This document shows positions 1-64,000 of a DNA stretch of 64,000 bases, piece by piece; the stretch's first letter is position 1; every line of letters starts with the position of its first letter. Under the pieces are notes generated by a model. That model worked only from the letters and a program-made list of their open reading frames with translations. It was not told where the DNA came from and made no database searches. The DNA is from Chitinophagaceae bacterium. Its GTDB lineage: Bacteria; Bacteroidota; Bacteroidia; Chitinophagales; Chitinophagaceae. A program made the translations under genes and the position numbers. The stretch covers positions 1 through 64,000 of the forward strand of contig JAGXRG010000047.1 in NCBI GenBank assembly GCA_018335935.1. The letters are read 5' to 3'.

Positions 1-270
1 AGTGCTGCTGCTTTTACTGTATCTGGTCAAAGTAACTACACTTATGATATCACTTTACCTAGTGGTAACATAGTATTAGCTAATGGTGCAAACAGTATGA
101 ACATTAACAACTTTACTGCAAGTATTGGTTTAACTGCTGGTCAGTTATCTAGTGGTGGTACAGGTACACAATCTTTCACTGTTGGTGCTACACTTGATGT
201 AAGTGCTAACCAAGCTGCTGGATTGTACACTACTGCTACTCCTTTTAACGTAACAGTTAACTACAACTAA
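1..270 (+). CDS. DUF4402 domain protein, C-terminal part (5' end outside the window)
   Basis: The reading frame is open from base 1 and ends at the TAA at 268-270, giving 89 residues. It is rich in Ser, Thr, Gly and Asn and has alternating beta-strand patterns. The order of short blocks (YTYDITLP, a Gly/Thr-rich turn, VGATLDVSANQAAG, then a final FNVTVNYN strand) is what I know from DUF4402 proteins, small secreted beta-sandwich proteins of unknown function common in Bacteroidota and Proteobacteria. The start and any signal peptide lie upstream of the window. A palindromic terminator follows about 22 bases after the stop. The family assignment rests on pattern recognition only. Confidence 0.7.
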   Translation, partial: SAAAFTVSGQSNYTYDITLPSGNIVLANGANSMNINNFTASIGLTAGQLSSGGTGTQSFTVGATLDVSANQAAGLYTTATPFNVTVNYN

Positions 271-292
271 TTTTTAAAACATTCACTCTAAT

Positions 293-320
293 AAAAATGC
301 CTGCAATTGCAGGCATTTTT
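293..320. terminator. Bidirectional terminator between the DUF4402 gene (+) and the Spy-like gene (-)
   Basis: This is a perfect 28-base palindrome. The core is TGCCTGCAATTGCAGGCA, flanked by a run of A on the left and T on the right, so it reads as a GC-containing hairpin with a U-tract on either strand. It lies in the convergent gap between the two genes and can serve both. Confidence 0.85.
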
Positions 321-339
321 ATTAGAGATTTTTCTTAAT

Positions 340-948
340 CTATTTCTTTCCCCCTTTTTTATGCGATGCTATTTTTTGTTTTTGCTCATCGGTCAAAATA
401 GTTTTTGTGTTTTCTTTTTGTTGATCTCTTAAAGTTTTAATTTGTTCTTTTTTTTGAATATCGATTAAAGTTTTACTTTCTCTTATTGCTTTTATTTGGG
501 CTTGAGTTTTTAATTGTTGTTCTTTAAGAGTAGCTTTTTGTTTCTCGTCTAATTCTAGTTTATTACTCATTTTTTCAAATCGTTCTTCAGACTTAAGTTT
601 CATTTCTTCTTGTTGCTTTACTTTCAATTCTTTCATCTTATTTTTTTGTTCTGCAGTAAGCACTGCATCAATTTCTGTTTTTCGACTTTCATTTAGACTA
701 CTCATTTGTTTTTTAAATTCACCTCTGGCAATATGATCATTAGTTTTTAGTTGATTCATTTCAACTTTATACTTTTCATGAATCGACTTCATTTTACTTT
801 TTTGGTCTTCGGTAAGATCTAATTCTTTTTTCAGATCTTGTTTGTATTCATCATTTATTTGTTTTTTATTATTGTTTGTTTTTTCTTGAGCTGATATGCT
901 GGTTAGCATCATTAAAAAAATGCCCAAGAGAATAAATAGTTTTTTCAT
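340..948 (-). CDS. Secreted helical repeat protein, Spy/CpxP-like (LTxxQ-type motifs)
   Basis: The protein has 202 residues, starting with a signal peptide (MKKLFILLGIFLMMLTSISA) that ends just before QEK. The mature part is almost all charged helix. Four repeats resemble the LTxxQ motif of Spy/CpxP periplasmic chaperones and related Bacteroidota proteins: LTEDQKSKMK, LTAEQKNKMK, LDEKQKATLK and LTDEQKQKIA. Composition is very rich in Lys, Glu and Gln, and the C-terminus is basic (HKKGGKK). In the family such proteins bind unfolded or membrane-active proteins in the periplasm. Here the role is inferred from motif spacing only. It is transcribed toward the palindromic terminator at 293-320. Confidence 0.65.
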   Translation of the reverse strand: MKKLFILLGIFLMMLTSISAQEKTNNNKKQINDEYKQDLKKELDLTEDQKSKMKSIHEKYKVEMNQLKTNDHIARGEFKKQMSSLNESRKTEIDAVLTAEQKNKMKELKVKQQEEMKLKSEERFEKMSNKLELDEKQKATLKEQQLKTQAQIKAIRESKTLIDIQKKEQIKTLRDQQKENTKTILTDEQKQKIASHKKGGKK

Positions 949-1020
949 AAGATTATTTTTTTGTATGAGCCATAGTTTGTCTATTAGTTTAAATTTTCGT
1001 CGTTATTATAAAGTTAAAAT

Positions 1021-2226
1021 CTAAATAAAATTCATGATATTATATTTGTCTTTTAATATGTCTTCATCTTTTGCATTGAGCCATTTGTTTAAAATTGTTG
1101 CATAAACATTTTTAAAATCTTCAGTATAAGTTAGATCTCCATTTTGAAGATTGTTCAGGTTTGGCATTTCATTTAGTAAACCTTTTTGCTTTAATCCTCC
1201 ACCAATTAAAAACATATTATTTGCTGTTCCATGATCGGTTCCACCACTTGCATTTTGAGATACTCTTCTTCCAAATTCACTAAAACTCATCAACAGCACA
1301 TCATCAAATCTGTTGTTAGTTTTTAAATCTTTTACAAAAGAAGTTATTGCGTTGTTTAAATCTGTAAATAATCTTTGTTGTTGTGCTTGTTGATTTACAT
1401 GTGTGTCAAAACTTCCTAAACTAACATAGTAAACTTTAGTATTGATTTCTGAGAAAATAAGAGAAGCAATTGTTTTAAAATTTTTGCCAAGTTCTGTATT
1501 TGGATATTCTGCTTTGCTCAGGCGACTCTGGCTTTGACTAAAAATATATTCAGCACTACTAATAGTATTCGTCATGGTTTTATATAAATAGTCGACAGGG
1601 CTCTCTTCGTGATGGTTATGATGTTGTTGAGCCATTGCTTTAAAGAAATTAGATTGACTTGAATTAAATAGTCTTCTCGGATCTTTAAAAGCTAATCCCT
1701 TTTCTTGTTCACCTTTTAATGCTAAACTTAATACATCATCAAACTCTAAAGCATAGGTTGGCTTGTCGCATCCTTTGCATTGTGCATCTAAAAATCTACC
1801 TACCCAACCAGAATTTACATATTCGTTGCTATTTGATGCAGATTGCCAAATATCCATACTTCTAAAGTGGCTTCTATCAGGGTTTGGGTATCCTACATTA
1901 TTTAATATAGCCATTCCACCATCATGATAAATATCTGCCAAACCTTTTAATGCAGGATGTATACTTGCCTCATCAGTTAAACTAATATCTTGATTTTTTT
2001 CAATTTTTATTCTAGGTCTTTCTCTGTAATAAATATCGTTTCTTACTGGAATAATTGTATTTAAGCCATCATTTCCTCCACTAAGCTGTAAAACAACTAA
2101 TACTTTATTTCCTTGTGGTACGAGTGCATGATTTTTTTCTTCAAATGCTTTAAGAAATTTTGGTACCATAAAACTTGCAGTGGCAAGACCAGTAGTTTGA
2201 ATAAATTTTTTACGAGATATATGCAT
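1021..2226 (-). CDS. DUF1501 domain protein, exported
   Basis: The 401-residue protein starts with a Tat-like leader (SRKKFIQTTGLA, with RK instead of RR) followed by a hydrophobic segment. The body carries hallmarks of the DUF1501 family, which is related to the alkaline phosphatase/sulfatase fold: LVVLQLSGGNDGLNTIIP near the N-terminus, SFDTHVNQQ in the middle, and FSEFGRRVSQNASGGTDHGTANNMFLIGGG toward the end, quoted here only as a region of conserved Asp, His and Glu. It lies 13 bases downstream of a DUF1800 gene on the same strand. This pairing is very common in Bacteroidota and Planctomycetota and suggests that the two products act together in the envelope. The biochemical function is unknown. 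Confidence 0.85.
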   Translation of the reverse strand: MHISRKKFIQTTGLATASFMVPKFLKAFEEKNHALVPQGNKVLVVLQLSGGNDGLNTIIPVRNDIYYRERPRIKIEKNQDISLTDEASIHPALKGLADIYHDGGMAILNNVGYPNPDRSHFRSMDIWQSASNSNEYVNSGWVGRFLDAQCKGCDKPTYALEFDDVLSLALKGEQEKGLAFKDPRRLFNSSQSNFFKAMAQQHHNHHEESPVDYLYKTMTNTISSAEYIFSQSQSRLSKAEYPNTELGKNFKTIASLIFSEINTKVYYVSLGSFDTHVNQQAQQQRLFTDLNNAITSFVKDLKTNNRFDDVLLMSFSEFGRRVSQNASGGTDHGTANNMFLIGGGLKQKGLLNEMPNLNNLQNGDLTYTEDFKNVYATILNKWLNAKDEDILKDKYNIMNFI

Positions 2227-2239
2227 AAAATTATTTTAA

Positions 2240-3703
2240 TTAACACATTTGATATTCAGGAGTACTCATAAATGTTATACTGCAAGATTTAATAAAATTT
2301 TCTCTGCTTGATTGATCAGAAAATTTCTCTACTGTTTTATTGTTGATTTTAGAAACAGTAGATGGTAAGATAAATTGTTTTATTTTTTCTGTTAATTCTT
2401 CTCGCTTAATTCCAGAAAAAGCATCAATAAATTTTTCCCAGTCAATTTTAGTTTTTATTTTAAATCTATTAGGCATATTTGTTTGCATACTGTACATTTC
2501 TCTCATACCCATTTGTTGGTCATCGTCAGATTTTGTATTAATAGTAAAGCTTTCATCGTCCTTCAATAGCTTAGGTAACTGCAAACGAATCATTAAAGAG
2601 CTGCTATCAATCCAATTTTTACCACCAGGCCATCCAGCAACATTAGGCGGGTAAAATAATAATTGTCCTAATGCTCTTTGTAACAATAATTGTATTTCTG
2701 GGTTCTCAATTTCCATGGGAATTTGTTTTCTTATGCCCACTAATAATTCTATTGGCGATTTTATTTTTGTTCCTATATTTTTCTCGTGATAGAACCAAGG
2801 GCTTGTAAAAATATTTTCAAGCAATGTTGAAATACTATAATTTGATTGATAAAAAGCAGAAGCCAATTGCTTTACTTTTTCATCATCAATAATTTCATTT
2901 ACAAAATATTCATATATTTTTTTTGTAATAAAATATGCAGTTTGAGGTTGATCTAATAAAATATTCAAAATATCATCCCCATTAAAATTTCCTTTTTTAC
3001 CCAGGAAAGTTTTAGTGCCTGAATCGTGAAAAAATGGTCTAAATTGAAATTCTCCCTTAGCGTTAAAACCCCAGCCAGTAAAAGCCCTTGCAGCTTCTTT
3101 AACATCTTGCTCTGTATAATTTCCTCTTCCTAAAGTAAACAACTCCATAACTTCTCTAGCAAAGTTTTCGTTGGGGTGTTGTTTTTTATTTTGTTGATTA
3201 TTTAAAAAACTTAACATACTTGCACTTTTGCTTACAGCAAATAATAAATCTTTAAAATTTGTTACAGCAAGAGTTCTGATTTCATGTAGAAGATTTTGTT
3301 GAAAGAAAATATTAATATCTCTACAAGCAAAATGGCCATGCCAAAACAAAGCCATTTTTTCATTTAAAGGGTTAGCACCATGAACCATTTCATTTACCCA
3401 TTTTATGTTGAGGTTTTTAATATCTTCTCTAGATTGTTCTCTCAACTTTTTTTTAGTCTCATTATTTAATCCATTTTTTGCAAGCGTTTGCATTTTGGCT
3501 AATTCATCTATCCCTTTAAACAACCCTTTTAAAGCATTATCTGCAACATCAAAATATTCAATAGTGTTTAGGCAATTTTTTTGTAGAGCTGTATATAAAT
3601 CTTTTGTTTCTACATGTTGTAATTGATTTAGATTTTGAAGATCTATTCCAAAACCAGCACGCCATAATAAATGTTGATTTTTTTGAAAATTGGTTATAGA
3701 CAT
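2240..3703 (-). CDS. DUF1800 domain protein
   Basis: The 487-residue product matches DUF1800 in its order of motifs: HLLWRAGFGI at the N-terminus, MALFWHGHFACR near residue 120, NENFAREVMELFTLG near residue 180, ARAFTGWGF near residue 205, and VAGWPGGKNWIDSSSLMIRL in the last third. The family is found with DUF1501 and has no established biochemical activity. There is no clear signal peptide in this copy. It is the first gene of a two-gene unit, with the DUF1501 gene 13 bases downstream. A terminator of the next upstream transcript lies at 3773-3808. Confidence 0.85.
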   Translation of the reverse strand: MSITNFQKNQHLLWRAGFGIDLQNLNQLQHVETKDLYTALQKNCLNTIEYFDVADNALKGLFKGIDELAKMQTLAKNGLNNETKKKLREQSREDIKNLNIKWVNEMVHGANPLNEKMALFWHGHFACRDINIFFQQNLLHEIRTLAVTNFKDLLFAVSKSASMLSFLNNQQNKKQHPNENFAREVMELFTLGRGNYTEQDVKEAARAFTGWGFNAKGEFQFRPFFHDSGTKTFLGKKGNFNGDDILNILLDQPQTAYFITKKIYEYFVNEIIDDEKVKQLASAFYQSNYSISTLLENIFTSPWFYHEKNIGTKIKSPIELLVGIRKQIPMEIENPEIQLLLQRALGQLLFYPPNVAGWPGGKNWIDSSSLMIRLQLPKLLKDDESFTINTKSDDDQQMGMREMYSMQTNMPNRFKIKTKIDWEKFIDAFSGIKREELTEKIKQFILPSTVSKINNKTVEKFSDQSSRENFIKSCSITFMSTPEYQMC

Positions 3704-3772
3704 GAAAACAATTTGGTGTAAGACGATACCTTATTTTTTTAGTTTAAAGTGTATTTAAATTTAACATATTAC

Positions 3773-3808
3773 CAAAAAAAAGCGATTGCTTTTGGCAATC
3801 GCTTTTTT
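3773..3808 (-). terminator. Rho-independent terminator after the T9SS cargo gene
   Basis: The stem is AAAGCGATTGC pairing with GCAATCGCTTT around a TTTTG loop. On the minus strand it is followed by a run of T. It sits about 20 bases after the stop of the 3827-5923 gene and insulates it from the DUF1800/DUF1501 pair. Confidence 0.85.
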
Positions 3809-3826
3809 ATAAGTCCAAAAAAGGAA

Positions 3827-5923
3827 CTATTGTTTAATGAATTTTTGAATACTCATTTCACTGTTGCTAGAAGAGTATACTTTAATTAAGTAAGTACCTC
3901 TAGATAAGTTTGAAGTATTGAATTGAACATTATTATCACCTTGATTAGTTTGTAAAACTTTTTCTGAGATTACTTTACCTACTAAATCTGTAATTCTAAT
4001 TTGTACTTTTTCACTATTAGGTGTATTTAAAACAATGTTTAATTGAGCCTCAACTGGATTAGGATAAACTCTTGTAATTTCTGCTTTTGTGATAGAGGCA
4101 GATTTCAATACAACAATATTTGAGAAAGATTCTTTTCCATCAAAATCTATCTGACGTAATCGATAGTAATTGGTTCCAGCTAAAGGTTTAGAATCGTTAA
4201 ATGAATAATAAAGTACAGAAGAACTATTACCATTTTCTGCTTTCGAATTAATAGAAGCAATGCTGCTGAATTTTTCTCCACTTGCACTGCGTTGTAATTC
4301 AAAACCTTTATTGTTAGTTTCATTTGCAGTTGACCAATGTAAAATATTATTTCCACTTTCTCTCACACCTGAGAAATTGGTTAAGGTTATTGGTAAAGGA
4401 TAATTGGCAGTAACTGTAATTTGATCTAAACCAATTACATTACCATATTGACTCACACCCTCGAAACCAATTTGAATGGTTTGTCCAGCATAAGCTGATA
4501 ATGAAACCGTTTCCATTGCCCAAGTTGGTGTGGTATATGCAGCACCATATCTCTGATATCCAGCAATTCTATTCCATGTAACACCTTTATCGGTAGATAT
4601 AGTAACATACAAGCTATCTAATGCTGTTGCATAAGAATTGTCGTGACTCATCCAAAACTCCATTTTGTAATTACCTGCAGGCTGTCCAGCTGGTATACTA
4701 AAACAATTAGAGTAAAGTCTGCTAACAAAATTTACACTACTTGCACCACTCCAAGAATCAAATAAGTAAAATACATTTCCATTATAAGCACCTAATGAGT
4801 CGGTTAAATCTCCATTTTTATATTTAGTAGTTGGACCAATAACTGTCCATAATTGTCTTGTTCCATTTACTAGTGATGCAAAAGGGAAGACATTTAAGGG
4901 TGAGGTTTCTGCAGATTCTACTGAAGGAAAAGATGTAATAGTTGTTAATGTTGACAAAGCAGTTCTTAAAGTATCATTGCTTGAATTTTGATCACCCGTT
5001 AAAGTAACAAGTGCTTGTATGTTGTTTGTACCTGCAGTATTTAAATTTATATTAGTAAATGTAATTACTTGAGTACCTCCTACAGGTATTGCTGCACCTG
5101 ATGCTTGATTTAAATTAGCAGTATTAGCACCTGTAATACTTAAATTAACATTTACTGCACCAGCACCAATGGTATTAGAAGTGCCTGTGTTGGTAATGGT
5201 AACTGAAATACTTTGTGGAGTAGAAAAACAACTTGATGAAGGAAGCGTAAATGCAGTAGGACTAACATCTGTTGCTGTTGTTTTACTTAATTGAATTGCA
5301 CTTCTAAATGCTGATTGTGATAATGATGTTGAACCAGAACTAGGTTGAGTTGTTCCATTATAACGACGAGAAGTTACTGCAGAACTACCTGCTGTTGTAT
5401 TTCCAATAGAACAGTTAAAGTTAAAACCTTGTTGTAGATTACCATTGTTTCTTATTAAAAGCACTTGTAAATTACTACCAGCGGTTCTAACAAATGGAGT
5501 AGTTAAATCAACATTTAACCAAACACCTGAACCTGTTAAATTTAAAGTACCATTAAAAACCTGTGTATAACCTACTAAACTATATACACCTGTTGCAATT
5601 GTTGTAGTTCCAGAAGGAACATTCATCATGTAAATTTCAAAATTTGTTATAGCTGTTGGAAATGTTCCTGTTGAAGTAGCATCTAGCATAAAACCAACTC
5701 TATTGATAGCAGTACCCATAGTAAGAAAGTTACTAGCACCAATTTCGCTGTCTAAATAAATATGCTCACTTGCATGATAATTACTACCACCTATACCAAC
5801 ATTTCCAGAATAACCAGGATTTGAGGTAATGGTAGCGGTTTGTGCTGAAGAAAATTGACAATAACTCAATAGGAGTATTGATAAAAAGCCAACTTTAAAA
5901 AAAGAGGGTATAAATTTTGTCAT
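3827..5923 (-). CDS. Secreted multidomain protein with type IX secretion (type A) C-terminal sorting domain
   Basis: The protein has 698 residues with an N-terminal signal peptide ending near SSAQ. The central part, about residues 210-330, looks like a CARDB-type beta-sandwich (VSITNTGTSNTIGAGAVNV type patterns). A lectin/jelly-roll-like region with WNRIAGYQRYG and IGFEGVSQYGNVIGLDQI follows. Near residues 510-600 is the LTNFSGVRESGNNILHWSTA-type segment that often precedes sorting domains. The last about 80 residues carry the sorting signal: VYPNPVEAQLNI, VQIRITDLVGKVI, LSRGTYLIKVY and a basic end. In the family this domain directs export through the Por/T9SS system and surface attachment. 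The function of the passenger is unknown. Confidence 0.85.
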   Translation of the reverse strand: MTKFIPSFFKVGFLSILLLSYCQFSSAQTATITSNPGYSGNVGIGGSNYHASEHIYLDSEIGASNFLTMGTAINRVGFMLDATSTGTFPTAITNFEIYMMNVPSGTTTIATGVYSLVGYTQVFNGTLNLTGSGVWLNVDLTTPFVRTAGSNLQVLLIRNNGNLQQGFNFNCSIGNTTAGSSAVTSRRYNGTTQPSSGSTSLSQSAFRSAIQLSKTTATDVSPTAFTLPSSSCFSTPQSISVTITNTGTSNTIGAGAVNVNLSITGANTANLNQASGAAIPVGGTQVITFTNINLNTAGTNNIQALVTLTGDQNSSNDTLRTALSTLTTITSFPSVESAETSPLNVFPFASLVNGTRQLWTVIGPTTKYKNGDLTDSLGAYNGNVFYLFDSWSGASSVNFVSRLYSNCFSIPAGQPAGNYKMEFWMSHDNSYATALDSLYVTISTDKGVTWNRIAGYQRYGAAYTTPTWAMETVSLSAYAGQTIQIGFEGVSQYGNVIGLDQITVTANYPLPITLTNFSGVRESGNNILHWSTANETNNKGFELQRSASGEKFSSIASINSKAENGNSSSVLYYSFNDSKPLAGTNYYRLRQIDFDGKESFSNIVVLKSASITKAEITRVYPNPVEAQLNIVLNTPNSEKVQIRITDLVGKVISEKVLQTNQGDNNVQFNTSNLSRGTYLIKVYSSSNSEMSIQKFIKQ

Positions 5924-6001
5924 CTTAAGATTTTTTTGTGAATGAAAGTGTGAATGTAAGATTTTTTATTTTTATAGACTAAATATTTGATGAATGAAGT
6001 T

Positions 6002-7033
6002 TTAATCTTCCCAAACTTTTAATCCTTCGCTACAATTTGCACAGATATCAATGTTTTTTCTGCTGGTCATGAGCTCTTTTCTAAACTGTTTGTAATTATC
6101 ATTTTGCCAAACTTGCTTAAAGCTTTGATGTTTTAAATTTCCTAATTGATGCATAGCATCTTTATCAAAACAACAAGGAACCACTAATCCATCCCAAGTA
6201 ATAACATTACTGCTAGATAAACGCCAACAATGATTGCTTAAACCATTCTTAACAGTCATCTTGCCCAACTTGTCTTTTTTGTATCTGCTGTATTTATTTG
6301 TTTTAGGAATTAATTGATTAGGGTCTTTTTCATAATCGTATACCTGTGCAGTTTTAAAACGAACCTGATCTACTCCGATTTCTTTACCCAATTTCTTTAT
6401 TTCTTCAATTTGATGTTCGTTGGGTTTAACTACCAAAAATTGAAAGAAAACGAATGGGGTTTTACTTTTAAGTTCTTTCTTCCATTTAATAATATTCTTG
6501 GCACCTTCAATTACTTTATTCAAATGTCCACCAATTCTATATTGTTGATATACATCTTGGGTGGTGCCATCAATACTTATAATTAGTCTATCTAAGCCAC
6601 TTTCTACAGTTGCTTTTGCTTTTTCTTCGGTTAAATAATGTGCATTGGTACTTGTTGCGGTGTATATACCTTTTTGGTGAGCATATTTCACCATTTTTAA
6701 AAAATCAGGATTTAAATATGGCTCTCCTTGAAAATAAAAAACCAAATACATTAATTCTTTATGAATTTCATCGATGGTTTGTTCAAAAAAATTACTTTGC
6801 AACATGCCTGTCGGTCGGGAAAATTCTCTTAAACCACTAGGGCATTCAGGGCAACGAAGATTACAACTTGTTGTTGGCTCAAAAGAAATTGAAATGGGTA
6901 ACCCCCACTGAATAGGTCTTCTTAAAAGTTTACCCAATTGATAACTTGTCCAAACCTTAGTAGCATTAAAGGCTCTAGGGAAAGTAATTTTAGAAAGTAG
7001 GTTTACGGTATCGTTAAAATTAAAATAAGGCAC
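6002..7033 (-). CDS. Radical SAM protein with SPASM domain
   Basis: The 343-residue protein has the radical SAM cluster-binding motif CNLRCPEC near residues 57-64, a YFQGEPYLNP segment that matches the GGEP-type motif, and a C-terminal SPASM-like region with Cys residues in HCWRLSSS, VVPCCFDKD and DICANC. SPASM proteins bind auxiliary iron-sulfur clusters and modify peptides, proteins or small substrates. No precursor peptide or partner gene lies next to it, so the substrate cannot be named. It is followed by metF 43 bases upstream on the same strand, possibly the same transcript. Confidence 0.85.
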   Translation of the reverse strand: MPYFNFNDTVNLLSKITFPRAFNATKVWTSYQLGKLLRRPIQWGLPISISFEPTTSCNLRCPECPSGLREFSRPTGMLQSNFFEQTIDEIHKELMYLVFYFQGEPYLNPDFLKMVKYAHQKGIYTATSTNAHYLTEEKAKATVESGLDRLIISIDGTTQDVYQQYRIGGHLNKVIEGAKNIIKWKKELKSKTPFVFFQFLVVKPNEHQIEEIKKLGKEIGVDQVRFKTAQVYDYEKDPNQLIPKTNKYSRYKKDKLGKMTVKNGLSNHCWRLSSSNVITWDGLVVPCCFDKDAMHQLGNLKHQSFKQVWQNDNYKQFRKELMTSRKNIDICANCSEGLKVWED

Positions 7034-7076
7034 GCTGTAAAAATAACCAACTAGTAGTAAAAGAGGCTAGTAAATA

Positions 7077-8030
7077 TTAAAACACTTCTTTTACAATATT
7101 TCGAATTACAGAAGATTTGCCTAAGGTGTAATAATGTAAAACTGGTGCTCCAAACTTTTTAAGTTCTTTACTTTGTTGAACCAACCACTCTGAACCTACT
7201 TTTTCAACTTCAGCATCACTCTTACATTTCATAACTGAATTGGATAATTCTGTAGGAATATCAACATGAAAAATTCGTGGTAAAACTGATAATTGTTTTT
7301 TTGTAGTTAAAGGTTTTAACCCTGGAATAATAGGTACATTAATATTCATTTTTCTGCACGAATCTACAAAAGCAAAATACTTATTATTGTCGAAAAACAT
7401 TTGAGTCATAATGTATTCAGCACCTGCATCAACTTTTTCTTTTAAATAATTCAAATCAATTTCTAGGTTTGGTGCTTCAAAATGTTTTTCAGGGTATCCA
7501 GCCACACCAACACAGAAATTAGTTTTTCCTCCATCTCTAATATCATCATCTATATAAATACCATTATTCATTCTTAATGCTTGCTTCATTAAATCAATAG
7601 CATAAAAATTACCATCAGGTTCAGGAATAAAGCTGGCTTCATTTTTTGGGGCATCTCCTCTAAGGGTTAACACATTATCTATTCCTAAAAAATTTAAATC
7701 GATTAATGCATCTTCTGTTTCACGTTTGCTAAAACCACCACAAATTAAATGGGGCACTGCATCTATTTTATAATAGTTCATTATGGCAGCACAAATGCCC
7801 ACAGTTCCTGGTCTTTTTCTTACTTCAACTTTTTCAAAAGTATTATCTGCTCTGCGTTTGAACATGGTTTCTGCCCTGTGATAAGTAACATTAATCCAGC
7901 TAGGTTTAAACTCCATTAATGGGTCTAAATGTTCATATAAAGAAGTAATAATTTTACCTTTTAGGGGAGGTAAAACTTCAAAACTTACTAAAGTATCTTT
8001 TGCCTGAGCAATATGTTCTGTAATTTTCAT
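7077..8030 (-). CDS. metF: Methylenetetrahydrofolate reductase
   Basis: This enzyme reduces 5,10-methylene-THF to 5-methyl-THF, the methyl donor for methionine synthesis, using FAD in the cytoplasm. The 317-residue length fits the bacterial single-domain form. Family landmarks are VSFEVLPP (catalytic Glu region) at residues 16-23, INVTYH near residue 48, LTLRGDAP near residue 120, MTQMFFDNNKYF near residue 210, and IIPGLKPLT near residue 235. A TAAGTTTG element (minus strand, 8070-8077) fits a Bacteroidota -7 promoter box, with a leader of about 35 bases. metF therefore may start its own transcript even though the upstream gene on the same strand ends only 58 bases away. Confidence 0.95.
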   Translation of the reverse strand: MKITEHIAQAKDTLVSFEVLPPLKGKIITSLYEHLDPLMEFKPSWINVTYHRAETMFKRRADNTFEKVEVRKRPGTVGICAAIMNYYKIDAVPHLICGGFSKRETEDALIDLNFLGIDNVLTLRGDAPKNEASFIPEPDGNFYAIDLMKQALRMNNGIYIDDDIRDGGKTNFCVGVAGYPEKHFEAPNLEIDLNYLKEKVDAGAEYIMTQMFFDNNKYFAFVDSCRKMNINVPIIPGLKPLTTKKQLSVLPRIFHVDIPTELSNSVMKCKSDAEVEKVGSEWLVQQSKELKKFGAPVLHYYTLGKSSVIRNIVKEVF

Positions 8031-8069
8031 GTAACACTAAACTTTGTGTAATAGTAAATTATGTGGTTG

Positions 8070-8077
8070 CAAACTTA
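8070..8077 (-). promoter_or_regulatory. Candidate -7 promoter box (TAAGTTTG) for metF
   Basis: The minus strand reads TAAGTTTG, an exact match to the Bacteroidota housekeeping -7 consensus TAnnTTTG. It is 39 bases before the metF ATG. I see no TTG at the usual distance upstream, so the call rests on the single box and its position. Confidence 0.4.
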
Positions 8078-8087
8078 GTTTATAATT

Positions 8088-8438
8088 CTATAAAGAGAGT
8101 TCTTTTGTAGGATCCCACTTATGTTTTTCGAAATTAATAATAGCATCTTTTTCAATTTTAATTCCTTCTTTTTCTAAGAGCTCTTGCATTTTTGTGGGAG
8201 TTTCAAAATGGGCTTTTCCTGTTAACAATCCATTTCTGTTCACTACCCTATGTGCTGGCACTTTAGGTGTTATGTTGTGAGCTGCATTCATAGCCCAGCC
8301 TACCATTCTTGCACTCATTTTAGTGCCTAAGTAAGCCGCAATAGCTCCATACGATGTTACTCTGCCTTTGGGAATTTTTCTTACCACGTCATACACATCT
8401 TCAAAAAAAGTATACTCTTTTTTACTTTTGCTCATCAT
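8088..8438 (-). CDS. Alkyltransferase-like protein (MGMT family without the acceptor Cys)
   Basis: The 116-residue product is homologous to the C-terminal DNA-binding domain of O6-methylguanine-DNA methyltransferase: RVTSYGAIAAYLG helix-turn-helix, ARMVGWAMNAA arginine-finger region, then VPAHRVVNRNG. The alkyl-accepting Cys of the PCHR motif is replaced by Ala (about residue 62). It therefore cannot repair by direct transfer and belongs with the ATL proteins, which bind alkylated bases and hand them to nucleotide excision repair. It begins inside the 3' end of the DUF5522 gene (17-base overlap), forming an operon trmB - DUF5522 - ATL. Two adjacent Met codons make the start uncertain by one residue. 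Confidence 0.9.
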   Translation of the reverse strand: MMSKSKKEYTFFEDVYDVVRKIPKGRVTSYGAIAAYLGTKMSARMVGWAMNAAHNITPKVPAHRVVNRNGLLTGKAHFETPTKMQELLEKEGIKIEKDAIINFEKHKWDPTKELSL

Positions 8439-8619
8439 GTATTTTTTGTAGTTTCAAGAGTGCTAACCTCTTCTCTTCTGGAACATTGATATATTCATAA
8501 GGACAATGTCTGCAACCATTACCACAACAATAACTTCTTTGTAGTAAATAATTTTCTGTAAAAACCAATAAGCCATTTTCGTCGAAATAATAGTCTTTAT
8601 TGGGTTGAGGATTGTTCAT
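8422..8619 (-). CDS. DUF5522 small Cys-rich protein
   Basis: This is a 65-residue protein with the pattern YYFDENGLLVFTENYLL followed by RSYCCGNGCRHCPYEY. The four Cys (CCxxxCxxC) probably bind a metal. The family (DUF5522) is widespread in Bacteroidota and other phyla as a short stand-alone protein of unknown function. Its start overlaps the end of trmB by 23 bases and its end overlaps the alkyltransferase-like gene by 17 bases, so the three are translationally coupled. The C-terminal tail KRLALLKLQKIHDEQK is helical and charged. Confidence 0.85.
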   Translation of the reverse strand: MNNPQPNKDYYFDENGLLVFTENYLLQRSYCCGNGCRHCPYEYINVPEEKRLALLKLQKIHDEQK

Positions 8620-9304
8620 TAATCAAAGTTTTAAGTTTTATATCTAACTCTAATGGTAATTCATTATTGATTTTAAATTGAAGATAATGAATTCGATTAC
8701 TTTGAGCAATATCTAAACTTTCGTAATGAGTTTTAATATAAAGTTCTTGTGATAGATTTTGATTTTGATATAGGTGGTCATAATCAACTAACACTTCTAA
8801 ATTGTATAATTCGATTACAGTTTTTGTAAAATTGTATAAATCTGGACTATCGGTTTTTAAATGTATCAATCCACCTGGTTGTAAAATTTGTTGATATAAT
8901 CTTAAAAATTTAGGATGGGTTAAACGCTTTTTAGCTTTTGATAATCGAAGTTGTGGATCGGGAAAAGTTATCCATATTTCAGCTACTTCATTAATTGTAA
9001 AATATTCATTTACCTTATCAATTTCTGCTCTCAAAAAAGCTACATTGTAAAGTTGTTCGTCTAAAGCCGTTTTAGCTCCACGCCATATTCTATTGCCTTT
9101 AATGTCAATTCCAATAAAATTTTTCTCAGGAAATAATCTTCCCATACCCACAGAATATTCTCCCTTTCCACAAGCTAATTCAAGAATTATAGGATGATTA
9201 TTTTTAAAATATTCATGCCATTTACCTTTCATTTCTATGCTGTGCTGAAACACATTTTCGAAACGATTAATTTCTTCGAAACGGATTAATTTTTTTTGTC
9301 CCAT
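8597..9304 (-). CDS. trmB: tRNA (guanine-N7-)-methyltransferase
   Basis: The enzyme methylates G46 of tRNA with S-adenosylmethionine. Of its 235 residues, ILELACGKGEYSVGMG (about 40-55) is the SAM-binding motif, NFIGIDIKGNRIWRGAK follows, and the signature IWITFPDPQLRLSKAKKRLTHPKFL region with the conserved DPQ and R residues is near 110-130. Downstream are LKTDSPDLYNF and THYE, as expected for TrmB. It is the first gene of an overlapping three-gene unit with the DUF5522 and alkyltransferase-like genes. It is divergent from the carbonic-anhydrase-like gene, with only 67 bases between the starts. Confidence 0.93.
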   Translation of the reverse strand: MGQKKLIRFEEINRFENVFQHSIEMKGKWHEYFKNNHPIILELACGKGEYSVGMGRLFPEKNFIGIDIKGNRIWRGAKTALDEQLYNVAFLRAEIDKVNEYFTINEVAEIWITFPDPQLRLSKAKKRLTHPKFLRLYQQILQPGGLIHLKTDSPDLYNFTKTVIELYNLEVLVDYDHLYQNQNLSQELYIKTHYESLDIAQSNRIHYLQFKINNELPLELDIKLKTLINEQSSTQ

Positions 9305-9371
9305 AATTTAAATTCAGTTGCAAAAGAACTTAATTATTTTTTGATTGATTACTTTCGGCAAAATAAATATT

Positions 9372-9893
9372 ATGGCTGTTATTTTACCTGTTAATGACGT
9401 AGCTCCACAATTTGGTGAAAATTGTTTTATTGCTCCTAATGCTACCATAGTTGGACAAGTAAGTTTTGGCAACGACTGTAGCATTTGGTTTAATGCAGTT
9501 TTACGTGGAGATGTAAACACCATCACCATTGGCAATAAAGTGAATATTCAAGATGGAGCAGTGGTGCATTGTACTTATATAAAACATGCAACTGTAATTG
9601 GCAATAATGTTTCTATTGGACATAATGCTATTGTTCATGGGTGTACACTTCAAGATAATGTTTTGATTGGAATGGGTGCAATTGTAATGGATGGATGTGT
9701 GGTTGAAAGCAATAGTATTGTGGCTGCAGGTTCAGTAGTTTTAGAAAATACTGTGGTTGAAAGTGGAACTATTTATGCTGGAGTGCCTGCCAAAAAAGTG
9801 AAAGACATTTCGAAAGAGTTAATTGAAGGTGAAATTAATAGAATAGCTAATAATTATGTAATGTATAGCAGTTGGTTTAAATCAATTGAATAA
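9372..9893 (+). CDS. Gamma-carbonic anhydrase-like hexapeptide-repeat protein
   Basis: The protein has about 173 residues from the ATG at 9372. A TTG nine codons upstream also keeps the frame open but is less likely, because a TACTTTCG promoter-like box lies at 9350-9357. It is a left-handed beta-helix with hexapeptide repeats (CFIAPNATIVGQVSFG, CSIWFNAVLRGD, VNIQDGAVVHCTYI, VSIGHNAIVHGCTL, VLIGMGAIVMDGCVV). The gamma-carbonic anhydrase features are WFNAVLRGD and a GHNAIVHGC His pair. In place of a middle metal-ligand HxxxxH, it has VVHCTYIKHA. Members of this YrdA/PaaY group may be carbonic anhydrases or have other roles. Catalysis here is not demonstrated. Confidence 0.88.
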   Translation: MAVILPVNDVAPQFGENCFIAPNATIVGQVSFGNDCSIWFNAVLRGDVNTITIGNKVNIQDGAVVHCTYIKHATVIGNNVSIGHNAIVHGCTLQDNVLIGMGAIVMDGCVVESNSIVAAGSVVLENTVVESGTIYAGVPAKKVKDISKELIEGEINRIANNYVMYSSWFKSIE

Positions 9894-9946
9894 ATTGATT
9901 ATAGCTAATTGAAAAAATCGTTTACTTCGTGGTGTAATTCACTCAC

Positions 9947-10123
9947 ATGAGAAAAATACTTTTAGCAATTGTATTGGTTGCTTTTCTAACATCTTGCTCA
10001 ATTTTCAAATCGAACAAAACGGGCTGTCCTACAAATGGCAGAGCTGTTGGTGCTGAAAAATTAGCTGCTGGAGATCCTAAGTCAGTTAAAGCCGCAAATA
10101 AAGCACCAAAGTTTAAGTTCTAA
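9947..10123 (+). CDS. Small predicted lipoprotein, 58 residues
   Basis: The ATG at 9947 opens a 58-residue frame that closes at TAA 10121-10123. The N-terminus is a lipoprotein signal (MRKILLAIVLVAFLTSCSIF, lipobox LTSC). The mature part is short and basic and holds a single further Cys in the segment KTGCPTNGRAVGAEKL, ending in NKAPKFKF. I recognise the GCPTNGR-type segment from short unannotated proteins of Chitinophagaceae but know no function. The stop overlaps the convergent gene 10120-11049 by four bases. Codon use and the clear lipobox support a real gene. Confidence 0.75.
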   Translation: MRKILLAIVLVAFLTSCSIFKSNKTGCPTNGRAVGAEKLAAGDPKSVKAANKAPKFKF

Positions 10124-11049
10124 TCTTGCTTTAAATCTTCATTAATTTTTATACTCAATTTTTTTGCTCCTAAATAGTTGAGGTGATTATTATCAAAAAA
10201 ATCTGCTTTAATAAAACTACTGTCTGTAAAATAATTAAAATATTTTGTTTGATATTTCGAACAGAGTTGGTTAATGAAAGCTGAATTTTGTTTTATAATT
10301 TTTGGGTTACAAAATTTAGAGTAAGTATTATAAACAGGTGTTGTAATAAAAATTATTTTGATGTTTTTCTTTTTTAATTGCATTACAAAATCTTCTAATT
10401 CTTTTACAATTTCTATTCTTCTTTGTTCAAAAATTTCATGGTGATGAATGCTCACTCTAGCTAATCCTGAACTATCATTAATTAATTCAGATTTGTATTT
10501 TGGTTGATACCCATTTCTTAAAATAGTTACTGCATCCTTGTCTTTAAATTGGTTAAAGGCTAATTCTATACTGTGTTTGAGCTGATAGACTGATAGGTAT
10601 GAATAATTGTTTAAAGTAAAATTTTTATTTCTTTGAGATTTAATTTGATAATATAAATTATAGTAATCTGTTCTCCATTTTTCTTCTATATCTTCAAGTT
10701 GATAGAAAAAAGAGAAGTAGCTGATGTTGATGATGACATGCTTCAAATTTGGCATTTGAGGTAAATACTTTAAAGTAATTAACTTATCATAAAATAAAGT
10801 TTGAGAAACATTAGCCAGATTAAAAGTCTTTGTAGAAAAATAAGAAGGATCAATACCATTAAAGCTTTCTGAAGAACCCAATACCACAGTTTCAATACTA
10901 TCTAACTGTTGTTCCAATAAAAATTTTTTTGCAGCATAACTGCTATTGAAATGATGATTTCTTAATTGGTATTCTAAATAACCAAGAATTACAATGAGTG
11001 GAAGAAAAAAGTAAAAAATGTTGATTAATATTTTGTTGACGTTCTTCAA
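10120..11049 (-). CDS. Membrane-anchored SGNH/GDSL hydrolase-like protein
   Basis: The 309-residue protein has one N-terminal membrane segment (ILINIFYFFLPLIVILGYL), then an extracytoplasmic domain. The block VVLGSSESFNGIDPSYF near residues 55-75 fits the GDSL-type nucleophile block (GxS). FFDNNHLNYLGAKKLS near residues 285-300 fits the block V DxxHL motif. Proteins of this architecture (DltD- or AlgX-like) often modify polysaccharides with acyl groups beside an MBOAT protein. No MBOAT gene is visible here. It sits 6 bases downstream of mtgA on the same strand. The function is inferred from motifs only. Confidence 0.6.
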   Translation of the reverse strand: MKNVNKILINIFYFFLPLIVILGYLEYQLRNHHFNSSYAAKKFLLEQQLDSIETVVLGSSESFNGIDPSYFSTKTFNLANVSQTLFYDKLITLKYLPQMPNLKHVIINISYFSFFYQLEDIEEKWRTDYYNLYYQIKSQRNKNFTLNNYSYLSVYQLKHSIELAFNQFKDKDAVTILRNGYQPKYKSELINDSSGLARVSIHHHEIFEQRRIEIVKELEDFVMQLKKKNIKIIFITTPVYNTYSKFCNPKIIKQNSAFINQLCSKYQTKYFNYFTDSSFIKADFFDNNHLNYLGAKKLSIKINEDLKQD

Positions 11050-11055
11050 TGGATA

Positions 11056-11754
11056 TTATTTAATGATGGCCATGATATCTTCATCGTCGCTAATATTATT
11101 CATCTCTCGTAAAATTTGTGGGTAACGCCAAGCCACCCTTTTACTTAAAGGAACTACTGTAAATTTTTTAGGGTTAGGTAAGCAAGCAATAATTTTTGCT
11201 GCTTGTTCACGGGTTAATCTTTTTGCAGAAGTTTTAAAATAAGTTTGTGCAGCAGCTTCAATACCAAAAATGCCTTTGCCCATTTCAATGGTATTAAGGT
11301 ATACTTCTAAAATTCTTTCTTTGCCCCAGATCCATTCAATCATTTTAGTAAAATACATTTCGGGTACCTTTCTAATGTATTTGCTTACTCCATGTCCTTG
11401 CCATAGAAAAACATTTTTGGCCACTTGCTGTGTTATAGTACTGGCTCCACCACCTAATGGAATTTTAGTTTTTTTTCTCTTCTTTTTAGGTTTTAAGCTT
11501 TTTTCAATAGCATCCCAATCAAATCCTCCATGATCTGGAAAAGCTTGGTCTTCACTGGCAATAGCAGCCAGTTTTGCATGAATTGAAATCTCATCATAAC
11601 TCACATAATCTCTCTTTAAACCAAAACTAATAGCATTACTAATTTGTGTAATGGTAATAGGAGGCATGATCCACTTACAAGCAATGATATAAATGAGTGA
11701 AGTAATGAAAAACCAGAAAAATAATTTCTTAATAAATCGAAATATAGATTTCAT
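11056..11754 (-). CDS. mtgA: Monofunctional peptidoglycan transglycosylase
   Basis: The enzyme polymerises lipid II into glycan strands at the outer face of the inner membrane. The 232-residue protein has an N-terminal membrane anchor (FFWFFITSLIYIIACKW). The GT51 motifs follow in order: AIASEDQAFPDHGGFDWDAI with the catalytic Glu, GGASTITQQVAKNVFLW, KMIEWIWGKERILEVYLNTIEMGKGIFGIEAA (conserved Glu and Asn), and QAAKIIACLPNP. No transpeptidase domain is present, as expected for MtgA. It precedes the SGNH-like gene by 6 bases and follows the esterase gene. Confidence 0.93.
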   Translation of the reverse strand: MKSIFRFIKKLFFWFFITSLIYIIACKWIMPPITITQISNAISFGLKRDYVSYDEISIHAKLAAIASEDQAFPDHGGFDWDAIEKSLKPKKKRKKTKIPLGGGASTITQQVAKNVFLWQGHGVSKYIRKVPEMYFTKMIEWIWGKERILEVYLNTIEMGKGIFGIEAAAQTYFKTSAKRLTREQAAKIIACLPNPKKFTVVPLSKRVAWRYPQILREMNNISDDEDIMAIIK

Positions 11755-11777
11755 TCACAAAACTTAAATGCAATAGA

Positions 11778-12509
11778 TTAAAACTTATTGCTGATGATAT
11801 AAGGAAGCATGGCTCTCCAAGTTGGCCAGTCGTGTGTAATATCTGGTCCCCAAATATCCAAATCGTGCCAAATGCCTTTATCCCACAGCACTTGACTAAA
11901 TCTTCTGTTGGCTTCAGGGTCTTCATAACTTCCACTACCAGAGTATATATGTATGTGATGGCTAGATCTTATTTTTTCTAAATACCATTCATCATTCAAA
12001 TTAGGAATGTAGTGAAAAGGGCTGTTAAAATACACCTGATCATCCCAAAAGCCCTTGGTGTATTCACTCAAGTCATACACGCCACTCATACAAATGCAAC
12101 CATTAATAATATCGGGTCTTTTTAAAAACAAGTTCATAGAATGTAATGCCCCAAAACTGGCACCACAGGTAAAAGTCAAGCTATCGTTTCCAGAATTTGC
12201 ATTGATATAAGGAATCACCTCATTAAACACATAATTATTAAACTGATTTTGGCGAATGGCCTTATGTGCTGGTTCCATTTCATTATTTAACCAGCTTTCA
12301 TTATTAATGCTATCAATACTGTAAACCCTCATTTTGCCTGCATCAATAAAAGGTGCTAATGCATCTATCATTTGAAATCGTTCATATTCTAAATAATCAG
12401 CAGCGGCAGTAGGCACCAATAGTAAATTAAAGCCACTGTGGCCGTAGCTGGCAATAGGCATTTCTTTATGTAATGAAGGGCTATGCCAAGAAGTTGTGTT
12501 TTTTTGCAT
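11778..12509 (-). CDS. Putative alpha/beta-hydrolase esterase
   Basis: The 243-residue protein has an alpha/beta-hydrolase pattern: an early beta-strand NLLLVPTAAADYLEY, then TFTCGASFGALHSMNLFL near residues 135-150 with the nucleophile elbow G-A-S-F-G, and THDWPTWRAMLP near the end supplying the likely His. A signal peptide is absent, so it appears cytoplasmic. It resembles the esterase family around EstD/Fes-like proteins (putative esterase domain). The substrate is unknown. It is divergent from mutL with a short gap and lies just upstream of mtgA on the same strand. Confidence 0.75.
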   Translation of the reverse strand: MQKNTTSWHSPSLHKEMPIASYGHSGFNLLLVPTAAADYLEYERFQMIDALAPFIDAGKMRVYSIDSINNESWLNNEMEPAHKAIRQNQFNNYVFNEVIPYINANSGNDSLTFTCGASFGALHSMNLFLKRPDIINGCICMSGVYDLSEYTKGFWDDQVYFNSPFHYIPNLNDEWYLEKIRSSHHIHIYSGSGSYEDPEANRRFSQVLWDKGIWHDLDIWGPDITHDWPTWRAMLPYIISNKF

Positions 12510-12656
12510 GTAATGATAGATATTGGCTAAAATAAGGAAATTACGCTTCTTTTTTATTGATTATTCAAACTTGACTCAATTCGGCTATATTTTTAAATGG
12601 TTATAAATTACATTCGCCGTTTAAATTATTCAATTTTAGAGATTAAAAACAGAACT

Positions 12657-14513
12657 GTGGTAGACATTATTCAATTATTGCCCGATAATATTGCCAATCA
12701 GATTGCAGCCGGTGAAGTGATTCAACGACCTTCGAGTGCAGTAAAAGAATTATTAGAAAATGCTGTAGATGCAGGAGCCACACAAATTAAATTGATTGTT
12801 GCAGATGCTGGCAAAAGTTTAATTCAGGTGATTGATAATGGAAAAGGAATGAGTGAAACCGATGCAAGAATGGCTTTTGAAAGACATGCCACCAGTAAAA
12901 TTAGACAAATTGAAGATTTGTTCAGAATTAACACCATGGGTTTTAGAGGCGAAGCCTTAGCAAGCATTGCTGCAGTTGCACAAGTTGAAATTAAAACCAA
13001 AAGAGAAGTTGATAGCTTAGGTACTTATATTGAAATTGAAAATAGTACAGTTCAAAAACAAGAGCCCTGTGCTTTTGAAAATGGAACCAGCATCTCTATG
13101 AAAAATTTGTTTTTTAATGTTCCTGCACGAAGGAATTTTTTAAAAAGCAATACCGTAGAAATGAAACATATTATTGAGGAGTTTATAAGAGTGGCCATGG
13201 CTTTTCCTCATATCTTTTTTTCATTAACCAGTAATGGGCAACAAGTTTTTCATTTAGAGTCTGGTAATCTAAAACAAAGGGTTTTACAAGTTTTAGGTAA
13301 TCAGTATAATGCTAAATTGGTACCAGTAAAGGAACATACAGATTATTTAAATGTGTATGGCTTTATAGGAAAACCAGATACAGCTAAGAAAACCAGAGGC
13401 GATCAATACTTTTTTGTGAACAATCGATTTATTAAAAGTGCTTATTTAAATCATGCTGTAAATTCTGCTTATGATACACTTTTACCAAAAGATAGTTTTC
13501 CGAGTTATGTATTGTTTATAGATTTAGATCCCGAACAAATTGATATCAATGTTCATCCTACCAAACAAGAAATAAAATTTGAAGATGAGAAAATTGTCTA
13601 TGCATTTGTTCAATCTGCAGTAAAATATGCACTAGCACAGTTTAGTATTGCACCAAGTTTAGATTTTACATTAAATGCCAACATTCAAAGTCTTGATGCA
13701 GTAACAAAACCTTTTACAACAGAGAAAAAAGAAGTTACAAGTACTTCAAACATTTATCAAACATTCACTAAAAAAGATCAGGCACATTTTATAGATGCCA
13801 CACCAAAAAGCGAATTAAAACATTGGAAAGATTTTTTTGTGCCTTTAAGTGCTAACATACATAAAGAAGAAGCAGAAACTATTACAACTGATGAATTAAT
13901 TGGTGTTACTGCAAATAAATTTAAACATGCCAGCTTCGAAACTGATCATTCTGTGTATTTGCAATTGCATAATACTTATATCATTTCATCAACTTCAAAA
14001 GGATTTATTTTAATTAATCAACAACTGGCACACGAAAGAATTTTATACGAACGCTATAGTAAAGCAGTAAATAATAAACAAGCAGCAACACAAAAAAGTT
14101 TATTTCCAATAACCTTAGAGCTATCATCAAGTGATGCAGAGATGTTGCATGAAATGTTGGATGACGTAAATGCATTAGGATATCATATTGAGTTTTTAGA
14201 AAATGAAAAATTTGTAATACAAGGCACACCAGCCGATGTTTTACAAGGAAATGAAATGCATAGTATTGAATTGTTGTTAGAACAATACAAACATTTTAAT
14301 AGTGAAGTAAATTTTAGCAGAAGAGAAAAATTGATTCGTTGTTTAACCAGACAAAATGCTATTAAAGCTGGAAGAATGCTGTCTCAAAAAGAAATTCAAT
14401 CATTGGTAGAGGACTTATTTAAATGTCAGATGCCCAATATTACAGCAAATGGAAATCCAACTTTTGTTGAGTTTAAAGAAGATTATATTGAAAAGATGTT
14501 TACCAAATGGTAA
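12657..14513 (+). CDS. mutL: DNA mismatch repair protein MutL
   Basis: This is the matchmaker ATPase of mismatch repair. The frame is open from ATG 12597, but family alignment (VDIIQLLPDNIANQIAAGEV) and a TATATTTT box at 12586-12593, too close to that ATG, favour the GTG at 12657. The GHKL ATPase motifs are KELLENAVDAGA (motif I), DNGKGM (motif II), RGEALASIAAVA and NGTSI. The middle domain has VHPTKQEIKF. The C-terminal domain lacks the endonuclease motif DQHA(X)2E(X)4E: the corresponding site reads NQQLAHERILYE (from about residue 454), and the CPHGR-type motif reads TANGN. Its last 22 codons and stop are repeated at 16344-16412. Confidence 0.95.
   Translation: MVDIIQLLPDNIANQIAAGEVIQRPSSAVKELLENAVDAGATQIKLIVADAGKSLIQVIDNGKGMSETDARMAFERHATSKIRQIEDLFRINTMGFRGEALASIAAVAQVEIKTKREVDSLGTYIEIENSTVQKQEPCAFENGTSISMKNLFFNVPARRNFLKSNTVEMKHIIEEFIRVAMAFPHIFFSLTSNGQQVFHLESGNLKQRVLQVLGNQYNAKLVPVKEHTDYLNVYGFIGKPDTAKKTRGDQYFFVNNRFIKSAYLNHAVNSAYDTLLPKDSFPSYVLFIDLDPEQIDINVHPTKQEIKFEDEKIVYAFVQSAVKYALAQFSIAPSLDFTLNANIQSLDAVTKPFTTEKKEVTSTSNIYQTFTKKDQAHFIDATPKSELKHWKDFFVPLSANIHKEEAETITTDELIGVTANKFKHASFETDHSVYLQLHNTYIISSTSKGFILINQQLAHERILYERYSKAVNNKQAATQKSLFPITLELSSSDAEMLHEMLDDVNALGYHIEFLENEKFVIQGTPADVLQGNEMHSIELLLEQYKHFNSEVNFSRREKLIRCLTRQNAIKAGRMLSQKEIQSLVEDLFKCQMPNITANGNPTFVEFKEDYIEKMFTKW
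14445..14513 (+). repeat. Direct repeat, mutL-attached copy (69 bases)
   Basis: The final 22 codons and stop of mutL, encoding a segment from ANGNPTFVEF to EKMFTKW, match 16344-16412 at 66 of 69 positions. The three differences (gca/gct, gtt/gta, aag/aaa) are all third-codon, synonymous changes. The two copies are in direct orientation and bracket about 1.83 kb. Confidence 0.97.
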
Positions 14514-14576
14514 TGATAATTAGTAATAAGGCTACTTTATAATTATTACAGACATATTACTATTAGTACCTTAATT

Positions 14577-15101
14577 TTATTTTACCATATCTATCATACT
14601 CATTATTAATAAATCAATATTGTTTTTGGCTATTAAACTATCATGCACTTTTATAAAAGAAAATTTCTTTGAACCACTCGGTATAGTAAAAGCAGAAAAT
14701 TCAAAATCTGTTATTACATTTTTTTCTTCATTATACTTTATTTTATATTTCAAACCTTGAACGTATGGGTCTGCATTTTTGAATATATTATTAAATGCAT
14801 CTGAAGTAAGATTTTGTAAATCTGATCCAGAAAATTTTTTAACAAGTTTGGCTGCAAACTCTTCTCTAAGTTCTGGTAGTTGAGCTTTACTAATAACAGT
14901 AAATCCCGCTTTTTGTAAAAATAAACCCGCTACAACTTCTCCATATTGCTCTTTTTCATTGATAGCTTCTACATAAACAGGAAGTTCTTTTTTTAGATTA
15001 TAAATATCTTGTTTTAAATAAAATGGTTTTGTAAATGAAACAAATAGTGTTACAATAACTGGTATTAGTACAAGCCATTGAGATTTATTAATAATTTTCA
15101 T
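14577..15101 (-). CDS. Unknown protein with N-terminal signal anchor, island gene
   Basis: I do not recognise this 174-residue protein. It begins with a basic stretch and a hydrophobic segment (QWLVLIPVIVTLFVSF), so it is exported or anchored. The rest is a mixed alpha/beta domain with many Lys and Glu, including a helical segment QYGEVVAGLFLQKAG, LREEFAAKLVKKF, and a beta-like pattern KYKIKYNEEKNVITDFEFSAF. It ends in LIMSMIDMVK. There are no Cys residues in the mature part. It lies inside the mutL-repeat-bounded segment, 84 bases downstream of the 15186-15743 gene on the same strand, so the two may be co-transcribed. Confidence 0.7.
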   Translation of the reverse strand: MKIINKSQWLVLIPVIVTLFVSFTKPFYLKQDIYNLKKELPVYVEAINEKEQYGEVVAGLFLQKAGFTVISKAQLPELREEFAAKLVKKFSGSDLQNLTSDAFNNIFKNADPYVQGLKYKIKYNEEKNVITDFEFSAFTIPSGSKKFSFIKVHDSLIAKNNIDLLIMSMIDMVK

Positions 15102-15185
15102 AGTAGTTTTTTAACTAACAGCTATGGTAAGATTATATCTAATAAAAGCTAATTTATAATTTTTATATTAAAACTAGTTTACAAA

Positions 15186-15743
15186 TTAATTAAATTCACA
15201 ATCTAAAAATAAAGCTGTAACAAGTGCCATACAGGCAAACCACATTTCACCAGCATTTGGTTCTGTTGATAACAGAAAATTTAATGTGCAGATACTCGAT
15301 AAAATCCATAACAAAGAATTGCAATCATTACTACTAGAGAACAAAATTATTTTATTATCGATTAAATATTTTACCTCTGAATCAAACCGTTCTTTATTCA
15401 AAAAAATATCTGAATAATCTTTTTGTAGTTTTAATTGTAAATCATCTAAATATTTTTGTTTTTCTTTAAATTCATTAAAATTTTCATATCCTAATTTTCT
15501 AATTACTTCCATATAATCTTGTTTTGAAGCTTGTTGAAGCTTAAGTTTATTTAGCATCTCTTTCGATACATTATTTTTTAGTTTATTAATTAAATTAATT
15601 TTTTCCTTCATAAGCAAAATAAAATCAGCGTTTTTTGAAAGAGGAGTTAAGTTTCTTTCCATATTAATCTTAATTGGATTTGCTACGGTACTATTAAATA
15701 TTAGTACAAACAAGAATACTAGCGATGTTAATAATTTTTTCAT
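15186..15743 (-). CDS. Unknown exported protein with helical propeptide and four-Cys hydrophobic C-terminus, island gene
   Basis: The protein has 185 residues. A signal peptide (MKKLLTSLVFLFVLIFNSTVA) is followed by a charged helical region of about 110 residues with LINKLKNNVSKEMLNKLKL and FNEFKEKQKYLDDLQ patterns. The last about 45 residues change character: hydrophobic, with four Cys (DCNSLLWILSSIC, then WFACM and LDCEFN). A leader, helical spacer and compact Cys-containing tail resembles Bacteroidota proteins annotated as fulvocin C-related bacteriocins, but I cannot confirm that family. It is divergent from the XRE regulator, with a 207-base intergenic region rich in dyads. Confidence 0.65.
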   Translation of the reverse strand: MKKLLTSLVFLFVLIFNSTVANPIKINMERNLTPLSKNADFILLMKEKINLINKLKNNVSKEMLNKLKLQQASKQDYMEVIRKLGYENFNEFKEKQKYLDDLQLKLQKDYSDIFLNKERFDSEVKYLIDNKIILFSSSNDCNSLLWILSSICTLNFLLSTEPNAGEMWFACMALVTALFLDCEFN

Positions 15744-15850
15744 GATGATTTTGTGTTAATTGTCTGGTAGATTTAATAATAATTTTCTAGAAATTTTTGA
15801 AAGTAATAGTTCTTTTTAATTAATCATAGGCAATTACTTTAAGGGTATAC

Positions 15851-15870
15851 AAATTTTCAATTGAAAATTT
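15851..15870. promoter_or_regulatory. Perfect 20-base palindrome between the divergent island genes
   Basis: AAATTTTCAATTGAAAATTT is a perfect dyad, 108 bases before the start of the minus-strand exported-protein gene and 80 bases before the XRE gene. It may be an operator or a hairpin. There is no gene overlap. Confidence 0.4.
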
Positions 15871-15889
15871 ATAACTGGTGACTTTTTCT

Positions 15890-15925
15890 ATCTAATTAGT
15901 TGATAATTCTATCAAATTACTAGAT
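15890..15925. promoter_or_regulatory. Extended dyad, likely operator of the XRE regulator
   Basis: This 36-base region has outer arms ATCTA/TAGAT and inner arms TTGATA/TATCAA around an ATTC centre. Thirteen of the sixteen outer positions in each arm match their partner. It lies 25 bases upstream of the XRE gene ATG, where a promoter would be expected, so autoregulation is the simplest reading. Confidence 0.5.
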
Positions 15926-15950
15926 ATTTACAGTATTTAAAAAAAAGTTT

Positions 15951-16319
15951 ATGTTACACGAAAAACTTAAAGAACTGAGAAAACTAAAGGGCTTAAGTCA
16001 GGAAGAAGTTGCTAAGGCATTGCATGTTCAACAAAATACTTATTGTGGTTGGGAAACTGGTAAACACCAAATTAGCACAGATAAAATATCCTCAATCTGT
16101 GAGTTGTTCAATATTCAACCTAACGAATTATTCACCAATTCAATAACTCAAACATTTAATGAAAAAGTTCAAAACGGCTATATACATAATGTAGAAAATT
16201 TACACACTGAGGCTAATGAAACAATTGCTATTATTAAACAACAAAATGAACTTAATCAACATACACTTGATTTACTTCGTCATCAAATGGATGCAATCTG
16301 TGATTTGCTAAAAAAATAA
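15951..16319 (+). CDS. XRE-family transcriptional regulator with C-terminal helical segment
   Basis: The 122-residue protein has an N-terminal HTH_3 domain at residues 1-60: KLKELRKLKGLSQEEVAKAL, VQQNTYCGWETGKHQIS and ICELFNIQPNELF. Residues 75-122 form a predicted coiled coil rich in Asn, Gln and Glu (ETIAIIKQQNELNQHTL) and may mediate dimerisation. Such regulators often control phage-like or toxin/bacteriocin genes. Here it is divergent from the two unknown exported genes and is preceded by a strong dyad at 15890-15925. It lies inside the segment bounded by the mutL 3'-end repeats. Confidence 0.88.
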   Translation: MLHEKLKELRKLKGLSQEEVAKALHVQQNTYCGWETGKHQISTDKISSICELFNIQPNELFTNSITQTFNEKVQNGYIHNVENLHTEANETIAIIKQQNELNQHTLDLLRHQMDAICDLLKK

Positions 16320-16327
16320 ATTTTAAA

Positions 16328-16347
16328 TAGCTTTCAAAAAAAAGCTA
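16328..16347. repeat. Hairpin at the island right boundary
   Basis: TAGCTTT pairs with AAAGCTA around a CAAAAA loop. The right arm runs into the first codons of the distal mutL repeat, so the hairpin sits exactly on the junction. No T-run follows on the plus strand, so it is not a classical terminator for the XRE gene. Confidence 0.45.
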
Positions 16348-16412
16348 ATGGAAATCCAACTTTTGTAGAGTTTAAAGAAGATTATATTGAAAAAATGTTT
16401 ACCAAATGGTAA
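16344..16412 (+). pseudogene. Detached second copy of the mutL 3' end (22 codons plus stop)
   Basis: This fragment encodes the same last 22 residues as MutL and the same stop codon, but has no upstream coding sequence and is not translated as part of mutL. It differs from the copy in mutL only at three synonymous positions. It lies 32 bases upstream of the murA start. It is either the original chromosomal end of mutL, displaced by the insertion, or a duplicated tail. Confidence 0.93.
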
Positions 16413-16444
16413 ACTATAAATAATTTAAAAAAAAGAATGATATC

Positions 16445-17749
16445 ATGGCAAGTTTTGAAGTTATAGGAGGCAATAAATTAAATGGAACTATAATTCCACA
16501 AGGAGCAAAGAATGAAGCTTTACAAATAATTAGTGCAGTTTTATTAAGTGCTGAGGAAATTATTATTGAAAATATTCCAAACATTATTGATGTAAATCTT
16601 TTGATTGATTTGTTGAAAGAAATGGGAGTTAAAGTAAAACAAATCAATGACGATATTTATAGTTTTATTGCAGATGATATTGATATAGATTATTTAGCTA
16701 GTCCAACTTTTAGAAACAAAGGAGGTATGTTAAGAGGCTCTGTAATGCTTGCTGGTCCTTTATTAGCACGTTTTAAAAAAGCTTATATACCTAAGCCAGG
16801 AGGTGATAAAATTGGCAGAAGAAGATTGGATACGCACATTATTGGTTTTGAAAAACTTGGTGCAGCATTTAATTACGATGATAATTTACACGTGTTCACA
16901 TTAAAAGCTTCTCAGCTAAAAGGGGCTTTTATGTTGTTAGATGAACCCTCGGTTACTGGTACAGCAAACATTTTAATGGCTTCTGTTTTAGCTGAAGGAA
17001 AAACTACAATTTATAATGCAGCTTGCGAGCCCTATTTACAACAACTCTGTAAAATGTTGGTGGCAATGGGTGCAAAAATTTTTGGTATTGGAAGCAATAT
17101 GTTGGTGATTGAAGGAGTTGAAAAACTTAATGGAACAACTCATAGAATTTTACCTGATATGATTGAAGTAGGTAGTTTTATTGGGCTTGCAGCTATGACA
17201 CAAAGCAACCTTACTATTCAGGGTGCAGGTGTTGAACATTTAGGAATTATTCCAGAAAAATTTAGACAACTTGGTATTCATTTAAAAATAGATGGAGATA
17301 ATATTATTATCCCAGAACAAGAGTTTTATGAAATTGAAACTTTCTTAGATGGAAGTATTTTAACCATGTCAGATCATCCATGGCCAGGTTTTACTCCAGA
17401 TTTATTAAGTATTGTTTTAGTGGTTGCCACGCAAGCAAAAGGTAGTATTCTTATTCATCAAAAAATGTTTGAGAGTAGATTATTCTTTGTAGATAAATTA
17501 ATTGATATGGGTGCACAAATCATTCTTTGCGATCCACACAGAGCAACAGTTATTGGTTTAGGAAGAAGAAATAAACTTCGTGGAATAACAATGAGTAGTC
17601 CTGATATTAGAGCAGGTCAAGCATTATTAATTGCTGCATTAAGTGCAGAAGGTAAAAGCACTATTCAAAATATTGAACAAATAGATAGAGGTTATCAATT
17701 TATTGATCAACGCTTAAATGCACTAGGAGCGAGTATTACTAGAAAATAA
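16445..17749 (+). CDS. murA: UDP-N-acetylglucosamine 1-carboxyvinyltransferase
   Basis: This enzyme transfers enolpyruvate to UDP-GlcNAc, the first committed step of peptidoglycan synthesis. The 434 residues span the whole family. Landmarks are GTIIPQGAKNEALQI (with the conserved Lys22-Asn23 pair equivalent), GGMLRGSVMLAGPLLARF, PKPGGDKIGRRRLDTH, and PEKFRQLGI. The catalytic-loop Cys of E. coli MurA (Cys115, GGCTIG) is Asp here (Asp121, GGDKIG). This substitution gives intrinsic fosfomycin resistance in other bacteria that carry it. The end is 1 base from the convergent GH5 gene stop. Promoter elements may lie in the mutL remnant upstream. Confidence 0.96.
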   Translation: MASFEVIGGNKLNGTIIPQGAKNEALQIISAVLLSAEEIIIENIPNIIDVNLLIDLLKEMGVKVKQINDDIYSFIADDIDIDYLASPTFRNKGGMLRGSVMLAGPLLARFKKAYIPKPGGDKIGRRRLDTHIIGFEKLGAAFNYDDNLHVFTLKASQLKGAFMLLDEPSVTGTANILMASVLAEGKTTIYNAACEPYLQQLCKMLVAMGAKIFGIGSNMLVIEGVEKLNGTTHRILPDMIEVGSFIGLAAMTQSNLTIQGAGVEHLGIIPEKFRQLGIHLKIDGDNIIIPEQEFYEIETFLDGSILTMSDHPWPGFTPDLLSIVLVVATQAKGSILIHQKMFESRLFFVDKLIDMGAQIILCDPHRATVIGLGRRNKLRGITMSSPDIRAGQALLIAALSAEGKSTIQNIEQIDRGYQFIDQRLNALGASITRK

Positions 17750-17750
17750 A

Positions 17751-18896
17751 CTATTTATTTTTTCTAATCCAACTTTCAAGAGGTTTTAGCAAGTTTGTTG
17801 AATCTTTTTTAATAGAAAAATTTTGGTCATAATCCCAAAGCATTACAGGAATATTGTATTGATACATACTTTGTGTAATGTCTCTTAAATAATTCACTCT
17901 CGAAGTTTCATCTGCAAACTCTATTACTCCAGCTTCTGTACATATCAATGTCATATTGTTTTTCTGACAATAATTAGCAATCTGATTTATTCTGTCATTT
18001 ATATATTCTTTAGTGGCTTCGTAGTAATATTTGTTATAATCTTTTTCTACAGTTGTGCCTTTTGCTTCCTTACTCATATTTGGCATTTTTCTTTTCTTAT
18101 AAGGGTAAGGAAAACCTTTCATATAAGTTTTATTATTAGTCCAATCTGCCCCCTGATGTGTAAAGATGTAAGGTTCATAAAAATGAAAAGTATAAATGAG
18201 CTTATTGTCTTTTAATTTACCTAGATTCATTAAATCGTTTAATCCATTATAATTAGTTCCTCCAACTATATAGAACCTATTTTCATCTTCATGTCTTAAA
18301 TAACTCACCAATTTTTCGCAAGTATTTTTCCAATTCTCTGTTGTTAAAGTGGGTTCGTTGTAAAGTTCAAAAAATAAATAGTCGTATCCATGTCCTTTAA
18401 AATGTTGTTGCACCTGTTTCCATATCCAAGACACATGATTGATATTTTTTTGTGTTAAGTTATCATTATTTAAAAAGCCATAGTGATAGGATAAGATCAG
18501 TTTCAATTTTAAATTATAACAAGTAAAATAAATTTCCTTAAGCTTTGAAAGCAACTCTGGTCTTATGTTTGATGAGTTTGGGTTTAAAAATGAATCTAAA
18601 GCAATGGGTAATCGAACTGTTGTAAAACCATGGTGAGCTATTTCTTTTAAAGTAGGAGTGACATCAGTTTTTAATAAACTTTCCGAGGGCTTCCAGGTAT
18701 GTTCAAATACTGATAAATTTACGCCAGCACCAAAAGTTTTATTCACTTCAGAAACGGTCATGCTTCGTTTATTCACACAAAATGTGAATTGTGTTAGCAA
18801 AAAATTGAAAGTTATTAAGATTAGTAATCTTGATACGTTTATTTTTAACTTCACGCTGAAATCTGTTAATAACTGCTTTAAATAAATTGACTGCAT
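17751..18896 (-). CDS. Glycoside hydrolase family 5 (endoglucanase-like), exported
   Basis: The product is a GH5 TIM-barrel enzyme: FGAGVNLSVFEHTW, TVRLPIAL, LILSYHYGF, FFELYNEPTLT with the acid/base Glu near residues 155-160, YTFHFYEPYIFTHQG, and ICTEAGVIEFAD with the nucleophile Glu. An N-terminal hydrophobic stretch (SRLLILITFNFLLTQFTFC) would export it, possibly as a lipoprotein. The start is uncertain. An ATG at 18923 overlaps the divergent gene start, so I prefer ATG 18896; a GTG at 18854 is also possible. It is divergent from a BcsB/synthase operon, as BcsZ-type endoglucanases often are linked to cellulose synthesis. A trimming role during polymer secretion is inferred. Confidence 0.88.
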   Translation of the reverse strand: MQSIYLKQLLTDFSVKLKINVSRLLILITFNFLLTQFTFCVNKRSMTVSEVNKTFGAGVNLSVFEHTWKPSESLLKTDVTPTLKEIAHHGFTTVRLPIALDSFLNPNSSNIRPELLSKLKEIYFTCYNLKLKLILSYHYGFLNNDNLTQKNINHVSWIWKQVQQHFKGHGYDYLFFELYNEPTLTTENWKNTCEKLVSYLRHEDENRFYIVGGTNYNGLNDLMNLGKLKDNKLIYTFHFYEPYIFTHQGADWTNNKTYMKGFPYPYKKRKMPNMSKEAKGTTVEKDYNKYYYEATKEYINDRINQIANYCQKNNMTLICTEAGVIEFADETSRVNYLRDITQSMYQYNIPVMLWDYDQNFSIKKDSTNLLKPLESWIRKNK

Positions 18897-18906
18897 AACT
18901 ACAAAT

Positions 18907-20283
18907 ATGGATAACAATTTCAAATTTCAATTTGCAAATATCAATAAAACTGCTTTTGTTCAAGAAGTGAGCAAACGTGGTTCGTATTATGCAAATGTTG
19001 TAATGTGGACAACCTTACTATTATTACCACTGTTTGTTTTAATTGATTATCTTTTAGGTAAGTCAGCATGGGTTGATTTTACATTAATCAGACTAATTGG
19101 TTGGGGTGTATCTTATTTAATTTATGTTCATTCTACAAAAGAAAACTGGGGATACTTAAAAACAATATTTTGGTTTGTTGTAGTTAATATTGTTGTACAT
19201 GCTATTATTTGTGGTATTGTACCTTCTAGTGGTTCAACTCTCGGATATTTCTTAATTCTCTCTATATCTATACTCATTATTAATACAACTATATTTTGGC
19301 CACCCATTCATTCTATATATGCATGTTTGGTTTCTTATTTAGTGATTTTCTTTATTTATTCATTAAAATCAAGACCAGATAAATACAGCTTCATGATAGA
19401 ACATGGAGGTGGTATTTATTTTCTCATTTCTTCTTTTTCATGTTTCTTGGCTTATACTCGTTATAACATATTACAAAGAGATGCAGAAAGAACTGTTGTT
19501 CTAGAAGACGCCCATAGTAAATTAATTGAAAGAAATGAGCTCATCAAAGATCAACATTTTGAAATCAAAGAAACCAACAGAAAACTGCAAGCTGTAAGTG
19601 AAACTAGTCAGGAAAACATGACTGTTTTAATGGATGATTATCAAAATTTTTCTGATACAGTAAAGTCTTCTTTAGAAACTTTTAAGTCTTCATCATACAA
19701 TCTTACACAAGAACAAATAGATATTTTAAATTCATTAACCACACAAAATGAAAAGCTTCGTTATTTAGCTCAAAAGCTTACAGGTGTTGGTGGAGAAACC
19801 AGTAGTAGTGATAGTGTACAATTCAATAGTGAAACCTTTGATTTAAATCCTGAAGTTGAAAAAGCAGTTATTGATATTGCTGAATCTGCAATGTTGAAGA
19901 ATATGAATTTGCAATTAAATATATCTCCTGCAGCAAATTTTGTTCATCAAGACAAATTGTTTACAGAACAGGTTTTAAATAAATTATTAAATAATATTAT
20001 TCGACATTCACAGCAAGGATCTATTATAACAGTTAGAGCAGAGCAAAGTGAAGGCAGGGCTATTGTAGAAACTATTAGTCATGGAGCTTTAATTGGTATG
20101 GATAAATTAAACGAAATGTTTAATAAGTTGAGAAATGCAGCTATTAATGAAGAAGGTGATTTAAACGACTTAGGGTTAGCTGCAACAAAAAAATTAGTAG
20201 AAACTATGAATGGTAAACTTACCTATAGTAGTGATGAAAAAACAGGTAATTATTTTAAAATAGAATTTCCAAGCACCCAGTAA
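18907..20283 (+). CDS. Membrane protein with degenerate histidine kinase core
   Basis: The 458-residue protein has about six N-terminal membrane segments (residues 30-185), a coiled coil (190-235), then a helical dimerisation-like segment and a GHKL-type ATPase domain (about 310-458). The N-box is recognisable (VLNKLLNNIIRHS, residues 356-368) and the G2-like end is LGLAATKKLVETMNGKLTY. The H-box position has no His (SSYNLTQEQIDILNSLTTQ), and the DxGxG G1 box is replaced by ISHGALIGMDKL. It is the first gene of the exopolysaccharide operon, 11 bases before bcsB. I infer a signalling or scaffold pseudokinase, since phosphorylation seems unlikely. Confidence 0.75.
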   Translation: MDNNFKFQFANINKTAFVQEVSKRGSYYANVVMWTTLLLLPLFVLIDYLLGKSAWVDFTLIRLIGWGVSYLIYVHSTKENWGYLKTIFWFVVVNIVVHAIICGIVPSSGSTLGYFLILSISILIINTTIFWPPIHSIYACLVSYLVIFFIYSLKSRPDKYSFMIEHGGGIYFLISSFSCFLAYTRYNILQRDAERTVVLEDAHSKLIERNELIKDQHFEIKETNRKLQAVSETSQENMTVLMDDYQNFSDTVKSSLETFKSSSYNLTQEQIDILNSLTTQNEKLRYLAQKLTGVGGETSSSDSVQFNSETFDLNPEVEKAVIDIAESAMLKNMNLQLNISPAANFVHQDKLFTEQVLNKLLNNIIRHSQQGSIITVRAEQSEGRAIVETISHGALIGMDKLNEMFNKLRNAAINEEGDLNDLGLAATKKLVETMNGKLTYSSDEKTGNYFKIEFPSTQ

Positions 20284-20294
20284 ATTTAATCAAT

Positions 20295-22316
20295 ATGAAG
20301 TCTAAATTCCTTTTAACCGTAGCCTTAATGTTCAGTGCAATACAATTATTTGCACAAGAAAGAACATTTAAATCAATGGGTTATGATGATGCCTCTATAA
20401 CGGGGATATCTGGTTCACTCAGTTACTTTTTAAAAGTTAAACCAGATGATAATATAGATCAAAGCACTCTAGTATTAAACATTAGAGCATCTCAAGTGCT
20501 GAATGCTAATAATTCATTTGTGGTAGTCTATTTAAAAGATGAGCCAGTATTTACACAAAGAGTTGTTACCTCTGCCTTAGATACTTTATTAACTGTTCGT
20601 GTACCATTAAGTTCAAAATACTTACAACCAGATGGTAGATTTATTAAGTTGAGAGTATTAGCTAAAATGAGTATCAGCGATGAATATTGTAAAGATATTG
20701 ATAACCCTGCTTGTTGGGTATCTGTAAGAAATAGCTCTCACATTAATTCTTCTTTACAAGAAGGATTTTCATATCAAAGAAGTATCAAAGAAATGATACA
20801 AGAGTTTAACTCTGTATATACACCTGCTACAGCAGATGTTGATGATTTAATGGCTGGAGGTTTAATTTATACTATTGTACGACAAGGGGCTGCTTCTAAA
20901 CAAGTGTATACTGCTACTTATAGTTCTCAAGAAGAGACTCCTGCTGGTGTAGTTTGTGGCGTTGCTGATAAATTACCCTATGCCATTAAACAATCATTAC
21001 CTGCAGTTTCTGGTGGTCAAGGTTTAATTGCATTAGTTCCTGTTAACGACGGAATCTCTAATCGTTTTGTTTTAGTTGTTACTGGTGGTGATAATGCAGG
21101 CTACAAAAAAGCAATAAACACATTAGCCAATAATAAAAGATTAAGTAGTGCATTTACTGATAAATTATTGATTTCTGATGCTACATTAAGCTCAGAAGTT
21201 TTTGCTGGCGTTTCTCCATTAGTTACCAGCTTAAGTGATTTAGGTGGTGAAGAAGGATTTTTAGAAGGTATAGGTGCATTACGAAGAAAGTTCAATTTTT
21301 CTTTAGCCGATTTTAATGCAATGCCTACTAAACTTTCTTTACACTTAGAAAGTTATTATTCTGCACTAAAAACTGATGATAGAGGATTTTTGAATATTTA
21401 TCTAAATCAAAACTTGGTATATAATGCAAGTTTATCAGATAAATCAAGCTTTATTAATGATATTGATTTAATGCCACACTTGTTAACTAAATTCAATACT
21501 TTAGAAATTGAGTTTCGTTTTCATCCAGGTAGCAATATATGTAAAGATGGATTTAGCAATTTCTTTGCTTCTATCAACACAAAAACATCTACACTTACTT
21601 ATTTTGGAGAAAAAGACAATAAGTTCTATAGCTTCTTTAATTTTCCAGCAGAGTTCAGAAAAAAACAAACTAAAATTGTTGTTTCTCCTGCATTGTTAGA
21701 TAAAGTAGTAGCTTCAATTGGAGAAATTTATTATCAATTAAATTCTCCTCAAAAATCAAATTTCAGTCGCTTAGTGGTTCCACCAATTGTTACCTCAACA
21801 AGTGCAACAAATGTTGGAGATTATAATTTAATTGCCTTAATTGATAGACAAGATCCTTTTGCTAAACGATTCGATAATATGCCTGTAAAATTTGACAAAG
21901 ATTTTCAAATTTATAAAGGCTTACAAGGTTCTGCAAGTTACTCTGTAAACGATTTCTCTGGAAGTGGTTTAGGACAAATTTTCTCAGATAAAGGAAGTAC
22001 CATTTTAATGGTTACAGCTTTAGGTGCTGATAGTAGTGCTTCTAATGCTTATTTAAGTGTTGTTAAAAATTTCAGCACACAGTTAACAGAAATTGAGAGT
22101 AATGTTTGTATAGCTAACAGTAATGGTTTAAGCAATTATTTCTTTAAAGCCCCAGACGATAATAGTATTGTAAGCTATAGTAATAATACCAGTGCTTTTG
22201 AACAGTTCTGGAGTGCTTATAAATATTGGGTATTAGGATTAATTCTAGTGGCATTATTGTTAGGTTATATTATGATTCGTCGTAGAGTAAAATCTGCTAC
22301 CGATTCTGTAGTATAA
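20295..22316 (+). CDS. Cellulose synthase regulatory subunit BcsB-like protein
   Basis: The protein has 673 residues with a signal peptide ending near AIQLFAQ and a single C-terminal membrane helix (YWVLGLILVALLLGYIMI) followed by basic residues, the topology of BcsB. Two carbohydrate-binding-like halves are visible: STLVLNIRASQVLNANNSFVVVYL followed by SALDTLLTVRVPL, and a second set with LSLHLESYYSALKTDDRGFLNIYLN. BcsB guides the nascent glucan through the periplasm from the synthase. The gene sits between the degenerate kinase and the GT2 synthase, 49 bases before the latter. No BcsC-type outer-membrane porin is visible in the window. Confidence 0.82.
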   Translation: MKSKFLLTVALMFSAIQLFAQERTFKSMGYDDASITGISGSLSYFLKVKPDDNIDQSTLVLNIRASQVLNANNSFVVVYLKDEPVFTQRVVTSALDTLLTVRVPLSSKYLQPDGRFIKLRVLAKMSISDEYCKDIDNPACWVSVRNSSHINSSLQEGFSYQRSIKEMIQEFNSVYTPATADVDDLMAGGLIYTIVRQGAASKQVYTATYSSQEETPAGVVCGVADKLPYAIKQSLPAVSGGQGLIALVPVNDGISNRFVLVVTGGDNAGYKKAINTLANNKRLSSAFTDKLLISDATLSSEVFAGVSPLVTSLSDLGGEEGFLEGIGALRRKFNFSLADFNAMPTKLSLHLESYYSALKTDDRGFLNIYLNQNLVYNASLSDKSSFINDIDLMPHLLTKFNTLEIEFRFHPGSNICKDGFSNFFASINTKTSTLTYFGEKDNKFYSFFNFPAEFRKKQTKIVVSPALLDKVVASIGEIYYQLNSPQKSNFSRLVVPPIVTSTSATNVGDYNLIALIDRQDPFAKRFDNMPVKFDKDFQIYKGLQGSASYSVNDFSGSGLGQIFSDKGSTILMVTALGADSSASNAYLSVVKNFSTQLTEIESNVCIANSNGLSNYFFKAPDDNSIVSYSNNTSAFEQFWSAYKYWVLGLILVALLLGYIMIRRRVKSATDSVV

Positions 22317-22365
22317 TAAAGTAATGTTATATAAGAATGTCTTCTCATAAAGAAAGAAATACAAT

Positions 22366-24216
22366 ATGATTCGTAGTGCAATTGATTTAATGGCCTCTCA
22401 ACTAAAATTTGATTCAAATAAGTTGAGTAATGTAGAAGCTATAGCAGCTACCTACAACTATGCACCCATTAAAGTTGCTTTATGTTTTGGATTTATTACT
22501 CGAAATGAATACTTCAATTTCCTAAAAAGTGAAGGCAAAGAAATTGTTGATATTAAGAATTATGATATAGATTACTCTTATTTGAGTCAATGCGATATTC
22601 ATCATTTGAACTCTTACCTATACATTCCATTAAAACTAGATTATGATGGTCATTTAATTGTTGCTGCTGCTGATCCTTTTGATGAAAGATTAGCCAACAG
22701 TTTAATGGTTAAATTTAGAACCAATATTAAACTAGTCGCTGCCGATGATTTAGATATTATTTGGTTGGCTCATAAAGTTCAAGGAAGAGATTTAGTAAAT
22801 GATGCAGTTTTCAGTTTAATGAAAAAAGACCCTGCAAGTTCTGGTCATATCACATTTACTGATGCACAACTTATTTTTAGCTTCGGATTTTTAGCTTTTG
22901 TAATTGTAATGCTTTTCTTATATAGCATTCCAACTATTATTGTTTTAAATTTATTAGCTAGTTTGGCATTCTTAGGTTCTATTCTTTTTAAATTATATCT
23001 AGCATTAAAAGGATCTCAATCAGAGTTGCATGATGATGTAACAGTTGAAGAATTAGGATTAGTAAAAGATGCAGATGTTCCTATCTATACAATTCTTTTG
23101 CCTGTTTATAAAGAAGATAAAGTTATTCGTAAACTTATTTGGAACTTAAGAGGTTTAAATTATCCTCAAGAAAAATTAGACGTTAAACTATTGATTGAAG
23201 AGGATGATGATAAAACCTTAAACGCAGTAAGAAGTTTAGAATTTCCAGTAAACTTTGAAGTAATTATAGTTCCTTTCATGATGCCAAAAACAAAGCCAAA
23301 AGCTTGTAATTATGGCTTATACTTTTCAAGAGGAGAACTGTTAACAATTTATGATGCTGAAGATATTCCAGATACATGGCAGTTGAAAAAAGCTTATTTA
23401 ATGTTCAGCAAACTACCAAAAGAGTATGTGGTGGTTCAAGGTGCATTAAACTATTTTAATAGAAACGAAAATTTGCTTACTCGAATGTTTACATTAGAGT
23501 ATTCTTATTGGTTCGACTATATGCTACCTGGTCTTGAAACACTCGATGTTCCTATTCCACTTGGTGGAACAAGTAATCACTTTAAGTTAGATAAACTTGT
23601 AGAACTTGGAGCATGGGATCCATTTAACGTAACCGAGGATGCTGATTTAGGAGTTAGAGTTTATGATAAACAATACAAAATTGGTATTGTAAGAAGTACA
23701 ACTTTTGAAGAGGCCAATAACGAACCTTTTAACTGGATTCGTCAAAGAAGTAGATGGATTAAAGGCTATTTACAGACTTACTTAGTGCATATGCGTCAAC
23801 CCATCAACTTAATTAAAAGAATTGGTTGGGGAGGTTTCTTTGGTTTTAATTTCTTTATTGGTGGTACAGCAATTACGTTTTTAGTATATCCCATATTATT
23901 AGCTTTCTTCTTAGTTTATGTGGTATTCAACATAACCTCAGTTAAAACTGTATTCCCTGATATTGTATTATACTTTGCAATTTTCAATTTCGTTGCAGGA
24001 AACGTTTTAATGATTTATGTAAACATGATGGCAGTGTTCAAACGCAGATATTACGAGTTAATCTTGTTCTCTGCACTTAATCCAATTTATTGGTTAATGC
24101 ACTCCATTGCGGCTTATAAAGGATTATGGCAATTGATTTATAAACCATTTTATTGGGAAAAAACAAATCATGGTATTAGCAAGCAATCGTCTGCTAGCAC
24201 AGTACCAGCAATTTAA
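22366..24216 (+). CDS. Processive GT2 (cellulose-synthase-like) with N-terminal GspE/MshE-type domain
   Basis: The 616-residue protein ends in several membrane helices (about 485-600). The GT2 core holds the processive synthase signature: LIEEDDD near 277-282, YDAED at 329-333, TED at 423-425 and QRSRW at 460-464. Residues 1-145 resemble the GspE/MshE N-terminal domain (ALCFGFITRNEYFNFL, YIPLKLDYDGHLIVAAADPF), a fold that binds cyclic di-GMP in MshE. There is no C-terminal PilZ domain, unlike BcsA. It lies between the BcsB-like gene and a membrane protein gene. A beta-glucan product is likely from the neighbours but cannot be proved. Confidence 0.85.
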   Translation: MIRSAIDLMASQLKFDSNKLSNVEAIAATYNYAPIKVALCFGFITRNEYFNFLKSEGKEIVDIKNYDIDYSYLSQCDIHHLNSYLYIPLKLDYDGHLIVAAADPFDERLANSLMVKFRTNIKLVAADDLDIIWLAHKVQGRDLVNDAVFSLMKKDPASSGHITFTDAQLIFSFGFLAFVIVMLFLYSIPTIIVLNLLASLAFLGSILFKLYLALKGSQSELHDDVTVEELGLVKDADVPIYTILLPVYKEDKVIRKLIWNLRGLNYPQEKLDVKLLIEEDDDKTLNAVRSLEFPVNFEVIIVPFMMPKTKPKACNYGLYFSRGELLTIYDAEDIPDTWQLKKAYLMFSKLPKEYVVVQGALNYFNRNENLLTRMFTLEYSYWFDYMLPGLETLDVPIPLGGTSNHFKLDKLVELGAWDPFNVTEDADLGVRVYDKQYKIGIVRSTTFEEANNEPFNWIRQRSRWIKGYLQTYLVHMRQPINLIKRIGWGGFFGFNFFIGGTAITFLVYPILLAFFLVYVVFNITSVKTVFPDIVLYFAIFNFVAGNVLMIYVNMMAVFKRRYYELILFSALNPIYWLMHSIAAYKGLWQLIYKPFYWEKTNHGISKQSSASTVPAI

Positions 24217-24221
24217 TAACT

Positions 24222-25855
24222 ATGGTTTTTTTAAGAAAATATGTAGCGGTTTTTTTAGCTATTCTCTTATTGAGTTATTACTTAATTCTATCATGGGTTT
24301 TGCATAGAACAGGGTACGAGCATTCAGAATCATTATTCTTAGCAGAGAAAGCTCGTTTATTGTTTGAAGTAAAAAGCATACTTTATTAACCTTAGGTACT
24401 ACGTTTCCAACTATACCATATTTATCTACAGTTGTATTTTCTTTATTTGGATATCCCTTTGCACCTATTCTAGCATCAGCCACTTTTACTACATTAATCT
24501 TTTTTGTTATTGCACAAGATTTTGCAAAAACCAATATGCAAAGAAGATTTTTTATACCTATGTTGTGTTTAATATTCTTCTTACATCCTGGATTAATCTA
24601 TGCAGGAACAACAGGTAGAAGTGTAGCTGTTCAATTATTATTTTTCTTCCTTTTATTTAGAAGTTTGTTTATTTATTATAAAACTCAAACCACTTTCTCG
24701 TTATCAATGGCAAGTATTTACTTGACCTGTTTAATATTTTGCAACTTCAATTTCATTTGGCTAATTTTAGCCTTAGTTCCATTTGTATTATTAATTTCTT
24801 TAGAAGGATTAAAGCAATCAAAATACGGATCTCCGATTGTTCAATATTATGAATCTGTAAACAATCGTTCACAAAGAAGAAAACTTACTTTAAGAACTGT
24901 TGCTATTTATATCATTTTATTTTTGTTACCCATTGGCACAGTTTATTTGTTTAGATTATTAAACTCTTTACACGCTGGTAATCCTACATATTTTTTAACC
25001 AGTCAATATGCTAATTGGAGTATTACTGGAAACAATTCATTAGGTTCAATATTTTTAGGAGAAAATTTAGTGGGAAGAAATGTTCTTTCTCAAACTCAAA
25101 TTATATTTCAAGGTTATATATTGTTGTTGACTCCTTTAATGATTTATGTTTTTTATATTTTTAGAGGAAGGTTATATGAGTTGTTAACTTTAATAGCTCC
25201 TTTAATTTTTATTGGAATTTTATTACTCGATAACCAAATTTATTTAACCATTGAATACTACCTCATCTTTTTAGTGCTAGCACTTATTGGAGTGTATACT
25301 TATTCTGGTAAAAAGTTTGGTGTAAAAGCCATGTATCCATTTTTAATGCTAATTGCTTTAATTAACATTATTACTGGTATCATGTATTTTGAACGATCAA
25401 GTGATAGAGAAGAAAAGGCTTTTTTTGGAACATTAAAAAGTGCAGCTAAATGGAATGGTGAAAGAGCTTATTCTGAAGAGTATAAAATGGCTACTTATAT
25501 TAGTAATTTAATGAGCCGAGAAATTACTTTGAAAGAAAAGAATAAAATATTAATGGATGATGCTGCTGCATATGCTATAGTTGCCCAATTGCGTAAATTA
25601 GGCACTAATGTTATATTACCAGTAGACTTTAATTTTATTACTGTTGCTGAAAATCCAATGACTGAAGCCAAATATGTATGTGTTGCAAAAGAGTCAAATA
25701 GATTAAAAAGTTTTACTGTTTTAAACAGCTATAATCTGAATAAAATTGCAAAGCATGACGCTTTAGTAACTACAATGATGTTTGAAACTGAAAATTGGGC
25801 AGTCTATCGTTTAGATAAAATGGATCCTGATTTTATTACTTCTACAGTGCAATAA
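24222..25855 (+). pseudogene. Multi-pass membrane protein of the exopolysaccharide operon, interrupted by a frameshift
   Basis: An ATG at 24222 begins a frame that stops at 24387-24389 after 55 residues (TM helix VAVFLAILLLSYYLIL, then HSESLFLAEKARLLFEVK). The sequence continues without a gap in the -1 frame: KHTLLTLGTTFPTIPYL and on to 25855, about 545 residues in all. The shift must lie between 24368 and 24386. A run of five A at 24371-24375 is the simplest place for a lost base. The protein has roughly ten membrane helices and a soluble C-terminal tail, like a GT-C type transferase or flippase-like protein. It could be a true pseudogene, an assembly error or a -1 frameshift. If translated only from the internal ATG at 24536, a 439-residue protein results. 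Confidence 0.75.
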
Positions 25856-26843
25856 CTTTTACCACAAACTCCTTTAATAATTCTGCATCATTAGTATTGT
25901 TATCGTTTATACCAATACTTCTTAAATTATATTGATGTAATAGTAAAAGAATTTTTTCTACTCCCTCATACCTATAATTTTTAGAAGCTAGTAAATAATC
26001 TTTCATAAAGTAAGGGTTAATACCAAGTGATGCAGCAATGCTTTTATCGTCTCCACCATTAGCACTAAAAATTAAAAATACTTTACTAAAAAAGCTATAT
26101 AAAGAAGGTAGCACTAATTGAATGGGTGCAGCTTTTGGATTTTTTTCAAAATATTGAATTATTCTAATGGCCTTCGACAAATTCTTTTTAGCAATAGCAT
26201 CTTGCAATTCAAAAACATTATATTCTTTACTAACACCAACGTATTTTTCTATCACTTCATCGCTAATGGCATTAGTATCTTTTAAATTGACAGCAATTTT
26301 TTCAATTTCATTTTTTATTCTCGATAAATCATTGCCTATATTTTCACACAATAACAATGTAGCTTTTTGTGTAATGCTTAATTGATGTTGTTTAACTAAG
26401 CTATTAATCCATTCTGGTAATTGATTTTCGTATATTTTTTTGGTAGAAAAAAGCTCACCTTTTGTTTTAATTGTTTTTGCAAACTTTGTTCTAGCATCTA
26501 GCTTTTTTTCTTTATAACTCACTACAAGAAGTGTTGATGACAATGGATTTTCTATATAAGACTCCAATTGTTCTAAATCTTTCATTTGTTGTGCTTCTTT
26601 CAACAAAACCACCTGAACTTCTGAAAACATAGGATATCTTCTGCAAGCATTCACTACATCTGCCCAATGTGTATCTTTTCCATAAAAAATAGACAAATTA
26701 AAACTTGCTTCACTTTCTTTCAGAATTTGATGTTCGGCATAATTCATTATTTCATCTATAAAAAAGGGTTCTTCACCTTCAAGCCAATACACAGGCTTAA
26801 ATTTTTTCTTTTTTAAATCAGAAATAATAGATTCAACACTCAT
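25842..26843 (-). CDS. holA: DNA polymerase III subunit delta
   Basis: Delta opens the beta clamp within the clamp-loader complex. The 333-residue protein fits HolA: an N-terminal Rossmann-like ATPase fold with YWLEGEEPFFIDEIMNYAEHQIL, RRYPMFSEVQVVLLKEAQQM near residues 65-85, STLLVVSYKEKKLDARTKF, then LLCENIGNDLSRIKNEIEK and the GVSKEYNVFELQDAIA motif. It is convergent with, and overlaps by 14 bases, the membrane protein gene. A TATTTTTG box (26848-26855, minus strand) ends four bases before the ATG, suggesting a leaderless mRNA. Confidence 0.93.
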   Translation of the reverse strand: MSVESIISDLKKKKFKPVYWLEGEEPFFIDEIMNYAEHQILKESEASFNLSIFYGKDTHWADVVNACRRYPMFSEVQVVLLKEAQQMKDLEQLESYIENPLSSTLLVVSYKEKKLDARTKFAKTIKTKGELFSTKKIYENQLPEWINSLVKQHQLSITQKATLLLCENIGNDLSRIKNEIEKIAVNLKDTNAISDEVIEKYVGVSKEYNVFELQDAIAKKNLSKAIRIIQYFEKNPKAAPIQLVLPSLYSFFSKVFLIFSANGGDDKSIAASLGINPYFMKDYLLASKNYRYEGVEKILLLLHQYNLRSIGINDNNTNDAELLKEFVVKVIAL

Positions 26844-26847
26844 GAAA

Positions 26848-26855
26848 CAAAAATA
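26848..26855 (-). promoter_or_regulatory. -7 promoter box (TATTTTTG) of holA, leaderless spacing
   Basis: This is an exact TAnnTTTG match on the minus strand, ending four bases before the holA ATG. The transcription start would then fall on the start codon. No TTG is seen about 19 bases further upstream. Confidence 0.4.
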
Positions 26856-26871
26856 AGTAAACAGAACTCAG

Positions 26872-27585
26872 TTAAGCAGTAATTATGATATGTTCTTTTT
26901 TTAATAAGGGAAGATTTTTGAATCGAAGAATAATGTTAGCTACTACTTCAATATCTCTCTGGCAATAATCAACAATTTTTGGTAAGTTGTTTTCCTGATA
27001 ATATACAGTTTGCACCATGCTACCGTCAATATCTGTTTTACTAGTAGGAATATTCAAAGCATTGGCTAATAAATGTAATGAAGTGTAATTTTTGATGTCT
27101 CCAAACCTCCACCAATGTAAAGTGTCAAACATTTTTATTTCCCAAGGTTTGCGTTCATGTAACCATAAATATTCTGGCAAAGGCAAATTGTTGATGAGCA
27201 TTCTTCTGCAGATATAAGGAATATCAAACTCTTTAATATTATGACCACCATAAATAAAATCTCTATGGTGTTTGTAAAATTTATTACTTAGATCGCAAAA
27301 CTGTTTTAATACTTCAACTTCATTATCTCCAAATACACTCTTTATTTTAAAACATTGATGATCTTTTTCATCCTTATAAAAATATCCTGTACTAATGCAA
27401 ATAATTTTTCCAAATTCTGCTAAAATGCCTCCACGCATTTTCCAGCCTTCTTCATCAGTTAAATTTTCGGCTAATTTATTTTGATTTTTTTCTCTCCAAA
27501 GCTGCTGCCAGCAAGGATTTAATTCACTAAAACTAGCCGTTTGAGGAACTGTTTCAATATCAATTAACAATAAATTTGAAATCAT
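26872..27585 (-). CDS. PolB-like 3'-5' exonuclease (DEDDy superfamily)
   Basis: The 237-residue protein has three exonuclease motifs: Exo I LLLIDIETVP at residues 5-14, Exo II GGHNIKEFDIPYICRRML near 115-135, and Exo III DYCQRDIEVVANII near 205-220 with the Tyr four residues before the Asp. These place it in the DEDDy family of predicted 3'-5' exonucleases related to the exonuclease domain of DNA polymerase B. It probably trims DNA or RNA 3' ends. It lies 28 bases upstream of holA on the same strand, but holA has its own promoter box. Confidence 0.85.
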   Translation of the reverse strand: MISNLLLIDIETVPQTASFSELNPCWQQLWREKNQNKLAENLTDEEGWKMRGGILAEFGKIICISTGYFYKDEKDHQCFKIKSVFGDNEVEVLKQFCDLSNKFYKHHRDFIYGGHNIKEFDIPYICRRMLINNLPLPEYLWLHERKPWEIKMFDTLHWWRFGDIKNYTSLHLLANALNIPTSKTDIDGSMVQTVYYQENNLPKIVDYCQRDIEVVANIILRFKNLPLLKKEHIIITA

Positions 27586-27618
27586 TGGTTTAATATTGTA
27601 CTCTAAAATTAGAGAAAA

Positions 27619-28587
27619 ATGAATTACGTACCATCTGCAACAGCAAATCGCCCTACACCAAATAAGGATAATCGAAATACCATTTATGCCATTTTAGTAG
27701 GAATCATTTTATTATTATTAGGTTATATTATTTACGATAAATCTGAAGATAAAAAAGTAGCTGAAGTGTTAGAAACCACACAACAAAAAGTTGAAAATTT
27801 AGACAGTGCAAAAAATGTTTTGCAAGCAGAATTTGATGTGGCTACTATGAAGCTAGATACTTTAACTGCAAATAATGCACAATTAGAAGCGGCATTATCT
27901 GCTAAAAATTTAGAAATTACTCGCATTAAATCGAATATTAATACTTTACTTCAGCAAAAAAATATTTCTGCTGCCGATTTGAAAAAAGCACAAGAACTTA
28001 TTGCTGAATATAAAGGACAGGTAGATAATTTATTAGCAGAAGTAGCAAAATTAAAGAGTGAAAACAAAGAACTTACTGCAGCTAATTTACAGTTGAGTAC
28101 AGATAAAAGTGAATTGATTGTTGCCAAAGAACAACTAACAACTGAAAAGAAAAATTTAGAAGATAAAGTTGATGTGGCAACTACATTAAAAGCTTCAAAT
28201 TTTAATATTACTGCTATTAAAGTTCGTGGCGAAAAAGAAAAAGAAACCACTACAGCAAAACGTGCAGATTTATTTAGAATATCTTTTGTATTAGATGAAA
28301 ATAGAGTTGCTCCTTCTGGTGCTAAAACTATTTATGTGGTTGTTAAAAACCCCGATGGTTCTACCTCTGTTGCTGAAGGAAGTATTAAAACCCGTGATGG
28401 TGCAGAGATTAAGTACACCAATAAAGTAAATGTAAATTATGAGCAAGGCAAAGTGACTCCTGTAAGTTTCGATTGGAAATCAAATACAGATTTTGTTCCA
28501 GGAGATTATATTATTGAAGTATATCATAATGGATTTAAAATTGGAGAAGCTGTTAAAACACTTAAAAAAGGCGGATTATTTAGTTAA
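27619..28587 (+). CDS. Membrane-anchored coiled-coil protein with C-terminal beta-domain
   Basis: The 322-residue protein has one N-terminal membrane helix (TIYAILVGIILLLLGYIIY), an extracytoplasmic coiled coil of about 140 residues (heptads through KNVLQAEFDVATMKLDTL and KSELIVAKEQLTTEKK), and a beta-rich C-terminal domain of about 120 residues containing LFRISFVLDENRVAPSGAKT and GDYIIEVYHNGFKIGE. The family looks like an uncharacterised Bacteroidota envelope protein. I do not know its function. It is followed by a clear terminator at 28608-28639. Confidence 0.78.
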   Translation: MNYVPSATANRPTPNKDNRNTIYAILVGIILLLLGYIIYDKSEDKKVAEVLETTQQKVENLDSAKNVLQAEFDVATMKLDTLTANNAQLEAALSAKNLEITRIKSNINTLLQQKNISAADLKKAQELIAEYKGQVDNLLAEVAKLKSENKELTAANLQLSTDKSELIVAKEQLTTEKKNLEDKVDVATTLKASNFNITAIKVRGEKEKETTTAKRADLFRISFVLDENRVAPSGAKTIYVVVKNPDGSTSVAEGSIKTRDGAEIKYTNKVNVNYEQGKVTPVSFDWKSNTDFVPGDYIIEVYHNGFKIGEAVKTLKKGGLFS

Positions 28588-28607
28588 TGCTTACAATTTA
28601 AATTATC

Positions 28608-28639
28608 AAAGCCATAGTAATTTTTACTGTGGCTTTTTT
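28608..28639 (+). terminator. Rho-independent terminator after the coiled-coil membrane protein
   Basis: The stem AAAGCCAtAGTAA pairs with TTACTgTGGCTTT with one mismatch, and a T-run follows. It lies 20 bases after the stop. Confidence 0.82.
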
Positions 28640-28676
28640 ATTCCATATTATTTAAGGTGCTTTTCGTTTGTTCTTG

Positions 28677-28684
28677 TATTTTTG
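28677..28684 (+). promoter_or_regulatory. -7 promoter box (TATTTTTG) of the TetR gene
   Basis: This is an exact TAnnTTTG match ending four bases before the ATG at 28689, as for holA. The transcript would be leaderless, or translation would begin at the second Met (28704). Confidence 0.4.
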
Positions 28685-28688
28685 AAAC

Positions 28689-29288
28689 ATGGCTAGAATT
28701 AAAATGGCAAATAATAATCTCAGCAGAAAAGATATTATTATAGATAAAGCTGCTTCTTTATTTAAAGAAAAAGGTTTTAAGGCTACAAGTATGCGAGAAA
28801 TAGCTGATGTAGTTGGGGTAGAAGCTGCAAGTTTATATAATCATATTAAAAGCAAAAACGAGTTATTAAATATTATTTGTTTTGAAGTAGCAAACAGATA
28901 TGTTCAACAAATGGATGAGATTGAAAACATGAAAATGTCATCACTTCAAAAAGTAGAATTATTATTGAGGTATCATATCAATGGTATGATTCAGCATTTT
29001 GATGAAGTGTATGTAAGCGATAGAGAATGGAAACATTTAGATGCTCCTTTTTTAAATAATATGCAAAATCAAAGAAGAACATATCGCAAAAGATTTGCTG
29101 CAATTATTGATGAAGGAATAAAAAAGAAAGAAATTAAAAAAATAGATGCTCCAACTGCAGTATTAATTATGCTTCATGCTATAAGTGGTATTGAAAGTTG
29201 GCATAGAAGCACTAAAAAGATTAGTGGTAAAGAATTACAAGAAAATATGGTAGCCATTTTAATAGATGGATTAAAAAAATCGAAATAA
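28689..29288 (+). CDS. TetR/AcrR family regulator
   Basis: The 199-residue protein has an N-terminal TetR HTH domain (residues 10-60): ILDKAASLFKEKGFKATSMR-type pattern, EIADVVGVEAASLYNHI and KSKNELLNIICF. The C-terminal ligand-binding domain is all-helical (YRKRFAAIIDEGIKKKEIKK). The next gene, 14 bases downstream, encodes a PaaE-like reductase. In Bacteroidota, TetR regulators of this type often sit beside phenylacetate or CoA-dependent catabolic genes, so the pair is a plausible repressor and target. The operator is not visible. The start could be ATG 28704. Confidence 0.88.
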   Translation: MARIKMANNNLSRKDIIIDKAASLFKEKGFKATSMREIADVVGVEAASLYNHIKSKNELLNIICFEVANRYVQQMDEIENMKMSSLQKVELLLRYHINGMIQHFDEVYVSDREWKHLDAPFLNNMQNQRRTYRKRFAAIIDEGIKKKEIKKIDAPTAVLIMLHAISGIESWHRSTKKISGKELQENMVAILIDGLKKSK

Positions 29289-29301
29289 TATTTAGAGATT
29301 A

Positions 29302-30372
29302 ATGTCAGCTCATTTTTATACGTTAACGGTAAAAGATATCAATAAAGAAACTGCAGATTGTGTGTCAGTAAGTTTTCTAATCCCTAATGAATTAAAAGAA
29401 GTATTTGCTTTTCAACAAGGTCAGCACATTACAATTAAAAAAAATATTGCAGGAGAAGAAATAAGAAGAAACTACTCTTTATGTACTGCTCCTATAGAAG
29501 ATCAATATAGAATTGCTATTAAGAAAATAGATAGTGGTTTATTTTCAACATTTGCAAATGATCAATTGCAAGTAGGAGATCAGTTAGAAGTAATGCCCCC
29601 ATTAGGTAAATTCAATACTGCCCTGCATCCTTCTCATCAAAAAAAATATGTTGCATTTGCAGCTGGTAGTGGAATAACACCCATCATCTCAAACATTAAA
29701 ACTATTCTTTATACTGAACCTAAAAGTGAATGTGTTTTGGTGTATGGAAATAAATACACTAACTCTATTATTTTTAAAGAAGAATTAGAAGCATTAAAAA
29801 ATAAATTCTTAGGCAGATTGCAATTGATTCATGTACTCAGTAGAGAAAGAACAGAAACACCTATTAACAATGGTAGAATTGATGCAATAAAATTAGAACA
29901 GCTCAGCAAACTCATTCAATGGAAAAATATTGATGAATATTTTTTATGTGGCCCAGAAGAAATGATTGTTACCACTAAAGATTTTTTAGAAGACTTGGGT
30001 ATTGATAGAAAAAAAATCCATTTTGAATTATTTAATGCAACAGCAAAACCTAAAACAGTTTCAGCAACTACAACAGTTTCAAATGTAAAAAGTGTAATTA
30101 CTTTAATTAGTGATGGCAGAACTTTTGAAGTTGCAATGAATGTAAACGATAATTTATCTATTCTCGATGCTGCATTAAATGTAGTGGCCGATTTACCCTT
30201 TGCTTGTAAAGGTGGTGTGTGTTGTACCTGTAAAGCCAAGCTTATAGAAGGTAAAGTTGAAATGGATGTAAATTGGGGTTTGGAACAAGAAGAAGTAGAG
30301 CAAGGATATATACTCACTTGTCAAAGCCATCCCACAACTGAAAAAGTTGTTGTTGATTTTGATGTAAAATAA
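29302..30372 (+). CDS. PaaE-like ferredoxin/flavin reductase
   Basis: The 356-residue protein has the order FAD-binding domain (QGQHITIKK, then RRNYSLCTAP), NAD-binding domain (VAFAAGSGITPIISNIKT, CVLVYGNKY, EYFLCGPEEMI) and C-terminal 2Fe-2S ferredoxin (LPFACKGGVCCTCKAKLIEG with CxxxxCxxC, and a last Cys in ILTCQS). This matches PaaE, the reductase of the phenylacetyl-CoA epoxidase PaaABCDE. No paaABCD genes are in the window, so it may serve a different oxygenase or be a separated paa gene. Regulation by the adjacent TetR is likely. Confidence 0.85.
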   Translation: MSAHFYTLTVKDINKETADCVSVSFLIPNELKEVFAFQQGQHITIKKNIAGEEIRRNYSLCTAPIEDQYRIAIKKIDSGLFSTFANDQLQVGDQLEVMPPLGKFNTALHPSHQKKYVAFAAGSGITPIISNIKTILYTEPKSECVLVYGNKYTNSIIFKEELEALKNKFLGRLQLIHVLSRERTETPINNGRIDAIKLEQLSKLIQWKNIDEYFLCGPEEMIVTTKDFLEDLGIDRKKIHFELFNATAKPKTVSATTTVSNVKSVITLISDGRTFEVAMNVNDNLSILDAALNVVADLPFACKGGVCCTCKAKLIEGKVEMDVNWGLEQEEVEQGYILTCQSHPTTEKVVVDFDVK

Positions 30373-30450
30373 TTTCTAGTATTAAGTAGATAGTAGTAAG
30401 TCTTAAGATTTAATTTTTTCAACTAAAGACTTTTACCCAAAGACTCACAA

Positions 30451-31818
30451 ATGAACTTTCATAAAGCAAATCATATTTTTTTTATTGGTGTAGCTGGTAC
30501 TGGCATGAGTGCATTAGCACAGTATTGTAAGGGTATTGGTAAAAAAGTAAGTGGTAGTGATCGTTATTTTAATCAAAACGATATTGGTGAAACACAGCAA
30601 ATGCTAATAGACTATGGCATTGAATGTTTTGCTCAAGATGCTAGTGGTATTACTAGTTCTATTGATTTAATAGTTATTTCAACTGCAGTTGAAGAAAGCA
30701 ATATCGAAATTCAACAAGCATGTTTACTGAATATACCTATAATAAAAAGAAGTGAATTGCTGAATGAAATTAGTTCAACAAAAAAAACCATTGCAGTAGG
30801 TGGTACAAGTGGCAAAAGCACTACCACAGCTATGATATTTGATATATTGGAATTTTCTGGTCTTGAGCCAAGTATTATTTCTGGTGCAGGCTTAATTCGC
30901 TTACAAGAAAAAGGATTGATTGGTAATGCATTTGTTGGAAAAGGAGAATGGTTGGTAATTGAAGCAGATGAAAGTGATGGTAGTATTGTTTATTATAAAC
31001 CAGTAATTGGTTTGTTGTTGAATATTGATAAAGACCATAAAGAAATTGAGGAGTTATTTTCCATCTTTCAAACATTTAAAAACAATAGCCAAAAGTTTAT
31101 TGTTAATGCACATCAAAAAGCAACTCTTCAATTTTCACAAAACAACAATTACGATTTTTCTGTGGCTGAAAGTAATGTTGGATTTTGTGCAACAGATTTT
31201 GTGCAAGAAGGTTTTGAAATGAAGTTCAACATTAACAATGTTCCTTTTCAAATGAAATGCATTGGTGCACATAATATGGAAAATGCTTTAGCAGCAGTTG
31301 CAACAAGTGCTTTGTGTGGAGTTGGGCTTGAAACATCTGCTCAAGCTCTAAAAAATTATAAAGGCATTTATCGTCGAAATCAAATTTTAGGAAATAAGAA
31401 TGATGTTATAGTAATTGATGATTATGCCCACAATCCTGCAAAATGTGCTGCTGCTATAAAAGGAGTTCAGCCATTAACCAATAAAGTAGTTGCTTGGTTT
31501 CAACCACATGGATATGGACCCACTAAATTTTTAAGACATGATTTTGTGGATGAAATTTCTAAAGTATTACGTAAACAAGATGAAATTTGGATGAGTGAAA
31601 TTTTTTATGCCGGAGGAACAGCCATAAAAGATATTAGTGCTAATGATTTAATTAATGATTTAAACAAAAAAAACTGCAAAGCTTTTTTTGTTGAGGATAG
31701 AAATAATTTTATAAATGAAGTTAAATCTCATTTAGAAAAAAATACAGTGTTATTATTAATGGGGGCTAGAGATCCTAGTCTTGCAGATTTTGCTCAACAA
31801 GTTTTTGAAGAATTATAA
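30451..31818 (+). CDS. Mur ligase family protein, MurC/Mpl-like paralogue
   Basis: The 455-residue protein shows the MurC/Mpl layout: Rossmann N-domain HIFFIGVAGTGMSALAQYC, ATP P-loop AVGGTSGKSTTTAM near residue 112, ALAAVATSALCGVGLETSA with HNMEN in the linker, and the C-domain VIVIDDYAHNPAKC and FQPHGYGPTKFL. The P-loop differs from the GTHGKTTT of typical MurC and Mpl, and the His-His of DDYxHHP is His-Asn. It is not next to other mur genes. The likely reaction is ATP-dependent ligation of an amino acid or peptide to UDP-MurNAc, in biosynthesis or recycling; the substrate is uncertain. Confidence 0.8.
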   Translation: MNFHKANHIFFIGVAGTGMSALAQYCKGIGKKVSGSDRYFNQNDIGETQQMLIDYGIECFAQDASGITSSIDLIVISTAVEESNIEIQQACLLNIPIIKRSELLNEISSTKKTIAVGGTSGKSTTTAMIFDILEFSGLEPSIISGAGLIRLQEKGLIGNAFVGKGEWLVIEADESDGSIVYYKPVIGLLLNIDKDHKEIEELFSIFQTFKNNSQKFIVNAHQKATLQFSQNNNYDFSVAESNVGFCATDFVQEGFEMKFNINNVPFQMKCIGAHNMENALAAVATSALCGVGLETSAQALKNYKGIYRRNQILGNKNDVIVIDDYAHNPAKCAAAIKGVQPLTNKVVAWFQPHGYGPTKFLRHDFVDEISKVLRKQDEIWMSEIFYAGGTAIKDISANDLINDLNKKNCKAFFVEDRNNFINEVKSHLEKNTVLLLMGARDPSLADFAQQVFEEL

Positions 31819-31827
31819 GAATTGATA

Positions 31828-32295
31828 ATGGAGTATAATGATGAATATTTTATGCAGCATGCTTTAAAACAAGCCCAGCTTGCTTTTGAAGAAGATGAAG
31901 TGCCTATAGGTGCTGTGGTTGTGATGAATAATAAAATAATTGCAAAAGCTTATAATCAAGTAGAAAAATTAAACGATGCCACTGCACATGCAGAAATTTT
32001 GGCTTTAACTACAGCATTTAGTGCAATGGGTTCAAAGTATTTACCAGAAGCTTGTTTGTATGTAACTGTCGAGCCTTGTTTAATGTGTACAGGTGCTTTG
32101 TATTGGAGTAAAATTAAAAGAATTGTTTATGGTGCAAGTGATGTAAAAAGTGGAGGACTCAGATTTTTTGTTGATGAAGATGGATTAATAAAACCTGAAG
32201 TTTGGCCTTTTCATCCCAAAGCAGAATTAGTAAAAGGAATCATGGAAAAAGAATGTGCTGATTTAATGAAACTGTTTTTTAAAAACAAAAGATAA
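31828..32295 (+). CDS. tadA: tRNA-adenosine deaminase-type nucleoside deaminase
   Basis: The 155-residue cytidine-deaminase-fold protein has the zinc motifs DATAHAEILAL (HAE with catalytic Glu) and TVEPCLMCTGALYWS (PCxxC). Length and N-terminus (MQHALKQAQLAFEEDEVPIGAVV) match TadA, which makes inosine at tRNA position 34. A TTG six bases upstream also keeps the frame open; the ATG at 31828 is preferred. It follows the Mur ligase gene by 9 bases, so they are probably co-transcribed. Confidence 0.85.
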   Translation: MEYNDEYFMQHALKQAQLAFEEDEVPIGAVVVMNNKIIAKAYNQVEKLNDATAHAEILALTTAFSAMGSKYLPEACLYVTVEPCLMCTGALYWSKIKRIVYGASDVKSGGLRFFVDEDGLIKPEVWPFHPKAELVKGIMEKECADLMKLFFKNKR

Positions 32296-32355
32296 ATTTT
32301 TCTTTCAGTAGAATATACAATGAGCTTTAGTGTAAAGCATTTATTTTAGCATATC

Positions 32356-33252
32356 ATGTGGCAAAACTTATTGCAAGAAATTAGTGATGGCAACATCAAA
32401 TCATTAGCTAGAACCATTTCATTGGTTGAAAATGAAGTGGATGGTTATTTTGATTTTTTACAAACACTTCCAACTACATCAACTCCAATTATTGGTATAA
32501 CTGGCCCACCTGGAGCAGGTAAAAGCACTTTGGTTGATACTATTATTGAGCAATTGGTTCAACAAAATAAAAAGGTTGCAGTGGTTTGTGTAGATCCTTC
32601 ATCTCCCTTTAATCTTGGGGCTTTATTAGGCGATAGAATTAGAATGAGCAATTGGTATAATCATCCCAATGTATTTATTCGTTCACTAGCTACGCGTGGA
32701 AGTTTGGGTGGATTGCATCCGAAAATTATTGAAATAACTGATGTGCTAAAAGCTGCTCCTTTTGATTATATTATTGTTGAAACTGTAGGTGTTGGACAAA
32801 GTGAAATAGAAATTGCAGGATTAGCAGATATTACAGCAGTTGTTCTTGTACCTGAAGCTGGAGATGAAATACAAACCATGAAAGCCGGATTAATGGAAAT
32901 TGCAGATATATTTATTGTAAACAAATCTGACAGACCCGATGCAGATGCTTTTGTAAGTAATTTAAAACAAATGCTAGCACCCACATTTCATTTACATCAA
33001 CAAGAAATACCAATTTTAAAAACAGTGGCTACGAATAAAGTTGGTTTAGAGGAAGTAGTAAAAATCTTTCAAACCATTAGCGAAAAAACTAACGACAAGA
33101 AATCTTGGTTGCTTACTGAAAAAGCATTTCATATCATTCAGCAGTTTAGAATGAAACCTTTCAATAAGTTAAAAATGAAAGAAGAAATTGAAGAAGAAAA
33201 CAAGAATAAAAGTTTTAATTTGTATCAATACATAAAAAAATATATCTCATGA
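32356..33252 (+). CDS. meaB: Methylmalonyl-CoA mutase-associated GTPase MeaB/ArgK family
   Basis: The 298-residue P-loop protein protects or reactivates B12-dependent mutases by GTP hydrolysis. Visible motifs are GITGPPGAGKSTLVD (Walker A, about residues 48-62), CVDPSSPFNLGALLGDRIRM, RSLATRGSLGGLHP, IIVETVGVGQSEIEIAGLAD, and FIVNKSDRPDAD. These are all hallmarks of the family. No mutase gene is in the window. Its stop overlaps the start of the CDGSH gene by four bases (ATGA), showing coupling. Confidence 0.9.
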   Translation: MWQNLLQEISDGNIKSLARTISLVENEVDGYFDFLQTLPTTSTPIIGITGPPGAGKSTLVDTIIEQLVQQNKKVAVVCVDPSSPFNLGALLGDRIRMSNWYNHPNVFIRSLATRGSLGGLHPKIIEITDVLKAAPFDYIIVETVGVGQSEIEIAGLADITAVVLVPEAGDEIQTMKAGLMEIADIFIVNKSDRPDADAFVSNLKQMLAPTFHLHQQEIPILKTVATNKVGLEEVVKIFQTISEKTNDKKSWLLTEKAFHIIQQFRMKPFNKLKMKEEIEEENKNKSFNLYQYIKKYIS

Positions 33253-33530
33253 TGAAACCTAAAGTCTTTGCTTGTCACCCTACTGCTGTTAAAGTTGAAA
33301 AAGATAAAACCTATGCTTGGTGTACTTGTGGCTTAAGTGAAAAAAATCCTTTATGCGATGGCTCACATAAACAATTAGCTACTGAAGAAAATGGTGAAAC
33401 GATTATGCCTTTTAAAAGTATGAAATTTACTGCTGAAGAAGATGGTGAAGTTTGGTTGTGTAATTGTAAGCACACAAAAAATCCTCCTTTTTGCGATGGT
33501 ACACATAAGATGATTGAATCGATTACCTAA
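33249..33530 (+). CDS. CDGSH iron-sulfur domain protein
   Basis: The 93-residue protein has two CDGSH-type 2Fe-2S motifs: CTCGLSEKNPLCDGSH (residues about 25-40) and CNCKHTKNPPFCDGTH (about 72-87). Each has three Cys and one His as ligands. Duplicated CDGSH proteins occur as small soluble redox or cluster-transfer proteins in bacteria. It is translationally coupled to meaB. Two adjacent ATG codons give an ambiguity of one residue at the start. Confidence 0.9.
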   Translation: MMKPKVFACHPTAVKVEKDKTYAWCTCGLSEKNPLCDGSHKQLATEENGETIMPFKSMKFTAEEDGEVWLCNCKHTKNPPFCDGTHKMIESIT

Positions 33531-33545
33531 GAATTTTATTTTAAA

Positions 33546-33935
33546 ATGGAGATGATTATAGCTGCAAAATGGGTAGTGATTTTGTTTGGAATATTTTTTA
33601 TAGTTGTGGGAATTTTAATGTTCACCTCTACTCAAAAAATTATTCTCATAATTAAAAAAGCGGGTACTACAAATTGGATAAATTATTCTGAAATTACCAT
33701 TAGAATGATTCCTGCAGCTGGATTAATCATTTATTCAAATCATTCATCATTTTCCTTACTATTTAAAATAATGGGATGGTTCATGATTGCAACTTCCTTA
33801 GTATTGTTCTTTGTATCAAAAGAAAAGCATCACAAATTTGCCAATAAATATGTGGGTTTAATTAAACCTGTTTACTTTAAAATACTAGCACCAATAACTA
33901 TATTAATTGGTTGTTTTTTTATTTATGCTGTTTGA
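33546..33935 (+). CDS. Small integral membrane protein, unknown function
   Basis: The 129-residue protein has four predicted membrane helices: AKWVVILFGIFFIVVGILMF, MIPAAGLIIYSNHSSFSL, FKIMGWFMIATSLVLFFV, and VYFKILAPITILIGCFFIYA. It has no signal peptide and no family that I recognise. It is 15 bases downstream of the CDGSH gene on the same strand. It may complete a meaB - CDGSH - membrane protein unit. Confidence 0.7.
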   Translation: MEMIIAAKWVVILFGIFFIVVGILMFTSTQKIILIIKKAGTTNWINYSEITIRMIPAAGLIIYSNHSSFSLLFKIMGWFMIATSLVLFFVSKEKHHKFANKYVGLIKPVYFKILAPITILIGCFFIYAV

Positions 33936-33943
33936 TAATTTTT

Positions 33944-33976
33944 AGATTTGACAACTTTCAAAAAGTTGTCAAATCT
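33944..33976. repeat. Long perfect hairpin in intergenic repeat region
   Basis: AGATTTGACAACTTT and AAAGTTGTCAAATCT are complementary arms around CAA. It may end transcription of the 33546-33935 gene, and similar hairpins are common in Bacteroidota intergenic spaces. Confidence 0.75.
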
Positions 33977-34003
33977 TTCTTCGAATTGTCGAACAGAATT
34001 TAA

Positions 34004-34117
34004 CGTCATTTCGAGTGAGGTTACGAACGAGAAATCTCATAATTTAAAAACAGATTTCTCACTTCGTTCGAAATGACAAAAAAAACTCAGCAGATTTCTC
34101 ACTTCGTTCGAAATGAC
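34004..34117. repeat. Cluster of three intergenic repeats (TTTCGAACGAAGTGAGAAAT-type)
   Basis: Two identical 27-base units lie at 34051-34077 and 34091-34117 (core AGATTTCTCACTTCGTTCGA, ending AAATGAC). They are spaced 40 bases apart. A third related copy is inverted at 34004-34037 (CGTCATTTCGAGTGAGG followed by ACGAACGAGAAATCTC). The arms can pair with each other. No gene is present. A further diverged copy lies at 46401-46428. Confidence 0.85.
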
Positions 34118-34133
34118 GAAACATATTTCACAA

Positions 34134-34163
34134 AAAAAGGATTAGCAATTGCTAATCCTTTTT
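34134..34163 (-). terminator. Terminator of secA
   Basis: The perfect palindrome has core GGATTAGCAATTGCTAATCC with A and T runs on each side. It lies 18 bases after the secA stop and may also act on the plus strand. Confidence 0.85.
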
Positions 34164-34181
34164 ATTTTTTTATTGAAACAA

Positions 34182-37100
34182 TTATCCATGGCAATGCTTA
34201 AATTTCTTGCCACTTCCACAAGGACAAGGATCGTTTCTTCCTGCAACTTTTTCTACTCGAATTGGTTCTTGTTTTACAGGTGTTGGATCATGATAATCTG
34301 GTCCACTATTACCATCAACACTATCATGTTGAGTTTTCATTTTGCTTAAATCTGTTTTTTGTTGATGACCCTCTTTTAATTGTTGAGTAGAACCATCATC
34401 AAAAGGAATAGAAGTATGGCATAAGAATTCAACAATGTTTTTATTGATTTCATTATCCATAGCTTGATACAAATTAAAAGCTTCTACTTTATAAATTACT
34501 AATGGATCTTTTTGTTCGTATGATGCTGTTTGAACACTATGCTTTAAATCATCCATTTTTCTTAAGTGTTCTTTCCAAGCATCATCAATTAAACCCAATG
34601 CAACTGTACGTTCTAGAGCATTCAGCAATTCCTCTCCATTGGTATCTAAAGTTTTTTGCATTGGTGCTAAAACTTGAATTACTTTTTTACCATCTGTAAA
34701 AGGCACAATCACATTTTCAATCCTAGAACCTTGCTCTAAACGTATTTTCTTGAAAACGGGAACAGCTTGAGCTGCCATTCCTGCTTTTTTAGCTTGGTAA
34801 TGTGTAATAACCTCTTGATATAATTTTTCAGCTAAATCTTGTTCGTTTAATTTATTGAAAGCATCTTCTGTAATTTTAGACTCAATGCCAAAATTTACAA
34901 AAGTTGCTAGTTTAAAGCCTTCATAATCTTGCATGCTTTTATTGCTAAACACAACTCTTTCTGCAACGCTATAAAATCCATTATCTAAATCAAGAGCTAA
35001 TCTATTACCAAATAAAGCATGACTTCTTTTAGCATAAATTACAGTACGTTGTTTGTTCATTACATCATCGTACTCTAACAATCTTTTTCTGATTCCAAAA
35101 TTATTTTCTTCAACTTTTTTCTGAGCCCTTTCAATGCTGTTGGTAATCATTTTGTGCTGAATCACTTCACCTTCTTTGTAACCAGCAAAGTCCATTACTT
35201 TAGCAATTCTTTCGCTACCAAACATTCTCATTAAATCATCTTCTAAAGCCACAAAGAATTGAGATGAACCTGGATCTCCTTGTCGACCAGCACGACCACG
35301 AAGCTGTCTATCTACACGTCTACTTTCATGGCGTTCTGTACCAATAATAGCAAGACCTCCAGCTTCTTTAACTCCAGGCCCAAGTTTAATATCTGTACCA
35401 CGACCAGCCATATTGGTTGCAATAGTTACTGCACCAGGCAAACCAGCTTCAGCAACAATTTGTGCTTCACGAGTATGTTGTTTAGCATTTAATACATTGT
35501 GAGGAATTTGCTTTTGCTTCAACATTCTTCCTAATAATTCACTTACTTCAACTGAAGTTGTACCAACTAGAACTGGTCTTCCTTCATTTTTTAATTTTAC
35601 AATTTCATCGATAACTGCACCAAATTTTTCTCTCTTGGTTTTGTACACTAAATCTTGTTCATCTTTTCTAATTACTGGAATATTGGTTGGAATAGAAACC
35701 ACATCTAATTTATAAATATCCCACAACTCAGCTGCTTCTGTTTCTGCAGTACCAGTCATCCCAGCCAACTTGTGATACATTCTAAAATAGTTCTGTAAAG
35801 TAACAGTAGCATAGGTTTGAGTGGTGGCTTCTATCTTAACATTCTCTTTGGCTTCAATAGCTTGGTGTAATCCATCACTATATCTTCTACCATCTAGAAT
35901 ACGACCAGTTTGCTCATCAACAATTTTTACTTGATCTTCCATCACTACATATTCCACATCTTTTTCGAACATGGTATATGCTTTTAATAATTGTTGAACC
36001 GTATGAATTCTATCAACTTTTGAAGTGTAATCGTTAATGATGGCTTCTTTTTGTTGCAGTTTTTCTTCAGAACTTAAAGCATTATTTTTTTCTACTTCAG
36101 CTAACGATATGCTAATGTCTGGAATGATGAAAAAGTTAGGGTCTTCACCAGCACCTGTAATTAAATTCAATCCTTTATCGGTAAGCTCAACACTATTATT
36201 TTTTTCATCTATGTAGAAAAATAATTCTTCATCGGCTTTTGGCATTTCTTTTTGTTGATCTGCCAAATAATAGTTTTCAGTTTTTTGTAACTTCACTCTC
36301 ATTCCAGGCTCACTTAAGAACTTGATGAGGGCAGAATTTTTTGGTAAACCACGATGTGCTCTATATAAGGCTAAACCACCATCTTTAGGATCGTCGTTAC
36401 CTTCTGCAATTTTCTTTTTAGCTTCTTGTAAAAAAGCAGAGGTTGCTTTTTTCTGAGCATCTACTAATTTTTGAATACGAGGTTTTAATTCGAAAAATTG
36501 TTCAACATTATCTTGTTTGCCAATAGGACCAGAAATGATTAAAGGTGTTCTAGCATCATCAATTAAAACGCTATCCACCTCATCCACCATGGCATAATGA
36601 TGTTTGCGTTGCACCATTTCTGATGGATTGTGTACCATATTATCACGCAAATAATCGAAACCAAATTCGTTATTGGTGCCATAAGTAATATCTGCTAAAT
36701 ATGCTTTTCTTCTTTCTTCTGTATTGGGTTGATGTTTGTCTATACAATCAACGGTTAATCCTAACCATTCGAAAATAGTTCCATTCCATTCACTATCTCT
36801 TTTAGCTAAGTAGTCATTTACTGTAACAATATGTACACCTTCACCAGCCAATGCATTCAAGTAAGCAGGTAAGGTAGATACTAAAGTTTTACCCTCACCT
36901 GTTGCCATTTCAGCAATTTTACCTTCGTGTAAAACTATACCACCAATTAACTGCACATCATAATGCACCATGTTCCATGTAACTTGCCCACCACCAGCAG
37001 TCCATGTGTTTTTGAAAACAGAATTATTTCCTTCAATTGTTACATAATCTTTCTTAACACTAAACTCTCTATCTAAATCTGTAGCTGTTGCAACTATGGT

Positions 37101-37481
37101 TGTATTATTTTTAAAACGATTAGCAGTTTCTTTTACAACAGCAAAAGCTTCTGGTAAAATGCTAGCTAAAATTTCTTCAATTTTTTTATCTCTATCTTTT
37201 TTTAGTTTATCTACTTCTTGATAAATAGAGTCTTTTACATGAATTTCGGTAGAAGGTAATGCTTCTGCTTGGTCTTGCTTTTCTTTAATTAGTGCATCAA
37301 TCTCTTGCAAATGCTCTTTAATTCTTTGCTTGAATTCTTGGGTTTTATTTCTTAATGCATCGTTACTTAAACCTTGATACTCCTGAAAGAAAGTATTGAT
37401 TTGAGTTACTACTGGTTTTATTTTATTAACGTCTTTTTCGCTTTTATTTCCACCTAATAACTTGCCTAATAGTTTTAACAT
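34182..37481 (-). CDS. secA: Preprotein translocase ATPase SecA
   Basis: SecA drives proteins through SecYEG. The 1099 residues exceed the usual 850-900 because of insertions typical of Bacteroidota, mostly around residues 60-120 and 330-470. Motifs: GEGKTLVSTLPAYLNAL (Walker A region), the DEVDSVLIDDARTPLIISG region (Walker B), VTIATNMAGRGTDIKLGPG, and QLRGRAGRQGDPGSSQFFVALED. The C-terminal SEC-C zinc motif is RNDPCPCGSGKKFKHCHG. The nearest upstream start features are a TACTTTTG box at 37606-37613 and a 188-base leader region. Confidence 0.97.
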   Translation of the reverse strand: MLKLLGKLLGGNKSEKDVNKIKPVVTQINTFFQEYQGLSNDALRNKTQEFKQRIKEHLQEIDALIKEKQDQAEALPSTEIHVKDSIYQEVDKLKKDRDKKIEEILASILPEAFAVVKETANRFKNNTTIVATATDLDREFSVKKDYVTIEGNNSVFKNTWTAGGGQVTWNMVHYDVQLIGGIVLHEGKIAEMATGEGKTLVSTLPAYLNALAGEGVHIVTVNDYLAKRDSEWNGTIFEWLGLTVDCIDKHQPNTEERRKAYLADITYGTNNEFGFDYLRDNMVHNPSEMVQRKHHYAMVDEVDSVLIDDARTPLIISGPIGKQDNVEQFFELKPRIQKLVDAQKKATSAFLQEAKKKIAEGNDDPKDGGLALYRAHRGLPKNSALIKFLSEPGMRVKLQKTENYYLADQQKEMPKADEELFFYIDEKNNSVELTDKGLNLITGAGEDPNFFIIPDISISLAEVEKNNALSSEEKLQQKEAIINDYTSKVDRIHTVQQLLKAYTMFEKDVEYVVMEDQVKIVDEQTGRILDGRRYSDGLHQAIEAKENVKIEATTQTYATVTLQNYFRMYHKLAGMTGTAETEAAELWDIYKLDVVSIPTNIPVIRKDEQDLVYKTKREKFGAVIDEIVKLKNEGRPVLVGTTSVEVSELLGRMLKQKQIPHNVLNAKQHTREAQIVAEAGLPGAVTIATNMAGRGTDIKLGPGVKEAGGLAIIGTERHESRRVDRQLRGRAGRQGDPGSSQFFVALEDDLMRMFGSERIAKVMDFAGYKEGEVIQHKMITNSIERAQKKVEENNFGIRKRLLEYDDVMNKQRTVIYAKRSHALFGNRLALDLDNGFYSVAERVVFSNKSMQDYEGFKLATFVNFGIESKITEDAFNKLNEQDLAEKLYQEVITHYQAKKAGMAAQAVPVFKKIRLEQGSRIENVIVPFTDGKKVIQVLAPMQKTLDTNGEELLNALERTVALGLIDDAWKEHLRKMDDLKHSVQTASYEQKDPLVIYKVEAFNLYQAMDNEINKNIVEFLCHTSIPFDDGSTQQLKEGHQQKTDLSKMKTQHDSVDGNSGPDYHDPTPVKQEPIRVEKVAGRNDPCPCGSGKKFKHCHG

Positions 37482-37605
37482 ATGTTCAAATTGTGTACTC
37501 TGCTGCTTATAAAAAGTAATGAGTATATGAAAAGAATTCTTTAGTCAAATAAAGTGCTATACATTGAAATTGGTCAAACTGACAGCAACTAATTATTTAA
37601 GTTGC

Positions 37606-37613
37606 CAAAAGTA
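37606..37613 (-). promoter_or_regulatory. Candidate -7 promoter box (TACTTTTG) for secA
   Basis: On the minus strand this exactly matches TAnnTTTG. It would leave a leader of about 120 bases, unusually long for this window, so secA may have post-transcriptional control. GCAACT and AGTTGC (37585-37605) form a small hairpin close to the start of that leader. Confidence 0.3.
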
Positions 37614-37669
37614 GTAGATTTAGCTATAAGGGATGATGTATGTTGCTAAAAATAAGTTTAAAATAATGA

Positions 37670-38095
37670 CTAACTGCTATGATCTGCAACAATTACCCAT
37701 TCACCTTTAATTTTTCGTATGAGTAAAGTGTAATAGCCAGTAGCATCTCCTACACTTCTTTTCAAAAACCATTTGCCAACAACATAATAGTAATTTGACG
37801 ATAGTTGTTTAATACTGAGAATAGTACTGGTGAATTTTCCCATATGTGCAGTATCGGGATATCCTTTTTTATAATTATCTAAAGTTGTTTGGTAACCATA
37901 TTTTGGTCCATTTTTACCTATGAACAATAAACTATCGTCAACCCAATACCCTTTCATAAATTCTTCTAAGTTTCCATTATTCCAAGCAGCTTCTTGAGCA
38001 GATAACATTTTTCTAATGGCGATTTCGTTTTTATCTTGTGCATTGCTAGAGAAACTAAGCAACATAATACTAATAAAGAAAAAATATTTTTTCAT
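37670..38095 (-). CDS. Exported DUF4440/SnoaL-like protein
   Basis: The 141-residue protein has a signal peptide (MKKYFFFISIMLLSFSSNAQ). The mature part fits the NTF2-like fold of DUF4440: IRKMLSAQEAAWNNGNLEEFMKGYW, SLLFIGKNGP, GYQTTLDNYKKGYPD, STILSIKQLSSNYYYVVGKW, and KIKGEWVIVADHSS. These proteins are ketosteroid-isomerase-like and often of unknown function. It is divergent from the AlkA-like gene with 56 bases between. Confidence 0.85.
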   Translation of the reverse strand: MKKYFFFISIMLLSFSSNAQDKNEIAIRKMLSAQEAAWNNGNLEEFMKGYWVDDSLLFIGKNGPKYGYQTTLDNYKKGYPDTAHMGKFTSTILSIKQLSSNYYYVVGKWFLKRSVGDATGYYTLLIRKIKGEWVIVADHSS

Positions 38096-38151
38096 GGTAG
38101 ATGATTAAAGAACAAGATTAAGAAATTATATTTATAGTATTCAATTAATAT

Positions 38152-38748
38152 ATGCACTACAAAACTCATTTATATAGGGATAGTAAATTGGCTAGAATTA
38201 TTAATGATAATGATTTTACCCTTGAAGCTCAATCTAATATTACTCTGAAATTAATATCTAGCATTATTTCTCAACAGTTAAGTACTAAAGTTGCACAAAT
38301 TATTTATGATAGATTTTTAAGTCTGTACAATAAGAAAGAACCGAAACCTCAACAAGTAATTGATACCCCAAATGAAACTTTAAGAGGAATTGGATTGAGT
38401 AATGCAAAGACACAATATGTAAAAAATGTAGCAGCATTTTGTTTAGAACATAAAATCACAGATAAAAAATTACATGCATTATCTAATGAAGAAATTATTT
38501 CTTTATTAACTCAAATTAAAGGAGTAGGGAGTTGGACAGTTGAAATGCTTTTAATGTTTGCTTTAGGGAGAGAGGATGTTTTTGCAGTAGATGATTTAGG
38601 AATACAGCAAGCCATGACAAAAATCTATAAATTAGATGCTGCAGATAAAAAAGCAATGAAGCAAAAAATGATTACAATTTCACAAAAATGGTCACCCTAT
38701 AGAACCTATGCTTGCTTGCATTTATGGGCTTGGAAGGATGAGCAGTAG
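38152..38748 (+). CDS. DNA-3-methyladenine glycosylase-like (HhH-GPD, AlkA group)
   Basis: The 198-residue protein has the helix-hairpin-helix plus Gly/Pro/Asp motif: IKGVGSWTVEMLLMFALGREDVFAVDD, with the catalytic Asp in the last segment (VDD). Upstream are SIISQQLSTKVAQIIYDRF and LRGIGLSNAKTQYVKNVA. No N-terminal AlkA domain is present, so it resembles the short Mag1-type. It would excise alkylated bases in base-excision repair. Its stop is 1 base from the convergent toxin gene stop. Confidence 0.88.
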   Translation: MHYKTHLYRDSKLARIINDNDFTLEAQSNITLKLISSIISQQLSTKVAQIIYDRFLSLYNKKEPKPQQVIDTPNETLRGIGLSNAKTQYVKNVAAFCLEHKITDKKLHALSNEEIISLLTQIKGVGSWTVEMLLMFALGREDVFAVDDLGIQQAMTKIYKLDAADKKAMKQKMITISQKWSPYRTYACLHLWAWKDEQ

Positions 38749-38749
38749 A

Positions 38750-39085
38750 TTATAAATCGAGAACTATTCTAAGGTTATTTTTCAATTTAATTTGTTGAGT
38801 TTTGGTAAGTTGGCCTAATTTTTTTATAAATCTTTGATTATCTATTGCTCTAATCTGATCTACTAAAATATCACTCAACTTATCTAACTGAGAGGATTTT
38901 AAGTGAACCCTTAAAATATCAATTGAACTAATAACATTTGTATTAATTGGACAAATTAAAGTAGATGAATGTTCTTCATTAAGTAAATCTGTTTGAACAA
39001 CAACTACTGGTCTGGTTTTTCCAGGTTCAGTGCATCTACTTGGATTCAAATCAGCCAGCCAAATATCAAACTGTTTAATTTTCAT
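38750..39085 (-). CDS. Type II toxin, MazF/PemK family
   Basis: The 111-residue protein has the PemK/MazF fold: FDIWLADLNPSRCTEPGKTRPVVVVQTDLLN, SSTLICPINTNV, LRVHLKSSQLDKLSDILVDQIRAIDNQRF. MazF-type toxins are sequence-specific RNases. It overlaps the antitoxin gene upstream by 11 bases, the usual arrangement for a toxin after its antitoxin. Transcription is controlled from the palindromic region at 39321-39351. Confidence 0.9.
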   Translation of the reverse strand: MKIKQFDIWLADLNPSRCTEPGKTRPVVVVQTDLLNEEHSSTLICPINTNVISSIDILRVHLKSSQLDKLSDILVDQIRAIDNQRFIKKLGQLTKTQQIKLKNNLRIVLDL

Positions 39086-39305
39086 CCATTAAACTTTCAA
39101 ATTCTTGTAAAATTTCTTTTGAGTCTAAAGATGTAAGTTTAGATTCTTTAGCCAATTTCTTTTTCAATAATCTTCTTTTATTAAAAAGATTATACATGCT
39201 AACAGCTTCGTTAATGTAACGATTTCTAGCTAAATTTAATTTTCCAGAAATTTCTTCTGTATCATCAAAAATTTTATCGTCAAGTTTTAAAGAAAGTGTT
39301 TTCAT
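39075..39305 (-). CDS. Type II antitoxin, ribbon-helix-helix-like
   Basis: The 76-residue protein begins MKTLSLKLDDKIFDDTEEI, a ribbon followed by a helix, as in Arc/MetJ-type DNA-binding antitoxins, then NLARNRYINEAVSMYNLF. The C-terminal half is charged (KKKLAKESKLTS) and would wrap the toxin. The gene is directly upstream of the MazF-type toxin and overlaps its start. The promoter has a perfect 16-base palindrome (39322-39337), a likely binding site for this protein. Confidence 0.85.
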   Translation of the reverse strand: MKTLSLKLDDKIFDDTEEISGKLNLARNRYINEAVSMYNLFNKRRLLKKKLAKESKLTSLDSKEILQEFESLMDEN

Positions 39306-39320
39306 AAATCTTGTTTTTTA

Positions 39321-39351
39321 CAAAAGTATATACTTTTAGTGCATACTCAAA
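39321..39351 (-). promoter_or_regulatory. Promoter and palindromic operator of the toxin-antitoxin operon
   Basis: On the minus strand, TTTG (39351-39348) is followed after 19 bases by TACTTTTG (39328-39321), matching the Bacteroidota -33/-7 consensus with normal spacing. AAAAGTATATACTTTT (39322-39337) is a perfect palindrome that overlaps the -7 box, so bound antitoxin would block it. The ATG at 39305 follows about ten bases after the start of transcription. Confidence 0.7.
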
Positions 39352-39356
39352 ACAAA

Positions 39357-40550
39357 TTATTTACTCAAATGCATACTTCTTTCTTTGTATAAAGTTCTAA
39401 AGTATGGGTCTCTTAAATCTTTTATAAAACGAATGGCTTCGCCTGTGCTTTTCATTTCTGGTCCTAATTCTTTATTTACACCAGGAAATTTATTAAAGCT
39501 AAAAACAGGTTCTTTTATGGCGTATCCTGTAAGTTTTTTCTCAAAAGTAAAATCGCTTAATTTCTTCACCCCTAACATAATTTTTGTAGCAATGTTTATG
39601 TAAGGAATGTTATATGCTTTTGCTATAAATGGAGTTGTTCTACTAGCTCTTGGGTTTGCCTCAATTACATAAACTGTATTATTTTTAATGGCAAATTGAA
39701 TATTGATTAATCCTTTAATATTAAGTGCTCTGGCAATTTTTTCACTGTATTGCTCCATGGTTTCAACTATCAATGGAGATAAGTTGAAAGCTGGTAAAAC
39801 AGCATTACTATCGCCACTGTGTATACCTGCAGGTTCAATATGTTCCATTACGCCCATTACATGAAAATCTTCACCATCAAAAATGGCGTCTACTTCTGCT
39901 TCTTGACATCTATCTAAAAAATGGTCAATTAATATTTTATTATCGGGAATATGTTTTAATAAACTCACTACTGCTGCTTCTAACTCTTGATCATTAATTA
40001 CAATACGCATTCTTTGTCCACCTAAAACATAGCTTGGTCTAACTAAAACAGGATATCCTACACTTTTTGCAACTGCTATAGCTTCGTCTGCAGTATGAGC
40101 TGTTCCATAGTTTGGATAAGGAATGTCAAGTTCTTTCAATAAATCACTAAATCTGCCTCTATCTTCAGCAATATCCATATTGTCGAAAGAAGTGCCAATG
40201 ATTTTTATACCCCTTTCATGTAGTTTTCTAGAAAGTTTTAAAGCAGTTTGTCCGCCTAATTGAACAATTACACCATCGGGTTGTTCTAATTCAATTATCT
40301 CCCATAAATGCTCCCAAAACACAGGTTCAAAATAAAGTTTGTCGGCAATATCAAAGTCTGTGCTTACTGTTTCTGGATTACAATTAATCATAATAGCTTC
40401 AAAATCCGATTCTTTTATAGCCATTATGCCATGAACACAACAATAGTCAAACTCAATACCTTGACCAATTCTATTAGGCCCACTACCTAAAACAATAATT
40501 TTCTTTTTTGAGGTTACAACTGATTCGTTGTGGATGAGGTTGCTTTTCAT
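39357..40550 (-). CDS. carB: Carbamoyl-phosphate synthase large subunit, stand-alone C-terminal half
   Basis: The protein matches the second half of CarB (equivalent to E. coli about 555-930): KIIVLGSGPNRIGQGIEFDYCC, INCNPETVSTDFD, VQLGGQTALKLSRKL, LVRPSYVLGGQRM, MEHIEPAGIHSGDSNAVLP, IEANPRASRTTPFIAKA, NKFPGVNKELGPEMKSTGEAI. It lacks the first ATP-grasp half and the C-terminal MGS allosteric domain. A TAAATTTG box (40563-40570) overlaps an upstream ATG at 40565, so the real start is probably the ATG at 40550. With its own promoter box, it looks like a split gene rather than debris. Confidence 0.88.
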   Translation of the reverse strand: MKSNLIHNESVVTSKKKIIVLGSGPNRIGQGIEFDYCCVHGIMAIKESDFEAIMINCNPETVSTDFDIADKLYFEPVFWEHLWEIIELEQPDGVIVQLGGQTALKLSRKLHERGIKIIGTSFDNMDIAEDRGRFSDLLKELDIPYPNYGTAHTADEAIAVAKSVGYPVLVRPSYVLGGQRMRIVINDQELEAAVVSLLKHIPDNKILIDHFLDRCQEAEVDAIFDGEDFHVMGVMEHIEPAGIHSGDSNAVLPAFNLSPLIVETMEQYSEKIARALNIKGLINIQFAIKNNTVYVIEANPRASRTTPFIAKAYNIPYINIATKIMLGVKKLSDFTFEKKLTGYAIKEPVFSFNKFPGVNKELGPEMKSTGEAIRFIKDLRDPYFRTLYKERSMHLSK

Positions 40551-40562
40551 AATTAGGTACGG

Positions 40563-40570
40563 CAAATTTA
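40563..40570 (-). promoter_or_regulatory. -7 promoter box (TAAATTTG) of the carB half-gene
   Basis: It is an exact TAnnTTTG match on the minus strand, 12 bases before the preferred ATG (40550). It overlaps the alternative ATG at 40565 and rules against it. Confidence 0.45.
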
Positions 40571-40608
40571 GGTTTCAACAACAACTTTTTGTTTTTTAAA
40601 ATTTAAAA

Positions 40609-40644
40609 AAACTGAATTAATAATGATTTATTAATATTCAGTTT
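40609..40644. repeat. Hairpin in the carB-rho divergent region
   Basis: The outer arms AAACTGAAT and ATTCAGTTT are perfect, and the inner arms TTAATAA/TTATTAA extend the stem with a small bulge. It lies in the 265-base region between the two divergent starts. It may be an operator or RNA hairpin; nothing else there looks coding. Confidence 0.5.
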
Positions 40645-40815
40645 AAATAATAAATAAAAAAAATTTCATTATTTCAACGAAACTATTTTAATATTGCAGT
40701 GCAGAGAACTGATTAGCTTCAGATTTTACCTACAGACAATCGGTTTCCCTTTCTTGTTTCAACACAAAACTTAGTTTACCAAATTTTACTTTTTACAAGT
40801 TTTACAAAATAATTT

Positions 40816-42435
40816 ATGTACGATATTATACAATTAAATGACATGTTAATGCCTGAGTTATTAGATATGGCAGAACAATTAAACATTAAAGGCACTAAAG
40901 GACTAGAAAAGCAAGATTTAATTTATAAAATTTTAGATAAGCAAGCAATTTCGGGTGCTGAAAAAGATGATGCAACAAAAAAGAAGCGAACTAAAAAAGC
41001 AGTTACAGTTAAAACTTCAACTTCAAACATTACTGAAGAAGCAGAAGTAATGAGCTCTAAGGCAGAAGATAAAGAAACTGACGATAACGATAAAAAGCGT
41101 AAACCAAAACCTAGTAAACCTTCTCCAAAAATTATTATAAAAAAAGAGCAGCCAAAAGATACAGATGATAAAGAAAATGAAGTTGAAGATGAAAACATCA
41201 ACCATCTTGCAGCAACACTTTTAGCAGCCACAGAAGAGACTAATAAAACAGAACCAGTAAATACACCTACTCCACCTCCACAAAAACATATTCAACGACC
41301 ACCAGCTTTTAACTTAGAGTTTGAGGGTGTTATTAATAGTGAGGGTGTTTTAGAAATGATGCCAGATGGATATGGTTTTCTACGTTCATCTGATTACAAT
41401 TATTTAAGTTCTCCCGATGATATTTATGTTTCTCCATCACAAATCAAATTATTTGGATTAAAAACAGGAGATACAGTTACAGGGTCTGTTCGCCCTCCTA
41501 AAGAAGGGGAAAAATATTTTGCTTTATTGAAAGTTGATTACATTAATGGTAAAAAGCCCGATGAAGTAAGAGATAGAGTTCCATTTGATTATTTAACTCC
41601 ATTATTCCCTTACGAAAAACTCAACTTATATACTACTGCTAATAATTACAGCACTAGAATCATGGATTTGTTTACACCTATTGGTAAAGGACAAAGAGGC
41701 TTAATTGTGGCCCAACCAAAAGTGGGTAAAACCATGTTATTAAAAGAAGTTGCAAATGCAATTGCTGCTAATCATCCAGAGTGTTATTTAATGGTAGTGT
41801 TGATAGATGAAAGACCAGAGGAAGTTACCGATATGGAAAGAAGTGTTAAAGCCGAAGTTTTAGCAAGCACTTTCGATGAACCTGCAGAAAAACATGTTAA
41901 AGTAAGCACTATAGCTTTACAAAAAGCTAAACGATTAGTAGAATGTGGTCATGATGTTGTGATATTATTAGACAGTATTACACGTTTGGCTCGTGCACAT
42001 AATACAGTTGCACCAGCAAGTGGTAAAGTATTAAGTGGTGGTGTTGAAGCAAACGCCATGCAAAAGCCAAAACAATTTTTTGGTGCTGCTCGTAAAATTG
42101 AACATGGAGGTAGTTTAACTATTTTAGCTACAGCTTTAATAGATACAGGTAGCAAAATGGATGAGGTAATTTTTGAGGAGTTTAAAGGAACTGGTAACAT
42201 GGAGTTGCAATTAGATAGAAGGTTAGCCAACAAACGTGTTTATCCTGCAATTGATTTAGTAGCTTCATCAACAAGAAGAGATGATTTATTATTAGATAAA
42301 GAAGTTTTACAAAGAATGAACATTTTGCGTTTGTACATTAACGATATGAATACAGACGAAGCCATGAATGAATTGCTAAAACGCATGAGAGGTACAAAAG
42401 ATAATGAGGAGTTTTTAGCAAGTATGAACAGATAA
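40816..42435 (+). CDS. rho: Transcription termination factor Rho with long disordered insertion
   Basis: The 539-residue protein has the Rho N-terminal domain ([24 protein letters not shown]), a low-complexity charged region at about residues 45-165 (rich in Lys, Glu, Asp, Pro), the RNA-binding cold-shock domain ([19 protein letters not shown]), and the ATPase domain: [15 protein letters not shown] (Walker A), [37 protein letters not shown], and [23 protein letters not shown]. Insertions like this are known in Bacteroidota Rho, where they support phase separation. The 250-base leader upstream could host regulation. Confidence 0.96.
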
Positions 42436-42436
42436 A

Positions 42437-44833
42437 TTAGAAGGGTAAACCAATACCCAATTGAAAAGCAACATTTCTAACTTCTACACCATTTGCTCTA
42501 TTTTCTTTAAAAGAAGCATTTGATAAATTGACCCAGCCGTTATTATACTGACGACCTGGGTCTTTTACTTTATATGCCACATCTAGCCTCAATAAAAAGT
42601 ATCCTCCAAAATCTAATCTTACACCTGTACCCATAGCAACTGCCAAATCTCTATAGAAATTATTGAATGTAAACTCGCTTTTAGGATTGTTAATGTCTTT
42701 TTTCAGATTCCAAACATTTCCAATATCTGCAAATAATGCAGAACCTATTTTTAGAAAACTACCATTATAAAGTGTAAAACGATATTCAAAATTTCCCTCA
42801 ACTCTTATATCTCCAAAACGATCTCTAAAACTAGAAGTGCTAGTGTCGTATAATAGAGAAGAGCCTTGACCAAGTTGTCTTAAACCCCAAGCCCTCATAC
42901 TATTTGGTCCTCCAGCAAAAAATTGTTTAAAGAAAGGAAGTATATTGCCAATTTCGTTACTACTACTATAGTTAATACCCAATCCTCCAAAAAGTTTATA
43001 GGCCCATTCTGTTTTTTGTTGCTTAATACTTTTTCTATATTCTACTTCTAGTTTTACGTATCTGTAAACAGTATTTTCTAGTGATTTAAACATACCTGCT
43101 ACTAAACCAGATTCTTCAACGCCCACTCTGAATAAAAAAGATTTATTTGGGTTTTTAGGATCTATTTTACTTTTTGTAAATGAAAAACTTTGCCCAATTA
43201 CATTTCCATTATTGAAAGAAAGCACTAAAAATGGATTGTTTTTTATTAGGTCATCAAGTCCTTGTAGTTTAATTAATGAATACAATTCAACATTAAAAGG
43301 CCTATAACTCCAAACATTATCTAGTTCCTTAAAATCATAACCAAAACTTCCTGTGAAAGATTTTAAACGAAACAAACCAAACCTATCAGAGTATGATGCA
43401 TTAAGAGAAAATAAAGTTCTTCTATCATCAACATTCAAAATATCTTCAATGTTTTTTCTTAAAATTTTTATTGGAATTAGTTTTACTAATGCTTTAATGG
43501 GTTTATTGCCAATAACTCTTGGAAAACTATATGTATGCCCAAATGTGGTAAAAAAAGTTTGTAAGGCTTTAGTGCTATCGTTTGGATTAAACTCCACACC
43601 AATACGTGCAGTTGTGAACGATTGAATGGCTTGTTTCCAAACATTTCTATTTCTATATGTTGTGCCTAAAGAGATTCCTACCAAATTACCTGCTGTTAAA
43701 TCGCCTGTATTTTTACTTAGTTCTGTTATAATTTCTATACCTCTTTTCTTTTCTTGAATCATAGAAATATGGAGGTCTAGTGTATCGTTATCTCTTTCTA
43801 TAAACTTAGCATCTACTTGTTTCCAAGGCCCAAGTTTGCTTAAAGCATTTAGTGTTTTATAATAAAGATTTTGATTAAAAGGCTCACCATATTTTAAATA
43901 ACTATGTTCTTTAAGTGGGTTTAGTTTAATATTTTCATAATCAAAATTTAAAGTAAAATTACCTGTAGTATGTTGGTGTAACCAAGGTTGTTTAATAATA
44001 GAATCGGTTAAATCAAAACTGCCTGCTTGGGTATAAAAATGAGTATGGCCAATATAAAATTTCTTTGAAACTCGTCCAGAAGTGTCTTTACGTTGTTTAA
44101 TGGTTACACTCCATTTTGGATCTTCTTTTTTATTTTTATTGTATTCATCTAGCAATTTAACTAACTCAAAAGGGTCAATAGTTAAAGTTAAAAATCTAGA
44201 ATCTGTAGTATCAACTAAGGCATAAATATCATCTTTACTAAAATTATAATAACCATTACGTCTAAATAAAGCTGTATATCTATCAAGTTCGTTACTGATG
44301 TTTTGTTTGGTGTAAGGGGTGCCTTTTTTTAATAAAGTATTATCAAAATTTTCTACAGCCAATTTTTGTAGACTGCTATCAATTAAATCAACAGCTACAG
44401 AATCAATGGTAATATTTTTTCCTAGATCTATGGTTACAGTTGGTGTTACTCTGTATTGATCGCCTTTAATTTGATTAATGGTATCTTGTTCGTATGAAGC
44501 ATAATAATATCCTTGTGATTTTAAATAATTATCCATGAAGTTGATGGACCTATTAAAATTACTTTCATCATATGAAGGAGGGTTTTTAATGATATTAAAC
44601 ACGCCAAGTTTTGCAATTTTTTTCACTTGCATACTATCGTCCCAATAATTATTAAGTTCAGTTATTAATTTCTTTTTTTGATCTTTATTAATATCATTTT
44701 TAATCACTACTTTATTATCAAAAACAAAGGGTTTTTTTGCTGGATAATTTTTTACACTAATGCAAGAACTAATAAAAGTTACTGCGATGAATAGAAAATA
44801 TAATTTTGTCGGTCTGATAGTATTAAATTGCAT
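42437..44833 (-). CDS. tamL: TamA/BamA-family outer-membrane lipoprotein (TamL-like)
   Basis: The 798-residue protein starts with a lipoprotein signal (LYFLFIAVTFISSC, Cys near residue 24), so it is anchored by lipid. POTRA-like modules fill the N-terminal half (VTPTVTIDLGKNITIDSVAV and so on), and a beta-barrel fills the C-terminal half, with the barrel motif AFFAGGPNSMRAWGLRQLG-type region (residues about 640-660, here FFAGGPNSMRAWG) and a final aromatic residue (GIGLPF). In Bacteroidota the lipidated form is called TamL and pairs with TamB. Its ATG lies only 3 bases from that of the divergent RNA methyltransferase. A TACTTTCG box is at 44851-44858. Confidence 0.82.
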   Translation of the reverse strand: MQFNTIRPTKLYFLFIAVTFISSCISVKNYPAKKPFVFDNKVVIKNDINKDQKKKLITELNNYWDDSMQVKKIAKLGVFNIIKNPPSYDESNFNRSINFMDNYLKSQGYYYASYEQDTINQIKGDQYRVTPTVTIDLGKNITIDSVAVDLIDSSLQKLAVENFDNTLLKKGTPYTKQNISNELDRYTALFRRNGYYNFSKDDIYALVDTTDSRFLTLTIDPFELVKLLDEYNKNKKEDPKWSVTIKQRKDTSGRVSKKFYIGHTHFYTQAGSFDLTDSIIKQPWLHQHTTGNFTLNFDYENIKLNPLKEHSYLKYGEPFNQNLYYKTLNALSKLGPWKQVDAKFIERDNDTLDLHISMIQEKKRGIEIITELSKNTGDLTAGNLVGISLGTTYRNRNVWKQAIQSFTTARIGVEFNPNDSTKALQTFFTTFGHTYSFPRVIGNKPIKALVKLIPIKILRKNIEDILNVDDRRTLFSLNASYSDRFGLFRLKSFTGSFGYDFKELDNVWSYRPFNVELYSLIKLQGLDDLIKNNPFLVLSFNNGNVIGQSFSFTKSKIDPKNPNKSFLFRVGVEESGLVAGMFKSLENTVYRYVKLEVEYRKSIKQQKTEWAYKLFGGLGINYSSSNEIGNILPFFKQFFAGGPNSMRAWGLRQLGQGSSLLYDTSTSSFRDRFGDIRVEGNFEYRFTLYNGSFLKIGSALFADIGNVWNLKKDINNPKSEFTFNNFYRDLAVAMGTGVRLDFGGYFLLRLDVAYKVKDPGRQYNNGWVNLSNASFKENRANGVEVRNVAFQLGIGLPF

Positions 44834-44836
44834 ATT

Positions 44837-45550
44837 ATGTTAAGCCGCAGCGAAAGTAAATATATTCAATCTTTGCACCATAAAAAACAAAGAGATATAG
44901 AAGGATTGTTTTTAGTTGAAGGACCTAAAATTGTTGATGAAGTTCTCAAAAGCCATTTTGTAATTAAAAAAATTTATGCAACATCTAGTTGGATTAACAA
45001 CCATGCAACAAATGAAACTGTTGTTGAGGTAAGTGAAGATGAGCTTCAAAAAATTTCAAACCATCAAACAGCTCATCAGGTTTTAGTTGTTGTTGAAAAG
45101 CCAACACTAAGAGCAAAGTCAAATAGCAAGATTAGCTTGGTATTAGACGGAATTCAAGACCCTGGAAATTTTGGCACCATCATTAGAATTGCAGATTGGT
45201 TTGGTATTACTAATATTGTTTGTTCAGAAGATTGTGTTGAATTGTTTAATCCTAAAGTTATACAAAGTACTATGGGCAGTTTTATTAGAACTTTAGTTGA
45301 TTATACTGACTTGCCCACATGGTTTTCATTAAACACATTGCCTGTTTATGGAGCATTATTAAATGGAAAAAATATTAAAAAAGTAGGAACTATTGATGAG
45401 GGTATTATAGTTATTGGCAATGAATCAAAAGGAATAAGAAGTAATATTTTACCATTTATTCAACATCCTATCAATATTGCAAGGGTAGGACAAGCAGAGT
45501 CTTTAAATGCATCGGTTGCAACAGGCATTATTTTATCTCATATTCTCTAA
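44837..45550 (+). CDS. TrmH/SpoU-family RNA methyltransferase
   Basis: The protein has about 237 residues from ATG 44837 (a TTG three codons earlier also fits). It has a SpoU substrate-binding N-domain and a SPOUT domain: LVLDGIQDPGNFGTIIRIADWFGI (motif 1), CVELFNPKVIQSTMGSFIR (motif 2), and IIVIGNESKGI with VGQAESLNASVATGIIL (motif 3). This is a 2'-O-ribose methyltransferase for rRNA or tRNA. The exact substrate is not determined. It overlaps convergent truB by 23 bases. Confidence 0.9.
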   Translation: MLSRSESKYIQSLHHKKQRDIEGLFLVEGPKIVDEVLKSHFVIKKIYATSSWINNHATNETVVEVSEDELQKISNHQTAHQVLVVVEKPTLRAKSNSKISLVLDGIQDPGNFGTIIRIADWFGITNIVCSEDCVELFNPKVIQSTMGSFIRTLVDYTDLPTWFSLNTLPVYGALLNGKNIKKVGTIDEGIIVIGNESKGIRSNILPFIQHPINIARVGQAESLNASVATGIILSHIL

Positions 45551-46223
45551 GGGTTTTTAATTCCTTTTCAAAGTCTTCGATGCTTTGAGCTGCAATAACA
45601 TTAAAATTGCCAATTTTTGTTCTACATAAGCTACTTAAATAACCACCTACACCTAAGGCTTCACCAAAGTCGTTTGCTAAACTTCTAATGTAAGTTCCTG
45701 TGCTGCATAAAACCCTAAAATGAATCAACTTTCCTTCAATTTTTGTGATGTCAAACTCATGAATAATTACAGGTCTGGGTTCTACTTTTACATGAATACC
45801 TTTTCTGGCACTTTCGTATAATCTTACACCATCTTTTTTTATAGCAGAATGTTGTGGAGGCATTTGTAAAATATCTCCTGTAAATTGTTTAGTTGCTAAA
45901 TGAATTTGTTCTTTGTTAAGATGTGAAGTGTCTTTAAAATTTTCTGGCTCACTCTCTAGGTCAAAAGTTGGGGTAGTTGCACCTAATGTAATAGTACCGG
46001 TATATTCTTTTTCCATCCCCATATACTCATTAATTTTTTTGGTGAACTTGCCTGTACAAATAATGAGTAAACCCGTAGCCAAAGGATCTAATGTGCCTGC
46101 ATGACCAATTTTTCTAATTTTAATTAAGCCTCTAATTTTTTTTACTACATCAAAGCTGGTCCATTGAAGTGGTTTATTAATGAGCAATACTTTTCCTTCG
46201 GCAAAAGATGAGTTGTTAATCAT
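45528..46223 (-). CDS. truB: tRNA pseudouridine(55) synthase
   Basis: The enzyme isomerises U55 in the T arm of tRNA. The 231-residue protein has KVLLINKPLQWTSFDVV at the N-terminus, KIRKIGHAGTLDPLATGLLIICTGKFTK (catalytic Asp), TTPTFDLES, QMPPQHSAIKKDGVRLYESARKG, and CSTGTYIRSLANDFGEALGVGGYL. The motifs are complete. A TACATTCG box (46229-46236, minus strand) ends five bases before the ATG, giving a leaderless arrangement. Confidence 0.95.
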   Translation of the reverse strand: MINNSSFAEGKVLLINKPLQWTSFDVVKKIRGLIKIRKIGHAGTLDPLATGLLIICTGKFTKKINEYMGMEKEYTGTITLGATTPTFDLESEPENFKDTSHLNKEQIHLATKQFTGDILQMPPQHSAIKKDGVRLYESARKGIHVKVEPRPVIIHEFDITKIEGKLIHFRVLCSTGTYIRSLANDFGEALGVGGYLSSLCRTKIGNFNVIAAQSIEDFEKELKTLREYEIK

Positions 46224-46361
46224 GGTGGCGAATGTAAAGAGAATTGAAATGAAAGAGTTGGTTACTGTTTATTTTAAGTCTTTTCGAAGATTCAAGATTA
46301 AGAAATCTGTTTAATTTAAAAGAATAGATTTAGTGTTTGTTGCATCACTATAAAAAACGAA

Positions 46362-46386
46362 AAAGGTTGGTGAGACACCAACCTTT
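46362..46386 (-). terminator. Terminator of mdh
   Basis: AAAGGTTGGTG and CACCAACCTTT form an 11-base stem with an AGA loop. On the minus strand it is followed by T-rich sequence. It is 51 bases past the mdh stop, with a degenerate repeat between. Confidence 0.75.
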
Positions 46387-46400
46387 AATAAAATTAAACA

Positions 46401-46428
46401 AATTTCTCATTCGTTCCTCACTCGAAAT
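46401..46428. repeat. Diverged copy of the intergenic repeat seen at 34004-34117
   Basis: AATTTCTCATTCGTTCCTCA and the following CTCGAAAT match the inverse of the 34004-34037 unit with a short deletion. It lies between the mdh stop and its terminator. Confidence 0.65.
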
Positions 46429-46437
46429 AAAGTAAAA

Positions 46438-47367
46438 TTATAATGTCTTTAACACATCATTCATGCTTCTTACAGCATCTGCAGATTTGTTGAATAATGC
46501 TTGCTCTTCTTCATTTAAACCAAAGTCTACAATTTTTTCCCAGCCATTTCTTCCAATAATTACTGGTACGCCTAAACAAATATCTTTTTGTCCGTATTCA
46601 CCATCAAGAGCCACACAGCAAGGAATTAATTTTTTCTCGTCTCTAACAATACTTTCCACTACAGCAGCACCTGCAGCACCTGGAGCATACCATGCAGATG
46701 TGCCAATTAATTTTGTTAAAGTAGCCCCACCTACCATTGTATCAGCTACAACTTTTTCTTGTTGTTCTGAACTTAAATATTTTGTAACAGGAGCACTGTT
46801 CCAAGTAGCAAAACGAATTAAAGGAATCATAGTAGTATCTCCATGACCACCAATAACAGCAGCATTTAAATCTGATGGACTACAACCTAAAGTTGTTGAA
46901 AGTTGATATTTAAAACGAGCACTATCTAATGCACCACCCATTCCAATAATTTTATTTTTTGGAAGACCTGTTGATTGTAAGGCTAAGTAGGTCATGGTGT
47001 CCATTGGATTACTAATCACCACAATAATTGTATTTGGAGAATGTTTTAAAATATTCTCACAAACCCCTTTTACAATACCTGCATTTACCCCAATTAATTC
47101 TTCTCTTGTCATACCTGGTTTTCTTGGTAAACCAGAGGTAATAACCACCACATCTGAATTTGCAGTTTTGGTGTAATCGTTTGTGCTGCCAGTAATTGTT
47201 GTATCAAAACCCAATAAAGATGCAGTTTGCATTAAATCTTGAGCTTTACCTTCTGCAACCCCTTCTTTAATATCTAGTAAAACTAATTCTGTAGCTAATT
47301 CTTTACGTGCAATATTGTCTGCACAAGTGGCACCAACAGCACCAACACCAACAACTGTAATTTTCAT
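46438..47367 (-). CDS. mdh: Malate dehydrogenase
   Basis: The enzyme interconverts malate and oxaloacetate with NAD in the TCA cycle. The 309-residue length and sequence fit the LDH-like MDH type: KITVVGVGAVGATCADNIA (NAD-binding), SDVVVITSGLPRKPGMTREEL with Arg residues of the loop, VVISNPMDTMTYLAL, GMGGALDSARFKYQLS, and the active-site His in VIGGHGDTTMIPL. A TACCTTTG box (47403-47410, minus strand) suggests a promoter with a leader of about 30 bases. Confidence 0.96.
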   Translation of the reverse strand: MKITVVGVGAVGATCADNIARKELATELVLLDIKEGVAEGKAQDLMQTASLLGFDTTITGSTNDYTKTANSDVVVITSGLPRKPGMTREELIGVNAGIVKGVCENILKHSPNTIIVVISNPMDTMTYLALQSTGLPKNKIIGMGGALDSARFKYQLSTTLGCSPSDLNAAVIGGHGDTTMIPLIRFATWNSAPVTKYLSSEQQEKVVADTMVGGATLTKLIGTSAWYAPGAAGAAVVESIVRDEKKLIPCCVALDGEYGQKDICLGVPVIIGRNGWEKIVDFGLNEEEQALFNKSADAVRSMNDVLKTL

Positions 47368-47402
47368 GAAATATATTTTAAGTAAATGATTAAATAATTT
47401 GG

Positions 47403-47410
47403 CAAAGGTA
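47403..47410 (-). promoter_or_regulatory. -7 promoter box (TACCTTTG) of mdh
   Basis: It is an exact TAnnTTTG match on the minus strand, 35 bases before the ATG. No TTG is seen about 19 bases further upstream. Confidence 0.4.
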
Positions 47411-47427
47411 AAAGCAAATAAAATAGC

Positions 47428-47991
47428 CTATTTATTTTTTCCTTTTTTATTCTTTTTTAAATCTGAAGAGTAGTCTGGAATTTGATAAGTATTATTACTA
47501 ATGGCTATTAAATCTTTTACTGTTATACTGTTTCTTAATTCTGTGTAAAAGCTGCCATTTTTATAAATAGCTGCATAAGGCGTAATTTCTATTCTATAAA
47601 AAATGGGCATAAAATAAGCAACCTCTTTACCCATAATAATGTTTGGATATTTATTTAACTCATACTTTTCATAAAAAGTTTTAGTGTCAGTTAAGGGTAT
47701 ATAGCTTGGGCCATTCCATACCATAACAATATTTTGTAAACTATCCATTTTTTGAACAATTTCTTGAGCTGTATGCTGACAATGTTCACAATCTGGTGAA
47801 AAGAAAATAAGGGCTACAGTTTTATCTTTAGGTAGATTTTCTTTGTTGAAAATAGTAGTACTATCTGTCAATATTAATTTAATATCTGGATAAGATTGAT
47901 GCTTAAAATATGGTGCATCTTTATCTTTCGATGGCTGAAGATGTGCAATTAAAGGGAAGACTAAAAGTATAATTAGTAACTTATATTTCAT
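47428..47991 (-). CDS. Exported thioredoxin-like protein
   Basis: The 187-residue protein from the ATG at 47991 (a longer start at 48012 is less likely) has a signal peptide MKYKLLIILLVFPLIAHLQ and a thioredoxin-fold core. The redox motif is CEHC in LIFFSPDCEHCQHTAQEI, near residue 75. The C-terminal tail is basic (KKNKKGKNK). It lacks the strong DsbA or ResA signature. It lies downstream of the mlaF-like gene on the same strand but is separated from it by a low-complexity region of about 100 bases. Confidence 0.8.
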   Translation of the reverse strand: MKYKLLIILLVFPLIAHLQPSKDKDAPYFKHQSYPDIKLILTDSTTIFNKENLPKDKTVALIFFSPDCEHCQHTAQEIVQKMDSLQNIVMVWNGPSYIPLTDTKTFYEKYELNKYPNIIMGKEVAYFMPIFYRIEITPYAAIYKNGSFYTELRNSITVKDLIAISNNTYQIPDYSSDLKKNKKGKNK

Positions 47992-48065
47992 ATTGTTAAA
48001 GTAAAAAGTCAAAAACTAAAAGTAAAAAAACAGAAAAACTAAAATAAAAAAACAGAAACAACAAA

Positions 48066-48105
48066 CCAATCAACCAATCAACTAATCAAATAATCAACCA
48101 ATCAA
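48066..48105. repeat. Five tandem 8-base units (NYAATCAA)
   Basis: CCAATCAA, CCAATCAA, CTAATCAA, ATAATCAA and CCAATCAA run in tandem. They end exactly at the mlaF stop codon. Upstream (48001-48065) is an A-rich stretch of irregular AAAACAGA and ACTAAAA-like words. Confidence 0.8.
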
Positions 48106-48882
48106 CTAACTCCCCTTCTTCGCTTCCATCATTCTTAATTCTTTTGCATCTTGTAAAAACTCAGAAGCAAAAATGAAGTTGTTGAGTAATTTATTTTCAC
48201 TAAAAATAATTTCTTTGTTATTGCCTTTCCATTGTAACTCTCCTTGATGTAGATAAATAATATTATCGCCAATTTCCATAACGCTATTCATATCGTGAGT
48301 AACCACGATTGTTGTTATGTTATATTCTTCAGTAATCTCTTGAATGAGTTTATCAATTACCATTGAGGTTTGAGGATCTAAGCCACTATTGGGTTCATCG
48401 CAAAATAAATATTTAGGATTTAACACAATGGCTCTAGCAATACCTACTCTCTTCTTCATACCACCACTTAGTTCAGCTGGGAATTTTTTATTAGAACCTT
48501 GCAAATTTACTCTTGATAATACCTCATCAACTCTATGTAATTTCTCTTTTAAAGTCCACTTGGTAAACATATCCAGCGAAAATTTAATGTTGTCTTGTAC
48601 AGTCATACTATCAAATAGTGCAGAACCTTGAAAGAGCATTCCAATTTGTTGACGTAACAACTTTTTTTCAGCAGTACTCATCAACAACATGTCTTTATCT
48701 TCATATAAAACTTCTCCCAAATCAGGTTTATATAATCCAACCATACACTTGGTTAAAACAGTTTTTCCACTGCCACTTGCTCCAATAATTAAATTACATT
48801 TTCCATCATAAAAAGTAGCAGAAATGTCATTAAGTATCGTTTTCTCTCCAAAAGATTTTTTAATGTTTTTTATGGTAATCAT
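48106..48882 (-). CDS. ABC transporter ATP-binding protein, MlaF-like
   Basis: The 258-residue ABC ATPase has Walker A IIGASGSGKTVLTK (about residues 34-47), Q-loop GMLFQGSALFDSMTV, signature ELSGGMKKRVGIARAI, Walker B YLFCDEPNSGLDP, and switch His TIVVTHDMN. The FQGSALFDSMTV and FCDEPNSGLDP forms are typical of the MlaF group, which moves phospholipids between the two membranes. No MlaE permease or MlaD gene is in the window. Two bases separate it from lysA upstream, so the genes are co-transcribed. Confidence 0.88.
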   Translation of the reverse strand: MITIKNIKKSFGEKTILNDISATFYDGKCNLIIGASGSGKTVLTKCMVGLYKPDLGEVLYEDKDMLLMSTAEKKLLRQQIGMLFQGSALFDSMTVQDNIKFSLDMFTKWTLKEKLHRVDEVLSRVNLQGSNKKFPAELSGGMKKRVGIARAIVLNPKYLFCDEPNSGLDPQTSMVIDKLIQEITEEYNITTIVVTHDMNSVMEIGDNIIYLHQGELQWKGNNKEIIFSENKLLNNFIFASEFLQDAKELRMMEAKKGS

Positions 48883-48884
48883 AA

Positions 48885-50099
48885 CTACTTAACAGTTGAT
48901 AAATTAATTTGATGATGTAACAGATCTTCAAAAACATCTCTTCTTCTGATTAAAGAAAATTCATTGTCTTTAAATAATACTTCTGCAGGTTTAAATCTAC
49001 TATTAAAATTGCTACTCATTTCAAATCCGTAAGCACCAGCGTTATAAAAACATAAAATATCTTCTTCGTTAGTAACGTCTAAAGTTCTATCTGTAGCAAA
49101 TGTATCTGTCTCACAAAGATTGCCTACAATAGTATATGTATCTTTTGCTGTACTTGGGTTTGATAAGTTTTTAATATGATGATAAGAACCATAAAACATA
49201 GGTCTGATCAGGTGATTAAAACCCGTATCAACACCAATAAATTTCGATTCATTATTTTCTTTCATCACATTTACTTTAGTGAGAAAATAACCAGATTCAG
49301 ACACTAAAAATTTACCTGGCTCGAACCAAATTTCTAAATGTTTTGCTGATGGATGCTGATCAAAATCCTCATAAATTTCTTTAGCTAATAATTCTATATT
49401 AGTTGCTTTATCTCCTTCTTTGTATTTTACTTTAAATCCACTACCTAGATCTAAAAATTTCAGTTGAGGAAAGTGAGGAAGAATTTCGAACAACACTTCA
49501 ATTCCATCAATAAAAACAGATATATCTTCAATATCACTTCCTGTATGAATGTGCAAGCCTGAAACATGTAAAGGATGTTCTTGCATAAGAGTAAGTATAT
49601 CATTCAATCGGGTTATAGGTATACCAAATTTGCTGTTTTCATGACCAGTAGAAATATTAATATTTCCACCACCCATAATATCTGGTCGTATTCTAATACT
49701 TACAGGATAAGTGTTTTGATATTGTATAGCAAATTTTTTAAGGTTAGAAATGCTATCAATAGTAATATTTACACCCAAGCCAACTGCTTCTTGAATTTCG
49801 GTAAAATGAATACCATTGCTGGTATATAAAATATGCTTTGGCTCAAAACCTGCATATAAAGCAAGTTTAACTTCGTTAATACTGCTGCAATCAATATTAC
49901 AACCAATAGATTTTATGTGTTGTAAAACATGAATATTAGTTAATGCTTTACAGGCATAAAAAAATCTTGTATTGGGCTTATAAAAAGCCGATTTCAACTT
50001 TTGATATTGCTCAGTAATTTTATGTGCATTATAGATATACAAAGGTGTTCCAAATTGCTGTGCTGCTTGTAATAATTGTTGATCTGTGAGAGATTGCAT
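48885..50099 (-). CDS. lysA: Diaminopimelate decarboxylase
   Basis: The enzyme removes CO2 from meso-diaminopimelate to give L-lysine, using PLP. Landmarks in about 404 residues: TPLYIYNAHKI, the PLP-lysine region RFFYACKALTNIHVL, HIHTGSDIED, FLDLGSGFKVKYKEG, FEPGKFLVSESGYFLTKV, and CETDTFATDR with the catalytic Cys. I place the start at ATG 50099 because a TATCTTTG box lies at 50106-50113, which rules against ATG 50108. The spacing suggests a leaderless mRNA. It is co-directional with the mlaF-like gene. Confidence 0.92.
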   Translation of the reverse strand: MQSLTDQQLLQAAQQFGTPLYIYNAHKITEQYQKLKSAFYKPNTRFFYACKALTNIHVLQHIKSIGCNIDCSSINEVKLALYAGFEPKHILYTSNGIHFTEIQEAVGLGVNITIDSISNLKKFAIQYQNTYPVSIRIRPDIMGGGNINISTGHENSKFGIPITRLNDILTLMQEHPLHVSGLHIHTGSDIEDISVFIDGIEVLFEILPHFPQLKFLDLGSGFKVKYKEGDKATNIELLAKEIYEDFDQHPSAKHLEIWFEPGKFLVSESGYFLTKVNVMKENNESKFIGVDTGFNHLIRPMFYGSYHHIKNLSNPSTAKDTYTIVGNLCETDTFATDRTLDVTNEEDILCFYNAGAYGFEMSSNFNSRFKPAEVLFKDNEFSLIRRRDVFEDLLHHQINLSTVK

Positions 50100-50105
50100 A
50101 GGTGG

Positions 50106-50113
50106 CAAAGATA
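50106..50113 (-). promoter_or_regulatory. -7 promoter box (TATCTTTG) of lysA
   Basis: It is an exact TAnnTTTG match on the minus strand, ending six bases before the preferred ATG at 50099 and overlapping the alternative one at 50108. Confidence 0.45.
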
Positions 50114-50159
50114 ATCTTGCAATTGAATAAGTGTAGTTTATAAATGTTTATAGAAATAT

Positions 50160-51320
50160 TTAACTTTTTGTAAAGATGTGTTGTATAATTTTTTTGAATG
50201 CAGTGGGTAAAAAAACTGAGGTAGGTACAGAACTCATGATTTTTAAATCTTCCCAAACGGATGTTTCATTATTTAAGAATCGTAAAATTCTTTCAGAAGG
50301 ATTTTTTTTGAAGATGGTTGTAAATATTTTTTCTGCAGTCAGTTTGTTTTTAGAAAGTACTTCTAACAAAACACTATCATAAAAATGAAATTTTTTGTCG
50401 TTAAAACTTCGCTTAATGATAGGGCTTTTATTTGCTGCTAGTAAGCTTACAATTTGTTTTGTTCTTTTTTGAATATTGCTGAAAGCAAAGCCACTACTAG
50501 CTTTTACCCAACCTGCTGCTGTACCAATATTAATGATGTTTTTGTTATGTAAAGGGAAAACATAGTCAGTCATGGGTATTACGCCTTTTTCTTCATGTAT
50601 TATTTTATAATGGTTAAGCTGTAAATTATTTTTTATATAATCAACCAAACCACTATTATATTCATCATCTGTTATAGTTGATTTAGAAAACACTGTATAT
50701 TCTACCAATGCACGTTTTTCATTTATGGGTAATACATATACAAAACTATGTCCGTGGGTTTGTGGAATGTTAAAATCCATGAATGTAGCAATGTCTGATT
50801 CAAAATTATTTTCTTCAGTTTCTATTTCTATTCCTTTAAAGTGTTGAAGTAAACTATTTGATGTGATATGGCTTGCTGTATTAAAGACAATAGAATTGAA
50901 AACATAGGTAGCAGAATAAACCGCATCAGAAGTGGTTACAATAGCCTTGTTTTCTAAATTTTCAATTTTCAGCACGTTTGCTTTTAAAAAGCTAATATTT
51001 TGGAAAGATTTGCAATAGTTTAAAACAAATTCATAAAAATCTATGCCTCTGATCATTTTATATTGGTAGGGAAGAATATTGTAATTGTTTTCAGATAAAG
51101 TACCATTCATCTTAATATTATTCCATTTACAAAAAACAATAGATTCAAAATCACTAGCTTGATTTTCCCAAAAGCACCAGGTTCTGTCATTGTTTATTTT
51201 TTCTGATGAATCTATAACGAGAATATTTTTTTTGGATAAATGTTTATTATTCAGTATTTTATATAATAAACTTAAGCCACTTGCTCCAGATCCGGTAATA
51301 ATATAATCGTATAAAATCAT
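50160..51320 (-). CDS. Lycopene beta-cyclase-like protein
   Basis: The protein of about 386 residues (ATG 51320; a Met five codons earlier is also possible) is a flavoprotein of the CrtY type: YDYIITGSGASGLSLLYKIL (FAD-binding), WCFWENQ, YKMIRGIDFYEFVLNYC, THGHSFVYVLP, VIPMTDYVFP and NIGTAAGWVKASSGFAFSNIQKR. It would cyclise lycopene to beta-carotene. No other carotenoid genes are adjacent, so any pathway lies elsewhere. It lies upstream of lysA on the same strand, which has its own promoter box. Confidence 0.88.
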   Translation of the reverse strand: MILYDYIITGSGASGLSLLYKILNNKHLSKKNILVIDSSEKINNDRTWCFWENQASDFESIVFCKWNNIKMNGTLSENNYNILPYQYKMIRGIDFYEFVLNYCKSFQNISFLKANVLKIENLENKAIVTTSDAVYSATYVFNSIVFNTASHITSNSLLQHFKGIEIETEENNFESDIATFMDFNIPQTHGHSFVYVLPINEKRALVEYTVFSKSTITDDEYNSGLVDYIKNNLQLNHYKIIHEEKGVIPMTDYVFPLHNKNIINIGTAAGWVKASSGFAFSNIQKRTKQIVSLLAANKSPIIKRSFNDKKFHFYDSVLLEVLSKNKLTAEKIFTTIFKKNPSERILRFLNNETSVWEDLKIMSSVPTSVFLPTAFKKIIQHIFTKS

Positions 51321-51458
51321 AGATAAAAAGCTCAAAATCTTTAAAAAATGTAAAAATTACACTACATAATTAATTTGAAGAAACCAATAAAATGCAACAT
51401 TAAGTTAAAATAAATTGTCTTATTATTGCAAACTAAATTTTTAAACTAAAAAAGAGAT

Positions 51459-54400
51459 ATGAGAAAAATCGCAACATTAATCATGTTTTTCTTTTTCACA
51501 GTCGCTCAAGTATGGGCACAAAACCAAACTGTAACAGGTAAGGTAACTGATGAAAAAGGAGCTGCTGTGGCAGGGGCTACAGTAAGAGCCAATGGGGCTA
51601 ATTATGGTACAAGTACAGGTGCAGATGGTAGCTTTTCAATTACTATTCCTGCCAGTGTAAAATCATTAAACATTAGTGGAATCGGATTAGCTACACAAAG
51701 TAATGTTGCTATTCCAAGATCTGGTGCAATTTCAGTAAGAATGGCTCCAGCTGCTGGTGCTGATTTAGATGAGGTTGTAGTACAGGTGCCTTATGGTTCT
51801 ATTAAGAAAACATCTTTTACAGGATCTGAAGGAACTGTAACTGCAAAACAAATGGAGCGTCAACAAGTGGCTTCGTTTACCAAAACTTTAGAAGGTTTAG
51901 TACCGGGTTTAAATGCTACTAATGGTGGTGGTGCTCCAGGTTCTAATGCTGATATTCGTATTAGAGGTATTGGTTCTATCAATGGTAATCAAGCTCCTTT
52001 ATACGTTTTAAATGGTGTGGTTTATGATGGATCAATTTCATCTTTAGACCCTGCAGATATTGAAACAGTTACAGTATTAAAAGATGCTGCTTCAACTGCT
52101 TTATATGGTGCTCGTGGATCTAATGGTGTAATTATGATTACTACTAAAAGAGGTAAAAGAGGTAAAGCACAAATTAATGTTCGTGCAACTCAAGGTTACA
52201 TCTCACGTGGTATTCCTGAATACGACAGAATAGGTTCTAAAGATTATTATGAGATGATGTGGGAAGCTAGTAGAAATGCTTATGTTTATGGTTCTCAACA
52301 AATGAGCTTTGCAGCTGCTGGTGTTCAAGCTTCAAATGAATTAACTGGACCAAATGGTTTAGTGTATAATGCTTATAATGTTCCTGGAAATCAATTAATC
52401 AACTCAGCAACTGGAAAAATTAATCCAAATGCTCGATTATTGTGGGAAGATTCATGGGAACAAGCTTTATTTAGAGTAGCTAATCGTCAGAATATCAATA
52501 CATCAATTGCTGGTGCTGGAGATAAATCTGATTATTTAGTTTCTATGGGTTACTTAAATGAAGAAGGAACTATGATTAAAACTGGATTTAAACGTTACAA
52601 TATGCGTTTAAATGTGAACTCTCAAGCTAATGACTGGTTAAAAACTGGTTTAAATGTTGATGGAGCTTATACTCTACGTCAGAATTCTTTAAATGGTGGT
52701 ACTGCAACCAGTAACCCATTCTATTATTCTCGTCAAATGGGTCCAATTTATCCTGTATATCAAAGAAATTTAACTACAGGTGCTTATGTTATTGACCCTG
52801 CAACTGGTCAACCTGCTTTAGACTGGGGTGTTCCTACTCAAATGGGTACAAGACCATATGCTGGTAATTCAAATAACTTAGGTAGCTTACAGTTGGATGA
52901 TAGAAATTCTAGAAATTTAAATGCTAATGCTAATACCTACATGGATATTAAAATTAACAAGCATTTTTCTTTCAAAACAACTTTTGGTATTAACTTATTC
53001 ACTGGTTATAATACAACTCACCAAAACAGTCAATTTGGTGATGCTGCTGGTGTAAAAGGAAGAACAACAAAATCAACTTCAACTCAAGTATCTTACACTT
53101 TAAATGAAGTATTAAGTTGGAATCAATCTTTTGGCAAGCATAATTTCAACATGTTAGTTGGTCATGAGAACTATTCTTTAAGAATAGATAATGCATCAGC
53201 TACTAGAACTGGTTTTGCTTTCCCTGGTCAAACTGAATTAGGTTCAGCTGCAGTTTTAGAAGGTGCTAGCTCTTCAGTTGATCACTTAAGAATTCAATCT
53301 GTTTTCTCTAACTTAAATTATGATTTCGACAGAAAATATTTAATTTCAGCTAGTATTCGTAAAGATGGTAACTCACGTTTTGCTGAGCCAGTACGTTGGG
53401 GTAATTTTGCATCAGTAGGTGCTGGTTGGAGAGTTTCTGAAGAAGCTTTCATGAAAAAAGCAAGTTGGATTAACGAATTAAAATTAAAAGCTAATTATGG
53501 TAGCTTAGGTAACGAAGGTATTGGTACATATTATGCTTATCAAAATCTTTATGTTTCTGGTTTTAACAATGCTAATGCATCTGGTTATATACCTAATAAC
53601 GTTCCACCTAATACTGAATTGAAATGGGAAAAACCAACAGGTTCAAACTTTGGTGTTGACTTCGTTTTATTCAATAGAAAATTAACAGGTTCTATTGATT
53701 ATTTCAGACGTGGTTCTGAAGGTTTATTCTTTGATGTGCCTCTTCCTCCATCAACAGGTAATGCATATGTAACAAGAAACATTGCTGAAATGATTAACTA
53801 TGGTTGGGAAGTTCAATTAGGTTATAATGCTATCACTAAAAAGAATTTCGATTGGAGAATTGATGTAAACTTTACAACATTTAAAAACGAAATCACAAAA
53901 ATGCCAGCTGAAAGTAAAGAAGTTATTTCTGGTACTAAAAAATTATCAGAAGGTCATTCAATTTATGACTTCTTTATCAGAGAATTTGCTGGTGTTGATG
54001 CTGCAACAGGTTTAGCTTTATATTACAAAGATGTTTTAGATGCACAAGGTAAAGCAACAGGACAAAGAACTGTAACTGATAAATGGTCTCAAGGTACTCA
54101 ATATTATGTTGGTGGTACAGCTTTACCAGATTTTTCTGGTGGTGTAACTAATACTTTCCGTTTTAAAAACTATGAGTTATCTATCTTAACTACTTTCTCT
54201 TATGGAGGTAAATTCTACGATGGAAACTATCAAGGAATTATGCACTTTGGTTCTTATGGTACAGCATGGCATTCAGACATCTTAAACAGATGGCAAAAAC
54301 CAGGCGATGTTACTAATGTTCCAAGAGTTCAAAATGCAGTTGCTGATCAAGATGGTGTTTCTACAAGACACTTATTTGATGGCTCTTTCTTAAACATCAA

Positions 54401-54605
54401 AAACATAACATTAACCTATAACTTACCAAAAGCAACTGCAACTAAATTGCATTTGAATGGTTTATCTGTATTTACTAATGTAGACAATGCATGGTTATTT
54501 ACAGCTAAAAAAGGTATGGATCCTCAAAGAAATTTTGCTGGTACTGCGGATGCAACATTCCCTCCAACCAGAACAATTACTTTTGGTTTAAATGTTAATC
54601 TATAA
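51459..54605 (+). CDS. SusC/RagA family TonB-linked outer-membrane protein
   Basis: The 1048-residue protein has a signal peptide ending near VWAQ, a carboxypeptidase-like regulatory domain (VTGKVTDEKGAAVAGATVRANG, residues 22-110), a TonB box region (DEVVVQVPYGSIKK), a plug domain with RIRGIGSINGNQAPLYVLNGV and DIETVTVLKDAASTALYGARGSNGVIMIT (residues about 135-220), then a 22-strand-type barrel. It imports large nutrients (glycans or peptides) with SusD. It is followed by a SusD gene after 23 bases. The coding sequence is cleaner and less AT-rich than its neighbours, as expected for an abundant protein. Confidence 0.96.
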   Translation: MRKIATLIMFFFFTVAQVWAQNQTVTGKVTDEKGAAVAGATVRANGANYGTSTGADGSFSITIPASVKSLNISGIGLATQSNVAIPRSGAISVRMAPAAGADLDEVVVQVPYGSIKKTSFTGSEGTVTAKQMERQQVASFTKTLEGLVPGLNATNGGGAPGSNADIRIRGIGSINGNQAPLYVLNGVVYDGSISSLDPADIETVTVLKDAASTALYGARGSNGVIMITTKRGKRGKAQINVRATQGYISRGIPEYDRIGSKDYYEMMWEASRNAYVYGSQQMSFAAAGVQASNELTGPNGLVYNAYNVPGNQLINSATGKINPNARLLWEDSWEQALFRVANRQNINTSIAGAGDKSDYLVSMGYLNEEGTMIKTGFKRYNMRLNVNSQANDWLKTGLNVDGAYTLRQNSLNGGTATSNPFYYSRQMGPIYPVYQRNLTTGAYVIDPATGQPALDWGVPTQMGTRPYAGNSNNLGSLQLDDRNSRNLNANANTYMDIKINKHFSFKTTFGINLFTGYNTTHQNSQFGDAAGVKGRTTKSTSTQVSYTLNEVLSWNQSFGKHNFNMLVGHENYSLRIDNASATRTGFAFPGQTELGSAAVLEGASSSVDHLRIQSVFSNLNYDFDRKYLISASIRKDGNSRFAEPVRWGNFASVGAGWRVSEEAFMKKASWINELKLKANYGSLGNEGIGTYYAYQNLYVSGFNNANASGYIPNNVPPNTELKWEKPTGSNFGVDFVLFNRKLTGSIDYFRRGSEGLFFDVPLPPSTGNAYVTRNIAEMINYGWEVQLGYNAITKKNFDWRIDVNFTTFKNEITKMPAESKEVISGTKKLSEGHSIYDFFIREFAGVDAATGLALYYKDVLDAQGKATGQRTVTDKWSQGTQYYVGGTALPDFSGGVTNTFRFKNYELSILTTFSYGGKFYDGNYQGIMHFGSYGTAWHSDILNRWQKPGDVTNVPRVQNAVADQDGVSTRHLFDGSFLNIKNITLTYNLPKATATKLHLNGLSVFTNVDNAWLFTAKKGMDPQRNFAGTADATFPPTRTITFGLNVNL

Positions 54606-54628
54606 TTTTAAACTTTAAAATTCAACAA

Positions 54629-56122
54629 ATGAATAAATTAATAAAAATATCAATTTGGGCAATGATCCCAATTTTGATGGTGGGTTGTAAAAAAGATTAT
54701 CTTGAAACCAACCCAAGTAACGATGTAATTAATACATTGATTTTTACAAATACCACTAATGCAAAAACAGCTTTAGAGGGTATGTACAGAATTACTTTCT
54801 CTCATGCCCCAGCTGTTGGATATGGTGGAGGTAGTTTGCATGCTGACTTTGGTCAAAAAGCTTACGATTTAGTTAATGATCTTATGGGTAACGACATGGT
54901 TGTTCACTCACAAGGATATGGTTGGTTTAATAGAGATTATCAATATACAGAACTTTTAAGAATACAAGATAATTCTCGTCCTCATGTATTATGGGGTTAC
55001 TACTATACTTTAATTAATAATGCTAATAACATTATTGTGAATATAGATAAAGCAGATGGACCTGCTGCTGATAAAGAAAGCATTAAAGGTCAGGCTTTAG
55101 CAATGAGAGCTTTTTGTTATTATAATTTAATTAATTATTTCCAACAAACTTATAAAGGAAATGAAAGCAATAAAGGTGTACCATTATACTTAACTCCTGC
55201 AACTGTAGGTGTTGGTAGAGGTACAGTTCAACAAGTTTATGATGCTATTGTTGCAGATTTAACTGCTGCTGAATTATTATTGACAGGAAAAGCTGCAGAA
55301 GATAAATCTCATATTGGTTTAAGAACTGCTCAAGGTATGAGAGCAAGAGTTGCTTTAACTATGGAAGATTGGGTTAACGCTTCAAAATATGCTGCTTTAG
55401 CTCGTACTGGATATACACCAATGCCAACCACTGAATATACTAAAGGTTTTAATTCAGTTTCTAATCCTGAGTGGATGTGGGGTGCAACAGTTATTGTTGA
55501 CCAAGCTACCATCTTTGCTTCTTTCTTCTCACATATTGATGCTCAATCTAATGGTGGAGTAAGTTATGCTGGATTAGGTGGTCAAAAGAAAATTACAAAA
55601 GATTTATACGATCAAATTAATGCTGCAGATATTCGTAAATCTTTGTTCAGAACTCCAGGTACTGGTACATCAGGTGTTCCTGATTACTGTCAAACTAAGT
55701 TTCGTTTAGCTAACCCATCTTCATGGGCTGCTGATTACTTATTTATGAGAGCTTCTGAAATGTATTTAATTGAAGCAGAAGCTTTATCTCGTCAAGGTAA
55801 TGATGCTGGTGCTAGAACAGCTTTAGAAACTTTAGTAAAAGCACGTTTCCCAGCATATACAGCAGCTGCTTTAAGTGGAACAGCTTTACGTGATGAAATT
55901 TTATTGCAAAGAAGAATTGAATTATGGGGAGAAGGTTTCTCTTGGTTCGATTTAAAAAGATTAAAAGTAGGCTTAAACAGACCAACAGGTGCTGGAAACC
56001 ATGGTGCATTTAATCCTGGTCAAACTGTTTTACCAGCTGGTGATCCATTGTTTGCTTGGAAAATCTGTCAAAGAGAATTCAATGCTAACTTAGCATTTAC
56101 ACCTAATGATCAAAATCCATAA
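54629..56122 (+). CDS. SusD/RagB family surface lipoprotein
   Basis: The 497-residue protein has a lipoprotein signal ILMVGCKKD with Cys near residue 20. The N-terminal ETNPSNDVINTLIFTNTTNA and TPR-like helices (KGQALAMRAFCYYNLINYF), and the C-terminal RASEMYLIEAEALSR and QRRIELWGEGFSWFDLKRLK segments match the RagB/SusD family. It forms the lid of the SusC transporter. The substrate is not revealed by the sequence. It lies between SusC and the third lipoprotein in one transcript. Confidence 0.95.
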   Translation: MNKLIKISIWAMIPILMVGCKKDYLETNPSNDVINTLIFTNTTNAKTALEGMYRITFSHAPAVGYGGGSLHADFGQKAYDLVNDLMGNDMVVHSQGYGWFNRDYQYTELLRIQDNSRPHVLWGYYYTLINNANNIIVNIDKADGPAADKESIKGQALAMRAFCYYNLINYFQQTYKGNESNKGVPLYLTPATVGVGRGTVQQVYDAIVADLTAAELLLTGKAAEDKSHIGLRTAQGMRARVALTMEDWVNASKYAALARTGYTPMPTTEYTKGFNSVSNPEWMWGATVIVDQATIFASFFSHIDAQSNGGVSYAGLGGQKKITKDLYDQINAADIRKSLFRTPGTGTSGVPDYCQTKFRLANPSSWAADYLFMRASEMYLIEAEALSRQGNDAGARTALETLVKARFPAYTAAALSGTALRDEILLQRRIELWGEGFSWFDLKRLKVGLNRPTGAGNHGAFNPGQTVLPAGDPLFAWKICQREFNANLAFTPNDQNP

Positions 56123-56141
56123 TTAAAACACAAAATTTAGT

Positions 56142-57005
56142 ATGAAAAAATTAATAAATTATAGTTTCATGGCCTTATTTCTTCTTGTAGGAGCTAGCTC
56201 TTGCACGAAGAATAATTTGGTTGTGGACAAAACCCCAATTGTAACTCCAGCTCCTTATGCTGAGATGTTATTTACTTCATTCACTGCTAAACCATACAAC
56301 TTGGTTCCACCAACTCCAACAGCTTATGCTATTCCTATTGGTGTTACAAGTGTAGCTTCAGTTGATAGAACAGTTAACTTTACCTATACTTCAAGTACAG
56401 GTGCTGTAGCAGGTACTCATTATAATGCCCCAGCTTCTATAACTATTAAAGCTGGTCAAGCTATTGATACTTTAAAAGTTACTGGTATTTTAGCTCCTTA
56501 TACTACTGGTAGAATTGATACTTTGATGGTTAAAATTTCTAGTGGAGCAATTCCTGCTTTCCCTGGAAAAGATTCTATTAAATTAGTTATTCAACGCTAT
56601 TGCCCTGTAGTTTTAGCTGCAATGGGTGGTGCATATAATGATACTAAAGAGTATAATGCTGCTGGTGCTTTACAATATGGTCCTTATACAGTTAGCTGTG
56701 TTAACTTAGTAATGGTTCCTGGTTCTACAACTAGAGCAACTTGTAAGTTTACTAACTTATACGACTGGGGTTGGAATGATATTTCTGCTGAATTAGATTG
56801 GACTAACCCTTCTAATTTTAGAGTTATTATTCCACAACAACCAACTGGTGGTGTAGGTGCTGGTAATCCTCCTTTTGTAAGAGGATCTACAACTAAGTCT
56901 AGCACTTTCTCATCTTGCGATAATTCAATTACATTATATTGTGATTTATTAAACTCTTCTGGTGGTGTAACTACTGCTAACTACGAGTTTAGATTAAGAA
57001 GATAA
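56142..57005 (+). CDS. Surface lipoprotein, third gene of the SusCD operon
   Basis: The 287-residue protein has a lipoprotein signal (LVGASSCTKN). The N-terminal half has a beta-sandwich like those of DUF1735/DUF4843 family lipoproteins: FTYTSSTGAVAGTHYNAP and ITIKAGQAIDTLKVTGI. The C-terminal half contains SCVNLVMVPGSTTRATCKF and ANYEFRLRR. It probably binds ligand at the cell surface with SusCD. It lies 19 bases after SusD and a strong terminator follows. Confidence 0.78.
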   Translation: MKKLINYSFMALFLLVGASSCTKNNLVVDKTPIVTPAPYAEMLFTSFTAKPYNLVPPTPTAYAIPIGVTSVASVDRTVNFTYTSSTGAVAGTHYNAPASITIKAGQAIDTLKVTGILAPYTTGRIDTLMVKISSGAIPAFPGKDSIKLVIQRYCPVVLAAMGGAYNDTKEYNAAGALQYGPYTVSCVNLVMVPGSTTRATCKFTNLYDWGWNDISAELDWTNPSNFRVIIPQQPTGGVGAGNPPFVRGSTTKSSTFSSCDNSITLYCDLLNSSGGVTTANYEFRLRR

Positions 57006-57025
57006 TTAGATATTTCATATATCTT

Positions 57026-57060
57026 AAAGAAAACCCCACAACTGTGGGGTTTTCTTTTTT
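57026..57060 (+). terminator. Terminator of the SusCD operon
   Basis: AGAAAACCCCACA pairs with TGTGGGGTTTTCT around an AC loop, followed by a T-run. It lies about 20 bases after the stop. Confidence 0.92.
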
Positions 57061-57179
57061 TACATTTAATTATGTAGATGTTAAACTACTTCTATTAATT
57101 ATAGTCTGAAATCTAGTTTTATGAATTGCTGAGATTTGAAAAATAAATTACAATTCTGCAATGTTTAAATAATCATATT

Positions 57180-58211
57180 ATGAAAAAAGTTAGTGTCATC
57201 TGTAGCTTAATTGTAGCTGTTTTCTTCTTTCAATATTGTACTAAAGATGATGCCACTACTAATAACACAACTACACAACCTGTTCTACCAAATACTGTTT
57301 TTAGTTATGTTATCAATTATCCAAATCATATACAAAGCTCATTAGCCTTAAACGATAATACCCCTAATTATAATCCACTTACTAACGATGGTGCTACTTT
57401 GGGTAGAGTTTTATTTTACGACAAGCAATTGTCTAAAAACAATACCATAAGCTGTGCAAGTTGTCATAAACAAACAGAAGCATTTGATGATGATATAGCA
57501 TTAAGCAAAGGATTTAATGGTGGCTTTACACCACGAAATTCAATGTCAATTCTCAATTTACGCTTTTATAAATCGGGTAAAATGTTTTGGGATGAAAGAG
57601 CTGCAACCTTGGAAGAACAAGTTTTAAAACCTATTCAAGACCATGTGGAGATGGGTTTAACCTTATCAGAATTAGTAACTAAAGTTTCAAGTCAAAGTTA
57701 TTATCCTGCTTTGTTTCAAAAAGCATTTGGATCTTTAACCATAGATACTACCAAGATTTCATATGCTTTGGCACAATTTTGCAGGTCAATAGTTTCTTAT
57801 CAATCAAAATACGATTCTGTAAAACAAGGACTTGCCACCTTTACAGCAAATGAAGCTCAAGGTGAACAACTATTTTTAACAGCTGGAGCTAATACTTGTG
57901 CAAGTTGCCATACACCTCCTATGTTTATAACATCAACTCCACAAGCAGCATTTGCTTTATTAGATCCAAATGATTTAGGAATTAATGGACAGAATAGATT
58001 TAAATCTGGTTCCTTACGAAATATTAGTAATCGAAAAGCTTTATTTCATAATGGAAGTATAGCTAATTTACAAGCTATGTTTACAGCAGTTCCTGGCATT
58101 CCTCAACACTCAGTTCCACCGCCAGATGTAGCTAGATTAACAGCTTTCTTAAATACACTTACTGATTATACAATTTTAACTGAACCTAAATTTTCTGATC
58201 CTTTTAAATAG
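57180..58211 (+). CDS. Di-heme cytochrome c peroxidase (MauG/CcpA family)
   Basis: The 343-residue protein has a lipoprotein-like signal (FFFQYCTKDD, Cys20). It carries two CxxCH heme motifs: ISCASCHKQTEAFDDD near residues 91-96 and NTCASCHTPP near residue 240. The region LGRVLFYDKQLSKNNT and RNSMSILNLRFYKSGKMFWDERAATLEEQ (a stretch with the conserved Trp and Glu) fits bacterial cytochrome c peroxidases, which reduce hydrogen peroxide in the periplasm. It sits between a terminator and a convergent gene (3-base gap). Confidence 0.9.
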   Translation: MKKVSVICSLIVAVFFFQYCTKDDATTNNTTTQPVLPNTVFSYVINYPNHIQSSLALNDNTPNYNPLTNDGATLGRVLFYDKQLSKNNTISCASCHKQTEAFDDDIALSKGFNGGFTPRNSMSILNLRFYKSGKMFWDERAATLEEQVLKPIQDHVEMGLTLSELVTKVSSQSYYPALFQKAFGSLTIDTTKISYALAQFCRSIVSYQSKYDSVKQGLATFTANEAQGEQLFLTAGANTCASCHTPPMFITSTPQAAFALLDPNDLGINGQNRFKSGSLRNISNRKALFHNGSIANLQAMFTAVPGIPQHSVPPPDVARLTAFLNTLTDYTILTEPKFSDPFK

Positions 58212-58213
58212 AA

Positions 58214-59836
58214 TTAAGGCTTTATCTTTTCAAGTATTACTGCAGCAAATCTGTTGTCTTCGCTTTTAAAATCTTTAAGCATTTTATATTTTGCTGCATT
58301 CGCTTCAAAATATTTGTATTCAACTTTTCCATACTTAGTGGCATAGTGTGTATCCCAAATAACTATAGTGCCCACTTTTGCTTGATCTAAGGTGCTATCT
58401 CCACTCATTGAAATACATCCGGCAGGGTAATCCCATTTATTCTTACCATAGAAATAATCCATTAAAGCCAAATTTTGAATTATAGGTTTTTGGTCTAATT
58501 TATTTGCAATAACGTATTCGGTAATTTTCTTTTGTTCATAATTTTCATCGCAACACAATTCTTTGGGTTGAATATAAATGAACATAGAAACTACACATAA
58601 ACCAGAAATGACCTTAATTAATGTAGCTTGAGCTTTAATTAAATAAAGTGAACCAATAACTATAATAGATAGTAAAACAGGTATTCTATCTCTAACTCCA
58701 CTTTCAGTATCCATCACTACCCAATTATGAGTATAGGTCATATAAGCAGCAACAAGAGCAATAAAGGGAATAAGTATGAGCAATAAATTTACTTTCTTTT
58801 CAACCTTTTGAAAATTATAAATGGCTATTGTTGCTAGTACAGCCATTAAGGGAGAAACCACTAATAAATACCTTAAATTACCACCGGTACTAGTTAAAAT
58901 TGGATAAGCTTGTAAATTAAATAAACAATGTACCAATATAAAACCCAATGCAGGTATAATGATAGCAAACTCTATTTGCTTAATTTGCTTTGTAGCAATT
59001 TGTGCTAAATAGGTAACCACCAAGCTCAAAACAATTAGGTTATAAATTACGCCACTCATAATTAAATAATGATCAAAACCCTGACGAGGATAAGCATCTT
59101 TAATTGATGCAGCATATTTTCTACTTTCATTTAGTGCATAAAGAATATCTCCCGTAGCTTGCCATCCCCAAATATTATAGAGAAAAGGAAAAGTACCAAG
59201 TGCAAAAAACGCTAACCAATGTTTTTTTCTGAATAAAACAAAAGCAAAATAGGGAAAGATGAAAACGAATTCTTGTCTTAACAACAACACAAATGAAGCA
59301 CATAATGCAAAGCCAATAAATTTTTCTGAATAGAATAAATAAATGGCTAAGGTTAAGAAAAACGCTGTTGGTATTTCACTATAAAACTTAAACGAAAGTA
59401 TAAACCAAAGTGTTTGGCTAATTAAGAGAATAAAGGGTAATGCTGTTTTTTTATCAATTATTTTGCTTGCTAACTTATAAGCCCAAAATCCTGTAAATGC
59501 AGAAAAAAGACAGTTAGCAATTAACACAGCTTGCTTGCCTAATAATACAATGGGGGCATAAATTATTTTCCATCCTGTTTTTGGCCAGTTGCCGAGAATG
59601 GAATTTTTGTCGTGCCAAAAAGATAAGGCATTCATGTATTGTGCACCTTCTTCTCCTTGATAAAAAGAAGTATAATAAAATGAAAATATATAACTGATAA
59701 GAGCCATAACTAGAGTAATCAATAAAGCCTGAAGGTCAGTTATTACAAATGTATCAGTGCCATTACTTACTGGTTCTTTAATGGTATGCAATGGAGTAGA
59801 AATAACTTTATGTTGTTGCTTATTTTTTTTCGACAT
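58214..59836 (-). CDS. Integral membrane GT-C type glycosyltransferase-like protein
   Basis: The protein has about 540 residues with roughly ten membrane helices (LLITLVMALISYIFSFYY, VLIANCLFSAFTGFWAYKLA and others) and a C-terminal soluble tail. The first loop, FYYTSFYQGEEGAQYMNALSF, has acidic residues in the position of the catalytic Asp/Glu of GT-C enzymes (ArnT, PMT-like). I do not recognise a specific family. The start at ATG 59836 is preferred over 59863, because a TATTTTTG box (59861-59868) overlaps the latter. It is the last gene of a set of three glycosylation genes. Confidence 0.65.
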   Translation of the reverse strand: MSKKNKQQHKVISTPLHTIKEPVSNGTDTFVITDLQALLITLVMALISYIFSFYYTSFYQGEEGAQYMNALSFWHDKNSILGNWPKTGWKIIYAPIVLLGKQAVLIANCLFSAFTGFWAYKLASKIIDKKTALPFILLISQTLWFILSFKFYSEIPTAFFLTLAIYLFYSEKFIGFALCASFVLLLRQEFVFIFPYFAFVLFRKKHWLAFFALGTFPFLYNIWGWQATGDILYALNESRKYAASIKDAYPRQGFDHYLIMSGVIYNLIVLSLVVTYLAQIATKQIKQIEFAIIIPALGFILVHCLFNLQAYPILTSTGGNLRYLLVVSPLMAVLATIAIYNFQKVEKKVNLLLILIPFIALVAAYMTYTHNWVVMDTESGVRDRIPVLLSIIVIGSLYLIKAQATLIKVISGLCVVSMFIYIQPKELCCDENYEQKKITEYVIANKLDQKPIIQNLALMDYFYGKNKWDYPAGCISMSGDSTLDQAKVGTIVIWDTHYATKYGKVEYKYFEANAAKYKMLKDFKSEDNRFAAVILEKIKP

Positions 59837-59860
59837 AAAATTTAATAAGTTTTGGTAAAC

Positions 59861-59868
59861 CAAAAATA
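59861..59868 (-). promoter_or_regulatory. -7 promoter box (TATTTTTG) of the GT-C-like gene
   Basis: It is an exact TAnnTTTG match on the minus strand. It overlaps the upstream in-frame ATG at 59863 and leaves about 20 bases before ATG 59836. Confidence 0.35.
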
Positions 59869-59891
59869 ACGTAAATAATGTTGTACTATTT

Positions 59892-60737
59892 CTAGCTAAG
59901 GGTTTCTTTTATAGTTCTTATATAGCTTGGTGGAACAGAATTTGGTTTTGGTGCAATTAATCTTTTTAATTGATCTGGATAAATACCAATTTTTAGTTTA
60001 AGAAATTGTTGCAAGAAACAAATGATTCTTAAAACAAATTGAGGTATTGGAATAGCAATTATTTTTTTGTTGAATGTTTTTGCAAGATGATGGATCAACT
60101 CTAGCATGGTAAATCCTTCTGGTCCATTAACTATATAATCTCCTGATTTATTATTGCCAATGATTTTGGCAATGTAATCTGTTGCATCATCAATTTGAAT
60201 AGGATACATTTTATCATTTATTCCAGAAGGGTAAAATATGAACTTCTTATTTTTTACTTTTTCAATCAATGCATCAATACCTTCTTGTTTTGTACCTCCA
60301 TAAATTTCAGAAGGTTTTATAATGATGGCATTTGGAAAATGTTCAAGAACTATTTTTTCGGCTTCAAGTTTTGTTGCTGCATACCAACCTCCATTGTTTA
60401 CAGCTGCTCTAGAACTAATGAAAATAAAATTTTCTACACCAGATGCTTTTGCTTTTGTAACGATCTCTTGTGTTACATCAACATTTATTTTTTTGTATGC
60501 TTCATAACTAAAAGCATGAGTACATGCTGCTGCATGAATGATAGTTTGAAATTTTGAAAAATTTATTGAATTAATTTCTGTAGATAAATCTGCTGAAATC
60601 CATTCAGCATATAGGTTTGAATCTTTATTTTTTTTTGTTCTTGAAACCCCTGTAAATTGAAAACCATCCTTCATCAAGTTTGCACAAACACCTTGTATCA
60701 GTTTACTTGAGGCACCTGTTACTAAAACTTGTTGCAT
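59892..60737 (-). CDS. NAD-dependent epimerase/dehydratase
   Basis: The 281-residue protein from ATG 60737 (the longer start at 60782 overlaps the GT2 gene) has a Rossmann motif VLVTGASSKLIQG, then TIIHAAACTHA, the FIFISSRAAVNNGGWYAATKLEAEKI region with the YxxxK catalytic motif, and KPSEIYGGTKQEGID. The chain fits the extended SDR family acting on nucleotide sugars. The substrate is unknown. It lies between the GT2 and GT-C genes on the same strand. Confidence 0.87.
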   Translation of the reverse strand: MQQVLVTGASSKLIQGVCANLMKDGFQFTGVSRTKKNKDSNLYAEWISADLSTEINSINFSKFQTIIHAAACTHAFSYEAYKKINVDVTQEIVTKAKASGVENFIFISSRAAVNNGGWYAATKLEAEKIVLEHFPNAIIIKPSEIYGGTKQEGIDALIEKVKNKKFIFYPSGINDKMYPIQIDDATDYIAKIIGNNKSGDYIVNGPEGFTMLELIHHLAKTFNKKIIAIPIPQFVLRIICFLQQFLKLKIGIYPDQLKRLIAPKPNSVPPSYIRTIKETLS

Positions 60738-60741
60738 GAAA

Positions 60742-61479
60742 TTAATTTTTTCTAAAACGATAAGTAATAAGGTTTCTAACAAACTCTAGAATGGCAGAAA
60801 CTTTTACAAAAGAACGCCTGTCTTTAATCTGACTAAACACCACAGGAAACTCATAAAAGCTTAATTGCAATCTTCTCACTTCAAGCATAATTTCTGCATC
60901 GGCAAACCAATCGTTTGAAGTAAGCTGTAATTGTTTGAAAGCTTGTTGTGTAATGATTTTTGGTTTAGAATTAATATCTCTGCTATGTAATCCTGGAAAT
61001 AAAATTCTAAAAAATACATTATACCAAAAGGAAATAAATTTTCTGTAAGCACCATCGTAACGTGCTTCTCTAAAAGTTTTTACTAGGTCAACATTTTTTT
61101 CTTTGATGTATTGATAGGCTTTTTCAATACTATCAATCGGGAACTGACCATCACCATCAATCACACAAATATATTTACCTGTTGCAGCATTCATACCCAT
61201 TCTCATATCCCAACCCATCATACCTTCTTTGGGTTTGATGATGGGTTTTATTTTTGAATTATTTTGTGCTAATTGAGTAATAATTTCACCAGTTTTATCA
61301 TCAGAACCTACTAAATAATTTCCTACTAAAACCAATTCCCAATTGGGTTCAAAGCGATTGAGTTGTTCTTGTAAAGTATCGGTAAATGCAATAATACTTT
61401 CACCTGCTCTATAGCAAAGCACCACAACAGAAAGTGTAGGCTGTTTGTCAACTATTGATATTTCTTTCACTGTTGACAT
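60742..61479 (-). CDS. Glycosyltransferase family 2 protein
   Basis: The 245-residue protein is GT-A fold: PTLSVVVLCYRAGESI at the start, DDKTGEIITQLAQ, then KYICVIDGDGQFPIDSIEKAYQYI with the DGD metal-binding motif, and AEIMLEVRRLQLSFYEFPVVF. It resembles polyprenyl-phosphate sugar synthases or DPM1-like enzymes but has no membrane segments. It begins in a TAATG overlap with the alaS stop codon, so it is co-transcribed with alaS. It and the epimerase and GT-C genes probably form one glycosylation unit. Confidence 0.88.
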   Translation of the reverse strand: MSTVKEISIVDKQPTLSVVVLCYRAGESIIAFTDTLQEQLNRFEPNWELVLVGNYLVGSDDKTGEIITQLAQNNSKIKPIIKPKEGMMGWDMRMGMNAATGKYICVIDGDGQFPIDSIEKAYQYIKEKNVDLVKTFREARYDGAYRKFISFWYNVFFRILFPGLHSRDINSKPKIITQQAFKQLQLTSNDWFADAEIMLEVRRLQLSFYEFPVVFSQIKDRRSFVKVSAILEFVRNLITYRFRKN

Positions 61480-64000
61480 TAGAATAAATTCTTTACTGAT
61501 TCAATCACTTTGTTCAAATTACTAGCATCCTGACCACCAGCAGTTGCTAAGGTTTTTTGTCCACCACCACCACCTTTTATAATTGGAGTAATATGTTCTT
61601 TAATAATTTTAGGAGCTTCAAATCCTTTACCTACCATAGTTTCGGATAATGCAATTGCCACTGAGGCTTTGCCATTGATGTTAGCAGCTAATACAACAAC
61701 AGAACTTTGTTGATTTAAATCACTAGCCAATTTTTTCAATCCATCTGCATTACTCAATTCTAGCACTTTACCAATAAATGAAATACCATTAATGTTTTCA
61801 ACTTGTTGTTCAAGTTCTATTTTAAGTTGAGCAATTTGTTTGGCCTCTAAACTTTCAATTTTCTTTTTAAGCTCTTTATTTTCTGCCAAAGAATTTTCAA
61901 TTTGTTTAATGAGTTCTTTTGGATTATTGAAAGCAGATTTTACTTCATTTAACTGTTGTAATTGTTCATTCAAATAATGCTCACAAGCTTTTCCACTAAC
62001 AGCTTCTATACGTCTAACCCCTGCAGCAATAGCAGATTCACTAGTTATTTTAAAGAAACCCAACTCGCCTGTATAACCAACATGAGTTCCTCCACAAAGT
62101 TCTATCGAATATTTTTCATCCATTATAACCACACGAACTTTATCGCCATATTTTTCTCCAAACAAAGCCATAGCACCGAGTTTAATGGCTTCATCTTTTT
62201 CCATTTCTTTTATCACTACAGGAATATTAGCTCTTATTTTTTCGTTGACAATGGTTTCAATTGTTGCAATTTCAGCATCAGTAACTTTTGCAAAATGTGA
62301 GAAGTCGAAACGCAAATGTTCATCATTCACCAAACTTCCTTTTTGTGCAACATGTGTGCCTAAAACATTTCTAAGAGCAGCATGTAAGAGGTGAGTGGAA
62401 GAATGGTTTCTCGTGGTTTCATTTCTTGTTGAAGAATTTACAGTTGCAATAACATCATTACTTAAATCAATTCCTTCAGGTAAGCTTTCAACAAAATGAA
62501 TAATTAAATTGTTTTCTTTCTTAGTATCAAAAACCTCCAACTCCCAATTCCCAATTCCCAATTTCCCAACATCACCAACCTGTCCACCACTTTCAGCATA
62601 AAAAGGAGTTGTTGCTAAAACAATTTGTACACTTTCTTTTCCCTTTGCTTTTGCTTTTCTGTACTTAACAACTTTTGTTGTAGTACTTAATTGGTTGTAA
62701 CCCACAAATTCACTATCTGTAATATCATTAATAATTATCCAATCTGCTGTATCAATGGCTGTGGCTGCTCTTGAACGATTTTTTTGTTCTGCTAATGAAC
62801 TTTCAAAACCTGCTTCATCTACATTTAAATTATTTTCACTGGCAATTAATCTGGTTAAGTCAATCGGAAAACCATAAGTATCAAACAATTCAAATGCTGC
62901 TTTACCATCAATAGTTTTTGCTGTTGATGTAATAATGTCATCTAATCTTTTCAAACCTTTATCAAGTGTTCTTAAAAAAGCTTCTTCTTCTTCTTTAATC
63001 ACTTTTGTAACAAAATCTTGTTGTGCTTTTAACTCAGGAAAAACATTTTCGAATTGATTGGCAAGTGTTGGTATGAGTTGATGCAATAGAGTTTGCTTAT
63101 AATCTAAATAAGAATAATAATAACGAACAGCTCTACGTAAAATTCTTCTTATAACATAACCTGCACCTGTATTGCTGGGTAATTGTCCATCTGCAATAGT
63201 GAAACAAATGGCACGAATATGATCTGCTAAAACTCTAAAAGCTACAGCTTGTTTGCTATCACTATAATCATATTTTTTAGATGTGATTTTTTCTATTTCA
63301 GCAATAGTTCTAGTAAACACATCTGTATCGTAATTACTTTGTTTGCCTTGTATTACTCTAACCAATCTTTCAAAACCCATGCCTGTATCAACATGCTTTG
63401 CTGGTAGAGGTTGTAGGCTTCCATCTTTTAAACGATTGAACTGAATAAAAACATTATTCCATATTTCAATTACTTGTGGATGATCGTTATTGACCAAAGT
63501 TGATCCATCAATTTGTTTTCTTTCTTTATCACTTCTACAATCCACATGAATTTCAGTACAAGGACCACATGGGCCAGTATCGCCCATTTCCCAAAAATTA
63601 TCTTTTTTATTGCCAAGTAAAATTCTGTCTTCTGCAATAACTTTTTTCCACTCATTAAATGCTTCTTCATCTTTTGGCAAACCTTCTTTTTCATCACCTT
63701 CAAAAATGGTGACGTATAATCTGTCTTTATCAAGCTTATAAACTTCTGTCAATAATTCCCAACTCCAGGCAATGGCTTCTTTTTTAAAGTAACCGCCTGA
63801 ATGACTTTCAAGTCGGGCAGGATCGCCAAAACTCCAATTGCCCAACATTTCAAACATGGTATGATGATAAGTATCTACACCTACTTCTTCTAAATCATTA
63901 TGCTTACCACTAACACGCAAACATTTTTGTGTATCTGCGATTCTAGGATTTTCTGGAGTTCTATTTCCTAAAAAATAATCTTTAAATTGATTCATACCCG
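61479..64000 (-). CDS. alaS: Alanyl-tRNA synthetase, N-terminus cut by the window edge
   Basis: At least 838 residues are present, and the frame remains open to base 64000; the usual start lies further upstream. The first visible motif GMNQFKDYFLG is about 40 residues from the true start in homologues. Further landmarks are GTGAGYVIRRILRRAVRY-like region (aminoacylation), ESGGQVGDVG, HSSTHLLHAALRNVLGTHV (editing domain HxxxH), YSIELCGGTHVG (zinc, CGGTH), and the C-terminal GGGGGQKTLATAGGQD. It charges tRNA-Ala and edits Ser and Gly. The stop overlaps the GT2 start. Confidence 0.97.
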   Translation of the reverse strand, partial: GMNQFKDYFLGNRTPENPRIADTQKCLRVSGKHNDLEEVGVDTYHHTMFEMLGNWSFGDPARLESHSGGYFKKEAIAWSWELLTEVYKLDKDRLYVTIFEGDEKEGLPKDEEAFNEWKKVIAEDRILLGNKKDNFWEMGDTGPCGPCTEIHVDCRSDKERKQIDGSTLVNNDHPQVIEIWNNVFIQFNRLKDGSLQPLPAKHVDTGMGFERLVRVIQGKQSNYDTDVFTRTIAEIEKITSKKYDYSDSKQAVAFRVLADHIRAICFTIADGQLPSNTGAGYVIRRILRRAVRYYYSYLDYKQTLLHQLIPTLANQFENVFPELKAQQDFVTKVIKEEEEAFLRTLDKGLKRLDDIITSTAKTIDGKAAFELFDTYGFPIDLTRLIASENNLNVDEAGFESSLAEQKNRSRAATAIDTADWIIINDITDSEFVGYNQLSTTTKVVKYRKAKAKGKESVQIVLATTPFYAESGGQVGDVGKLGIGNWELEVFDTKKENNLIIHFVESLPEGIDLSNDVIATVNSSTRNETTRNHSSTHLLHAALRNVLGTHVAQKGSLVNDEHLRFDFSHFAKVTDAEIATIETIVNEKIRANIPVVIKEMEKDEAIKLGAMALFGEKYGDKVRVVIMDEKYSIELCGGTHVGYTGELGFFKITSESAIAAGVRRIEAVSGKACEHYLNEQLQQLNEVKSAFNNPKELIKQIENSLAENKELKKKIESLEAKQIAQLKIELEQQVENINGISFIGKVLELSNADGLKKLASDLNQQSSVVVLAANINGKASVAIALSETMVGKGFEAPKIIKEHITPIIKGGGGGQKTLATAGGQDASNLNKVIESVKNLF

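Follow-up and report, generated by a model that had tools for sequence, protein, structure and literature searches.

How did a second 3′ end of mutL come to lie directly upstream of murA in a genome of the Chitinophagaceae (G000; contig JAGXRG010000047.1), with a regulator and two predicted exported proteins encoded between the two ends? Originally, this arrangement was predicted to be a type of integration site or cassette not yet described in Bacteroidota. The locus was analysed within a window of 64,000 nucleotides (i.e. the whole stretch of DNA studied) and compared with genomes of the same genus, family and order and with phages, plasmids and viral contigs.

The mutL 3′ end is present twice

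The mutL gene (12660–14513, forward strand) is intact and encodes 617 amino acids when read from VDIIQLL (Pfam DNA_mis_repair, 1.5e-39; MutL_C, 2.3e-28); a longer reading from an ATG at 12597 is possible from the open reading frame list. A murA-like gene of the EPSP synthase family (16445–17749, forward strand; 434 amino acids; Pfam EPSP_synthase, 1.6e-60) lies downstream. A repeat search of the window detected a direct repeat of 70 nt with 96% identity (14444–14513 and 16343–16412) which, as the only direct repeat of at least 36 nt reported in these 64 kb, is not a chance match. Copy 1 (14445–14513, forward strand) consists of the final 22 codons of mutL and its TAA stop. Copy 2 (16344–16412, forward strand) is a detached, untranslated mutL 3′ end that terminates 32 bases before the murA ATG (16445). 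The copies match at 66 of 69 bases, with a longest common exact run of 26 nt, confirming the position and identity originally given for this repeat. Three codons differ between copies 1 and 2 (i.e. GCA/GCT, GTT/GTA and AAG/AAA) and each difference is silent, again as predicted. The GCT difference is at the edge of the repeat and overlaps an inverted repeat (TAGCTTTcaaaaaAAAGCTA; 16328–16347). This first difference may be part of the insert rather than of the mutL end, so that the secure homology comprises 66 nt (16347–16412 in copy 2) with two silent differences. Copy 2 is preceded by the stop codon of an XRE gene and then ILNSFQKKANGNP; it has no in-frame start codon and hence is not a gene at present. 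The end of copy 2 (16397–16414; GTTTACCAAATGGTAAAC) resembles a minus-strand terminator, one such structure being found and 0.4 expected.

The homology extends precisely to the stop codon; the DNA beyond it is unrelated between the copies (p = 0.79) though the copies themselves are 96% alike. Upstream of both copies, DNA similarity was no greater than that of shuffles (p = 0.28–0.40). A tblastn match that ran into the C-terminus of the XRE protein had pointed to homology reaching upstream of the repeat, and this candidate was rejected as similarity at the DNA level was not above shuffles. Within 483 kb sampled from this genome, including the window, no other repeats were found that enclose DNA on the scale of kilobases and duplicate the 3′ end of a gene.

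mutL and murA are adjacent in a relative

The two copies bracket 1,830 bp of DNA (14514–16343) that are missing between mutL and murA in G002, a genome of the same genus in which the mutL stop is followed after 62 bp by the murA ATG. The comparison of mutL–murA intervals that had been proposed as a check thus yielded a direct mutL-to-murA junction and, given this empty state within the genus, an insertion between the two genes is well supported. The insert has a GC content of 24.8% as compared to 31.1% for the window, and no tRNA or Rfam element was found as an integration target. The window MutL is 77–79% identical to MutL of G002 and G003, and the MurA-like protein is 81–84% identical to MurA of the genus. 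In G001 and G003, mutL is followed by a gene reading as a 2-hydroxyacid dehydrogenase and murA is preceded by an HMG-CoA-lyase-like gene, these gene identities being our own reading of the sequences. The separated mutL and murA have the same neighbours on each side in both genomes (L033, L034, L038 and L039). At least one further disruption of the mutL–murA junction has therefore occurred in the genus (i.e. in G001 and G003). As G000 is the outlier of the four genus genomes by protein identity, it is most simply supposed that the mutL–murA adjacency is ancestral and that the cassette was gained in the lineage of G000.

A second mutL, 65% identical, was observed on a 3,423-bp contig of the G000 assembly (C68; L040), and this contig is probably foreign to the bin; the genome record has an estimated contamination of 5.6%. 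Both the contamination and the mutL fragment on the 3.4-kb contig would fit an artefact of assembly or binning, whereby the mutL loci of two strains were joined in the metagenome assembly. At 26 nt, the longest exact match between the copies is, however, too short for collapse at usual k-mer lengths, the junction of the cargo with copy 2 has no shared sequence for joining, and a paralogous pair of the exported proteins is encoded on another contig of the same genome. An artefact is considered very unlikely.

The insert encodes a regulator and two predicted exported proteins

Within the insert, open reading frames and family scans revealed one HTH protein and two orphans only, and no recombinase, in agreement with the original description of its content. 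The XRE/Cro-C1 type HTH regulator (15951–16319, forward strand; 122 amino acids; HTH_3, 9.6e-14) matches PHROG_8 at 9.6e-18, and its top NCBIfam match, to the RstR repressor family, scores 46 bits, under the cut-off of 80. The minus strand encodes a predicted exported protein of 174 amino acids (14577–15101) and its partner of 185 amino acids (15186–15743), the latter with a C-terminal twin CX10C motif. Neither protein has a significant match in Pfam, NCBIfam, PHROG or PADLOC, and AlphaFold models generated without an alignment were of low confidence (pLDDT 58 and 44). Apart from a pair in the same genome, no relatives of either protein were found in the 296 family genomes searched. No relatives of the 185-aa protein were detected in 395 class genomes, genome contigs, viral contigs, plasmids or phages, and at the DNA level the whole insert was unmatched in plasmids and phages.

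The divergent intergenic region of 207 bp that separates the 185-aa and XRE genes contains a perfect 20-bp palindrome (AAATTTTCAATTGAAAATTT; 15851–15870) and a second inverted repeat (TTGATA-N4-TATCAA; 15900–15915). A perfect palindrome with a 10-bp arm and no loop was reached in 0 of 1,000 shuffles (0.014 with loops of up to 6), and neither element recurred in 483 kb of the genome. Both are likely operators. From the layout, the XRE protein is probably an autorepressor that also represses the exported pair through the palindromes between them. Downstream of the XRE gene, the inverted repeat TAGCTTTCAAAAAAAAGCTA (16328–16347, forward strand) overlaps the left edge of copy 2.

A paralogous pair is present at a second locus

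Paralogues of the exported pair were found in the same gene order on contig C34 of G000 (L064, 9340–10453), with E-values of 2.9e-13 for the 185-aa protein and 3.8e-8. The two pairs are diverged, being about 27% identical, and the 185-type proteins of both end in the twin CX10C motif. The C34 pair is flanked by a glutaminyl-cyclase gene and a DUF1569 gene. These flanking genes are adjacent without the pair in G001 and G003, indicating that the exported pair was gained at two places. Neither a duplicated gene end nor an adjoining XRE gene was observed for the C34 pair, and upstream sequences common to the two insertions were not above shuffles (p = 0.89). As the C34 site lacks a duplicated gene end, the mutL repeat belongs to one event and not to the mode of insertion of the pair, and this finding speaks against the new cassette type that had been proposed. 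It is highly doubtful that the locus represents a small class of non-autonomous elements that would enter the mutL 3′ end by a recombinase acting in trans, carry a replacement mutL end and deliver a regulated exported pair also elsewhere in the genome. The orphan exported pair, with two insertion loci in a single genome, may merit more attention than the repeat.

Is the mutL 3′ end an integration site?

Second mutL ends were sought with a degenerate pattern that represents the C-terminal motif of mutL; genomes with a mutL end lacking the motif are uninformative in this search. The motif was matched in 117 of 396 family genomes and 70 of 398 order genomes, and two mutL matches were obtained in G000 only in either sample. 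Two further candidates from the order (i.e. G067 and G307) were rejected as their second matches were unrelated sequence with three mismatches. No second mutL end was found near mutL in about 20 relatives for which about 1.3 to 9 kb downstream were examined, and the motif was absent from IMG/VR contigs, phages and plasmids. The cargo was likewise missing from every other genome, phage, plasmid and viral contig sampled. The undescribed integration site of the original prediction, with other cargo between the same repeats in other genomes, thus found no counterpart in these samples, and a recurrent att site at the mutL end was rejected.

The main rival explanation, considered unlikely, is a remnant or non-autonomous tyrosine-recombinase island that would have entered the mutL 3′ end and supplied a replacement end, with its integrase lost or acting in trans. 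The 5′ portion of the repeat (AATGGAAATCCAACTTTTGT) would serve as the core of such an island. Elements of this kind yield a block of identity from inside a gene to its stop codon with silent differences only, and identity blocks of up to about 250 bp with replacement sequence are known for integrase islands (PMC10111431). In keeping with islands of the icd/e14 type, identity extends here over 66–69 nt to the TAA, the mutL ORF is intact and an uninterrupted site is present in G002. The XRE protein resembles phage repressors, both by its PHROG_8 match and by its sub-threshold RstR match, and five tyrosine recombinases are encoded in G000, all outside the insert. The insert itself, however, contains no integrase, and use of the site was confined to G000, with no second mutL end in the other family or order genomes, phages, plasmids or IMG/VR. 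The C34 pair was, moreover, inserted without a duplicated end. A recombinase-linked att core had been suggested as a further check; beyond the repeat itself, G000 yielded matches to the 20-nt identical core with three mismatches only and never within 2 mismatches, the reversed control giving one match. The locus does not provide evidence of a new integration system.

Origin of the two mutL ends

The silent differences had been taken to imply protein-level selection on both copies. No non-silent difference was indeed present, but the implication was overstated. Random substitutions in the repeat would be silent in about 21% of cases. For a copy 2 free of constraint ever since a simple duplication, the chance of finding silent differences only is 0.04 for three differences or 0.12 for two, and one of the three is at the edge of the repeat, inside a hairpin. 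The all-silent pattern is suggestive, not decisive, evidence for selection on both copies. The halt of homology at the stop codon is a stronger argument, as two mutL alleles with different downstream DNA explain it without coincidence; homology to the stop codon with unrelated flanks is as expected when such alleles recombine. Because both copies stop exactly at the stop codon, have unrelated flanks and show no non-silent difference, two mutL ends from diverged lineages appear to be a better reading of the sequences than copying of one end.

Copying would make a second lineage unnecessary, as the last 66–69 bp of the genome's own mutL could have been copied past the insert by a template switch in repair, or duplicated and then split by insertion. 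The AAG/AAA codon is AGA in the relatives; AAA may therefore predate AAG, which would then be an ordinary silent substitution in the functional gene, and the all-silent outcome would still have the above probability of 0.04–0.12. Under copying, however, an end exactly at the stop codon would be a coincidence, the flanks are unrelated despite copies that are 96% alike, and a free copy would have acquired no non-silent change at all. Copying is thus distinctly unlikely.

Residues found only in G000 within the genus are present in both copies. These read ANGNPTFVEFKEDYIEKMFTKW, as compared to ATGNPTF(I/M)EFKEDYLDRMFTKW for G002 and G003 and to VTGNPTFIEFKEDYLDRMFTKW for G001; likewise, VEFKEDYIEKM stands against (I/M)EFKEDYLDRM. 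These common residues point to a second mutL end derived from a near relative or from the lineage of G000 itself.

A proposed single recombination event

The best explanation, to which we would give an even chance, is a single recombination, of the Campbell type or assisted by homology, with a molecule on which a related mutL end was joined to the cargo. In the ancestor, mutL would have been closely trailed by murA. The incoming molecule would have contained about 66 bp of mutL 3′ end from a sister lineage, the XRE regulator and the divergent operon of two exported proteins, with the G000-specific residues in both copies pointing to a near relative as donor. This molecule may have recombined into the mutL 3′ end either by a Campbell-type single crossover with a circle or by a homologous crossover in mutL and an illegitimate joint on the far side. 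The product would be a mutL completed by the incoming end, then the cargo and then the host's own last 66 bp before murA. We infer a circular or homology-assisted route that involved general recombination rather than a dedicated recombinase.

An insertion with two mutL ends, unrelated flanks and no reuse in the sample was observed. As for a homology-assisted one-off event, there is homology at a gene end, unrelated DNA beyond it and no recombinase in the insert; all two or three differences are silent and the occurrence is single in the sampled family and order. In conjugation experiments with E. coli, a circle with a gene end produced, by single crossover, a partial gene duplication around inserted DNA (PMC3240628). 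In Vibrio T6SS clusters, 3′ ends are displaced behind new cargo, for which homology-facilitated illegitimate recombination is the proposed origin (PMC5361080). The classical form of this process usually deletes host DNA (PMC3240628), and no deletion of host DNA was seen at the insertion, which counts against that form. Also counting against the proposed recombination, divergence of mutL from G002 and G003 exhibited no step along the gene marking an imported segment, and the anatomy fits equally an integrase that replaces the gene end. A length of 66 bp is also short for RecA exchange, which counts against the homologous route.

Comparison with known systems

The locus is a clean example of how a conserved gene can gain accessory genes at its rear and stay unharmed, and the scar at the mutL end suggests a meeting of two lineages. 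As for e14 and phage 21 in icd, which use a tyrosine integrase, a duplicated gene 3′ end surrounds the insert, the differences are silent and the target gene is functional. Unlike these elements, the insert lacks integrase and excision functions, is only 1.8 kb in length and occupies a site that was found occupied nowhere else in the family and order samples. Insertion at mutL is shared with SpyCIM1, a phage-like chromosomal island of Streptococcus pyogenes whose site is the first 16 bases (i.e. the 5′ end) of mutL and which excises and silences the gene (PMC4689407, PMC4129442), whereas the site here is the mutL 3′ end and mutL is intact. As compared to the cases of homology-facilitated illegitimate recombination and single-crossover duplication (PMC3240628; PMC5361080), the present one is natural, consists of one example with a presumed mechanism and shows no host deletion. 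It resembles them in having cargo beside a conserved gene, a piece of that gene on the far side and no dedicated recombinase.
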